This document shows, piece after piece, positions 1-42,387 of a stretch of 42,387 nt of DNA; the stretch's first letter is position 1, and every line of letters begins with the position of its first letter. The position numbers and the translations under genes were made by a program. The stretch is from assembly GCA_903904515.1 (NCBI GenBank), contig CAIVCR010000097.1, positions 1-42,387 of the forward strand. Reading direction: 5' to 3'. The notes beneath the pieces are model-generated. The model saw only the letters and a program-made list of their open reading frames with translations, had not been told where the DNA came from and ran no database searches. Source of the DNA: an uncultured Bacteroidia bacterium (GTDB lineage Bacteria > Bacteroidota > Bacteroidia > Bacteroidales > Prolixibacteraceae).

Positions 1-44
1 AGCCACAATGGGGACTATTCATCTTTAACCCCTTCAGGGTATCG

Positions 45-68
45 AAAAAAATTCGTCATGTCCGAATT
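45..68 (-). terminator. Possible rho-independent terminator after the ftsZ genes
   Basis: On the minus strand AATTCG, a 7-nt loop and CGAATT are followed by five T. It lies about 140 nt past the stop of the last ftsZ. The stem is short and AT-rich, so this is a weak call; no better terminator is visible nearer the gene. Confidence 0.35.
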
Positions 69-138
69 ATCAAATCGCCGGATTTTTTAATTCTTCATTT
101 TCAAATTGGCACATTAGCAAATTAGCACATTAATTCAT

Positions 139-196
139 TCTCCGTCTCATCTTCACTCCCTCTCTTAGTCTCTCCGTCTCATCTTCACTCCCTCTC
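139..196. repeat. Two 26-bp direct repeats downstream of ftsZ
   Basis: Positions 139-164 and 171-196 are identical for 26 bp (start TCTCCGTCTC) with a 32-bp period. A third partial TCTCC follows at about 201. Just to the left (about 105-132) is another simple phrase built from ATTAGCA/CACATTA units. Both look like ordinary Bacteroidota intergenic low-complexity repeats and contain no gene. Confidence 0.6.
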
Positions 197-210
197 AAAG
201 TCTCCCTAAC

Positions 211-1620
211 TCAGTCCGCCTTATCGTGCAGAAATGAGTTGTTTCTCCGCAGACGGGGCCCTTCATCAGCCTTATCAGAGAGTGAGTATCTTGAGATTTC
301 GCGACCACTGGCCAACGGATTATTGGGATTTTTCCCTTTTTTTCGTTCATAGGCAGGAATTCTCGACAGCTCTTCGATGTAATCTTCTGTCTCGCTAAAA
401 AAGTCGACCTGCATAACTCTTCTCCCCTCCTCTGATGTTCCATCGCCAAACGGATCGATTCTGATTGGTGGATACAACTGTTTGATAATCTCATCCTTTT
501 TATCAACAGAAGGTTCCGTAAAAACCGGATATTTTGGTGAATGGGCCTGTTCGTTTCCAAAGAATCCGGAAGGAAAAGCATTATAATCGTCAAGTAGCGG
601 AACTTTTTCACGTTGTGGCTGAACTCCCCCGTTCATTTCAGGTATGGAACTGGTTTTGAAACCGGTGGCAATAACAGTGACACTGATCTCTTCTCCCATC
701 TCCGGATCAACAGCGACACCATAGATCAGATCGGCCGTATTACCTGCCATCTCCTGGACATATTCATTTACCAGGTTCATCTCGTCCATGGTGACCTCAT
801 TGGTTTCACCAGAGGTGATATTCACCAGAATATTTTTGGCCCCGCGTATATCGTTATTATTTAGAAGTGGTGAATTAACCGCCCCTTCGACCGCCTTTCT
901 TGCCCGGTTTTCACCCGACGCGGTAAACGAACCCATGATCGCAACACCAGAACTCTGCATGACAGTTCTGACATCCTCAAAATCAACATTGATAAAGCCC
1001 GGGCAGGTGATGATCTCAGCGATCCCTTTTGCTGCAATAGCCAGAACATCATCAGCTTTGGAGAATGCCTTGGAGATTGGAAAGTCACCGTATATCTCCC
1101 TGATTCTTTCGTTGTTGATAATCAGCAATGAGTCGACATGGTTTTCTATTTCCCTGATCCCTTCAATCGCCTGTTGAATGCGCAATCTCCCCTCATTGCG
1201 GAAAGGGATTGAGACAATCCCGATAGTCAGTATTTTACGGTCGCGGGCGGCCTGTGCTATCACGGGGGCGGCACCTGTTCCTGTTCCTCCCCCCATTCCG
1301 GCAGTGATAAACACCATTTTGGTATTTCCCCCCAACAGTTTTTCAATATCCTTTATATTTTCAAGCGCAGATTCGCGGCCAACATCGGGTTTGTTTCCGG
1401 CGCCACGTCCCTCGGTCAGAGCTGATCCCAGCTGAACTTTATAGGGGACAGGACTATTCATCAGGGCCTGGGCATCGGTATTGCAGACTGCAAAATCGAC
1501 ATCCTTAATACCCTGGCGATACATGTGGTTGACAGCATTACCTCCGCCACCACCAACCCCTATCACCTTTATAATTTTTTCACCGCTAACGGGTAAATCA
1601 AAATCTATTAAATCAGACAT
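211..1620 (-). CDS. ftsZ: Cell division protein FtsZ, distal copy with canonical tail
   Basis: Tubulin-like GTPase that polymerises into the division ring at mid-cell; 469 residues. The N-terminal nucleotide-binding loop GVGGGGGNAVNHM, the tubulin signature GGGTGTGAAPVIA and the synergy-loop sequence NVDFEDV with its catalytic Asp residues are all present. The C-terminus has the features expected of a Bacteroidota FtsZ: an IPAYERK peptide, the region that normally binds FtsA, and a final NNSFLHDKAD. It is the last gene of the dcw cluster and lies 31 nt after another ftsZ, so two tandem paralogues are co-directional and probably co-transcribed. Because this copy has the standard tail, I infer that it is the main division FtsZ. 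The family call is certain; the division of labour is not. Confidence 0.97.
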   Translation of the reverse strand: MSDLIDFDLPVSGEKIIKVIGVGGGGGNAVNHMYRQGIKDVDFAVCNTDAQALMNSPVPYKVQLGSALTEGRGAGNKPDVGRESALENIKDIEKLLGGNTKMVFITAGMGGGTGTGAAPVIAQAARDRKILTIGIVSIPFRNEGRLRIQQAIEGIREIENHVDSLLIINNERIREIYGDFPISKAFSKADDVLAIAAKGIAEIITCPGFINVDFEDVRTVMQSSGVAIMGSFTASGENRARKAVEGAVNSPLLNNNDIRGAKNILVNITSGETNEVTMDEMNLVNEYVQEMAGNTADLIYGVAVDPEMGEEISVTVIATGFKTSSIPEMNGGVQPQREKVPLLDDYNAFPSGFFGNEQAHSPKYPVFTEPSVDKKDEIIKQLYPPIRIDPFGDGTSEEGRRVMQVDFFSETEDYIEELSRIPAYERKKGKNPNNPLASGREISRYSLSDKADEGPRLRRNNSFLHDKAD

Positions 1621-1651
1621 ACTACTTATCTTTTTAGGTTAATGGGGCAAT

Positions 1652-2968
1652 TTATTTATCAATTTCCGCATCATCTTCGCTAAAGAAACCACCAAATTGT
1701 CTGTGAAACCAGCTACCAAGTGGCTCGCCAGCATCTTCAGTTTTTGGCACAGGTTTTTTCACTATTTTATTACTTCGTTCCTGCCGGCTGACCTCCCGTT
1801 TCTGATCGTCTTTCCGAACCGTAAAACTTTCATCCGGATTCAGATTGAATTCAGGATAAACCTCTTCAGGTTCAATAACCGGCTTTCGTTCAACCTGAGC
1901 CTGCTGATTAACAGGCTGATTTAATGGCTCACCCGTCGGTATGACAACAGTCTCCCTCAACGGTTCAGGACGCAGAATCCGATTGGGATTAATCTCAAAT
2001 CCTGTGGCAATAACCGTTACGCTGATTCTGTTCCCCAGCTTGGCATCATATCCATTTCCCCAGATGATATTGGCATTATCACCGGCCACATTTTGCAGGT
2101 AGTCAATAATATCACCAATCTCGCCCATGCGCACCTCATCTTCACCTGAGGTTATATTAAGGAGAATATTTTCTGTTCCGTTGATGTTATTGCTATCAAG
2201 CAGGGGAGACTTAAGCGCCTCCTCGGCCGCACGTATGGCTCGGTTTTCCCCTTCGGCAAATCCGGTTCCCATAATAAAGACACCACTGTCGCGCAAAACG
2301 GTATTTACATCCGCAAAGTCAATATTGATATTTCCATGAAGGGTAATAATTTCTGCGCAACCTTTAACTGCAGCGGTAACAATATTGTCCGCCTGGGCGA
2401 ATGCCTCGCGTGCAGGGAGGTCGCCGTAAACTTTATGCAGATTTTCGTTACTGATAACCAGTAAGCTATCCACATAACGTTGTAGTTTTTTGATCCCTTC
2501 AATAGCCTGATCATAGCGCAGCCGCCCCTCTTTAATCGAAGGAAGTGTAACCACAGCAATGGTAAGGATATCCATCTCACGGGCAAGCTGGGCGATAACG
2601 GGCGCAGCACCAGTTCCTGTTCCTCCTCCCATTCCGGCGGTGATAAAGACCATTTTGGTACCCGTTTCTAGGACAGCCCTGATCTCTGCCAGGTTCTCTA
2701 TCGCTGCCTGCTCGCCCCGTTTTGGTTTATTGCCGGCACCCCGTCCCTCGGTGAGCGATACGCCAAGCTGAACTTTGACGGGCACAGGACTATTTACAAG
2801 TGCCTGCGAATCAGTATTGCAAACCAGAAAATCAACACCGGCAATCCCTTTACGGAACATATGATTTACCGCGTTTCCGCCACCACCGCCAACTCCAACC
2901 ACTTTAATTATTGATTGGTAATCGTGCTGAAACCCGAAGGTCAATAAATCTTCTGAAGTATTTTCCAT
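1652..2968 (-). CDS. ftsZ: FtsZ paralogue, proximal copy with divergent tail
   Basis: Second FtsZ, 438 residues, between ftsA and the other ftsZ. GVGGGGGNAVNHM, GGGTGTGAAPVIA and the synergy loop NIDFADV are intact, so GTP binding and hydrolysis should be possible. The tail differs from the downstream copy. There is no IPAYxRK-type peptide; the protein ends with an aromatic-rich segment (SWFHRQFGGFFSEDD) and acids. This suggests different membrane-anchor or partner binding. Loss of FtsA binding is inference. The gene starts 18 nt after the ftsA stop, within the same operon. It could be a modulator that co-polymerises with the canonical copy, or a redundant duplicate. Confidence 0.95.
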   Translation of the reverse strand: MENTSEDLLTFGFQHDYQSIIKVVGVGGGGGNAVNHMFRKGIAGVDFLVCNTDSQALVNSPVPVKVQLGVSLTEGRGAGNKPKRGEQAAIENLAEIRAVLETGTKMVFITAGMGGGTGTGAAPVIAQLAREMDILTIAVVTLPSIKEGRLRYDQAIEGIKKLQRYVDSLLVISNENLHKVYGDLPAREAFAQADNIVTAAVKGCAEIITLHGNINIDFADVNTVLRDSGVFIMGTGFAEGENRAIRAAEEALKSPLLDSNNINGTENILLNITSGEDEVRMGEIGDIIDYLQNVAGDNANIIWGNGYDAKLGNRISVTVIATGFEINPNRILRPEPLRETVVIPTGEPLNQPVNQQAQVERKPVIEPEEVYPEFNLNPDESFTVRKDDQKREVSRQERSNKIVKKPVPKTEDAGEPLGSWFHRQFGGFFSEDDAEIDK

Positions 2969-2986
2969 GTGATTAACTAATTGATT

Positions 2987-4306
2987 TTAATTTATTTCGC
3001 TATCTTCATCTGTTACTAATCCGCTTAGACCCTCTTTTGCCTTGCCAATTAAATCAGAGACAAATTGAAATCCATGATTTTTCCCTTTTTGTTTGGTTGT
3101 CTCCTCCTCGGGGGTATCTGATACGATCATTCCCGGGGGATATTTTTGATTTCGGGCCTGGTATAATCCATTGATCAGCAATCCGATCAGATTCGCCGAC
3201 TGAATATTCATAAACTGTTCATTAAAGAGCTGTTCCTTAACCGGAATGACGGGTTTGCCGAAACGAACATCAAAGCCTGTCATATAACTGACCAGTTTAT
3301 CAATACCCCGCATGTTTGCTCCCCCACCGCACAAGACGATTCCCGCTCCAAGTTTATTCAGCAATCTGGTCGATTCAAGCTGATAGTTTACCCCTTCAAT
3401 AATCTCTTCGAGCCGAGCCTGGATGATTCCGGAAAGGTTTCTAAAACTGATCTCCTTGGCATGCCACCCCTCCACTTCTGGGATCTGGGCGAACTTATTC
3501 TCCGGAACCAGTTCAGAGAAGGCATAACCACACTGTATTTTTACAATTTCGGCATGACGGGGTAAAATATTGCACCCCTCACGTATATCATTGGAAATAA
3601 CATTCCCACCAAAAGGGAGTTCAACGGCAAGACGGAGTTTATTTTCGTAAAAGAGTGAGACCCCGGTTGTTCCTGCACCAAAATCGATCAGAATAACACC
3701 AGCCTCTTTTTCATCTTTTGAAAGAAATCCAGCTCCCTGAACATAAGGATTAATGAATGATCCGGCCAGTTCAAATCCCCCTTTTTCGATGCTTCTGCGG
3801 AGGTTCTGTTCGTACGATTCAGGTGCGGTGATTACCCGGAAAGCACCATCGATACGCCTTCCGGCCATCCCGACAGGATTATTGACGCCCCGCTCTCCAT
3901 CGACAATAAACTCTTCGGGGGTAAGGTGATAAATTTTTTCGCCGGGAGCTCCTACATAACGCTGAGCTTCCCCAATCAGGGAATTGATGTTGGTTTGGGT
4001 AACCTCGCCATTTTCGGTCATCCGATAACCTGCAACCTGCCGGTTGGCTATTTTCTGCCCGGATATTCCTGCAAATACCTTTTTTACCTTCAGATTTAAA
4101 CTCCGCTCCATGGTATTGATAACTGTCCGGATAGACAATCCCGCTTCATCGATATTTACAACAACACCGTTACGAACACCCTGTGTATGGGTTTCGGAGA
4201 AAGCGACGATTTCCAGTTTCCCGTCTGAGGTAAAACGCCCGATGGCACCCCTTGTTTTCAGGGTTCCAATATCAATTGCGGCAACCAACTCTCTTGTCAG
4301 GTTCAT
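2987..4306 (-). CDS. ftsA: Cell division protein FtsA
   Basis: Actin-like ATPase that tethers FtsZ filaments to the inner membrane; 439 residues, normal for the family. The actin-fold phosphate-1 motif is near the N-terminus (AAIDIGTLKTRGAIG), the phosphate-2 motif is ILIDFGAGTTGVSLF, and the adenosine motif is GIVLCGGGANMRGID. The C-terminal segment FQFVSDLIGKAKEGLSGLV is a plausible amphipathic membrane-targeting helix. It sits 6 nt after ftsQ and 18 nt before the first ftsZ, as in a normal dcw order. Confidence 0.96.
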   Translation of the reverse strand: MNLTRELVAAIDIGTLKTRGAIGRFTSDGKLEIVAFSETHTQGVRNGVVVNIDEAGLSIRTVINTMERSLNLKVKKVFAGISGQKIANRQVAGYRMTENGEVTQTNINSLIGEAQRYVGAPGEKIYHLTPEEFIVDGERGVNNPVGMAGRRIDGAFRVITAPESYEQNLRRSIEKGGFELAGSFINPYVQGAGFLSKDEKEAGVILIDFGAGTTGVSLFYENKLRLAVELPFGGNVISNDIREGCNILPRHAEIVKIQCGYAFSELVPENKFAQIPEVEGWHAKEISFRNLSGIIQARLEEIIEGVNYQLESTRLLNKLGAGIVLCGGGANMRGIDKLVSYMTGFDVRFGKPVIPVKEQLFNEQFMNIQSANLIGLLINGLYQARNQKYPPGMIVSDTPEEETTKQKGKNHGFQFVSDLIGKAKEGLSGLVTDEDSEIN

Positions 4307-4312
4307 AGTTAT

Positions 4313-5065
4313 TTATTTTTTTGTGCAAACGATCTGATTATGAAATTCTAAATTGATGGATTTATAGATGCTCCATCCACCATCTTTGAAACCATCGGTA
4401 TACAACGCCTTAAGATTACGAAATTTAATCTGAAAATCCTCAGCATCGCCGAATAGAATAATTTGTTCTCCAACTCTGGGAACCATCGAAAGTTCCCCAA
4501 CTGCATTGACGTAAATCTGGTCAATCTGGGCACTCAGAAACTTATCATTGTTCATATAAACGATCAAAGGCAACAGCTTCTTGCGCGCAAACTCAGGTGA
4601 AACAATACCACCAACAATAATTACCCTTGGGGTAAACCTGGGCGACCACTCAATAACCTTCCCAAGTTTATCCATATAGAATGCATGCCCGGATCCTACA
4701 ACCCTGAACAGAGGTTCCCGCTGTTTTATTTTCACCACCAGTGCCCCGCAACTTTTCAGACCATCTTCATAGACATTTGTAAAGACCGCTACATCCTCCA
4801 CAGCATGTAACTTTCGCAATCCATCTTCAATCTTTCGCAGATTTACCAAAGTGAGGGTCTGCCCAAATATCTCCTGGTGATTCCTGCGAACCCAGAGGCG
4901 GATATCGTTATTCTGAATAAACTTTTGATCGACAGAATCTGAAATATCTACTTTTACATCTGTGCATTTTAATTGCCGAGTCTGTTTTATAGAGAATCCC
5001 AAGGATATAAATATCAACAATATCGTGAGACTCCAGAGGGCAATATGTAAGACTCTTTTAAACAT
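4313..5065 (-). CDS. ftsQ: Cell division protein FtsQ/DivIB
   Basis: Bitopic inner-membrane divisome protein linking early and late division proteins. A short cytoplasmic start, one membrane helix (about residues 5-25, rich in I/L/F), then a periplasmic POTRA/FtsQ-type domain; about 250 residues. I chose the ATG at 5065, giving MFKRVLHIALW, because the helix then begins as in related proteins. It overlaps the murC stop by 8 nt, suggesting translational coupling. An ATG 24 nt upstream is also open. FtsQ sequences diverge strongly, so position between murC and ftsA supports the call as much as sequence does. Confidence 0.88.
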   Translation of the reverse strand: MFKRVLHIALWSLTILLIFISLGFSIKQTRQLKCTDVKVDISDSVDQKFIQNNDIRLWVRRNHQEIFGQTLTLVNLRKIEDGLRKLHAVEDVAVFTNVYEDGLKSCGALVVKIKQREPLFRVVGSGHAFYMDKLGKVIEWSPRFTPRVIIVGGIVSPEFARKKLLPLIVYMNNDKFLSAQIDQIYVNAVGELSMVPRVGEQIILFGDAEDFQIKFRNLKALYTDGFKDGGWSIYKSINLEFHNQIVCTKK

Positions 5066-6446
5066 CCCCGGTTTCAGTAAGATATGCAACTATCGGATCA
5101 ACGAGCCGATCGATATCACCCGCTCCCAGGGTAAGAAGAATCCCGGGCTGATATTTTCTGAGTATGTCGGGGAACTCCCCTTTCTGACATCGTATCTTAC
5201 TCGTTAACTTCATCTTATCCAAAATTATTCCTGAATCAACCCCTTCTATTGGTAATTCCCTCGCCGGATAGATCTCCATGACCAGCGCGTCGTCAAGCAG
5301 ATCAAGAGCTGCAGCAAAATCGTCAGCAAAATCTTTTGTCCTTGAAAACAGGTGTGGCTGAAAGATCCCGGTCAATCGTTTACCGGGATAAAGATCACGC
5401 ACAGATTTGATTGTAGCCTCCAACTCCCGCGGATGATGTGCATAATCATCGATATAGATGGTTTTCTTGCCGGAATACCGCACATCAAAACGACGCACAA
5501 CACCGGTGTAAGCAGACAATGACGCACGGATTTCATCGGGTAAAACACCACTCAAAAGCGCCATCCCGCATGCCGCCACACTATTTTCGACATTCATTAA
5601 TCCCGGATAGGTAAGACACAAATCGGTAATCTCACCAAACGGTGTTTTTAAATTAAAATGATAAGCTCCGTCAATAATCATGATTTGAACAGCCTGAAAA
5701 TCTGCCTCTTCATCAACTGAATAGGTAAAATACCGAATATTTTTATTCCACTGACAATCAACATTTAAACCCTTTCGTAACAATAAGGTACCTCCATCCT
5801 GAATTTGGGAAACGAATTCAGCAAATGCCTTAATCATGGTTTCATGGTCTCCATAAATATCGAGGTGATCGGCATCCATCCAGGTAATTACCGCAAGTTC
5901 GGGATGCAACCGGAGAAATGAACGGTCAAATTCATCGGCTTCCACGACAATATATGGACTATTATTATCCGGTAAAAGGAGATTTGTCCCGTAATTTTTG
6001 GAGATCCCACCCATGAAGGCAGAACAGTCGACATGTGATTGTTTGAGCAGGTGGGCGGTCATCGTTGTTACGGAAGTCTTCCCGTGGGTTCCGGCGATGG
6101 CAATACACCGTTTCCCGGAAGTAAGTAAACCAAGAACTGCCGACCGTTTATACATGGAGAATCCATTTTCGCGAAAATAGCGGAATTCCGCAAAGTTATC
6201 CGGAACGGCAGGGGTATAAATAACGACTGTGGAATCTTTTTCAGTCAGGGTCGGAACTTTCTGTAAATCATCCGAGTAATGAACAGGAATATCCTCTTTT
6301 TCAAGATCGAGTGTAAGCGATGAAGATGTTTTGTCATACCCATCCACCACTTTCCCGATGAACCGGAAGTAGCGGGCCAGGGCGCTCATCCCTATACCGC
6401 CAATCCCAAGCAGATAAACCCGTTTTATTTTTTCAATTTCAATCAT
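5058..6446 (-). CDS. murC: UDP-N-acetylmuramate--L-alanine ligase MurC
   Basis: Cytoplasmic Mur ligase that adds L-alanine to UDP-MurNAc using ATP; 462 residues, full length. A Rossmann-type N-domain (VYLLGIGGIGMSALA), the ATP-binding loop AIAGTHGKTSVTTM with the GTHGKT form typical of MurC, the EADEFDRSFL motif, and YIDDYAHHPRE in the C-terminal domain are all visible. Its start overlaps the murG stop by one base, and its end overlaps ftsQ by 8 nt. Confidence 0.97.
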   Translation of the reverse strand: MIEIEKIKRVYLLGIGGIGMSALARYFRFIGKVVDGYDKTSSSLTLDLEKEDIPVHYSDDLQKVPTLTEKDSTVVIYTPAVPDNFAEFRYFRENGFSMYKRSAVLGLLTSGKRCIAIAGTHGKTSVTTMTAHLLKQSHVDCSAFMGGISKNYGTNLLLPDNNSPYIVVEADEFDRSFLRLHPELAVITWMDADHLDIYGDHETMIKAFAEFVSQIQDGGTLLLRKGLNVDCQWNKNIRYFTYSVDEEADFQAVQIMIIDGAYHFNLKTPFGEITDLCLTYPGLMNVENSVAACGMALLSGVLPDEIRASLSAYTGVVRRFDVRYSGKKTIYIDDYAHHPRELEATIKSVRDLYPGKRLTGIFQPHLFSRTKDFADDFAAALDLLDDALVMEIYPARELPIEGVDSGIILDKMKLTSKIRCQKGEFPDILRKYQPGILLTLGAGDIDRLVDPIVAYLTETGDV

Positions 6447-7552
6447 TATCCTTTATTTAATAATGTTGCGATTACCTCTACAATATCAGAAGTCGCATTT
6501 GGAGTTGCCAGTTTTCTTATATTCGCTGATAGGTTGAGACATTTTTCTCTGTTTTTGAGCAATGCCAACGCAGCAGGAATCAGATCCTCGACAGCTGCTG
6601 AATCTTTTACCAGAATGGCGGCCTGTTTCTCAACAAGCGATAATGCATTAAACGTTTGATGATCTTCCGAGACATTTGGAGAAGGAACCAGTATTGCAGC
6701 TGCTCCGACTGCACAAAGTTCCGAAATTGTCCCTGCTCCTGCCCGTGAAATCACCACATCAGCGAGTGAGTAAGCCAGATCCATCCGCGGGATAAATTCC
6801 AGTAGCCTGATATTGGAAACCGGATTGGCGTTCAGCTGTTTCTGAATATCCTGAAAATAGTATTTCCCAGTCTGCCAGATAACCAAAACGTCGGACCTTC
6901 TGATAAGTTCAAGTTCTGCGAGTACACTTTGATTGAGAACCCGGGCTCCAAGACTACCTCCTACAATCAGGATAACCTGTTGATCTGCAACTAAATTAAA
7001 GTATTCTTTAGCCTCGGGTGATTTTAGCGCTATGGCTTCTAATCCTTTCCGGATAGGGTTGCCTGTAAAAACAATTTTATCTGCGGGGAAGAACCGCTCC
7101 ATTTTTTCGTAAGCTACACAGATCTTATTTGCCTTCTTTCCAAGGATTTTATTGGTGACACCAGCGAAGGAGTTTTGTTCCTGCAGTACTGTCGGAATTC
7201 CGAGATTTTCTGCTACACGAAGAACCGGGCCGCTCGCATAACCGCCCACGCCGATAACTACATCGGGGTGGAAATCTTTCACCACTTTTTTGGCCTTGAG
7301 CAACGAATGGATCAGCCTGGGGATAAAGGCAAGATTCCGCCACAGTTCACCACGGTGAAAGCCGGCAACCGGCAAACCCACAATTTGGTACCCGGCGGCA
7401 GGAACCCGTTCCATCTCCATTTTACCCTCTGCCCCCACAAAGAGTATTTCGCAATCCGGGAAGCGGTTGCGCAATCCGTCAGCAATTGACAAAGCCGGGA
7501 AGATATGACCTCCGGTTCCGCCCCCACTCACTATAAATTTAGCTCTTCCCAT
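6446..7552 (-). CDS. murG: UDP-GlcNAc transferase MurG
   Basis: GT28 glycosyltransferase that adds GlcNAc to lipid I to make lipid II on the cytoplasmic face of the inner membrane; 368 residues. The N-terminal GGGTGGHIFPALS loop, the NSFAG segment after LQEQ, GGSLGARVLN and SRAGAGTISELCA in the UDP-binding C-domain, and the SEDHQTFNA segment are present. It lies 2 nt after ftsW and overlaps murC by one base. Confidence 0.97.
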   Translation of the reverse strand: MGRAKFIVSGGGTGGHIFPALSIADGLRNRFPDCEILFVGAEGKMEMERVPAAGYQIVGLPVAGFHRGELWRNLAFIPRLIHSLLKAKKVVKDFHPDVVIGVGGYASGPVLRVAENLGIPTVLQEQNSFAGVTNKILGKKANKICVAYEKMERFFPADKIVFTGNPIRKGLEAIALKSPEAKEYFNLVADQQVILIVGGSLGARVLNQSVLAELELIRRSDVLVIWQTGKYYFQDIQKQLNANPVSNIRLLEFIPRMDLAYSLADVVISRAGAGTISELCAVGAAAILVPSPNVSEDHQTFNALSLVEKQAAILVKDSAAVEDLIPAALALLKNREKCLNLSANIRKLATPNATSDIVEVIATLLNKG

Positions 7553-7554
7553 TT

Positions 7555-8769
7555 TTAATTTTTAGTCAGTAAAAGATCCTCATCGGGCAACACCCCATCA
7601 GGATTAAAATTATTTTCGACTTCTGCCTGTATCTCCTCATCGGTTTCAGAACTAACGCTTAATAACAGGCCAAAAGTAAATGCTGTAAATATCTGTGAGG
7701 TCCCGCCCCAGCTGATCCATGGAAGCGGCTGTCCGGTTACGGGTATTGCCCCTGATGAAACAGCCATATTGATTACCGCCTGAAGGATAATCACAGTGAC
7801 AGCGCCGGTGGCCAGAAAAGTTGGGAAAGTGCGCGTACATTTCCGGATGATAATCCCTCCTCGCGTGAGGAAGATAAGATAAAGGAGTGGGATGACAATC
7901 CCTCCAACCAAGCCGTACTCCTCAACAATAATTGAATAAATAAAGTCGTTATAAGCAGCAGGCATAAAATTGCTGATCTTGCTTTTCCCCGCACCCACAC
8001 CCGTTATTCCTCCCCTGTGAATAGCGATCATCGCAAAATCATCCTGGGTTAGTCCCTTTTCAGACAATTTCTCTCCCCCATGGATATGGCGGTCAATACG
8101 GTTTCGAACCGTCTGAAGCCGTCCTATATTGGGAAGGAGCGGTGCAACAAAATAGATTAAAACGACTAATGCCAGGCCTGCGGCCAAGACCATTGCCAGA
8201 AATTTCCACTGAACCCTCCCCACAAACATCATAATCAGGGTTGTCCCAAAAAGCAGGACGGCTGAAGAGAAATTGGCCAGTGATATTAATGCACAAATAA
8301 CCGCTATCCCGATAATAATTTTAAAGGCTGAGATACTTAATAACCGGGGATCTTTTTGGCTATTTGCCAAAAGACGTGCCACCCAAAGAATAATCGCAAC
8401 TTTTGCAAATTCAGCAGGCTGAAAACTTGCGATTCCGAAATTGAGTGTCCGCCCGGTTCCCTCACCCCCCCGGCCAAACAGTAACCCTGCAATAACGATA
8501 AGAATAGCCATAAAGTAAGCGCCATTGGCAATTCTGTTGTACAACCTTACAGGAATATAATTCAGCATGATAAGGATCGCACCATACCCCGCACACTGAA
8601 ACATCAGCTGACGCAAGAAATAGTGAGAGGTATTTCCACCCTGCTGACGATAAGCAAGGGCACCGGTGGAACTATATACAACCAGCAGCGAAAGACATGT
8701 GAGCGCAACGAGTACGGCCCAGATAATCCTGTCACCCTTAATGTATTTTTTTAACTCTCCGGTATCCAT
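7555..8769 (-). CDS. ftsW: Septal peptidoglycan polymerase FtsW
   Basis: SEDS-family polytopic membrane glycosyltransferase that polymerises lipid II at the septum with its partner PBP (FtsI). 404 residues with roughly ten hydrophobic segments. Family motifs include QPAEFAK in the first third, the Asp-containing loop EKGLTQDDFAMIAIHRGG, VEEYGLVGG, and LPWISWGG near the C-terminus. The gene lies between murD and murG. The 141 nt between murD's end and this start is the only real gap in the dcw cluster. Confidence 0.95.
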   Translation of the reverse strand: MDTGELKKYIKGDRIIWAVLVALTCLSLLVVYSSTGALAYRQQGGNTSHYFLRQLMFQCAGYGAILIMLNYIPVRLYNRIANGAYFMAILIVIAGLLFGRGGEGTGRTLNFGIASFQPAEFAKVAIILWVARLLANSQKDPRLLSISAFKIIIGIAVICALISLANFSSAVLLFGTTLIMMFVGRVQWKFLAMVLAAGLALVVLIYFVAPLLPNIGRLQTVRNRIDRHIHGGEKLSEKGLTQDDFAMIAIHRGGITGVGAGKSKISNFMPAAYNDFIYSIIVEEYGLVGGIVIPLLYLIFLTRGGIIIRKCTRTFPTFLATGAVTVIILQAVINMAVSSGAIPVTGQPLPWISWGGTSQIFTAFTFGLLLSVSSETDEEIQAEVENNFNPDGVLPDEDLLLTKN

Positions 8770-8819
8770 TTCAAGCTATTTATATCGTTAAATCTCTTAA
8801 TATTGACAAATCTTAAAAA

Positions 8820-8854
8820 TGCAAAGTGTAAAATGTAAAATGCAAAATGCAAAA
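8820..8854. repeat. Five tandem heptamers in the murD-ftsW gap
   Basis: TGCAAAG, TGTAAAA, TGTAAAA, TGCAAAA and TGCAAAA follow each other without spacing. The rest of the gap (to about 8905) continues in a similar A/T-rich style with TTTGAA-type words. It has no gene and resembles short Bacteroidota intergenic repeats. It could weaken or separate transcription between murD and ftsW, but no promoter box is visible in it. Confidence 0.6.
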
Positions 8855-8910
8855 TTAAAGGTGAAAAGAACAAATTTGAATTTTGAAATTTTCACTTTGA
8901 ACGTTGAATT

Positions 8911-10251
8911 TTAAAGATTCCTTACCGCTTCTTTAAACTGGCGACCACGATCTTCGTAGTTTCTGAAAAGATCAAAACTTGCACAGGCTGGTGACAGCAG
9001 AACAGCATCCCCCTTTTCAGAGAGGAAATAGGCGCTTCTGACTGCCTCTTCCATACTTTTAGTATCGACAATTTCTTTCACCTTCCCATCGAATGCGGCA
9101 ATAATCTTACTGTTATCTTTCCCCAGGCAAATGATCGCCTTTACTTTCTGTTTCACAAGATCAAACAGCTCCGAATAGTCATTCCCCTTATCTACTCCGC
9201 CAACAATCCATACGACAGGTGTTTGCATACTTTCGAGTGCATACCATACCGAATTAATATTTGTCGCCTTTGAATCGTTGATAAATTCAATGTTATGCAC
9301 CCGAAGAAACCGTTCAAGCCGGTGTTCAACCCCCTGAAAGTCGCTCAGACACTCGCGGATACCTTCCTTTCGTAAATTCACAATGCTTCCGGAGATTCCT
9401 GCAGCCATCGAATTATAAAGATTGTGTTTCCCCTGTAGTGCTAAATCGTAAATTGTCATATCGAAGGTTTTATTATTAACATTTAATTTCATGGTTTCAT
9501 TTTCAACCCACCCACCTAACTCCAAAATCTGAGTAATCGAGAATGGGACTTTGGTGGCATTAATCGTCCTTTTATCAAGTTCGGCCATTATGATCGGATC
9601 ATCAGCGCAATAGACAAACCAGTCATCCGGGCCCTGGTTTTGTGTAATTCTCATTTTTGAATCGACATAATTCTCCATTTTGTAATCATACCGGTCAAGA
9701 TGATCTGGTGTAATATTGAGCAATACTGCAATATCGGCTCTGAAATCATACATTCCATCCAGTTGATAGCTGGATAATTCAATTACATAATAATCAAACA
9801 CTTCCTGTGCAACCTGCAAGGCAAAACTTTTTCCCACATTCCCCGCTAATCCCACATTTAATCCGGCTCTTTTGAGCATTTCGTAGGTAAGCATTGTGGT
9901 GGTCGTTTTACCATTACTCCCTGTAATGCAAATAGTTTTAGCTGTAGTATAGCGCCCGGCGAATTCGATTTCTGAGATGACAGGAATATTTTTCTTCCGC
10001 AGTTTCACAACAATTGGAGCCTTATCCGGTATTCCGGGGCTTTTCATAACCAGCGCTGCATCGAGGATCAATGCTTCGGTATGTTGTTTCTCTTCATACT
10101 GTAAGCCATATTTCTGAAGTATCACTTTATACTCCTCGCCGATCTCGCCTAAGTCAGAAAGGAATACCTCATAACCCTTTTGGGCACCCAAAATCGCAGC
10201 CCCAACACCACTCTCTCCTCCACCCAATATGACGAGTTTCTCCTTTTGCAT
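8911..10251 (-). CDS. murD: UDP-N-acetylmuramoyl-L-alanine--D-glutamate ligase MurD
   Basis: Mur ligase that adds D-glutamate to UDP-MurNAc-L-Ala in the cytoplasm; 446 residues. N-terminal LVILGGGESGVGAA, ATP loop CITGSNGKTTTTM, the central ELSSYQLD and NITPDHLDRY motifs characteristic of MurD, then NDSKATN and LLSPACASFDLFRNYEDRG at the C-terminus. It starts 2 nt after mraY. Confidence 0.97.
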   Translation of the reverse strand: MQKEKLVILGGGESGVGAAILGAQKGYEVFLSDLGEIGEEYKVILQKYGLQYEEKQHTEALILDAALVMKSPGIPDKAPIVVKLRKKNIPVISEIEFAGRYTTAKTICITGSNGKTTTTMLTYEMLKRAGLNVGLAGNVGKSFALQVAQEVFDYYVIELSSYQLDGMYDFRADIAVLLNITPDHLDRYDYKMENYVDSKMRITQNQGPDDWFVYCADDPIIMAELDKRTINATKVPFSITQILELGGWVENETMKLNVNNKTFDMTIYDLALQGKHNLYNSMAAGISGSIVNLRKEGIRECLSDFQGVEHRLERFLRVHNIEFINDSKATNINSVWYALESMQTPVVWIVGGVDKGNDYSELFDLVKQKVKAIICLGKDNSKIIAAFDGKVKEIVDTKSMEEAVRSAYFLSEKGDAVLLSPACASFDLFRNYEDRGRQFKEAVRNL

Positions 10252-10253
10252 GG

Positions 10254-11504
10254 CTAACGGACTTTAAGTGTAGCAATGGTCACAACGGCCAGGATAATTC
10301 CCACGATCCAAAACCGGGTTACGATCTTTGGCTCGGGAAACCCTTTTTTCTGAAAATGGTGATGTAATGGGGCCATTAAAAAGACCCGTCGCCCCTCACC
10401 ATATTTCCGTTTTGTGAATTTGAACCACCCAACCTGGATGATAACAGAGACGTTTTCAATCAGGAATATTCCGCAAAGCATGGGAATAAGAATCTCTTTC
10501 CGGATAATAATGGCAAAGACAGCCAGAATTCCACCCAGTGCAAGACTCCCTGTATCGCCCATAAAAACCTGTGCCGGATAAGAGTTATACCACAGGAAGC
10601 CGATTGATGCCCCGATAAAGGCAGACATAAACACAGTAAGTTCGCCACTATAAGGGATATACATAATATCCAGGTAGCCGGAATAGATAATATTACCCCC
10701 CAAATAGGCAAATACCCCCAAGGTAGCACCGCTGATTGCCGAGACCCCTGTCGCGAGTCCATCGAGCCCATCGGTAAGATTCGCTCCATTGGAGACTGCC
10801 GTAATGATGAAAATAGAGATGATGGCATAGAGCAGCCACGCCCATTTACCGGCGGAGTCTCCCAAAAACCAAAGCATCCACTTATAGTCAAACTCATGGT
10901 TTTTGACAAATGGAATAGTCGTTTTCGTTGACTTCATCTCCTTGGTCATCTGACGGATTTCTCTTTTCCCGGTTTCGCTATTGTATCCAACTTCAGTTTT
11001 GGCTCTGCCTCTTGCATCGTAAATCTTTTCACGGATTGAGACTTCGTCACTGAAATAGAGAGTTGCCGCCACAATCACCCCGAGAGAGATTTGCCCTATA
11101 ATTTTAAACTTCCCTGCAAGTCCCTTCTTATCTTTTTGAAAAACTTTGATGTAATCATCAGCAAATCCAATCATCCCTAACCAAACGGTTGTAATAATCA
11201 TCAGCAGGATATAGGTGTTATCCAATTTGGCAAAGAGAATCGTCGGAAGAAGTATCGAAGCAAGGATTATGATCCCTCCCATTGTCGGCGTCCCATTTTT
11301 CTTCATCTGTCCTTCGAGTCCAAGCTCGCGAATCTCCTCACCGATTTGCTGATTTTGAAGTATATAAATCACTTTCTTTCCAATTATCGTGGAAAAAAGC
11401 AAGGCGAAAATAACCGCCATTGCCGACCGGAACATGATGTAATTGAACATCTGTGCGCCGGGAAAGTCGATTGCTTCAAGATATTTGAAAAGTGGAATCA
11501 GCAT
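10254..11504 (-). CDS. mraY: Phospho-MurNAc-pentapeptide transferase MraY
   Basis: Integral inner-membrane enzyme that moves phospho-MurNAc-pentapeptide to undecaprenyl phosphate, forming lipid I; 416 residues. Catalytic motifs are [31 protein letters not shown] and the APLHHHFQ histidine cluster. It is longer than the ~360 residues of E. coli MraY because of a hydrophilic insert after about residue 155 (containing [14 protein letters not shown] and more). As far as I recall, long forms like this are usual in Bacteroidota. It lies 5 nt after murE. Confidence 0.96.
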
Positions 11505-11509
11505 ATTGG

Positions 11510-12976
11510 TTAATTTTGATTGGTGACATTAAATATTTCGCGGATAACTTCCCTGTCATCAAAATGATACTTCACCCCTTTGATCTCCTGGTAATCTTCA
11601 TGCCCTTTACCGGCAATCAGAATAATGTCACCCGGACGTGCCATCATGCAGGCGGTTCTTATCGCCTCTTTCCGGTTCGTAATCATTACCACATTAGCCG
11701 TTTTATCAGCAGGTACCCCCTTTGCCATTTCTGAGATTATTATTTCGGGATCTTCAGAACGGGGATTATCAGATGTAAGAATTACTTTGTTACTCGCTTT
11801 CGCCGCTTCGAATGCCATTTCGGGTCGTTTGGTTTTATCGCGATCCCCACCGGCACCGACCACAGTAAACAGTGTTTCATTTCCTGTCCTGACTTCATTG
11901 ATTGCCGACAGGACATTTTTAATCGCATCCGGGGTATGCGCGTAATCGACAATTGCAAATATCCCGGTAGGCGACTTAAAAGTCTCGAACCTGCCATCAA
12001 CAGGTTTAAGCATGCTGATAATCCGCAAAACCTCCCCGCGATCTGCACCAAGTGAGAGTGCAGTACTGTAAACAGCCAGCAGGTTGCTTGCATTGAAATT
12101 TCCTACAAAATGGGTCCAGACCTCGGTTCCGTCAAGATTAATCAGCATCCCGTCGAAATGGCTTTCCATAACTTTTACCTTAAAATCTGCCAATGTTTTT
12201 GACGAATAGGTAAGCTTGCGGGCCTGGGTATTCTGAAGCATAAACATCCCGTTTTTATCATCCAGATTGGTAATCGCAAACGCTTGCGAATCAAGCCTGT
12301 CAAAGAATTTTTTCTTGGCATTGCGGTATTCTGCGAATGTCTTGTGGTAATCGAGATGGTCATGTGTAAGATTTGAGAACACCCCGCCATCAAATTCGAT
12401 TCCGGCGATCCTCTCCTGATCGATTGCGTGCGAGCTAACTTCCATAAAGCAATGGGTGCAGCCGGCTTCCACCATCTTGGCCATTAACTGCTGAATCTCG
12501 AGGGGATCTGGCGTCGTATGCGTCGCAGCAATCTGCAGGTCATCGACATAGTTACATACAGTCGACAACAATCCGGACTTGTGACCCAGTTCCGTGAATA
12601 GCCGGTATAATAAAGTAGCTGTGGTCGTTTTTCCGTTAGTTCCGGTAATGCCAACAACATGCAGTTCTTTCGATGGGTTTCCAAAGTAATTGGCAGCAAT
12701 TTTGCCAAAGGCCGATGTAAGGTTTGCCGCCTGGATCCAGGTAACCTGCGGATCGGGAGTTTCAGGGAGTTTTTCGCACAGAACTGCTATTGCGCCATGC
12801 TGAATTGCTGCAGGAATAAAAGTATGACCATCAACCAGTGATCCCGGAAGGGCTGCAAAAAGTGTTCCGGGAAGGACTTTTCGTGAATCGAAAGCTATCC
12901 CTTCTATCGCACAGCCTTCCGATCCAATTAGTTGAATTTCAGCTATTCCGTGTAATAATTCAGATAACGTCTTCAT
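11510..12976 (-). CDS. murE: UDP-MurNAc-tripeptide synthetase MurE, meso-DAP type
   Basis: Mur ligase adding the third stem residue; 488 residues. The ATP loop [15 protein letters not shown] lies near residue 112, followed by TTPDPLEIQ and EVSSHAIDQ. The C-terminal domain has [23 protein letters not shown] and the DNPRSEDP motif. DNPR is the signature of enzymes specific for meso-diaminopimelate, so the cell wall should be DAP type. The gene lies 10 nt after ftsI and 5 nt before mraY. Confidence 0.97.
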
Positions 12977-12986
12977 TTATTTTATT

Positions 12987-15119
12987 TTAACTTAAAACCA
13001 GTACAATACTTTGACCACGTTGTATTCTCGTGCCTGCCTTGACCGATTGTGATTTGACTTTCCCACGACCATGTACAGAAACCCTCAACCCATTATTCTC
13101 AAGCAGATAAACGGCATCTGTGGCCCCCATTCCCCTGACATTCGGAACAAGTCCTTTTTTAATTTCGCGGTTTGAAAGCTCGAGTCCATCTTCGTCGGGC
13201 TTGGCCTCAACCCATTCCGATTTGGTAAAGGCAAAACCGTTTAGGATATCCAGCTCATTCAAAACCTTCGCAATATCTTTTTTTCGCCCGGCAGTGATCC
13301 CGGGTATATCGTTTTCAATTTTCGCTCTGGGTAGGTTTACATCTTCATTAAGACCCAGTTCATAGGCATATACGTAATCCGAAATTTGTCTGAATACCGG
13401 TCCGGCCACAGAACTTCCGTAATAGTCGCCCCCTTTGGGATCGTTAATCACAACGATGCATGAATATTTTGGATCGTCAGCCGGGAAATAGCCAACAAAA
13501 GAGGATTGATAAATTTTCTGTCCCCCCTTGGTATAACCATCCTTATTATTGGCAACCTGAGCTGTTCCACTCTTTCCTGCAATTTTATAGGCCTTGGTTT
13601 CCAGCACCTTCGCGGTTCCGTTGGTAATAACCCCCTCAAGCATTGAATGGGCCATACGTAAGGTTCTGGCAGAACAGATTGACCATTTAAGCTTTTGAGT
13701 ACCTATCTTCTCACGCACATTCCCATTTTCGGTAATCCCCTTGACAAGGCGGGGTTTCATCATACATCCCCCATTTGCAACGGCATTATAAAAAGTCAGT
13801 GTCTGCAACGGTGTAACTTTCAGCTCATACCCATACGATAACTGTGCCAGGGATATGCCCGACCATGTATTATCACCAGGCTGATTAATATATGGTTTAG
13901 CCTCACCCTGAATACCGAGGTCAAGTTTTTCAAACATTCCAAGTTTTCGGACCCGGGAAATGAAATCTTTTTCATGGCCCGAATAACTCTGGAGAATTAA
14001 TTTGGCAACGCCAATGTTGGAGGATAATTCAAAAACATGCTTAGCTGTAATCTTTCCATGTCCCCCCTTTTTATAATCAGAGTCTTTGATCTCCCGGTCT
14101 TTATATTTCCATATTCCGTTTCCGGTTTCAACAAGTGTGGCTGTGTCTATTTTGTCATCTTCGATAGCAGCCATTAAGGATGCCAGTTTAAAGGTAGATC
14201 CCGGTTCGGAGCACCCGGCATTTCCGATCGCATAATTCTGATAACCACCAATCAGCTCACCTTTTTTGTTCTGTCCAAAATTGGCAATCGCCTTGATGTC
14301 ACCACTTTTTACCTCCATCAGGATAGCGGTGCCATACTGGGCCCTGCTCTTCTCCATCTGAAGCTTAAGGGCATAGGTCACCTGGTCCTGCATTTTGACA
14401 TCAAGAGTTGTAATAATATTTTTACCATCCTCGGGATCATCCTTACTGATGATAAACCATCGTCCCGACATGTTCTGCTTAACTGCAATTCCCTCTTCCC
14501 CCTTAAGCTCTTTTTCAAAAGACTGTTCAAGTCCGAATGCACCGGCATTGCCCGTCGAACCCTCCGGGATCTCCTTGGTTAACTTTCCCAATGTTCTGCT
14601 GGCCAGGTTTCCTGAAGGATAAACCCGTTCGTCAGATTGTTCAGGCATTAGTCCCCCTTTGTTTCTTCCGCGCCGCAGTATTGGGAATTTCTTGATAACC
14701 TGCAATTCGGCATAGGAAACTTTCCGTGGATTAATCAGGAAAAAGTGCTTTTGCTGACTGTAGGCCCGCTTCAATTCAGCCCTGTACATTCCGGCCGACT
14801 TATCCCTGAAAAATCTTGAGAGACAGCCTGCCAGAGAATCAACCTTGCCATAAAATTCCTTGGCCAGCCCTGGAGCCCCCATGTCCATGCGCAACTCATA
14901 GTAAGGGATAGAGGTGGCCAGAGGACTCCCGTCAGCAGCACAGATATCGCCCCGTCTGCCTGAAATGGAGAACTCTTTAATCTCCATTTTTTTTGCCTCA
15001 ATATCCCACCTCGGTGTATGCTGGATAATGAAAACCCGGATAACGATATAAGCACAGAAGAGGGCAATGATGGCATACACCAGCCCAAAACGTGTCAATA
15101 TTGCTTTTCTGATCTCCAT
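12987..15119 (-). CDS. ftsI: Septal transpeptidase FtsI (PBP) with PASTA domain
   Basis: Class B penicillin-binding protein that crosslinks septal peptidoglycan in partnership with FtsW; 710 residues. One N-terminal membrane helix (about 8-30), a dimerisation/pedestal region, then the transpeptidase domain with S308TFK311, S366SN368 and K516SG518. After about residue 650 a single PASTA domain follows (VPNVRGMGATDAVYLLENNG), ending in a short hydrophobic IVLVLS. A C-terminal PASTA is usual for Bacteroidota FtsI and distinguishes it from E. coli FtsI. It begins 2 nt after the ftsL-like gene. Confidence 0.96.
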   Translation of the reverse strand: MEIRKAILTRFGLVYAIIALFCAYIVIRVFIIQHTPRWDIEAKKMEIKEFSISGRRGDICAADGSPLATSIPYYELRMDMGAPGLAKEFYGKVDSLAGCLSRFFRDKSAGMYRAELKRAYSQQKHFFLINPRKVSYAELQVIKKFPILRRGRNKGGLMPEQSDERVYPSGNLASRTLGKLTKEIPEGSTGNAGAFGLEQSFEKELKGEEGIAVKQNMSGRWFIISKDDPEDGKNIITTLDVKMQDQVTYALKLQMEKSRAQYGTAILMEVKSGDIKAIANFGQNKKGELIGGYQNYAIGNAGCSEPGSTFKLASLMAAIEDDKIDTATLVETGNGIWKYKDREIKDSDYKKGGHGKITAKHVFELSSNIGVAKLILQSYSGHEKDFISRVRKLGMFEKLDLGIQGEAKPYINQPGDNTWSGISLAQLSYGYELKVTPLQTLTFYNAVANGGCMMKPRLVKGITENGNVREKIGTQKLKWSICSARTLRMAHSMLEGVITNGTAKVLETKAYKIAGKSGTAQVANNKDGYTKGGQKIYQSSFVGYFPADDPKYSCIVVINDPKGGDYYGSSVAGPVFRQISDYVYAYELGLNEDVNLPRAKIENDIPGITAGRKKDIAKVLNELDILNGFAFTKSEWVEAKPDEDGLELSNREIKKGLVPNVRGMGATDAVYLLENNGLRVSVHGRGKVKSQSVKAGTRIQRGQSIVLVLS

Positions 15120-15121
15120 TT

Positions 15122-15463
15122 TTACTCTTTATCTACGTAAATTTTCTGTGGCGGCTCTTTCGAAGTCTCCAACTCAATTCCACTTTTCTTTACCCGTTCA
15201 ATAATCACCGACTGACGACTCATCTTGATCACATCAGCAGCGATAGAAATTGATCTGGAACGTAATTCGATAAGACTATCTTCAAGAGCAGTCATCTCGC
15301 GAATCACCTTCTCTGACTTGTATTTTACTGATATATTGACGACTAACAAACCAAAAATCATAAGCAACAAGATTCTGTTGCGATGAAACCATTCGCTTTC
15401 GAAGAATCTGCCGTTGAGAACCTCCCTGACAGTAACCTTTTTTTTTCGTTTGACTTCAGCCAT
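15122..15463 (-). CDS. ftsL: FtsL-like divisome protein
   Basis: Small bitopic protein of 113 residues. A Lys-rich cytoplasmic start (KRKKKVTVRE), one membrane helix at about 29-46 (ILLLMIFGLLVVNISV), then a heptad-like helical segment (about 50-100) suitable for a coiled coil. FtsL proteins are poorly conserved. The call rests on size, topology and position between rsmH and ftsI. Its start overlaps the rsmH stop by one base. Confidence 0.82.
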   Translation of the reverse strand: MAEVKRKKKVTVREVLNGRFFESEWFHRNRILLLMIFGLLVVNISVKYKSEKVIREMTALEDSLIELRSRSISIAADVIKMSRQSVIIERVKKSGIELETSKEPPQKIYVDKE

Positions 15464-16362
15464 TATCGTTTTTCTGCAATTCGTAATTTAGCACTTCTTG
15501 CTCTCGGGTTCTTTGAAATCTCTGCATCCCCCGGAAGGATAATCTTTCGGTTAATCAATTCGAATGGCGAAGTCCGGTTTCCGAAAAAATCGTTCTCCTG
15601 CACACCATCAATTCTTCCCGAACGCATAAAATTTTTAACCATCCGGTCTTCAAGTGAATGGTACGAAAGGACCACTAACCGCCCTCCGGGTTTCAAAAGG
15701 TCCGTAGTACTTTCCAAAAAATCACTTAGTACCCCAATCTCATTATTCACCTCGATGCGTAACGCCTGGAAAACCATTGCCAGGTATTTCTTCTCGATCT
15801 TTGCCGGGACACATGGCTCAATAACCTTTAAAAACTGACCTGTTGATTTAATTGGTTCCCGTGAACGGGCCGAAGTGATGAGCGAAACCAGATGCCTCCA
15901 GTTCTTGATTTCGCCATAATCCTGAAAGATGGTCCAAAGTTGTTCTTCGGTATATTCATTGATTACCCGGGAGGCGTCAAGTGATGAGGACTGATTCATC
16001 CGCATATCGAGATTCCCTTCAAAACGGAATGAGAATCCGCGGTCAGCCACATCAAAATCGTGCGAGGAAACCCCCAGATCGGCTAAAATTCCATCGACTT
16101 TATCAATCTGGTAGTAGTGGAGAAAATGGCGCAGGTACTTGAAGTTGTGACGGACAAATATCAGACGCTCATCGGCAATAAGATTATCCGAAGCGTCAAT
16201 ATCCTGATCAAATGCAATCAGCTTTCCCCCCTTCAGTTTTTCGAGAATCTTTGCAGAGTGCCCCCCGCCGCCATAAGTTACATCGACATAGATGCCACCG
16301 GGTTGAATGTTTAGCCCTTCAATACTCTCTTCGAGCAATACGGGAATGTGATATTCGTCCAT
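15463..16362 (-). CDS. rsmH: 16S rRNA (cytosine-1402-N4) methyltransferase RsmH
   Basis: SAM-dependent methyltransferase acting on C1402 of 16S rRNA, formerly MraW; 299 residues. The N-terminal HIPVLLEESIEGL and SAM-binding YVDVTYGGGGHSAKIL, the LADLGVSSHDFD motif, RGFSFRFEGNLDMRM, ALRIEVNNE and VLSYHSLEDRMVKNF are all present. It starts 18 nt after mraZ and overlaps ftsL by one base. Confidence 0.97.
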   Translation of the reverse strand: MDEYHIPVLLEESIEGLNIQPGGIYVDVTYGGGGHSAKILEKLKGGKLIAFDQDIDASDNLIADERLIFVRHNFKYLRHFLHYYQIDKVDGILADLGVSSHDFDVADRGFSFRFEGNLDMRMNQSSSLDASRVINEYTEEQLWTIFQDYGEIKNWRHLVSLITSARSREPIKSTGQFLKVIEPCVPAKIEKKYLAMVFQALRIEVNNEIGVLSDFLESTTDLLKPGGRLVVLSYHSLEDRMVKNFMRSGRIDGVQENDFFGNRTSPFELINRKIILPGDAEISKNPRARSAKLRIAEKR

Positions 16363-16380
16363 CTGATCAAAGTTCTAAGT

Positions 16381-16860
16381 TTAAAAGCTTTCCATTGCCC
16401 CGCCAAGCAACTCTTTGTACAATCGGGCATACTCTTCATCGCTGAGGCGAGATGCCTGATGACGGGATGGTTCCCATAACCTCATACGGGTCCCCTGACC
16501 GGTAAATACAGCCTCTTTAGTTATTCCTGCATATTCAAGCATCTCATCAGGAATGTTTAGTCGCCCGTTATCCGCCATGGTTAATTTGACAATCTCTTCG
16601 TAATAGCGGGAGAGCATTTGACTGTGAATGGGGTTTTCCTGATTGAGCTTACGACGCAATTGCTCTACTTTTGTAAGCCATGTTGAGTGGGGATATATAT
16701 TCAGACACTTATCGTAGACATCCTTTTCGACCACAAACGACAACTCAAGAGCATCCCCCATCTCCTTTTTAAAGGGAGAGGGTAACACCACGCGGCCTTT
16801 ACCGTCCAGAGTTACAGGATATATGTTCGAAAATGAAACCATCTGAGTATAGCTTTCCAA
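16381..16860 (-). CDS. mraZ: Transcriptional regulator MraZ
   Basis: AbrB-like DNA-binding protein that, in studied bacteria, binds direct repeats upstream of its own gene and tunes the dcw operon. 159 residues with two MraZ repeats. The first includes LDGKGRVVLPSPFK and the second ADNGRLNIPDEMLEYAGI, each carrying the D...GR signature; the protein ends after RLWEPSRHQ and a short tail. First gene of the dcw cluster, preceded by a 374-nt divergent intergenic region containing phased GTTGATAA repeats. Confidence 0.95.
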   Translation of the reverse strand: MESYTQMVSFSNIYPVTLDGKGRVVLPSPFKKEMGDALELSFVVEKDVYDKCLNIYPHSTWLTKVEQLRRKLNQENPIHSQMLSRYYEEIVKLTMADNGRLNIPDEMLEYAGITKEAVFTGQGTRMRLWEPSRHQASRLSDEEYARLYKELLGGAMESF

Positions 16861-16918
16861 TTGTATGTAAAAATAATCATTTTACACTTCATGACAAACT
16901 ATGACACTTTATTACACC

Positions 16919-16988
16919 GGTATTTTCTCAACATTTTGTTGATAAAATACCAAAAAACTGTTGATAACCTCTTAATTAAGGTTGATAA
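16919..16988. promoter_or_regulatory. Hairpin and three phased GTTGATAA repeats upstream of mraZ
   Basis: In the 374-nt gap between mraZ and the divergent acyltransferase gene, 16919-16932 pairs with 16938-16951 (GGTATTTT/AAAATACC plus five more pairs after one mismatch, loop ATTTT). The word GTTGATAA occurs at 16938, 16960 and 16981, that is, 22 and 21 bp apart on the same strand, close to two helical turns. Such spacing suggests a protein-binding array; MraZ itself is a candidate, but its known E. coli TGGGN repeats are not seen. A small hairpin AGCCC-GGGA-GGGCT lies near 17004. The rest of the gap to 17176 is A/T-rich with no gene. Confidence 0.45.
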
Positions 16989-17035
16989 CATGAGTAAAAA
17001 GCCAAGCCCGGGAGGGCTGTATCTCAATATTTAAA

Positions 17036-17043
17036 CAAATATA
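17036..17043 (-). promoter_or_regulatory. Possible -7 box for the mraZ/dcw operon
   Basis: On the minus strand this reads TATATTTG, a full match to the Bacteroidota TAnnTTTG -7 element. No TTG sits at the expected distance upstream, and the 5' leader would be about 170 nt. Weak call. Confidence 0.25.
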
Positions 17044-17176
17044 TCATTTATAATGAAAAAATATGGGAAAATAATTCAAATGTAAAATAAAATGGAAGAG
17101 GAGTAAAAGATATAAATGGAAATAGGTAGAAATAGGTAGTCACATTTTTAACTGAGGCAAAATAGCGTAGATAAGG

Positions 17177-17207
17177 TTTTGATTGTGGATCAATTTTATT
17201 TACTTTG
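17177..17207 (+). promoter_or_regulatory. Possible promoter of the acyltransferase gene
   Basis: TTTTG at 17177-17181, an 18-nt gap, then TTACTTTG at 17200-17207, which is one base off the TAnnTTTG consensus. It lies 27 nt before the ATG at 17235. Spacing fits a Bacteroidota -33/-7 promoter. Confidence 0.35.
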
Positions 17208-17234
17208 GGAACAGATTAAAACCAGCTAATCGAT

Positions 17235-18077
17235 ATGGAAATTGAAGTTACCACAGCTAGCCTGAAAGAGCTCGTTTTAAAAGAGCTTGTAGCGGAGAAA
17301 AATCCGCGGCTCGCAGGGAGGATACCGGGTTTTGTGTATGGTTTGATGAACCGGTTGCTCCACATCAGGGAAGTCAACGAAATTATCCGTCGTTATGGAC
17401 ATCTCACGGGTGTTCCATTTATTGAGGCTGTACTTGGTTATTTTGAGGTAGAGGTTGAGCACACCGGGGAGGAGCATCTGCCTCTTTCAGGACAGTATAT
17501 CTTTGCCTCGAATCATCCTTTAGGTGGGTTTGACGGATTAATGCTCATAAAAGTGGTGTCGGATTACCTGGGAAAATCGTTGTTTCTGGTGCGCGATGAG
17601 CTCACGAAAATACCCCCTCTCGCCGAACTGTTTATTCCGATCAATAAGTTTGGCGATCAGCGGCGTTCCGCCAACCTGATCAATGAAGCTTACGGGTCAA
17701 AGAGTCAGATTCTTATTTTCCCGTCAGGCCTTGCATCCCGCAAGATCAGTGGAAAGATTGTTGACCTTCAGTGGCAGAAGCATTTTATTCAAAAGTCTGT
17801 GGAACACCACCGGGATGTTGTTCCGGTTTACATCAGCGGTAAGAATTCCGGTTTTTTTTATTGGCTGGCCAATTTCCGCAAATGGGCTGGCATACCTATT
17901 AATCTGGAAATGTTTCTATTACCTGATGAATTATTTAAAAACAGGGGTAAATTATTTATGATCACCTTTGGCGAACCCATTCCATGGAGCAGTTTTGATC
18001 ACACAAAGTCACCCGCCGAGTGGGCTGATGCGGTAAAAACCAGGGTTTACGCATTGGCTAAGAATGCAAATAAATAG
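17235..18077 (+). CDS. PlsC-like O-acyltransferase, probable glycine-lipid GlsA
   Basis: Membrane-associated glycerolipid-type acyltransferase, 280 residues. The catalytic block is SNHPLGGFDG (an H-x5-D variant of the usual NHx4D), followed by FLVRDELTKIPPLAELFIPINK and FPSGLASRK in the place of the FPEGTR motif. This variant is typical of the family that O-acylates N-acyl amino acid lipids. The next gene is an OlsB/GlsB-like N-acyltransferase 65 nt away. In Bacteroides thetaiotaomicron such a pair (glsB, glsA) makes glycine lipids, so I infer the same pathway; ornithine or another amino acid is possible. Transcribed divergently from dcw. Confidence 0.8.
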   Translation: MEIEVTTASLKELVLKELVAEKNPRLAGRIPGFVYGLMNRLLHIREVNEIIRRYGHLTGVPFIEAVLGYFEVEVEHTGEEHLPLSGQYIFASNHPLGGFDGLMLIKVVSDYLGKSLFLVRDELTKIPPLAELFIPINKFGDQRRSANLINEAYGSKSQILIFPSGLASRKISGKIVDLQWQKHFIQKSVEHHRDVVPVYISGKNSGFFYWLANFRKWAGIPINLEMFLLPDELFKNRGKLFMITFGEPIPWSSFDHTKSPAEWADAVKTRVYALAKNANK

Positions 18078-18109
18078 CAGGTTCAGGAAGCATCGTTACT
18101 AATTATTAC

Positions 18110-18117
18110 TATTTTTG
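18110..18117 (+). promoter_or_regulatory. Possible -7 box before the GNAT acyltransferase gene
   Basis: TATTTTTG matches TAnnTTTG exactly, 26 nt before the ATG at 18143. No TTG is found at the usual -33 distance, so the gene may simply be co-transcribed with its upstream neighbour. Confidence 0.3.
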
Positions 18118-18142
18118 AAGGATCAATTCAACTGTTTGAAAA

Positions 18143-19114
18143 ATGAAGGAAATAATTCCTCCCGTACCCAGAGAGATTATCGAAGCAGAGCTAACACCGG
18201 ATAAATTTCAACGGAAAACAAATAAAGCCGACAACGAAATATATATCCTAACCTTTCACGATTCGCCCAATATAATGCGCGAAATCGGTCGGTTAAGAGA
18301 GTTGACTTTTCGGGCAGCAGGCGGAGGCGTTGGAGAAGAGGTTGATATTGACCATTACGATATTACGGATGAAAATCCATACAAACAGCTGATTGTCTGG
18401 GATCCAAGTCGCAGGGAGATTCTTGGCGGATACCGGTTTATTCATTGTGCCGGTCTTTCCCGCGGTAAAAATGGTGAAGTGCCACTTGCAACCTCCCATT
18501 TATTCAATTTTTCAGAAGAATTTATTGATGAGTATCTTCCATATGTGATTGAGTTGGGCCGCTCATTTGTGCAGCCTGATTACCAGTCAAGCAAAGCGGG
18601 AGCCAAAGCCCTTTTTGCACTCGATAACCTTTGGGATGGACTTGGCGCCTTAATTATTGATCATCCCGATATCCGTTACTTTTTCGGTAAAGTGACCATG
18701 TACACCCACTATAATGTGCATGCAAGAAATCTGATTCTCCATTTCTTTGAGAAATTCTTTCCCGATCCAAAGGGGTTAGTAACCCCGAAAAACAGGATGC
18801 CTGTCAATTCCGATTCTCAGCATTTGGATGAACTGTTTTTAGGAAAAGGGTACGACGAGGCCTACAAGATCCTTTCGGCTGAAGTTCGGAAACATGGTGA
18901 AAATATACCACCGCTGATCAATGCCTACATGAGTCTTACCCCCTCCATGCGCACCTTCGGAACAGTTATCAGCGATGAGTTTGGAGACGTGGAAGAAACA
19001 GGAATTTTACTCGATATCGACGATATGTACGACACCAAAATCGATCGTCACGTTTCGACCTACCTTGAAGAGCTCGCCGATAAACACGAAGACCCAAAAG
19101 TTAGATTTCAGTAG
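18143..19114 (+). CDS. OlsB/GlsB-like amino acid N-acyltransferase
   Basis: GNAT-fold protein of the OlsB/hemolysin-like family that transfers a 3-hydroxyacyl chain from ACP to an amino acid amine, the first step of glycine- or ornithine-lipid synthesis; 323 residues. The conserved core is visible: LRELTFRAAGGGVGEEVD, then WDPSRREILGGYRFI, then ELGRSFVQPDYQ, then LWDGLGALIIDHPDIRYFFG followed by VTMYTHYN. Residues after about 210 form a longer C-terminal part than in proteobacterial OlsB. It follows the PlsC-like acyltransferase, making a two-gene lipid module. Substrate (glycine or another amino acid) is not readable from sequence. Confidence 0.82.
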   Translation: MKEIIPPVPREIIEAELTPDKFQRKTNKADNEIYILTFHDSPNIMREIGRLRELTFRAAGGGVGEEVDIDHYDITDENPYKQLIVWDPSRREILGGYRFIHCAGLSRGKNGEVPLATSHLFNFSEEFIDEYLPYVIELGRSFVQPDYQSSKAGAKALFALDNLWDGLGALIIDHPDIRYFFGKVTMYTHYNVHARNLILHFFEKFFPDPKGLVTPKNRMPVNSDSQHLDELFLGKGYDEAYKILSAEVRKHGENIPPLINAYMSLTPSMRTFGTVISDEFGDVEETGILLDIDDMYDTKIDRHVSTYLEELADKHEDPKVRFQ

Positions 19115-19208
19115 CAAGTAATAGAAATTAGGATATTGGTTGTTTTTTTAGATTATGTGAATCTAACACCAGATTGAAGCCTTGTCGTGCATAAATTCGT
19201 AGAGGCAA

Positions 19209-19480
19209 GAATCATGCAAAGGTACCCGGAGAAACACAAGGTATAAGCCTTTTGATTTCCTCTTTGCGATCCTTGCGATCTTAGCGTGAAACTCTTTTGC
19301 CAATATACCAGGAGTCGCGCAAAGTACGCGGAGAAACGCAAAGTCATAAGATTTTGATTTCCTCTTTGCGATCCTTGCGATCTTAGCGTGAAACTCTTTT
19401 GCCAGTATATTATGTGTCGTGCAAAGTACGCGGGGAAACGCAAAGTTATGAGCGTATATTTATTCTTTGCGAGAACCTTA
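19209..19480. repeat. 2.5 tandem copies of a ~102-bp repeat
   Basis: The sequence from about 19215 recurs with a 102-bp offset. A nearly perfect block starts TTTGATTTCCTCTTTGCGAT at 19251 and at 19353 and runs about 55 bp, with one difference near its end. A third, partial unit starts near 19420 and runs into the pdxH stop codon. Each unit carries CGCAAAG and later CTTTGCG, so it can fold back. This fills the 363-nt space between the GNAT gene and pdxH. The CTTTGCG/TTAGCGTGAAA phrases resemble dispersed Bacteroidota intergenic repeats. A minus-strand open frame through it is an artefact of the repeat. Confidence 0.75.
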
Positions 19481-20122
19481 TGGTGCGAGTCTTGAAATAA
19501 CCCACTCCTCTCCCTGACGTTCGAAAAGGATCCTGTCATGGAGCCTGTTGGGTCGACCCTGCCAGAATTCAATCCTGAACGGTTCAACCATGTAGCCTCC
19601 CCAATAAGAAGGGCGTTTAATACCCTGGGCAAATGACTGGTCCTGCTGACTTGCCCAAAGGATTTCAAGATATTCCCGATCGGGAACAACCTGACTCTGA
19701 TTGGAGATCACTGCGCTCAATCTGCTTTCGTAAGGCCTGCTGTTAAAATACTCATCCGATACGGCTGAGGTAGTGCGCGTTGCAATCCCTTCAATACGCA
19801 CCTGCCGTTCGAGTTCGGGCCAGTGAAATAGCAATGCAACCTGCTGATTAAATGAAATTTCCTCTCCTTTTCTACTGGAATAATTGGTGAAAAATCCAAA
19901 TCCATTTTTCGAAAAAGCTTTTAACAGTACGATTCTGGCCGAAGGGATCCCTTCCGGGGTTGAGGTTGCCAGAACCATCGAGGTGGGTTCGTTGGTCTCG
20001 GTTTCAATTGCTTCCTTGAGCCACATCTCAAACTGTATCAAAGGATCGCTGTTGAGTTCCTTTTCATCCATCGTCTTAAGCCGGTAGTCCTTTCGTTTAT
20101 CTGCTAAATCCATCTTCATCAT
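19478..20122 (-). CDS. pdxH: Pyridoxamine 5'-phosphate oxidase PdxH
   Basis: FMN-dependent cytoplasmic oxidase that makes pyridoxal 5'-phosphate from PNP or PMP; 214 residues, normal length. Motifs include VLATSTPEGIPSARIVLLK, FFTNYSSRKGEE, the YFNSRPYESRLSA segment, SYWGGYMVEP, and the C-terminal EFWQGRPNRLHDR substrate/FMN signature. Met codons at positions 1, 2 and 4 leave the start uncertain by a few residues. A lone gene whose 3' end touches the 102-bp repeat; divergent from the SRAP gene. Confidence 0.96.
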   Translation of the reverse strand: MMKMDLADKRKDYRLKTMDEKELNSDPLIQFEMWLKEAIETETNEPTSMVLATSTPEGIPSARIVLLKAFSKNGFGFFTNYSSRKGEEISFNQQVALLFHWPELERQVRIEGIATRTTSAVSDEYFNSRPYESRLSAVISNQSQVVPDREYLEILWASQQDQSFAQGIKRPSYWGGYMVEPFRIEFWQGRPNRLHDRILFERQGEEWVISRLAP

Positions 20123-20237
20123 TTTAGGAATAAAACCTTAGTTAGAGCCATATTTGATGTAAAAATAGTATTTTAAGTGTGATATTTTAAAACCTGAAAT
20201 ATCCTTTTTGTATCTTTATAAAAATAACGCAAAAGAG

Positions 20238-21056
20238 ATGTGCGGCAGATATATACTTATTCAGAAGGCATCGGTACTGGAGAAACGTTTCGGGGTCATA
20301 GTTCCCGATACAATCAATCTGGTGCCCTCCTATAACATTGGTCCGGGTAAATTTGCACCGGTTATTACCAACGACCGTCCACATGAAATTCAACTATTCC
20401 GTTTTGGGATGACCCCATCCTGGATGACCAGACCTACTCTTTTAATCAATGCGCGTGCGGAAGGGGACCACAATTCGGACAATAATCCCATTTACAACGG
20501 AGCCAAAGGGATCATCACAAAACCGGCATTCCGCAAACCGATCCGGAGTCAACGATGCCTGATTCCGGCTGATGCCTTTATTGAAGGGCCAGAAAAGGAG
20601 AAATTAAACAGACCCTTCGTCGTCTATCTTAGAGACAAGGTCAGGCCATTTGCCTTTGCAGGGATCTGGGACTGCTGGAGAAATCCGGATACAAGTGAGC
20701 TGATTTACTCCTTTGCCATTATAACTACTGTTGCCAATGAGGTGACCCAAAAAATTCAGCATCACCGATCACCCGTAATTCTGCACCCTGAGGATGAGAA
20801 GAAATGGCTTTCAGACACTCTCCCATTATCGGAAGTGACACGCCTGCTGGTTCCCTACCCGGGTGAATTGATGAACGCTTACCCCATTGCTCCAACAATC
20901 AAAAATCCCGCAGCCGACGATCCAGGACTTATTCATCCTGCCGGAGAACGAATAATGACAGAAACGGTCATTCGGGGATCAAAGGAGACGCGGATAACCG
21001 GTATGGGAAGCAATAAGGATTACGGTTTTAACGAGCAATACCCAATGGGGAACTAA
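20238..21056 (+). CDS. SRAP-domain protein (HMCES/YedK family)
   Basis: Abasic-site sensor that forms a covalent DNA-protein crosslink through Cys2 and protects single-stranded DNA; 272 residues. The start is fixed by chemistry: the family begins Met-Cys-Gly-Arg, and MCGRY is found at the ATG at 20238, although the frame stays open upstream. Other family residues are NARAEG, CLIPADAFIEG with the active-site Glu, and QHHRSPVIL with the active-site His. The C-terminal 50 residues extend beyond a minimal SRAP domain. A TATCTTTA box at 20211 may be its promoter. Confidence 0.92.
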   Translation: MCGRYILIQKASVLEKRFGVIVPDTINLVPSYNIGPGKFAPVITNDRPHEIQLFRFGMTPSWMTRPTLLINARAEGDHNSDNNPIYNGAKGIITKPAFRKPIRSQRCLIPADAFIEGPEKEKLNRPFVVYLRDKVRPFAFAGIWDCWRNPDTSELIYSFAIITTVANEVTQKIQHHRSPVILHPEDEKKWLSDTLPLSEVTRLLVPYPGELMNAYPIAPTIKNPAADDPGLIHPAGERIMTETVIRGSKETRITGMGSNKDYGFNEQYPMGN

Positions 21057-21154
21057 CTTATTTCAGGAAACCCCAACAACCCCGAAGTTGAAGTCTGAAA
21101 ATACCAGCATGTGACATTTATTTCCATTGTACACTGGAAACAATAAATAATGAG

Positions 21155-21183
21155 TGGCAAAAAATTGTGGCCATTTTTTATTT
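21155..21183 (+). terminator. Weak terminator after the SRAP gene
   Basis: TGGC and GCCA (21155-21158 and 21170-21173) flank an 11-nt loop and are followed by TTTTTTATTTT. The stem has only four pairs. A second imperfect hairpin lies just upstream (TTCCA/TGGAA near 21121-21139). Confidence 0.3.
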
Positions 21184-21276
21184 TAAAATTCCATCTTTTT
21201 TTTCGGATTATGAAACCCTATGTCCCGAAATTGCGTATAAGCACTATTAGGGCAGTTATGATTTAATTTAAAACGT

Positions 21277-21663
21277 ATGTATCCACATATCAATAGTAAC
21301 AGAGACCTTCGGCTATTCTTCAGAGATTTAAATGCCGATCGTTCAAAGGGGGAGGCGCTTTTATGGTACGGTGCACTGAAAGCGAAAAAAATGAGAGGTT
21401 ACCAATTTCACCGCCATTATCCTGTTGGTGATTCAATAGTTGATTTTATCTGCGTGAAACTTAACTTTATTATTGAGATTCAAGGTGAGTTAAACTATTC
21501 AGAATTATCAACTGCGCAAAAAAGAAGGGAAGAGTTGGTCAGTATGGGGTATTTGGTACTTAACTTTTCGGAATCAGAGGTCGTCAATCAACTCGACGAA
21601 GTTGTCGAAAGGATAGGCGATGCGGTTGATCTAATCGCAGAAAATTTGAATCTCCAACAGTAA
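21277..21663 (+). CDS. DUF559 (Vsr-like endonuclease fold) protein
   Basis: 128-residue single-domain protein of the DUF559 group, related to very-short-patch-repair endonucleases of the PD-(D/E)xK fold. The typical order is seen: SKGEALLWYGALKAKKMRGYQFHRHYPVG, then IVDFICVKLNFIIEIQG, then RREELVSMGYLVLNFSESEVV. The usual ExDGxxH stretch reads EIQGELN here, so the second acidic residue and the following His are replaced. The Asp in IVDF and the Glu remain. It may be inactive or an ExQ variant. No partner gene is adjacent. Confidence 0.8.
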   Translation: MYPHINSNRDLRLFFRDLNADRSKGEALLWYGALKAKKMRGYQFHRHYPVGDSIVDFICVKLNFIIEIQGELNYSELSTAQKRREELVSMGYLVLNFSESEVVNQLDEVVERIGDAVDLIAENLNLQQ

Positions 21664-21748
21664 TTGAAACGTAATATATTTTTACGTTAAAATTAAAACT
21701 TTCTGTGAAGCAGCTTATTTGCTATTCATACTGATTCTGTATTGCGAC

Positions 21749-21764
21749 TGTAAATTTTTTTACA
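21749..21764. promoter_or_regulatory. Palindrome TGTAAA-N4-TTTACA
   Basis: A perfect 6-bp inverted repeat in the 311-nt gap before the first DUF4402 gene. The same gap has more TTTTACAT-like words (near 21881 and 21911) and a GGCAT-TACAA-ATGCC hairpin near 21832. Shape fits a dimeric regulator site, but no regulator is identified. Confidence 0.3.
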
Positions 21765-21892
21765 TAGTATTATTGGTTACCTATCTACTTATAATATAAT
21801 CTTTTACCTCTTTTTTATTTGAAATACAGTGGCATTACAAATGCCTTTAGGTAACTTTTTGTCCAATTGTATACTTTTATTTTACATTTCTC

Positions 21893-21923
21893 TTGTAAGG
21901 AGCAATTTTTTTACATATTTTTG
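21893..21923 (+). promoter_or_regulatory. Promoter of the first DUF4402 gene
   Basis: TTG at 21893-21895, a 20-nt gap, then TATTTTTG at 21916-21923, an exact TAnnTTTG box. The predicted transcript starts near 21930, about 45 nt before the ATG. The best -33/-7 match in the window. Confidence 0.55.
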
Positions 21924-21966
21924 TATTGTAAGATTTTTCAATGCTAACAGCTTACAAATACAAAAA
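21918..21966. promoter_or_regulatory. Long inverted repeat across the promoter and leader
   Basis: TTTTTGTATTGTAAG (21918-21932) is matched by CTTACAAATACAAAAA (21951-21966): 15 pairs with one bulged A, around an 18-nt centre. The left arm overlaps the -7 box and the right arm ends 8 nt before the ATG. If DNA-bound it would be an operator; the full hairpin would not be made from a start near 21930. Confidence 0.5.
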
Positions 21967-21974
21967 CGTAAAAA

Positions 21975-22448
21975 ATGAAAACGATCTCTTCACTAATGTT
22001 TGCGGCACTACTGATCCTTGGATCAGGAAGCACAACATTGTGCAGAAGTCAGGTTGTTGCAGTAGGACACATTACGGCAGAAGTTATTGAATCGGTCAGT
22101 GCTTCTTCCAATGCGGTCACCAGTTTTGCAATCGGAACTCCAACCGCATCGAGCCTTTTAGCATCGGGACAAGCAGCAACGGCCTCATCGTCGGTAAATC
22201 TCGGAACGATGACCATTAACTCAGGAAGTAATGCAACAGTTAATGTAGTGCTTAAATCTGCAACACTCTCCAATGCTCAGGGAAGTGGATTTACACTAGA
22301 TCCAAGTTTAACGAACAATGCAATGGCAACCGTGGCTTCATCAAACGGATCGCAGAGCATCCAGATCAACGGGACAGCCAATTTAAATGCAAACCAGGAT
22401 GGCGGACTTTACGCGGGTTCTTACACCGTAGTTTTTGCGTACAATTGA
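21975..22448 (+). CDS. DUF4402-like secreted pilin-like protein 1
   Basis: 157 residues with an N-terminal signal peptide (hydrophobic run to about residue 25, cleavage near CRS-Q). The mature part is small, Ser/Thr/Ala/Asn-rich and beta-type, starting with alternating residues (VVAVGHITAEVIESVSA), a possible donor strand. The end, GLYAGSYTVVFAYN, has the G-x-Y-x-G ... YN form shared with the other three DUF4402 proteins in this locus. It lacks the usual L/M-NFG core motif, so membership is less sure than for the others. Own promoter and terminator, so a single-gene transcript. Inferred role: subunit of a surface fibre. Confidence 0.7.
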   Translation: MKTISSLMFAALLILGSGSTTLCRSQVVAVGHITAEVIESVSASSNAVTSFAIGTPTASSLLASGQAATASSSVNLGTMTINSGSNATVNVVLKSATLSNAQGSGFTLDPSLTNNAMATVASSNGSQSIQINGTANLNANQDGGLYAGSYTVVFAYN

Positions 22449-22486
22449 TATCATAGGAATAAAAAGAGGATGGTTTAGTTAGTTTG

Positions 22487-22520
22487 AAACCAGGACAATG
22501 AAAATTATCCTGGTTTTTTT
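22487..22520 (+). terminator. Rho-independent terminator after DUF4402 protein 1
   Basis: AAACCAGGA (22487-22495) pairs with TCCTGGTTT (22508-22516) around a 12-nt loop, followed by a T-run to 22520. A nine-pair stem with a T tail, 38 nt after the stop. Confidence 0.85.
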
Positions 22521-22573
22521 ATCGGCAAGCAGAAGCTGAGTAAAAAAGTTCCCCCACTAATCTAAAAAACTAT

Positions 22574-22630
22574 CCTTCATTCTTTCATTCCCTAATTCCT
22601 TCATTTTTCATTCCTTCATTCCATAATTCC
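22574..22630. repeat. Degenerate TTCATTCC repeat
   Basis: Five or six imperfect copies of TTCATTCC/CTAATTCC words in a row. Resembles common Bacteroidota intergenic simple repeats. It occupies part of the 483-nt gap between DUF4402 genes 1 and 2; no gene is supported there. Confidence 0.55.
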
Positions 22631-22796
22631 CCTCAGGTTTGGTATAGATATTTTTTACACAGCGATAAATAATCTTTACATGCGACCCTATCAAACCCAA
22701 TGTTTTCACCCCTGTTTGAATCAAATCATTATTTAGAATGATTATATTGTAATATTTATATTCGTTGATATACAATGTTTTAAAAGTATTTACAAA

Positions 22797-22822
22797 CAGG
22801 GTTATCAACATTATTAACCCTG
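22797..22822. promoter_or_regulatory. Inverted repeat CAGGGTTA-N10-TAACCCTG
   Basis: Perfect 8-bp arms around a 10-nt centre, 110 nt before the ATG of the second DUF4402 gene. The word AATGTTTT appears nearby at about 22699, 22774 and 22844. No exact TAnnTTTG box was found for this gene, so the repeat may be an operator or a leader hairpin. Confidence 0.45.
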
Positions 22823-22931
22823 GTAACAATTTATGGCACGATTAATGTTTTAACCCAGATTGTAACGTTGAAAAACACAAAAAAATTAATTGGAAACAGA
22901 AAATTTAACCCCAGTTTAAAAAATAAAAATC

Positions 22932-23486
22932 ATGAAAAAATTAATCGTTTTCGCAATCGCAATCTTCGGATTCACTGCCGTTTCTTTTGGACAACCAGGT
23001 AATACTGCCACAGCTACTGTTGGAGCTTCTATCATTACTCCGATTACTATTTCTGCTACCGCTATGAATTTCGGAACTATTCTTGCTGCAAATACAGGAA
23101 CAGCAAATGTAACTATTGCTCCAGGAGGAACTACTACTTATGGAACTGGACTCTCGTATTATTCTAATACTGGTGCTATAGCTACGACGCCTGCCACCTT
23201 TTCTGTTGCTGGGAATTTTAATAACTCCTATGGCATCACTGTTACTGCACCTGTTTCTGTTGTTAATGGTGCGGCGAGTATGGCAATTAGTGCCTGGACT
23301 ATGGGTGCTTTTAGTGGTGCTGGTAGTGGTACCTTTACCCTTGGAGCTGGAACTGGAACCGGAACTCTGAGTGCAGGTGGAACAGAAACGTTTTCAATTG
23401 GTGCAACTTTAGCTGTTACTGCTGGTCAATTAGCTGGAGTATATACTGCTGCTGCTCCAATTAGTGTAACCGTTATTTACAACTAA
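22932..23486 (+). CDS. DUF4402 pilin-like protein 2, likely the major subunit
   Basis: 184 residues: signal peptide MKKLIVFAIAIFGFTAVSFG-Q, then a DUF4402 domain. A Thr/Ala N-terminal strand (TATATVGASIITPITI), the core AMNFGTILAANTGTANVTIAPGG, and the C-terminus GVYTAAAPISVTVIYN are typical. Its codons are strongly T- and A-ending (GCT, ACT, GGA, ATT) and unlike those of the C/G-ending third DUF4402 gene. This is what one expects of a very highly expressed protein, so I infer it is the main structural subunit. Long upstream gap with an inverted repeat, and its own terminator. Confidence 0.87.
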   Translation: MKKLIVFAIAIFGFTAVSFGQPGNTATATVGASIITPITISATAMNFGTILAANTGTANVTIAPGGTTTYGTGLSYYSNTGAIATTPATFSVAGNFNNSYGITVTAPVSVVNGAASMAISAWTMGAFSGAGSGTFTLGAGTGTGTLSAGGTETFSIGATLAVTAGQLAGVYTAAAPISVTVIYN

Positions 23487-23574
23487 GCTATCTGTCCACT
23501 AATCTCGGACGCTCCCTTTGATTGCCATTGTAAAGAATCGGGAGTAAGTCAATTCAGAATTAAATTCAGCAGGT

Positions 23575-23609
23575 AAGACCCGTCCCACTATCCAAACGGG
23601 TCGGGTCTT
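23575..23609 (+). terminator. Hairpin terminator after DUF4402 protein 2
   Basis: AAGACCCG (23575-23582) pairs with CGGGTCTT (23602-23609), with a nested CCCGT/ACGGG alternative. GC-rich stem but no T-run after it; on the opposite strand also no T-run. Confidence 0.55.
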
Positions 23610-23643
23610 CCTCTGAAAATTAAGGATTTAAAATAGCTTCCCG

Positions 23644-23677
23644 TTTGAACAATCAGGCCAAAACGGCATTAACTTTG
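23644..23677 (+). promoter_or_regulatory. Promoter of the third DUF4402 gene
   Basis: TTTG at 23644-23647, a 22-nt gap, then TAACTTTG at 23670-23677, an exact TAnnTTTG box. A CCGGG-TTTAT-CCCGG hairpin (23688-23702) would lie in the leader. Confidence 0.5.
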
Positions 23678-23739
23678 AGACAGCTATCCGGGTTTATCCC
23701 GGCACTGGAAAAACAAATCTTTTGCAGATGCAAAGCACG

Positions 23740-24261
23740 ATGAAAAACAGGATCCTCATTATATTCAGTCTTTCTATACTCTCGGCACTCATTCCGGATA
23801 AAGTCAATGCACAGGCCAGCGTTACTGCCACTGCAACCGCCCAGGTGATTGCAGCCCTCACAGCAACAGAAACAGCCCAGCTTAACTTTGGCCGTTTTTC
23901 GCCTGAGACACAGGGAGGTGTGATCCTGCTGACCCCGGACGGTGTTCTCACCACACAGGGAACCGTAGTTACGGGCGGCGGTGCTCATAGTTCGGCCAGT
24001 TTTTACATCACCGGAGAGCCCAATGCAACGTTCTCCATTATCCTTCCGTCAGCTCCTGCCATCCTTACCAATACAGTTGGTTCACAGACTATGCAGGTAA
24101 ACGGCTGGCAATCGATCCCTGCATCCGGAGTTGGTGTTGGAAAACTGACCGGCGGATCGATTACGGTGCAAATCGGGGCAGCCCTGAATGTCGGGACAAC
24201 CACTGCGAATCCGGTTGGAATTTATACGGGGATTTATTCGATTACGTTCTCCTATAATTGA
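23740..24261 (+). CDS. DUF4402 pilin-like protein 3
   Basis: 173 residues from the ATG at 23740; in-frame ATG and TTG codons a few codons upstream give no better signal peptide. Signal MKNRILIIFSLSILSALIPDKVNA-Q, then ASVTATATAQVIAALTATETAQLNFGRFSPE, the DUF4402 start with an alternating-hydrophobic N-strand and LNFG core. The end is GIYTGIYSITFSYN. Likely an exported fibre subunit delivered by the PapD-like chaperone encoded next, 281 nt away. Base composition is GC-richer than DUF4402 gene 2. Confidence 0.87.
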   Translation: MKNRILIIFSLSILSALIPDKVNAQASVTATATAQVIAALTATETAQLNFGRFSPETQGGVILLTPDGVLTTQGTVVTGGGAHSSASFYITGEPNATFSIILPSAPAILTNTVGSQTMQVNGWQSIPASGVGVGKLTGGSITVQIGAALNVGTTTANPVGIYTGIYSITFSYN

Positions 24262-24271
24262 TCGTATTTGT

Positions 24272-24299
24272 GCCAATTGATACCGATTTTCCGATTGGC
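24272..24299 (+). terminator. Weak hairpin after DUF4402 protein 3
   Basis: GCCAAT (24272-24277) pairs with ATTGGC (24294-24299); no T-run follows. May be only a partial terminator. Confidence 0.3.
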
Positions 24300-24506
24300 C
24301 ACCGAAAATGGAGAATAATCTAAAACCCCGCTACCGCGCTAATCACTATCCGGAAAATATGGTCTTATCAACTGAACGTTGAATTCCTTTACCCGTACGG
24401 CGGGAACATTTGTTCTTTATTCAGTTGAATACGTCTATTTGTAAAGGATCTTGTTCAAAATAAACGTCTTTATAAACGAAAATAATATAAGCAGATTAAT
24501 TTTTTA

Positions 24507-24514
24507 TATATTTG
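24507..24514 (+). promoter_or_regulatory. Possible -7 box before the chaperone gene
   Basis: TATATTTG is an exact TAnnTTTG match 28 nt before the ATG at 24543. No TTG at the usual -33 distance. Confidence 0.4.
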
Positions 24515-24542
24515 AACATATTATTCACTTACTCTCCATGTT

Positions 24543-25424
24543 ATGAAAAGATCGGGCTTTATATTAAAATTTATCATTCAAGGTTCTACATCATCTTACC
24601 GGATATTTTTTGGAGGGTTGCTTTTTTTAGCAATCCTCATGCCTGCAAAGATTCAGGCACAGGGAAATTTGCTGATTACGCCACGTCGTGTGGTTTTTGA
24701 AGGGACCAGGCGATCGCAGGAGCTGAATCTGGCCAATACAGGTAAGGATACGGCTAAGTACAATGTTTCTATCATACAATACCGGATGAAAGAGGACGGT
24801 TCATTTGAAGAGATCACTGTCCCGGATGAAGGACAGAATTTTGCCGATAAATTTATCCGGTTTTTTCCGCGTACAGTCACACTCGCTCCCAATGAGGCGC
24901 AGGTGGTCAAGATGCAGCTGATCAGGGCAGACCAGTTAAAACCGGGTGAATACCGTTCGCACGTTTATTTCAGGGCAGTTCCCAAACAAACCGCATTAGG
25001 TACTGAAGAGAAGGTTAAAGACTCAACCGCTATTGGGGTAAAGCTGGTCCCCATTTTCGGGATCACCATCCCTGTCATTATCCGGGTTGGGGAATCGGCC
25101 ACAAAAGTCAACCTTTCGGATCTTAAGCTTGAAATTATCAGCGATACTATTCCGAGAATTCACGTGACTTTTAACCGTATGGGCAATATGTCGGTTTATG
25201 GTGATTTAAGTGTGGAACACATTTCAGGTCTGGGGATTGTCCAACAGGTTGGGATCGTAAAAGGTATCGCGGTTTACACTCCGAATCCGGTCAGGAAATT
25301 CCAGATGGACCTCGACAATAAAGCCAAAGTGGATTATCACAGCGGATCGTTAAGGGTAACCTTTTCTTCGCAATCGGAGCCAAAACCAGAAAAATACACC
25401 GAAGCGGAGCTTAAGTTGCAGTAA
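24543..25424 (+). CDS. PapD-like periplasmic fimbrial chaperone
   Basis: 293 residues with a long signal peptide (to about residue 39, IQA-Q). Two Ig-like domains as in PapD/FimC chaperones. The first domain begins NLLITPRRVVFEGTRRSQELNLANTG and includes RFFPRTVTLAPNEAQVVKMQL and GEYRSHVYFRAVP, matching the A, F and G strand regions of fimbrial chaperones, with Arg near the start of the mature protein. GITIPVIIRVG marks the domain junction; the second domain is shorter and diverged. Expected to hold DUF4402 subunits in the periplasm and pass them to the usher-like protein encoded downstream. The next gene starts after 192 nt. Confidence 0.85.
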   Translation: MKRSGFILKFIIQGSTSSYRIFFGGLLFLAILMPAKIQAQGNLLITPRRVVFEGTRRSQELNLANTGKDTAKYNVSIIQYRMKEDGSFEEITVPDEGQNFADKFIRFFPRTVTLAPNEAQVVKMQLIRADQLKPGEYRSHVYFRAVPKQTALGTEEKVKDSTAIGVKLVPIFGITIPVIIRVGESATKVNLSDLKLEIISDTIPRIHVTFNRMGNMSVYGDLSVEHISGLGIVQQVGIVKGIAVYTPNPVRKFQMDLDNKAKVDYHSGSLRVTFSSQSEPKPEKYTEAELKLQ

Positions 25425-25616
25425 TCACTCCTGATTATATCGCTTTATGCCCGCTTTTAGTACAAAATATTAAATGATTAAACGACTAATAACGGGTTTT
25501 AAGCTTTTTTTTCTGCCAGAACTCCTTAAATTGACAGGGTCGAAGGATTATGCCCGTGGGCTATGGATTTGTCTCCCGGGGATCCGGAGTATTCACCTTT
25601 TAATACTCCACAAGTG

Positions 25617-28600
25617 ATGAGCAAAAAATTACACACTTCATTTATTGCATGGACAAGATTTTTGATGCTATTAAAGATTGTGGGGTTGATCGTTGGCATA
25701 TTACTTTATGCAGGATCTGTTAATGCAACAACTTATTATGCCCGTACAGCTGGAACTTGGACGCCAGGAACAGCAACTTCTTCGATTTTTTCCATTACAA
25801 GTTGTGGCACAGCTGTTTCTAACTGTAATCCAGGCGCAGGCGATGATATTTCAATATGTAATGGTATAGCTCTCACGGTAGCGGGTAATGGAGTTATTAC
25901 CAATCTTACGCTAAGTACAACAACCAGCAAGTTAATTATCAATTCAGGGCAGACTCTTACCGTATCCGGAACCTTTTCAAATAGCGGAACTACATCTAAT
26001 GGAGTAAACGGGCCAGGAACAATTCTCTTTACAGGAACAACCAATTTAGGTACTCTAACCCCAACTGGCACAAGGCCTAATGTTACGATAGGAAATGGTA
26101 CCAGCACGAACACAGTGAGTATAACTGCTCCCACTTTAGTTGCAAATCTTACAGTTAGCGCGAATGCAACACTCACGAATACCACATTTACCGTCGGAAT
26201 TAATGGAAGTGCATTCACCAATTCAGGAACCTTTAATTCAGGTACGGGGGCCTATACTTTTTCAGGAGCCTCACAATCTATTAACGGGAATGCTACTACC
26301 TTCTCAAACATTACGGTTAGCAGTACCGGTACTGGTCTGACGAATAACATCACAGCTGCCGGAGGATTAACTATTGCAACCACCTGGGGTGGAACAGGCA
26401 CTTTTGTGCAAGCCACAAGTGCCAATCTTAATATTGGTGCAGCAACAGTTGGTTCAACAACTTTAACCGCCACAGCCAGCAGCAATACGGTGGTATATAA
26501 CGGTACGACGCAAACAGTAAAAGGCACAACATATTATAATTTAACATCAAGTGCTGGCACATTGGCAACCCTTGGTGCTGCTGCAACAGTAAGTAATAAT
26601 CTTTCAGTCACGACCGGCATCCTTGCTGACGGAGGGCTCCAGATAACAGGTAATGGATCAGGAACTTTAACCGTAGCAAACGGAGCAACTTTGCAGATCG
26701 GAGCAGGTACAAATACGACTGAGACATTTCCCACTTTATTTACAACTTCAAATATCAACCTGGGTGCAACATCCACTGTCAACTATAACTGGATAACCGG
26801 AACGACCCGGATCGTAGCAGGATCTGTTACCTCTGTCGGCCCTTCCACCTATGGCAATTTAACCATAACAGGTGCTTCTGGCACTAAAACTGCGGCTTCG
26901 GCAATTACCGTGGCGGGTAATTTGACCATAGCAACAGCAGGTGAAACATTCGCCGATGGTGGATTTACAATTACAGTAAACGGCAATGTTACCAACAATG
27001 CAACGCATTCGGGCGCAGGCAAAATATTATTAAGCGGCGGGTCTGCATCGCATACAGTTACCGGAACAGCAGACACCTACGGAACTCTCGAACTGAATGA
27101 TGCTAATGGCGCCACGCTTGCCAATACTACCGTGACAACCAATGTCGGAACCCTGACAGTGACTGCCGGTACACTGACCTTAAATTCATTCGCAACCTCT
27201 TTGGTTGTCGCAAATACAAATGTTTCGGGAACATTGACTTTCAATAATAATACCGGGACAAGATCAATGGGGACCGTAACAGTGAACCCAGGAGGAACCT
27301 GGAATAATACTACCGTCAATGAACCGGTTACTATTAACGGAGCTACTTTTACCAATACAGGAACCTTTAATTCAGGTACGGGGGCCTATACTTTTTCAGG
27401 AGCCTCACAGTCTATTAACGGGAATGCAACCACCTTCTCAAACATTACGGTAAGCAGTACTGGCACTGGTCTGACGAATAACATTACTGCTGCAGGGGGA
27501 TTAACTATTGCAACCACCTGGGGCGGAACAGGCACTTTTGTGCAAGCCACAAATGCCAATCTTAATATTGGTGCAGCAACAGTTGGCTCAGCTACTTTAA
27601 CTGCAACTGCTTCCGGGAATACGGTTACCTATAACGGGACTACTCAAACGGTAAAAGGTACTACTTATTATAATTTAACATCAAGTGCCGGCACATTGGC
27701 CACGCTTGGGGCTGCTGCAACAATAAGCAATAATCTTTCAGTTACTACCGGTACACTTGCCGACGGGGGATTCCAGATAACCGGTAACGGAACAGGAACA
27801 TTGAATGTTGCAACCGGAGCAACCTTGCAGATTGGAGCTGGTACAGCAACAATTACAACTTTTCCTACCCTGTTTAAAACGGCAAATATTTTATTAGGAG
27901 CTACTTCTACGGTTATTTATAATTCTACAGGTTCTATGACCGTGGCTGGCAATGTAACCAGTGTAGGGCCGTCAACTTATGGACACTTAATTTTATCCGG
28001 AGCCAGCACAAAAACTGCGTCATCGGCCATTACCATTGCAGGAAACCTTACTATTAATACAGGGACTTTAGCTGACGGAGGCTTCTTAATATCAGGACCA
28101 GGGACAGGAACAGGCACATTTACCATAAGTAACACAGGCACATTTACCATGACCAATGCGACGACAACAACATCGTCCTATCAGGCAGGCTCCTTTCCAA
28201 TATTCGGCACTTATGCATTTGATCCGGCCAGTACAGTAAATTACAATGGCGCAGCCGCCCAGCCACTTTATGCCATTGCTTCACCGGGATATGGCAATCT
28301 GAGTATTACAACTGCCTTAGCAGCGAGTACAAAAACAGCAAGCGGTCCTTTTGCCATACAGGGAACGTTAATAGTTGCCAATGCAAACAGCGTATTTTAT
28401 TATGGAAGCAATACCGTCACTGTAAATGGGAATATAGTAAACCTGGGAGTTATCAATGGGGCTTCAGGTTCACCGGGATCGGGTAAGATTTTAATAACAG
28501 GCGGTTCCGGTGCGCACACCCTGACAACAACCGGAACATCGATAACAGCCACCTATGGTAATCTTGAATTCAATGATGCCACCGATCCAACAACCATCAG

Positions 28601-31600
28601 CAATGCTTCCGGCACAGCCGGAACGACTAACGTAACAGGTTTTTTGACAGTAACAAGTGGCACAGTGAATATAGCTTCGTTCACTACCGCTTTCGCTGTT
28701 ACCGGAGCCACTTCTGTAACCGGCACTTTAAGTATAAACAATGCAACGGGTACAACGTTTACCGGAGATGTAACAGTGAATACAAATGGTACATTTAATG
28801 CGTCTGCTGTGGCAGTGGATATTACCTTCGGAGGCAACGTCACCAATAATGGAACATCGTTCGATCTTTCTTCTTCCACGGGAACCACTTATTTAACAGG
28901 TACAAATAAAACTTTAGGGGGAAGTAGTCCATTATCATTTGGTTTACTGACCATTTCAGGAGCCACACTTACTGTGCCATCAGGTGGATCATTATCTTCC
29001 AATGGTGATATTACTATTAACGGGATACTGGCAGTCACCGGAGGTACAGTAACCACTGCCAATGGACACGGGATTGTGAATAATGGAACGATGACAATTT
29101 CCAGTGGTACGGTAACATTGGGAACAGGAGGTAATGGGGGGGAGGACCTAAAAGGAACGGGTTCTGTCTCCATGACCGGAGGTACATTACAGGTAGGACA
29201 TGATTTTAAACCCGGAGTTTTAACTACTCAAGCCAATATGACCGGCGGGACGGTCGAATTCCTCGGTAATAGCGGTCCAGGTGCATTTGGTGCAACTAGT
29301 ACTTATTACTTCTATAATGTTCAAATCGATGCTGCAAGCACTGGTGGACCTGGATTTTCAAGTAAAGCCAATACGATTATCATTCAGGGCAATCTAACCA
29401 TTCAAACAGGTGGAATAGCCGATTTGCCTGCTACTGAAAATAATACAGCCAATTCACTCACTTTAGGCGCTACACCTCAGGCAAGTGGTTATTATGGGAG
29501 TACAAATACATCTTCATTATTAGTTCCAAGTGGTAATAATATATCTGCATTTGGCACAGGCAACAAAACAAATGCGATTAATATTTCCACAACATGTTCT
29601 ATTTCTCTTACATCAGCGGCAGGTACAAATACACAATCTGTATGTCTTAACAGCCCTATCAATAATATTACGTATTCAACGACACTAGCAACAGGAGCAA
29701 ATTTTAGCGGTCTGCCTACAGGAGTTACAGGTAATTGGGCATCGAATGTGGCTACCATAAGCGGGAGCCCTTCAATAACAACCGGAAGTCCGTTTAATTA
29801 TACGGTGACTTTAACCGGAAATTCCTGCAGCAGTACAGCCACCGGTACAATAACGGTACTTTCGCAATTTACCTCGGGAATAATTGCAACAACAGGAGAG
29901 ACGATTTGTTACGGAGGAACACCCGCCAGTACGATTGGAAGTTCAACGGCTGCAACTGGTGGGGATGGAACTATAACCTATTCCTGGAGATCGTCAGCAG
30001 ATTCCTATACCGCAGCCATCAGTGGAGCAACTTCAGCAACCTATCTTCCCCCGGCAGGATTAACGGCAACAAGAAGTTATCAGCGTTATGCACATGACGG
30101 AACCTGCAATACCGGTGCCACTGTATCAACGGGGACATGGACAGTAACCGTAGTATCGGCGCTGAGTTATGGTGCTGCAGGTAATACTTCAGGAGGAGGT
30201 AGCACACAAACAATTTGTTATACTACCTCACCCGCAAGCCTGTCAGCAAATGGAGCAACGGGTTCAGGCAGCTTCAGTTATCAATGGTATTATAAGAGTG
30301 GTTTAGTATCAGCACCAAGTGGGACAAGTACTTCGGGATGGACCCTTGCCACAGGAACAGGAAATGCTACTGCCACCTTTTCGGTACCATCTGCGGTAGC
30401 GGCAAACACTACTTATGCCTGTTTTGTAACGCCAGGCGGAAGTCCAAATTGCGGAACAGCAACATGGGCCACAGGAGCCATACAAGTGACCGTAGAGCCA
30501 AATATTAGCTATGGTACATCAAGCGATGCATCGGGAAATACACAAACGATTTGTTCCGGAACTACACCGGCAGGAAATATGGTGGTAAGTGGAGCAACAG
30601 GATCGGCCAGTTTCAGCTATCAATGGTATTATCAGGCAGGGACACAAAGTAATCCGGGCGGTGGTACCAGCACAACCGGCTGGATAGCATGCGGGTCTTC
30701 GCAAGGGTCGGGTTATAATACCGCTACATTCACACCCTCGGGGACCTTAACAGCCACGACATCATTCGCGTGTTTTGTAACGCCAGGAGGCAGCCCCTCG
30801 TGTGGAACAGCAACATGGGCCAACGGAGTAATAGTGATTACAGTTAATCCGATTCCTTCGGTTACCAATTCCCCGCTGACCCAGACGATCTGTTCGGGCG
30901 TTAGCACCACCCTTGTCACGCTCACTTCCGGTGTTTCGGGTGCCACCTTTGCATGGACAGCCACCGCAACAACGGGTGTTTCAGGTTTCACGGCGAATGG
31001 TACCGGCACGATTCCCGTTCAGACAATCAGCACGACCGGCACCACGCAGGGAACGGTAACGTATGTCGTTACGCCAACTGCTGCTGGCTGTTCAGGTACA
31101 GCGACCAATTATACTGTACTAGTGAATCCTGCTCCTACCGTTACCAATTCCCCGTTAACCCAGACAATCTGTTCGGGCAGCAGCACGACCCTTGTCACGC
31201 TGACCTCCGGTGTTTCGGGTGCCACCTTTACATGGACGGCTACCGCCACTGCTGGTGTTTCAGGCTTCACGGCGAGTGGCACAAGTACGATTCCAGTCCA
31301 GACAATCGGCACCACGGCCAGCACGCAGGGTACAGTAACTTATGCTATCACACCAACAGCGACAAGCTGTTCCGGTGCAGTGACCAATTACACCGTACTT
31401 GTGAATCCGATTCCTACGGTTACCAATACACCACTGACCCAGACCATCTGTTCGGGAAGCAGCACGACTCTTGTCACACTCACATCCGGTGTTTCGGGCA
31501 CCACTTTTGCATGGACGGCTACCGCGACTGCGGGTGTTAGCGGCTTTACATCCAGTGGCACCGGTACGATTCCTGTTCAGGCAATCAGCACCACAGCCAG

Positions 31601-34094
31601 CACCCAGGGAACTGTAACTTATGCCATCACCCCGTCGGCAGCAGGGTGTGCCGGTTCGGTGGCCAATTACACGGTAATAGTCAATCCCATTCCGACGGTT
31701 ACCAATACACCGCTGACCCAAACAATCTGTTCGGGCAGCAGCACAACCCTTGTCACCCTAACCTCCGGTGTTTCGGGCACCACCTTTGCATGGACAGCCA
31801 CCGCGACAACAGGTGTTAGCGGCTTTACCTCCAGTAGTACAAGTACGATCCCTGTTCAGGCGATAAGCACCACGGGCACCACGCAGGGTACCGTAACTTA
31901 TGTCGTCACCCCAACGGCTGCAGGCTGTTCAGGTACAGTGAGCAATTATACGGTACTTGTCAATCCGGCAACGGCCATCGGCAGCCAATCGACTGCTGCA
32001 CAATCAATCTGTCTGAATCAACCCTTTCTTCCAATAACAGTTACCGCAACAGGAACCGGCACTTTAACCTACCAATGGTGGAGTAATACGACTGCCAGCA
32101 CAACAGGAGGGACTTCCCTTGGTTCAGCCAATGGAGCGCAGACAAACAGCTATACTCCTCAGTCAACAGTAACCGGAACGCTTTATTATTATTGTATCGT
32201 CCATGGAAGCTGCGGCGTAGATGTAACCAGTGCTGTTTCAGGGGCATTTATAGTTATCAATGACCTCACCTGGCTCGGTGGTACAAGTTCAGACTGGAAT
32301 ATTGTTGCAAACTGGTCATGTCCATACTTGCCAAATGCGACCACCAATGTTCTGATAGGTAGTGCCACTCATCAGCCTGTGCTGAGTTTCGGCGAAACAG
32401 GAATTTGTAAAAATATAGTAATCAATAGTGGTTCCTCATTAAGTGTGAATACCGGCGGGACACTGCAAATTGCAGAGACCATCACCAACGGCGGGACTTT
32501 AACAGCGTCTGCAGGCACCATTGAACTAATCGGAACTTCAGCCCAAACTATTGGTTCAGTTAATTTTGCCGGTAACACGGTCCAGAATTTAACAGTGTCC
32601 AATCCGGCAGGAGTCACCTTATCCGCCCCATTAAATGTAGCCGGTGTAGTAAAAGCCGCAACAGGGAATTTGACATCAGGAGGGAATCTTACGCTTCTCT
32701 CAACGGGGGCTCAGACAGCACTTATAGATGGATCATCCGGGACACATGCTGTTATAGGAACGGTGACCATGGAACGTTACATCTCTTCGGCATTCGGATA
32801 TAAATATGTAAGTACCCCATTTACCTCCAATTCAGTAAGTGATTTTTCTCCCCCGGTAGATTTAGGTGCAACATTCCCCTCTTTTTATAAGTATGATGAG
32901 AATAATTCGAGAGATTCATCGGGAGTTGCTGCTTATCAGTCAGGTTGGGTTAAGTATCTTTCGGGTACTGTTTCACCGATGGCAGGTTATGCGGCCAACC
33001 TGGGAGCAGGATCGGGTGCAACAACCCTAAGTCTAAATGGAACAGTAAATAATGGACCAATGGCTGTGACACTTTATAACCACAACCGGAAATATACCCA
33101 GGGTTTTAATCTGGTGGGCAATCCTTATCCTTCACCTATTGACTGGGATGTAATTGTAGCAGCAAGCAGTGGTATTGGCTCATCAGTTGCTTTTTTTAAT
33201 ACAAGTGGAACAGATCAATATACAGGCTCTTATTCCTATTATTCAGGTGGGGTAGGCGGTGCCACAAATAATATAGCAGCAATGCAAGGATTTTTTGTCC
33301 TTCCTGATTCACCATCAGGAGTTCTTAATTTCACCAACTCATGCAGGACAAATAACCTTTCCCCAACCTTTAAAGAGGCAAAAGTTGATGATCGGGTGAT
33401 TCTCCAATTTGCGGCAAATTATGATGGTAAAAATGCACTTGATGATGTTGTTTACATTTATTTTGACAACAATTCAAGTCTGCTTTTTGATAAGAAAAGG
33501 GATGCCCTTAAGATGTTGAATACCGATGTGCTGGTTCCCAATCTCTACAGTATAACTTCCGAGACAAAACAAGTAGCGATCAAAGCGATGCCGGTGCCGG
33601 TAGACAGCATCACCAGAATTCCCCTGGGGTTAACAATATTAAGTGAAGGATGGATTAACTTAAACGCAAAGGATATTAGCCTTTTACCATCATCTTATTA
33701 TATTTACTTGGTTGATGCTGAAAAAGGGGTTACGCAAGATCTGAGGAAACTTCCCGATTATCGGTTTAATCTTAAAGCGGGAACGTACAACAACCGTTTT
33801 AACCTGATTTTTTCATTGTCCCAATTAAATACACTACCCACGGTTGCACAAAAGATGTTTCTGATTACCTGTTCAGGATCACTCTTAAAGGTGACCATGA
33901 ACCTTCCACTAAATACGAATGGAACTCTTTATGTAACGAATATGAGCGGTCAGATAATTCTGCACCGCGTGGTTTCCGGTCAGGAGACGGTAGAGATTAC
34001 CCCCGCGTCAAGCAGCGGGCTCTATATACTTACTGTTGTTGCAGGCAATAAAAAAGATTCACAGAAATTACTAATACGAAAAGATTATGAATAG
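25617..34094 (+). CDS. Giant repeat adhesin with T9SS sorting domain
   Basis: About 2,825 residues. I place the start at the ATG at 25617 (MSKKLHT), which gives a standard signal peptide ending VNA; an upstream ATG at 25563 would add 18 hydrophilic residues. Residues about 40-1330 are Thr/Gly/Ser/Asn-rich beta repeats (GNLTI, NGTGTL and similar). This part holds a long duplication (see repeat entries). Two Ig-like units (about 1520-1745, with FSYQWYY and ACFVTPGGSP) precede four near-identical 93-residue PKD/Ig-like repeats. A WLGGTSSDWNIVANW unit lies near residue 2218. The last ~85 residues form a type A T9SS C-terminal domain (GTLYVTNMSGQII ... SGLYILTVVAG). So export is expected by Sec plus T9SS, not the usher. 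It overlaps the next DUF4402 gene by 8 nt, indicating one operon. Confidence 0.9.
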   Translation: MSKKLHTSFIAWTRFLMLLKIVGLIVGILLYAGSVNATTYYARTAGTWTPGTATSSIFSITSCGTAVSNCNPGAGDDISICNGIALTVAGNGVITNLTLSTTTSKLIINSGQTLTVSGTFSNSGTTSNGVNGPGTILFTGTTNLGTLTPTGTRPNVTIGNGTSTNTVSITAPTLVANLTVSANATLTNTTFTVGINGSAFTNSGTFNSGTGAYTFSGASQSINGNATTFSNITVSSTGTGLTNNITAAGGLTIATTWGGTGTFVQATSANLNIGAATVGSTTLTATASSNTVVYNGTTQTVKGTTYYNLTSSAGTLATLGAAATVSNNLSVTTGILADGGLQITGNGSGTLTVANGATLQIGAGTNTTETFPTLFTTSNINLGATSTVNYNWITGTTRIVAGSVTSVGPSTYGNLTITGASGTKTAASAITVAGNLTIATAGETFADGGFTITVNGNVTNNATHSGAGKILLSGGSASHTVTGTADTYGTLELNDANGATLANTTVTTNVGTLTVTAGTLTLNSFATSLVVANTNVSGTLTFNNNTGTRSMGTVTVNPGGTWNNTTVNEPVTINGATFTNTGTFNSGTGAYTFSGASQSINGNATTFSNITVSSTGTGLTNNITAAGGLTIATTWGGTGTFVQATNANLNIGAATVGSATLTATASGNTVTYNGTTQTVKGTTYYNLTSSAGTLATLGAAATISNNLSVTTGTLADGGFQITGNGTGTLNVATGATLQIGAGTATITTFPTLFKTANILLGATSTVIYNSTGSMTVAGNVTSVGPSTYGHLILSGASTKTASSAITIAGNLTINTGTLADGGFLISGPGTGTGTFTISNTGTFTMTNATTTTSSYQAGSFPIFGTYAFDPASTVNYNGAAAQPLYAIASPGYGNLSITTALAASTKTASGPFAIQGTLIVANANSVFYYGSNTVTVNGNIVNLGVINGASGSPGSGKILITGGSGAHTLTTTGTSITATYGNLEFNDATDPTTISNASGTAGTTNVTGFLTVTSGTVNIASFTTAFAVTGATSVTGTLSINNATGTTFTGDVTVNTNGTFNASAVAVDITFGGNVTNNGTSFDLSSSTGTTYLTGTNKTLGGSSPLSFGLLTISGATLTVPSGGSLSSNGDITINGILAVTGGTVTTANGHGIVNNGTMTISSGTVTLGTGGNGGEDLKGTGSVSMTGGTLQVGHDFKPGVLTTQANMTGGTVEFLGNSGPGAFGATSTYYFYNVQIDAASTGGPGFSSKANTIIIQGNLTIQTGGIADLPATENNTANSLTLGATPQASGYYGSTNTSSLLVPSGNNISAFGTGNKTNAINISTTCSISLTSAAGTNTQSVCLNSPINNITYSTTLATGANFSGLPTGVTGNWASNVATISGSPSITTGSPFNYTVTLTGNSCSSTATGTITVLSQFTSGIIATTGETICYGGTPASTIGSSTAATGGDGTITYSWRSSADSYTAAISGATSATYLPPAGLTATRSYQRYAHDGTCNTGATVSTGTWTVTVVSALSYGAAGNTSGGGSTQTICYTTSPASLSANGATGSGSFSYQWYYKSGLVSAPSGTSTSGWTLATGTGNATATFSVPSAVAANTTYACFVTPGGSPNCGTATWATGAIQVTVEPNISYGTSSDASGNTQTICSGTTPAGNMVVSGATGSASFSYQWYYQAGTQSNPGGGTSTTGWIACGSSQGSGYNTATFTPSGTLTATTSFACFVTPGGSPSCGTATWANGVIVITVNPIPSVTNSPLTQTICSGVSTTLVTLTSGVSGATFAWTATATTGVSGFTANGTGTIPVQTISTTGTTQGTVTYVVTPTAAGCSGTATNYTVLVNPAPTVTNSPLTQTICSGSSTTLVTLTSGVSGATFTWTATATAGVSGFTASGTSTIPVQTIGTTASTQGTVTYAITPTATSCSGAVTNYTVLVNPIPTVTNTPLTQTICSGSSTTLVTLTSGVSGTTFAWTATATAGVSGFTSSGTGTIPVQAISTTASTQGTVTYAITPSAAGCAGSVANYTVIVNPIPTVTNTPLTQTICSGSSTTLVTLTSGVSGTTFAWTATATTGVSGFTSSSTSTIPVQAISTTGTTQGTVTYVVTPTAAGCSGTVSNYTVLVNPATAIGSQSTAAQSICLNQPFLPITVTATGTGTLTYQWWSNTTASTTGGTSLGSANGAQTNSYTPQSTVTGTLYYYCIVHGSCGVDVTSAVSGAFIVINDLTWLGGTSSDWNIVANWSCPYLPNATTNVLIGSATHQPVLSFGETGICKNIVINSGSSLSVNTGGTLQIAETITNGGTLTASAGTIELIGTSAQTIGSVNFAGNTVQNLTVSNPAGVTLSAPLNVAGVVKAATGNLTSGGNLTLLSTGAQTALIDGSSGTHAVIGTVTMERYISSAFGYKYVSTPFTSNSVSDFSPPVDLGATFPSFYKYDENNSRDSSGVAAYQSGWVKYLSGTVSPMAGYAANLGAGSGATTLSLNGTVNNGPMAVTLYNHNRKYTQGFNLVGNPYPSPIDWDVIVAASSGIGSSVAFFNTSGTDQYTGSYSYYSGGVGGATNNIAAMQGFFVLPDSPSGVLNFTNSCRTNNLSPTFKEAKVDDRVILQFAANYDGKNALDDVVYIYFDNNSSLLFDKKRDALKMLNTDVLVPNLYSITSETKQVAIKAMPVPVDSITRIPLGLTILSEGWINLNAKDISLLPSSYYIYLVDAEKGVTQDLRKLPDYRFNLKAGTYNNRFNLIFSLSQLNTLPTVAQKMFLITCSGSLLKVTMNLPLNTNGTLYVTNMSGQIILHRVVSGQETVEITPASSSGLYILTVVAGNKKDSQKLLIRKDYE
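26226..27924. repeat. Long in-frame direct duplication inside the adhesin gene
   Basis: The segment 26226 to about 26790 recurs at 27360 to about 27924, an offset of 1,134 bp (378 codons). In the first 200 bp nearly all differences are synonymous third-base changes, while the protein is almost unchanged. So the copies are old enough to have diverged in DNA but are held similar as protein. Confidence 0.85.
30861..31976. repeat. Four tandem 279-bp (93-residue) repeats in the adhesin gene
   Basis: Units start at 30861, 31140, 31419 and 31698 (GTTACCAA), exactly 279 bp apart. Each encodes VTN(S/T)PLTQTICSG followed by STTLVTLTSGVSG and TQGTVTY. They look like PKD/Ig-like stalk domains. High DNA similarity suggests recent expansion or gene conversion and possible length variation between strains. 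Confidence 0.92.
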
Positions 34095-34605
34095 CACCAG
34101 AATAAGCCTGCTGTTCAGAGGGCTTCGAATTATTTGCACGATATTAATCTGTCTTACCTTTTTAAATATCCCGATAAAGGGTCAGGAAAAACCACCAAAA
34201 CCGATTTCTGTAACAGTTAGTACATTGCAACATCTAAATTTTGGAACAATAATACCAAGCGGCTCTTCAGGTGGCAGCGTAACTGTTGACAATAACGGAA
34301 TCAGGTCTAGTTTAGGGCAGATTATTCTTCCTCCTGTAGGCACGTTTTGCAGTCCGGCACTATTTGAGGTAACGGCTTTGCGCGGAACTTTAATAACGAT
34401 AGTAACTTCACCTGCGACTTTGACAGGGAGTGCGGGAGGGACTTTATCACTTACGCCAGGGACGCCAAGTACGGGAACACCATTTGTGGCAAGGGGTACA
34501 ACTACGGACGTATATATTGGTGGAACACTGGCTATCGGTTCATTAATCGCAAATCCAGCAGGTTACTATAGTGGGACTTTTACCGTCACTTTTATCCAAA
34601 ACTAG
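34087..34605 (+). CDS. DUF4402 pilin-like protein 4 (possible tip or base subunit)
   Basis: 172 residues: hydrophobic signal (to about residue 32, IKG-Q), then EKPPKPISVTVSTLQHLNFGTIIPSG and the rest of a DUF4402 domain, ending GYYSGTFTVTFIQN. It differs from the other three in two ways. The segment between the signal site and LNFG is shorter and Pro-rich instead of an alternating Thr/Ala strand. The last residues are QN, not YN. It is also the only one embedded in the adhesin-usher operon (8-nt overlap upstream, 19 nt to the next gene). That fits a specialised end subunit, but this is inference. Confidence 0.82.
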   Translation: MNSTRISLLFRGLRIICTILICLTFLNIPIKGQEKPPKPISVTVSTLQHLNFGTIIPSGSSGGSVTVDNNGIRSSLGQIILPPVGTFCSPALFEVTALRGTLITIVTSPATLTGSAGGTLSLTPGTPSTGTPFVARGTTTDVYIGGTLAIGSLIANPAGYYSGTFTVTFIQN

Positions 34606-34624
34606 CCAATCGATCCAGTCTCCT

Positions 34625-37600
34625 ATGAAAAAAACAGCCTTGCCTAAATGCCTCAAATACCGGAAATATCCATTCATTTCCGGTATTTTGATTCTTTTTG
34701 CATGGCTGCTTGCTTTTCTGACTATCCTGCCTTCACCCTGCCGCGCCCAGAACGAACCACAATATGAAGAGATTTCCGTACTTATAAATATTCAACGTTT
34801 TGGTGGCGCTGAAATTCCGGCAGTAATTGTAGATGAGACCGTTTATCTTCCCATAGTAGATATTTTCTCATTTCTGAAAATTAAAATCAATCCATCGGCT
34901 CAGCTTGATTCTGTAACAGGCTCTTTTATTAACCCCAATGCAATCTATACCATTGACAATGTTCACCATAAAATCAGGTATCTTGGGAAAGAATATGCGC
35001 TTAAAAGTAACGATCTGATCAAGACAGAGACAAACCTGTATCTTAAATCAACCTGGTTTGGACAAGTATTCGGACTCGATTGTGCCTTTAGTTTCAGAAG
35101 TTTGTCGGTAAACCTTTCAACCAAACTGGAGTTGCCCGTTATTCGGGAGATGCGACTCGAACAAATGCGGTTGAATATCAGTCGGCTTAAGGGGGAGATA
35201 AAAGCTGACACTGTCATTGCCCGCAAATATCCCGCCTTTCACTTCGGGATGGCTGACTGGTCGGTAATCTCCACTCAGCAATTGCCTGGAGTGACTGATA
35301 CTCGGTTAAATCTCTCATTAGGTACTGTAATTGCAGGAGGAGAAGCCAATGCGCTTTTAAACTATGACAATACAGTCCCTTTTACTGAAAAGCAGCAGCA
35401 ATACCAGTGGCGGTTTGTTAATAACGATCGACCGGTTTTGCGGCAAGTGACTGTAGGAAAAATATACACCACCGTTACATCCTCCATTTTTGATCCGATT
35501 GTTGGGATGCAATTTACCAATACCCCCACAACATACCGTCGCTCCTTTGGAACATACACGTTAAGTGATATTACAGAACCAAACTGGGTTGTAGAACTTT
35601 ACGTTAACAATGTTATGGTCGATTACATGAAGGCTGACGGATCGGGATTTTATAAGTTTGAGGTGCCCTTGGTATACGGCAATTCAGCTGTAAAGCTTAA
35701 ATTTTATGGCCCATGGGGTGAGGAGCGGACCAAAGAGCAGAATATGAGTATTCCATTCAATTTTTTACCTCCAAAAGAATTTGAGTACAATGTTAGTGGA
35801 GGTTTAGTCGAGGATTCTCTTCATAGCCGGGTTGCTCGCGCAACCCTAAATTATGGGGTAAGCCGTTGGCTCACTATCGGTGGTGGCGTGGAATATCTTT
35901 CGTCAGTGATTACCGGACCCGAAATGCCCTATTTAAGTGCCTCACTTAGGTTGATGAGCAGCTTAATGCTTTCCGGAGAATATACCTATGGTGTCCGGTC
36001 AAAAGGAATTTTGAACTACCGGCTCCCTTCCAATCTTTTATTTGAGCTGAATTATACAAAGTATGTTCCAGGGCAAAAAGCTATTATTTACAATTATCTC
36101 GAGGAACGAAAAGGGGTTATTTCCATACCTATAACCGGTAAAAACTTTGCAGCCTATACCAGATTGACAGTCAATCAAACAGTGCTTCCCGGAATTACCA
36201 ATACCAACGCAGAGATGCTGTGGTCGGGAAGTGTTCATGGAATAACAACCAATTTCACTACCTTTGGTCTATTCACAGGCGTCGCTAATCCCTATGTTTA
36301 CAGCAATTTATCTCTTTCATTTCGAATGCCATCACACTTAGCCATAACACCACAGATTCAATATGCATACAATCAGCAACGGGTTATCTCAGCAAGAGCC
36401 AATATTGAAAAACAGTTGTCAAAACACGGCTTCTTAAATATGTCGTTTGAACAAAACTTTGCAAGCAATACGCGAAATATTGAGGTCGGTATGCGGTACG
36501 ATCTATCATTTGCTCAGACTGGATTTTCAGTCAGGAACACGAATGATCAAACTTCAATGATTGAGTCTGCAAGGGGAAGCCTATTGTATGATAACAAAAC
36601 AAAATATCTTGGAACCACCAACCGAACCAACGTTGGCAAAGGTGCAATCACACTGCTTCCTTTCCTTGATATCAACGGAAATGGTAAACACGATAAGGGC
36701 GAACCAAAAGTGGCGGGGCTGCAATTTAGGCTAAACGGGGGGACTATTAAGCGAAATGACAAGGATACTACCATTCATATTCTAGATCTTATGCCATATA
36801 CCAGTTATTACCTGGAGCTCGATAAAAACAGCTTTGACAATGTGGCCTGGCAAATGCATAACCTGATCATCAAGGTGAATATCGATGCCAACCAGTTCAA
36901 AACCATTGAAGTACCGGTTTCTGTAATGGGTGAAGCATCAGGCACAGTTTACAATGAATCCAAAGGTCAGGGAAGAATTTTAGTCTGCTTTTACCGCAGT
37001 GATGGAACCCTTGTAGCTCGCACAATGACCGAATCAGATGGTTATTACAGCTACCTTGGTCTAAAACCAGGGGTCTATTCGGCTATGATTGACCCGGAAC
37101 AACTTAAAAGGTTAAAGATGGTTTCTGTACCGGAGAAGATCCCTGTAAATATTGCAGCTTCTAAAGACGGAACGATTCTAGATGGTCTTGACTTCCATCT
37201 CAGCCTGATTGATAAAGAACCCGTAAAGGATACAGCTAAAATTGTGTCGGAAATTAAACCTGATGTAGTTTTAGGTATAAAGGATACTCTGGTTAAAATG
37301 CTACCGGTTAAAATTGAAACTCCGGCAGCTCCACCGGTAAAAGTGGCAACTCCTGTTAATTCAAAAGAAAATATCCTGAAAGAGTCTAAAGCAGTTGAAT
37401 CTGAAAATATTGCTCCTTCAACTGTAACTCCGGCAGCTCCACCTGCAAAAATTGCGGCTCCTGTAGCCCCATCGGCTAAAGAAGACAAGCCCGCAGACAC
37501 TAAAGCCACAGAACCAGCTAAAGTTATACCTCCGGCTATAACTACGCCTGCTCCGCAAGGGAAAGAGACTACTACTTCCTCGCAGAATCAGGAAATTGAT

Positions 37601-37861
37601 CCAGGTATTAAGTACCCGATTCTTAAAAACAGAAAAGGCTCTATTATTCAGGTTGGGGCATTTTCAAAAGAGAAAAATGCAATTACCACAAAGGAAGAGC
37701 TACTGAAAATTTCAAGCCATCCTGTCGATATTATGTATGAGGACAGACTCTATAAAGTCCAAATCAGTGGATTCCAGGGGAGAAAAGAGTCAATTGAATT
37801 TATTCCCAAATTGAATAAAAAAGGGTTTACAGAGGCATTTGTATTACGACCAGACAAGTAA
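34625..37861 (+). CDS. Usher-like outer-membrane protein with C-terminal SPOR domain
   Basis: 1,078 residues from ATG 34625 (an earlier in-frame ATG at 34571 lies inside the preceding gene). Signal peptide to about residue 41 (CRA-Q). Residues about 50-150 resemble a stalk/N-domain (VYLPIVDIFSFL). Then comes a usher-like core: RRSFGTYTLSDITEPNW, VVELYVNNVMVDYMKADGSG and VKLKFYGPWGEERTKEQN, as in FimD-type middle/plug regions, followed by amphipathic beta-strands (about 380-665) of a barrel. PFLDINGNGKHDKGEPKVAG starts a C-terminal SdrD/CnaB-like module; a second one has SDGYYSYLGLKPGVYSAMID. A Pro/Ala/Lys-rich linker (about 885-995) leads to a SPOR domain (GSIIQVGAFSKEKNA ... LYKVQISGF). SPOR domains bind denuded septal peptidoglycan; fusion to an usher is unusual. 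Confidence 0.82.
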   Translation: MKKTALPKCLKYRKYPFISGILILFAWLLAFLTILPSPCRAQNEPQYEEISVLINIQRFGGAEIPAVIVDETVYLPIVDIFSFLKIKINPSAQLDSVTGSFINPNAIYTIDNVHHKIRYLGKEYALKSNDLIKTETNLYLKSTWFGQVFGLDCAFSFRSLSVNLSTKLELPVIREMRLEQMRLNISRLKGEIKADTVIARKYPAFHFGMADWSVISTQQLPGVTDTRLNLSLGTVIAGGEANALLNYDNTVPFTEKQQQYQWRFVNNDRPVLRQVTVGKIYTTVTSSIFDPIVGMQFTNTPTTYRRSFGTYTLSDITEPNWVVELYVNNVMVDYMKADGSGFYKFEVPLVYGNSAVKLKFYGPWGEERTKEQNMSIPFNFLPPKEFEYNVSGGLVEDSLHSRVARATLNYGVSRWLTIGGGVEYLSSVITGPEMPYLSASLRLMSSLMLSGEYTYGVRSKGILNYRLPSNLLFELNYTKYVPGQKAIIYNYLEERKGVISIPITGKNFAAYTRLTVNQTVLPGITNTNAEMLWSGSVHGITTNFTTFGLFTGVANPYVYSNLSLSFRMPSHLAITPQIQYAYNQQRVISARANIEKQLSKHGFLNMSFEQNFASNTRNIEVGMRYDLSFAQTGFSVRNTNDQTSMIESARGSLLYDNKTKYLGTTNRTNVGKGAITLLPFLDINGNGKHDKGEPKVAGLQFRLNGGTIKRNDKDTTIHILDLMPYTSYYLELDKNSFDNVAWQMHNLIIKVNIDANQFKTIEVPVSVMGEASGTVYNESKGQGRILVCFYRSDGTLVARTMTESDGYYSYLGLKPGVYSAMIDPEQLKRLKMVSVPEKIPVNIAASKDGTILDGLDFHLSLIDKEPVKDTAKIVSEIKPDVVLGIKDTLVKMLPVKIETPAAPPVKVATPVNSKENILKESKAVESENIAPSTVTPAAPPAKIAAPVAPSAKEDKPADTKATEPAKVIPPAITTPAPQGKETTTSSQNQEIDPGIKYPILKNRKGSIIQVGAFSKEKNAITTKEELLKISSHPVDIMYEDRLYKVQISGFQGRKESIEFIPKLNKKGFTEAFVLRPDK

Positions 37862-37867
37862 ATCGAT

Positions 37868-37904
37868 ATAGTGATAGTCTGACTTAAAGTCAGGCTATCA
37901 CTAT
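37868..37904. terminator. Strong hairpin after the usher operon
   Basis: 37868-37884 pairs with 37888-37904 over 17 pairs including one G-U, with loop TAA. It starts 7 nt after the usher stop. No T-run follows, but the stem is the strongest in the window. Confidence 0.75.
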
Positions 37905-37932
37905 CCAACTCAGACTCTCACTTTAACCCAAA

Positions 37933-37969
37933 AAGAAGTCCCTCCGGTACAAAACCGAAGGGACTTCTT
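37933..37969. terminator. Bidirectional terminator between convergent genes
   Basis: AAGAAGTCCCT (37933-37943) pairs with AGGGACTTCTT (37959-37969), extended by CGGT/ACCG after one mismatch. On the minus strand it is followed by TTTTT, so it mainly ends the response regulator gene, 45 nt past its stop. Confidence 0.8.
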
Positions 37970-38013
37970 ATGTATGTTAGACTCCCTAAAAAAATCCAGA
38001 TTAATGATTTAAC

Positions 38014-39375
38014 CTAGTCTCTTGTCAGGCTATACTTTTCAATCTTGGCATTTAACGTAGGGCGGGTGATATCCAGGATATGCGAAGCTTCGAGCTTATT
38101 CCATTTAACCTCATCGAGAATGCGCTTGATATGGTATTTCTCCAGTTCGGCAATTGTTCTGAACCTTGGAAGTTCCTGCTTAATCTCCTCACCCTGATTC
38201 TGTCTTGGATTAAGTGTTATATTTTCAACCTCAAGTACATCGTTTTTAGACATCACAATTGCCTGAAGAATTGTATTTTCAAGCTCACGTACGTTTCCGT
38301 GCCAACTATGAGCCTTCAGGACCTCGATTACACCGTCCCCGATTTTCACCACATTTCGGTTAAACCGCTTATTCAGTTTACGCAGAAAATGGATTACCAG
38401 ATCCCTGATATCCTCTTTTCGTTCCCGTAAAGGTGGAAGATCGATCGTAAATACCTTCAACCGATAATATAGATCTTCCCTGAATTTTCCCTCTTTAATC
38501 AGAGCCTCCAGATTCTTGTTGGATGCCGCGATAATCCGGGCTTTCATAGGAATAACTTCTTCCCCTCCTACACGTTCAAACTCGAGTTCCTGAATTACCC
38601 GTAACAGCTTAACCTGCGTATTCAGAGAAATCTCAGATATCTCATCCAAAAATATAGAACCCTCACCGGCTAATTCAAATTTGCCCTTTTTATCCCGAAT
38701 CGAACCTGTAAATGACCCCTTAACATGTCCAAATAGCTCACTCTCAAGCAATGTCTCTGTCAGTGCACTGCAATTCACAATAACCAGAGGTTGATCCTTC
38801 GTAACCCCTGAGTAGTGAATCAACCTGGCTATAAGCTCTTTTCCTGTTCCAGTCTCACCCTGAATCAAAACATTCACTTTATTCAGCGAGATCCTGCCAA
38901 TATTTTTGAAGATCTCCTTCATCTGAGGAGTTTTTCCAACCAAAATATTATTCTCAAGCATACTTTCACTGGAGAGGTCTTCAAACTTAACCTCATTTAG
39001 TCCACTACTCACCTTTACCGAGTTAAGGGCTAACAGCACAATATTTCTAAGCTGAATGGGATCGATGGGCTTTTCCAGATAGTCAAATGCACCTAACTGA
39101 ATTGATCTAATCGTCAAAGGGACATCGCCGTAACCGGTAAGTAGTATGACCGGCAGCCCTGAATTAAGCTTATGTATTTCGGCCATAACTTCCAATCCAT
39201 TTAATCCAGGCATCTGAAAATCAGTTATTACCAGATCAGGATGCTCTGAACGGACAAGCAACAGTCCGGCCTCTCCATTTTCAGCCTGTATCGTTTTGTA
39301 ACCCAGCCTTTCAAGAATTTCCTTAATTACTTTAAGGCTTATTTTATCATCATCAATGATCAGAATTTTTTCCAT
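38014..39375 (-). CDS. NtrC-family response regulator (REC-AAA-Fis)
   Basis: Sigma-54-dependent-type activator, 453 residues. Receiver domain with acidic DDD at 8-10, phospho-acceptor D52 (DLVITDFQMPG) and K102. AAA+ domain with Walker A GETGTGKE (173-180) and Walker B GSIFLDEI. The C-terminal Fis-type helix-turn-helix is WNKLEASHILDITRPTLNAKI. The sigma-54-contacting loop reads GSFTGS (220-225) instead of GAFTGA. No histidine kinase is adjacent, so it is an orphan. Convergent with the usher operon; whether it controls that operon cannot be told from sequence. Confidence 0.93.
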   Translation of the reverse strand: MEKILIIDDDKISLKVIKEILERLGYKTIQAENGEAGLLLVRSEHPDLVITDFQMPGLNGLEVMAEIHKLNSGLPVILLTGYGDVPLTIRSIQLGAFDYLEKPIDPIQLRNIVLLALNSVKVSSGLNEVKFEDLSSESMLENNILVGKTPQMKEIFKNIGRISLNKVNVLIQGETGTGKELIARLIHYSGVTKDQPLVIVNCSALTETLLESELFGHVKGSFTGSIRDKKGKFELAGEGSIFLDEISEISLNTQVKLLRVIQELEFERVGGEEVIPMKARIIAASNKNLEALIKEGKFREDLYYRLKVFTIDLPPLRERKEDIRDLVIHFLRKLNKRFNRNVVKIGDGVIEVLKAHSWHGNVRELENTILQAIVMSKNDVLEVENITLNPRQNQGEEIKQELPRFRTIAELEKYHIKRILDEVKWNKLEASHILDITRPTLNAKIEKYSLTRD

Positions 39376-39462
39376 GAAGTTAACAGGTTAATAAAAACAT
39401 TATTATCGTATCAGGATTGCTTTATTTTCAATAAGTCACCCCCTGCTGTAATGAAATTGTAA

Positions 39463-39495
39463 CAAAAATACATTTAATAAATGAGAAACTACAAA
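39463..39495 (-). promoter_or_regulatory. Promoter of the response regulator gene
   Basis: On the minus strand TTTG (39495-39492), a 21-nt gap, then TATTTTTG (39470-39463), an exact TAnnTTTG box about 88 nt from the ATG. An AT-rich inverted repeat, AAATATTTTAC ... GTAAAAATATTT (39493-39524, one bulge), overlaps the -33 side and could be an operator. The rest of the 378-nt gap up to 39753 is A/T-rich; I see no clear promoter for the plus-strand gene. Confidence 0.45.
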
Positions 39496-39753
39496 TATTT
39501 TACTTCTGAAATGTAAAAATATTTAGTGCTTCTCACATTCATTTCACTTACACTATATAATTTAATTCTAAATTACTGCCAATTGCAAAGAATAATATAA
39601 GATTGCAGGACCATTATTTTCCAATTCCAAATTAAACCATAATTTTACCCTTTAGAATATAAATGCACTTCCTTTAACCAAAAACACATGCTAATTATTG
39701 TCAAGTCTCAACTTTGCATAATTAAATCGCGAATTATTATTTAAATTTTCATT

Positions 39754-40464
39754 ATGAAAAAACTTCTGATTCTGTTTTCAATTTTCGCTGCCGGTTCGGT
39801 ACTGAATGCACAAAATGTGCAGTTGCATTACGACATGGGTAAAACACGTAAGTTCCTTACCTCTACCGTTGAATCCTTTAAAACGGATAAGTATGGAAGT
39901 ACATTTTATTTCATTGATATCGATTACGGCAAGGGTGGAGATACAGGAGTGGAAGGGCCTCAGCTTGGTTATTTTGAAATAGCCAGAGGACTTAAGTTCT
40001 GGAACAGCCCTTTTGAGTTACACGTGGAATACAATGGCGGTTTTGGGCAATTCAGAGCGACTCCTTATAATGGAGCTTACGCCATCAATGATGCCTGGTT
40101 ATTTGGGGGAAATTACACCTGGAATACAAAAGATTACTCTAAAATATTCACGTTACAAGCCATGTACAAAAATATACGCGGCAAGAACGATATGTCATTT
40201 CAGCTTACTGGTGTTTGGAACCTTCAGTTCTTCAAAAATAAAGTCACCCTTAGTGGATTTGCTGATTTTTGGAGGGAAGATAATATCGTGGGACCTGCTG
40301 GAAATACAAAAGCAACAGATTTTGTATTCCTGACAGAGCCACAATTCTGGTTTAATGTTACCAAGCAATTCTCAATTGGAAGTGAGATTGAACTGAGTTC
40401 TAATTTCGCCGGTCATAAGGGCTTTATGTGCAATCCAACAATTGCAGGAAAATGGAATTTATAA
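39754..40464 (+). CDS. DUF5020 outer-membrane channel-like protein (Tsx-like)
   Basis: 236 residues: signal peptide MKKLLILFSIFAAGSVLNA-Q, then amphipathic beta-strands rich in aromatic residues (YGSTFYFIDIDYG, FELHVEYNGGFG, FNVTKQFSIGSEIEL) ending in KWNL. This matches the DUF5020 family, related to the nucleoside channel Tsx. The gene is 18 nt upstream of an AzgA-type purine permease, so I infer passage of nucleobases or nucleosides across the outer membrane. Substrate is not directly shown by the sequence. Confidence 0.82.
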   Translation: MKKLLILFSIFAAGSVLNAQNVQLHYDMGKTRKFLTSTVESFKTDKYGSTFYFIDIDYGKGGDTGVEGPQLGYFEIARGLKFWNSPFELHVEYNGGFGQFRATPYNGAYAINDAWLFGGNYTWNTKDYSKIFTLQAMYKNIRGKNDMSFQLTGVWNLQFFKNKVTLSGFADFWREDNIVGPAGNTKATDFVFLTEPQFWFNVTKQFSIGSEIELSSNFAGHKGFMCNPTIAGKWNL

Positions 40465-40482
40465 TCCAATCATAACTAAAGT

Positions 40483-41853
40483 ATGCTCGAAAAACTATTT
40501 AAACTAACAGCAAACAAGACTTCGGTAAAAACTGAGGTTATTGCAGGTATCACCACGTTTATGACGATGGCGTATATCTTATTCTTGAATCCCAATATCC
40601 TATCCTCTACCGGAATGGATAAGAACGCAGTATTTTTTGCAACCGCTATTGCCGCAGGTTTTGTAACAATTGCAATGGGTCTGATTGCGAATTTCCCTAT
40701 TGCTCTTGCACCGGGAATGGGTTGTACTGCACTCTTTGCTACCGTAGCTCTTGCCGGTGTGGGGATGCCCTGGAAAGTTGCCTTAGGAGCTGTATTTATC
40801 TCAGGTATTATTTTCATTATTCTGACCGTGACTAAAATACGTCAGATTCTTGTTGTTGCTGTACCAAACTCTCTGAAACGGGCAATCACGGTGGGAATTG
40901 GCCTTTTCATTACGATCATCGGGGTGAAAATCTCCGATATCATGGCGGTTTCGACCTCACTTATTCCTCCAACAATTGAGTCAGTTACCAAAGGAGGAGG
41001 AAGGGCCACACTTCAGTTTTTTGAATGGAATATAGGAATGGGAAGCTTTCATAATCCAAGCATGGGACTCTGTCTGATTGGTATTGCAATTACTGCATTA
41101 ATGATGGCCCGGAAGATTAAAGGTTCCCTGTTAATAGGCATCGTTGTAACGACCCTGATTGGTATTCCAATGGGTGTTACCCACGTTCCTCCAAATTTTG
41201 CATTTTTCTCTCTGCCAAATTTAACCAATTTAGCAGTGTTTCAATTAGATATTATGGGTGCTTTGAATATGGGAATCTGGACAGTTGTCTTTACCTTCAC
41301 TTTTGTTGAACTTTTTGACACCTTTGGGACCCTGGTTGGAACAGCCAGTAAAGCCGGACTGATAGACAAAGACGGCAACTCACCCCTTATCGGGAAAGCG
41401 ATGCTTGTGGATGCAGTTGGTGTATCATTTGGAGCATTAATGGGAACTTCAACTGTAACAGCTTACGTTGAAAGTGCTGCAGGTATCAGCGAAGGTGGAC
41501 GAACTGGCTTGACAGCCGTTACAACAGGGGTATTATTCTTACTTGCACTTCTGATCTCCCCGATTGCCGGGATGATTCCTAATGCGGCTACAGCTCCGGC
41601 GTTAATCATTGTAGGGGTTTTAATGGCTTCTTCAGTTGCAGATATCGATTTCAACGATTTCACCGAGGGTTTTCCTGCCTTTATCACCTTTGTGCTGATG
41701 CCATTCACATACAGTATTGCCAATGGTATCGCGGCTGGTATCGTATTCTATACACTTTTAAAAGTTGGAACAGGAAAAGCAAAACAGGTACATTGGATGA
41801 TGTATCTCCTTTTTGCCATTGTTGTAACACGCTTTATCTTCTTAAGTGAATAG
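40483..41853 (+). CDS. NCS2/AzgA-type purine permease
   Basis: Inner-membrane nucleobase transporter (guanine/hypoxanthine type) of 456 residues with about 12-14 hydrophobic helices. Family motifs: VKTEVIAGITTFMTMAYILFLNP at the N-terminus, NFPIALAPGMG, LKRAITVGIGLFITIIG, FVELFDTFGTLVGTASKAGL, and ALMGTSTVTAYVESAAGISEGGRTGLTAV. The usual APGMGLNAFF reads APGMGCTALF here, changing a conserved helix-3 Asn, so purine preference may differ. Paired with the DUF5020 channel; own terminator follows. Confidence 0.92.
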   Translation: MLEKLFKLTANKTSVKTEVIAGITTFMTMAYILFLNPNILSSTGMDKNAVFFATAIAAGFVTIAMGLIANFPIALAPGMGCTALFATVALAGVGMPWKVALGAVFISGIIFIILTVTKIRQILVVAVPNSLKRAITVGIGLFITIIGVKISDIMAVSTSLIPPTIESVTKGGGRATLQFFEWNIGMGSFHNPSMGLCLIGIAITALMMARKIKGSLLIGIVVTTLIGIPMGVTHVPPNFAFFSLPNLTNLAVFQLDIMGALNMGIWTVVFTFTFVELFDTFGTLVGTASKAGLIDKDGNSPLIGKAMLVDAVGVSFGALMGTSTVTAYVESAAGISEGGRTGLTAVTTGVLFLLALLISPIAGMIPNAATAPALIIVGVLMASSVADIDFNDFTEGFPAFITFVLMPFTYSIANGIAAGIVFYTLLKVGTGKAKQVHWMMYLLFAIVVTRFIFLSE

Positions 41854-41869
41854 TTTACAATAAAAGATT

Positions 41870-41901
41870 AAAAGCGCTCCATTTTAGTGTGGGGCGCTTT
41901 T
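41870..41901 (+). terminator. Rho-independent terminator after the purine permease
   Basis: AAAAGCGCTCC (41870-41880) pairs with GGGGCGCTTTT (41891-41901), 11 pairs including one G-U, ending in a T stretch. Sixteen nt after the stop. Confidence 0.85.
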
Positions 41902-41918
41902 ATCTTGGAAAAATATCC

Positions 41919-41926
41919 TACTTTTG
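41919..41926 (+). promoter_or_regulatory. -7 box upstream of the tRNA-like array
   Basis: TACTTTTG, an exact TAnnTTTG match, 14 nt before the first tRNA-like unit and 272 nt before the intact tRNA-Val. Position relative to unit 1 is what one expects for a tRNA promoter. No TTG at the normal -33 spacing. Confidence 0.4.
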
Positions 41927-41939
41927 CATTCATATTGAA

Positions 41940-42180
41940 GGTCCGTCGGCTGACGGATCAGTTGGTTTAGTCCGCCAGTTGGCGGATGACAGGTTAGGGA
42001 TCACTGGTTCTTTTTTTTATTTTTGAAGGTCCGCCGGCTGGCGGATCAGTTGGTTTAGTCCGCCAGTTGGCGGATGACAGGGTAGGGGTCACTGGTTCAT
42101 TATTTAGAAGGTCCGTAGGCTGACGGATCAGTTGGTTTAGTCCGCCAGTTGGCGGATGACAGGGTAGGGATCACTGGTTC
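41940..42180 (+). repeat. Array of three tRNA-Val-derived units carrying 16-nt palindromes
   Basis: Units at 41940-42010, 42028-42098 and 42110-42180, 71 bp each. Every unit has GG, a 16-nt palindrome (TCCGTCGGCTGACGGA, TCCGCCGGCTGGCGGA or TCCGTAGGCTGACGGA), then TCAGTTGGTTTAG, a second palindrome TCCGCCAGTTGGCGGA, then 24 nt. The 13-nt and 24-nt parts equal 42209-42221 and 42232-42255 of the intact tRNA-Val (13/13 in all units; 22, 24 and 23 of 24). The palindromes stand where the tRNA has 9 and 10 nt, and the last 17 nt of the tRNA are missing. A 17-nt T-rich spacer after units 1 and 3 is identical. The units cannot fold as tRNA. Confidence 0.9.
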
Positions 42181-42197
42181 TTTTTTTTATTTTTGAA

Positions 42198-42272
42198 GGG
42201 TTGTTAGCTCAGTTGGTTTAGAGCATTACCTTGACAGGGTAGGGGTCACTGGTTCGAATCCAGTACAACCCA
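42198..42272 (+). tRNA. tRNA-Val (anticodon GAC)
   Basis: 75 nt without encoded CCA. Acceptor GGGTTGT/ACAACCC (42198-42204, 42265-42271), D stem GCTC/GAGC, anticodon stem TTACC/GGTAG with loop TTGACAG (anticodon GAC at 42233-42235), variable GGGTC, T arm ACTGG-TTCGAAT-CCAGT, discriminator A. All stems pair, with one T-G at the top of the anticodon stem. It lies directly after three degraded relatives of itself. Confidence 0.97.
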
Positions 42273-42291
42273 CTTCATTCAGATTCATAAA

Positions 42292-42387
42292 ATGTATACC
42301 ACATACGTTTTATATTCGCCCAAATTCAATAAAATTTATATTGGATTCTCTTCAGAACTAACAAATCGTTTGATGGCTCATAACGAT
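42292..42387 (+). CDS. GIY-YIG nuclease family protein, 5' part only
   Basis: The frame starts at ATG 42292 and runs off the window; 32 codons are visible. YVLYSPKFNKIYIGFSSEL followed by RLMAHND is the start of a small single-domain GIY-YIG protein (YhbQ/UPF0213-like), with the GIY and YIG positions as YVLY and YIGF. It begins 20 nt after the tRNA-Val. Small proteins of this family are common and often of unknown role; function not assigned. Confidence 0.8.
   Translation, partial: MYTTYVLYSPKFNKIYIGFSSELTNRLMAHND

Follow-up and report, generated by a model that had tools for sequence, protein, structure and literature searches.

How was the short tandem array that stands in front of a tRNA-Val gene near the end of this contig formed, and why are palindromes built into it? 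The window (the whole stretch of 42,387 nucleotides that was analysed) ends with three 71-bp units, an intact tRNA-Val(GAC) gene, and the start of a small open reading frame. Comparison with related genomes points, with moderate confidence, to a mobile, homing-like tRNA cassette, in which the leftover tRNA copies would have been silenced by mobile hairpins.

Organization of the tRNA-Val locus

The features of the locus are listed in Table 1. Both ARAGORN and Rfam gave tRNA-Val(GAC) as the sole tRNA in the window. The derivation of the three units from this tRNA, claimed in a preliminary description of the locus, was confirmed by the repeats and by alignment to the intact gene. The direct repeats agree with the exact 13-nt block and the block of 22–24 out of 24 positions reported there as common to units and tRNA: TCAGTTGGTTTAG is present in four identical copies, one in each unit and one in the intact tRNA, and the 24-nt tRNA block is conserved in 22, 24, 23, and 24 of 24 positions across the four copies. 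The same alignment reproduced the reported substitutions, in which the tRNA segments GTTGTTAGC (9 nt) and AGCATTACCT (10 nt) are each replaced by a 16-nt palindrome and the last 17 nt of tRNA-Val are missing. Successive units start 88 and 82 bp apart. The array has the appearance of tandem copying, as had been proposed for a single remodelled copy amplified together with its leader, but the leader preceding unit 3 is unlike the others, and the first palindrome varies by unit (TCCGTCGGCTGACGGA, TCCGCCGGCTGGCGGA, and TCCGTAGGCTGACGGA). This palindrome reads TCCGTC..GACGGA in unit 1 and TCCGCC..GGCGGA in unit 2, which differ on both sides, and includes one mismatch in unit 3.

Table 1. Location of the array, its neighbours, and their component parts within the window
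Feature	Position	Strand	Remarks
Xanthine/uracil permease family gene	40483..41853	+	PF00860, E 3.2e-39; upstream neighbour, outside the element
Inverted repeat	41869..41902	+	Probable terminator of the permease gene
TACTTTTG, possible -7 promoter element	41919..41926	+	TAnnTTTG; directly 5' of the first unit
Displaced tRNA-Val copy 1	41940..42010	+	Palindromes 41942-41957 and 41971-41986; tRNA blocks 41958-41970 and 41987-42010
Displaced tRNA-Val copy 2	42028..42098	+	Palindromes 42030-42045 and 42059-42074; tRNA blocks 42046-42058 and 42075-42098
Displaced tRNA-Val copy 3	42110..42180	+	Palindromes 42112-42127 (one stem mismatch) and 42141-42156; tRNA blocks 42128-42140 and 42157-42180
Intact tRNA-Val(GAC)	42198..42272	+	ARAGORN (end 42272/3); Rfam tRNA, 66 bits
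Small GIY-YIG nuclease ORF, 5' part	42292..42387	+	32 codons, cut by the contig end; assigned by likeness to the L031 protein

When the window was scanned for the palindrome pattern with up to two mismatches, a total of 12 matches were obtained on both strands, corresponding to six places, all within the array; the expected number, estimated from 100 shuffles, was 0.21. The GIY-YIG ORF, which starts 19 nt 3' of tRNA-Val and was overlooked in the preliminary description, is likely to be the partner of the array. No integrase gene, as would be expected beside the tRNA in an island integrated by a tyrosine integrase, was recognized by eye among the ORFs from position 36000 up to the contig end, which cuts off the downstream side. 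In three related loci (L030, L031, and L040), the array is preceded by a coding end similar, by eye, to that of the permease gene. Elsewhere in the window, a 279-bp tandem repeat of four copies, possibly coding, is located at 30842-31966, and a 102-bp tandem repeat with GCAAAG-type motifs at 19216-19446.

Recurrence of the array in related bacteria

The preliminary description had treated the remodelling as a one-off event and proposed a search of related genomes for the palindrome and for tRNA-Val loci. By this search, the replacement at the second site (D-loop followed by palindrome) was identified in 24 of 140 genomes of the family, belonging to seven of 23 genera, and the reversed pattern used as control gave none. 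The one-off interpretation is not supported, given the presence of the same second-palindrome junctions in many genera and of palindromes in displaced copies of other tRNAs (see below). Because these junctions are shared among so many genera, the second palindrome was inherited or transferred. A DNA search with the array gave matches in 47 of 101 genomes, many of them to the 24-nt tRNA block only. The loci L029-L042 contain tRNA-Val copies bearing palindromes.

In the named genome collection, the second-site pattern was detected in 48 stretches, including four from other phyla, two Saprospirales-type loci without tRNA, and 42 counted tRNA sites, of which 18 were read and 24 were matched by contig to loci already seen. 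Altogether 23 of the 48 stretches were read; five were not tRNA sites (L089, L094, L098, L117, and L130), and L121 (Streptomyces) was left out. The carriers include Draconibacterium, Maribellus, Mariniphaga, Sunxiuqinia, and other Bacteroidales, and the same anatomy is present in the isolates Draconibacterium sediminis, D. mangrovi, Sunxiuqinia dokdonensis, and Maribellus sp. The array of L113 belongs to tRNA-Val(CAC). In L115 and L123, only palindrome-bearing tRNA-Val copies were found, with no intact tRNA within 8 kb, and the L115 copy was itself called an undetermined tRNA by ARAGORN. In a wider sample of the phylum (60 other genomes, with the loci of 29 examined), a tRNA was present in seven of 29 loci (six at a narrower distance), and all seven contained a partial tRNA copy, with stems of 8-12 in four (Lys, Val(TAC) twice, and Asp) and weak stems of 4 in three (Pro, Asn, and Ser).

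The anatomy of the locus is secure and belongs to a recurrent pattern, with cassettes spanning at least 10 tRNA kinds. The occurrence of similar copies beside several kinds of tRNA in related bacteria suggests that tRNA genes are the target of a mobile element that is still little known.

The GIY-YIG gene and its linkage to tRNA genes

The L031 protein, encoded by a stand-alone ORF of 84 amino acids, matched PF01541 (E 3e-15), and the nearest solved structure by sequence was the UPF0213 protein 1ywl (E 0.01). The common order in many relatives is an intact tRNA, the GIY-YIG ORF, and then a palindrome-bearing tRNA copy that keeps the tRNA 3' end. Small GIY-YIG ORFs were collected in 73 rows from 12 genomes and the fetched loci, which overlap, and 47 rows carried an ARAGORN tRNA within 1.3 kb. 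By hand count within the 12 family genomes, three fragments being left out, about 23 of 40 distinct places were linked to a tRNA and about 17 had no tRNA nearby. The tRNAs beside GIY-YIG ORFs are Val(GAC), Val(TAC), Pro, Asn, His, Gly, Asp, Ala, and Met, and the unit is repeated in arrays, for example at tRNA-Asn (G043) and tRNA-His (G157). The genome of the window itself contains a second cassette (L185, contig C108), composed of tRNA-Val(TAC), a GIY-YIG ORF, and a copy in which the TCCCGACCAGCAGTCGGGA hairpin forms the anticodon arm.

On a tree of GIY-YIG sequences (113 rows, 80 columns), a group of 75 rows was separated from the remaining 38 with support of 100/96. Based on the presence of a same-strand tRNA within 3.5 kb inside the locus, 61 members of the larger group were tRNA-labelled and 14 unlabelled; in the smaller group, 37 were without the label and one had a tRNA at 0.9 kb. 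The labels of tRNA kind clustered on the tree, with 29 changes versus 58.4 after shuffling and none of 200 shuffles as low, near-copies contributing to this difference. As estimated from dN/dS within the Val(GAC) clade (median 0.18 and maximum 0.39 for 21 usable pairs from 28 sequences), the nuclease gene is under purifying selection. Among 41 tRNA-Val(GAC) loci, five included both displaced copies and GIY-YIG, seven copies only, two GIY-YIG only, and 27 neither (Fisher p 0.016). The two loci with GIY-YIG only are L040, which has a short unit below the threshold, and L143 of G005, a genome with a displaced copy on another contig (L038). Of 12 genomes with 0 or 1 TCCGYC palindrome, five gave one GIY-YIG match only; the ORF concerned is about 600 codons long, and from this length we take it to be uvrC.

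Hairpins in displaced copies of many tRNAs

Alignment of intact tRNAs to their surroundings gave a total of 126 partial copies. The match covered 24 nt or more in 118 of them, and an internal hairpin was present in 92 of these 118. Queries that bear hairpins themselves (tRNA-Stop, tRNA-Lys, tRNA-???, odd-length Val and Asp, L173 Tyr, and L160 Pro) were then dropped. After this filter, a hairpin was detected in 92 of 97 displaced partial copies. These do not represent an independent sample, because many of them are nearly identical or have a common origin, and a palindrome search supplied many of the loci. The hairpin was internal in 87 (stem of at least 5) and at the end in five (stem of at least 6); among random 16-18-mers, stems of 5 or more arise in about 4-6% and stems of 6 or more in about 1%. 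The five copies without hairpin are L126 (beside an N run), L136 (a weak 22-nt insert), L108 (a Gly query cross-matching a Val gene), L269 (apparently recombinant), and L177 (a complex T-loop insert). The 97 copies cover Val, Asn, Ala, His, Gly, Met, Asp, Arg, and Phe, the copies of tRNA-Pro being below the threshold or dropped.

The position of the hairpin differed depending on the tRNA. For Val(GAC), the replaced stretches are 25-34, 46-52, 53-59, and the T-loop, the first of which was replaced in 39 of 54 hairpin-bearing inserts. The anticodon arm of about 17 nt was replaced in copies of Val(TAC), Ala, and the Met of G034; positions 29-35 and 58-62 in Asn; positions 52-64 in His; the T-arm or T-loop in Phe, Asp, and Gly; and the D-loop in Arg. 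Where the TCCGYC count is 0 or 1, other palindromes are used, such as TTCCGAAAGCTTTCGGAA for Met (G029), CTCCGATGCTTCGGAG for Phe (G023 and G054), and CCCGAGGGCTCGGGG for Asp (G021). Annotation is affected by these leftovers, because ARAGORN calls some of them odd tRNAs, i.e. tRNA-Lys, tRNA-Stop, or tRNA-Val and tRNA-Asp of 82-86 nt (L168, L161, L031, L035, and L306).

Dispersal and sequence of the palindromes

The pattern TCCGYCN4GRCGGA was found at 35 exact places in the genome of the window (3.57 Mb, 130 contigs) and its reversed form at none, so that the palindrome is a member of a dispersed family. With a tighter pattern and up to one mismatch, 44 forward and 32 reverse matches were obtained. 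The number per genome ranged from 0 to 70 for TCCGYC palindromes (101 genomes) and from 4 to 51 for TCCCGAT palindromes (12 genomes). Among 28 palindrome loci read in the genome of the window, six of which are the array itself, tRNA blocks were present at this locus only. A dispersed tRNA-like element was ruled out for this genome, where the DNA search with the whole array gave a single match. A dispersed element unrelated to tRNA-Val, which according to the preliminary description would have refuted its interpretation, was not found there; among relatives, the weaker matches L043 and L044 are palindrome pairs with no tRNA-Val gene in the locus, L043 with some tRNA-like sequence in between.

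The patterns used for fetching fixed the other stem letters and left the pair 5-12 free. Among the 65 unique contexts of second-site palindromes, 36 had C-G at this pair and 29 had T-A, and neither a mismatch nor G-T was seen; in 103 other fetched copies it was paired in 101, the exceptions being one C-A and one T-G. Because intermediates at this pair are absent, the pattern suggests that palindromes were exchanged whole as DNA and not altered by stepwise RNA selection. No fixed tetranucleotide was found flanking the 103 copies in the fetched loci, from which second-site copies were excluded; a purine preceded the palindrome in 83 and a pyrimidine followed it in 84 of the 103. Outside tRNAs, palindromes replaced about 7 nt at the loops of other hairpins or repeats in L249, L239, L269, and L130, and 5 to 13 nt in L025, L228, and L233.

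Two further arrangements were observed. In L008, L013, L023, L015, and L024, the palindrome lies within MITE-like repeats, and in some copies the ends resemble, by eye, GAGGCTGTATCAAAAGT and its reverse complement. In L009, L012, and L024, palindromes cap larger inverted repeats, that of L009 being CCCGGGGTAAGCAA..TTGCTTACCCCGGG.

Putative leader RNA and its folding

The motif TAnnTTTG, which we take to be the consensus of a -7 promoter element, was searched in 26 arrays. It was present within 85 nt 5' of the first palindrome in 19 of them, and within 45 nt 5' of the intact tRNA in three, including the window (TATTTTTG), the two stretches differing in length. The array is probably transcribed as a leader RNA, because the motif mostly precedes the first palindrome and the two-palindrome copies are then located between promoter and tRNA.

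The influence of the array on folding was predicted for 24 arrays, which are related by descent, so that p-values from these comparisons overstate the differences. For the cloverleaf of the true tRNA, the predicted pairing was 0.81 alone and 0.59 with the array. Restoration of the native segments at the second site gave 0.41, the actual array being better in 19 of 24 and worse in two, and shuffling of the palindromes gave 0.51 (better in 19, worse in three). Upon deletion of the palindromes the value was 0.57 versus 0.59, the actual array being better in seven and worse in 10. These predictions suggest that the hairpins spare the true tRNA more than a native or random sequence would, though not more than deletion; insulation of the tRNA fails to explain the choice of hairpins, because an array without them folds as well.

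Comparison of empty and occupied sites

In G057, the 5' and 3' parts of the native tRNA-Val persist, both with palindromes, and an intact tRNA-Val and a GIY-YIG ORF are located between them. The DNA following the displaced copy in G057 resembles the DNA following the intact tRNA in G046 (72% over 622 bp), and the flanks of the occupied G057 site agree with those of the empty G046 site in 75% over 327 bp on the left and 71% over 534 bp on the right. The acceptor stem is GAGGCAT/ATGCCTC in the native tRNA-Val of G046 and GGGTTGT/ACAACCC in the inserted tRNA-Val of G057, and the intact tRNAs of the two genomes are identical over 62 nt. Four occupied loci, including this one, were aligned to 20 empty loci; a clear flank match was obtained for this one and none for the other three. 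Mobility of the cassette is likely; the comparison of empty and occupied sites comes from a single species pair, with flank identity of about 71-75%.

Proposed mechanism and alternative explanations

The observations can be put together as follows. A free-standing GIY-YIG nuclease gene and a functional tRNA gene would travel together and insert at a matching tRNA gene of the host, the nuclease presumably driving the movement. Insertion and later tandem duplication would leave partial tRNA copies flanking the intact tRNA. Short mobile DNA hairpins would then silence these leftovers by taking the place of a tRNA arm, either entirely or on one strand, or by occupying its loop, and would persist since the leftovers could then no longer pair with the true tRNA. 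In the window, one copy with two palindromes would have multiplied in tandem behind the tRNA promoter and ahead of the tRNA. Less well accommodated by this model are the tRNA-Val(GAC) loci with displaced copies only or GIY-YIG only, the absence of an intact tRNA near the copies in L115 and L123, the small GIY-YIG places away from tRNAs, the low number of tRNA-bearing loci and the weak stems in the sample of the phylum, and the promoter-like motif directly before the intact tRNA of the window. An extension of this model to the whole phylum, with cassettes of about 340-450 bp composed of tRNA and GIY-YIG and a dedicated exchange of hairpins for arms that silences leftovers and keeps the essential tRNA intact, is put forward only tentatively and is more doubtful than the model for the locus itself.

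The simplest alternative is neutral landing, i.e. that mobile palindromes strike any hairpin loop and surplus tRNA copies are merely harmless targets. This would account for the replacements at non-tRNA loops, for those of 5 to 13 nt, and for the palindromes seen by eye inside other repeats, yet as many as 92 of 97 displaced copies have been struck in genomes that hold few palindromes of either type (0-70 and 4-51). At such numbers, with hairpins per genome estimated and not counted, palindromes are too few for chance strikes, and therefore either the tRNA sequence should be targeted or the strikes selected; neutral landing is considered unlikely, though the best of the alternatives. A protective role, in which the palindrome destroys the target of the nuclease and keeps leftovers at the cassette ends from being cut, appears improbable. 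The recurrence of substitution points, above all 25-34 of tRNA-Val(GAC), is in its favour, as are some Draconibacterium cassettes (L064 and L065) that hold an intact tRNA-Val with a different anticodon stem. The substitutions are spread over several arms, however, and any target inside the 62-nt stretch would still be cut, because the cassette tRNA of G057 is identical there to that of the empty site.

It is even less probable that a RAYT transposase moves the palindromes as REP-like elements, without relation to the GIY-YIG gene. Y1_Tnp genes are present in 84 of 101 genomes, with one in the genome of the window, and longer CCGYC..GRCGG hairpins were found in three of 38 Y1_Tnp loci, at 0.12 per kb versus 0.06 elsewhere. 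Moreover, a link is possible for the TCCCGAT type, because the Y1_Tnp gene of G034 (L203) has TCCCGATGAAAATCGGGA on both sides, the palindrome also present in the displaced tRNA-Met of the same genome (L265). Against this, the TCCGYC..GRCGGA hairpin of the window was found in none of the 38 fetched Y1_Tnp loci, the Y1_Tnp gene in its own genome (L211, contig C56) is flanked by a palindrome of another family (CAACCCG..CGGGTTG), the dispersed copies are free of a fixed tetranucleotide tag, and the concentration in tRNA copies would be left unexplained. The idea that the units function as small RNAs or as tRNA decoys, carrying hairpins by design, ranks equally low: it agrees with the pair 5-12 kept in 65 of 65 second-site palindromes and with the promoter-like motif upstream of the first unit, but the copy ends vary in tRNA position, the arm with the hairpin varies by tRNA kind, and the lack of a G-T intermediate is better fitted by whole-palindrome exchange. 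Finally, the assembly is fragmented (130 contigs, 82.93% complete) and the window contig ends inside a repeated gene, but since the same anatomy is present in named isolates and in genomes assembled into one or four contigs (G043 and G157), an artefact is extremely improbable.

Relation to known systems

In the passages of open-licence articles covered by the literature search, no report was found of cassettes of tRNA and GIY-YIG with hairpin-bearing tRNA copies. In the atp6 gene of Allomyces, an endonuclease insertion of the gene-displacing type supplies a replacement gene part and the displaced native part stays; unlike the present cassette, this is a protein gene in the mitochondrion, and we know of no hairpin substitution in that type. 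Rickettsia palindromic elements are about 100 bp or more and are inserted largely in protein-coding genes. The comparison made with them in the preliminary description is a loose one, since the palindromes described here are mostly 16-20 bp and lie in surplus tRNA copies; the likeness is in the location of palindromes inside genes. The Rickettsia elements are also mentioned in an account of REP sequences (PMC3733652).

REP elements are palindromes tagged with GTAG or CGTC, the CGTC types occurring in Bacteroidetes, and some are inserted in other palindromes (PMC3733652). The palindromes of this study are likewise short and dispersed, some within other palindromes, but differ in the lack of a GTAG or CGTC end tag and of any Y1_Tnp locus with the palindrome of the window; displaced tRNA copies are not given as sites in the passages on REP (PMC3733652). 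Mobile hairpins with conserved stems and genome-wide spread are also represented by the RHE of sponge mitochondria (PMC2800124) and the GC clusters of yeast mitochondria (PMC4478555). Both are mitochondrial, and the parts of these reports considered here describe no cassette of tRNA and nuclease.

The closest parallel is SegB, a free-standing GIY-YIG homing endonuclease of T-even phages, which amplifies a segment of tRNA plus nuclease (Nat Commun 2026, PMC13096335). As far as SegB is described in the sections referred to, the two systems have in common that a stand-alone GIY-YIG gene adjoins tRNA genes, that tRNA and nuclease are amplified in tandem, and that various tRNA kinds are involved. 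They differ in that SegB is a phage gene with amplification of full-length tRNA, whereas the present cassettes are located on bacterial chromosomes with broken extra tRNA copies and hairpins (PMC13096335). In a comparison with the PHROG families of phage proteins, the L031 protein gave no match at E 0.001. The hairpin-marked leftovers would serve as a natural record of the destinations of DNA palindromes, and the spread of REP-like palindromes would become testable, because struck and unstruck copies of one sequence adjoin each other. If the proposed mechanism is correct, these cassettes would constitute a widespread class of minimal selfish elements exploiting essential tRNA genes of bacteria, in parallel to SegB of phages.
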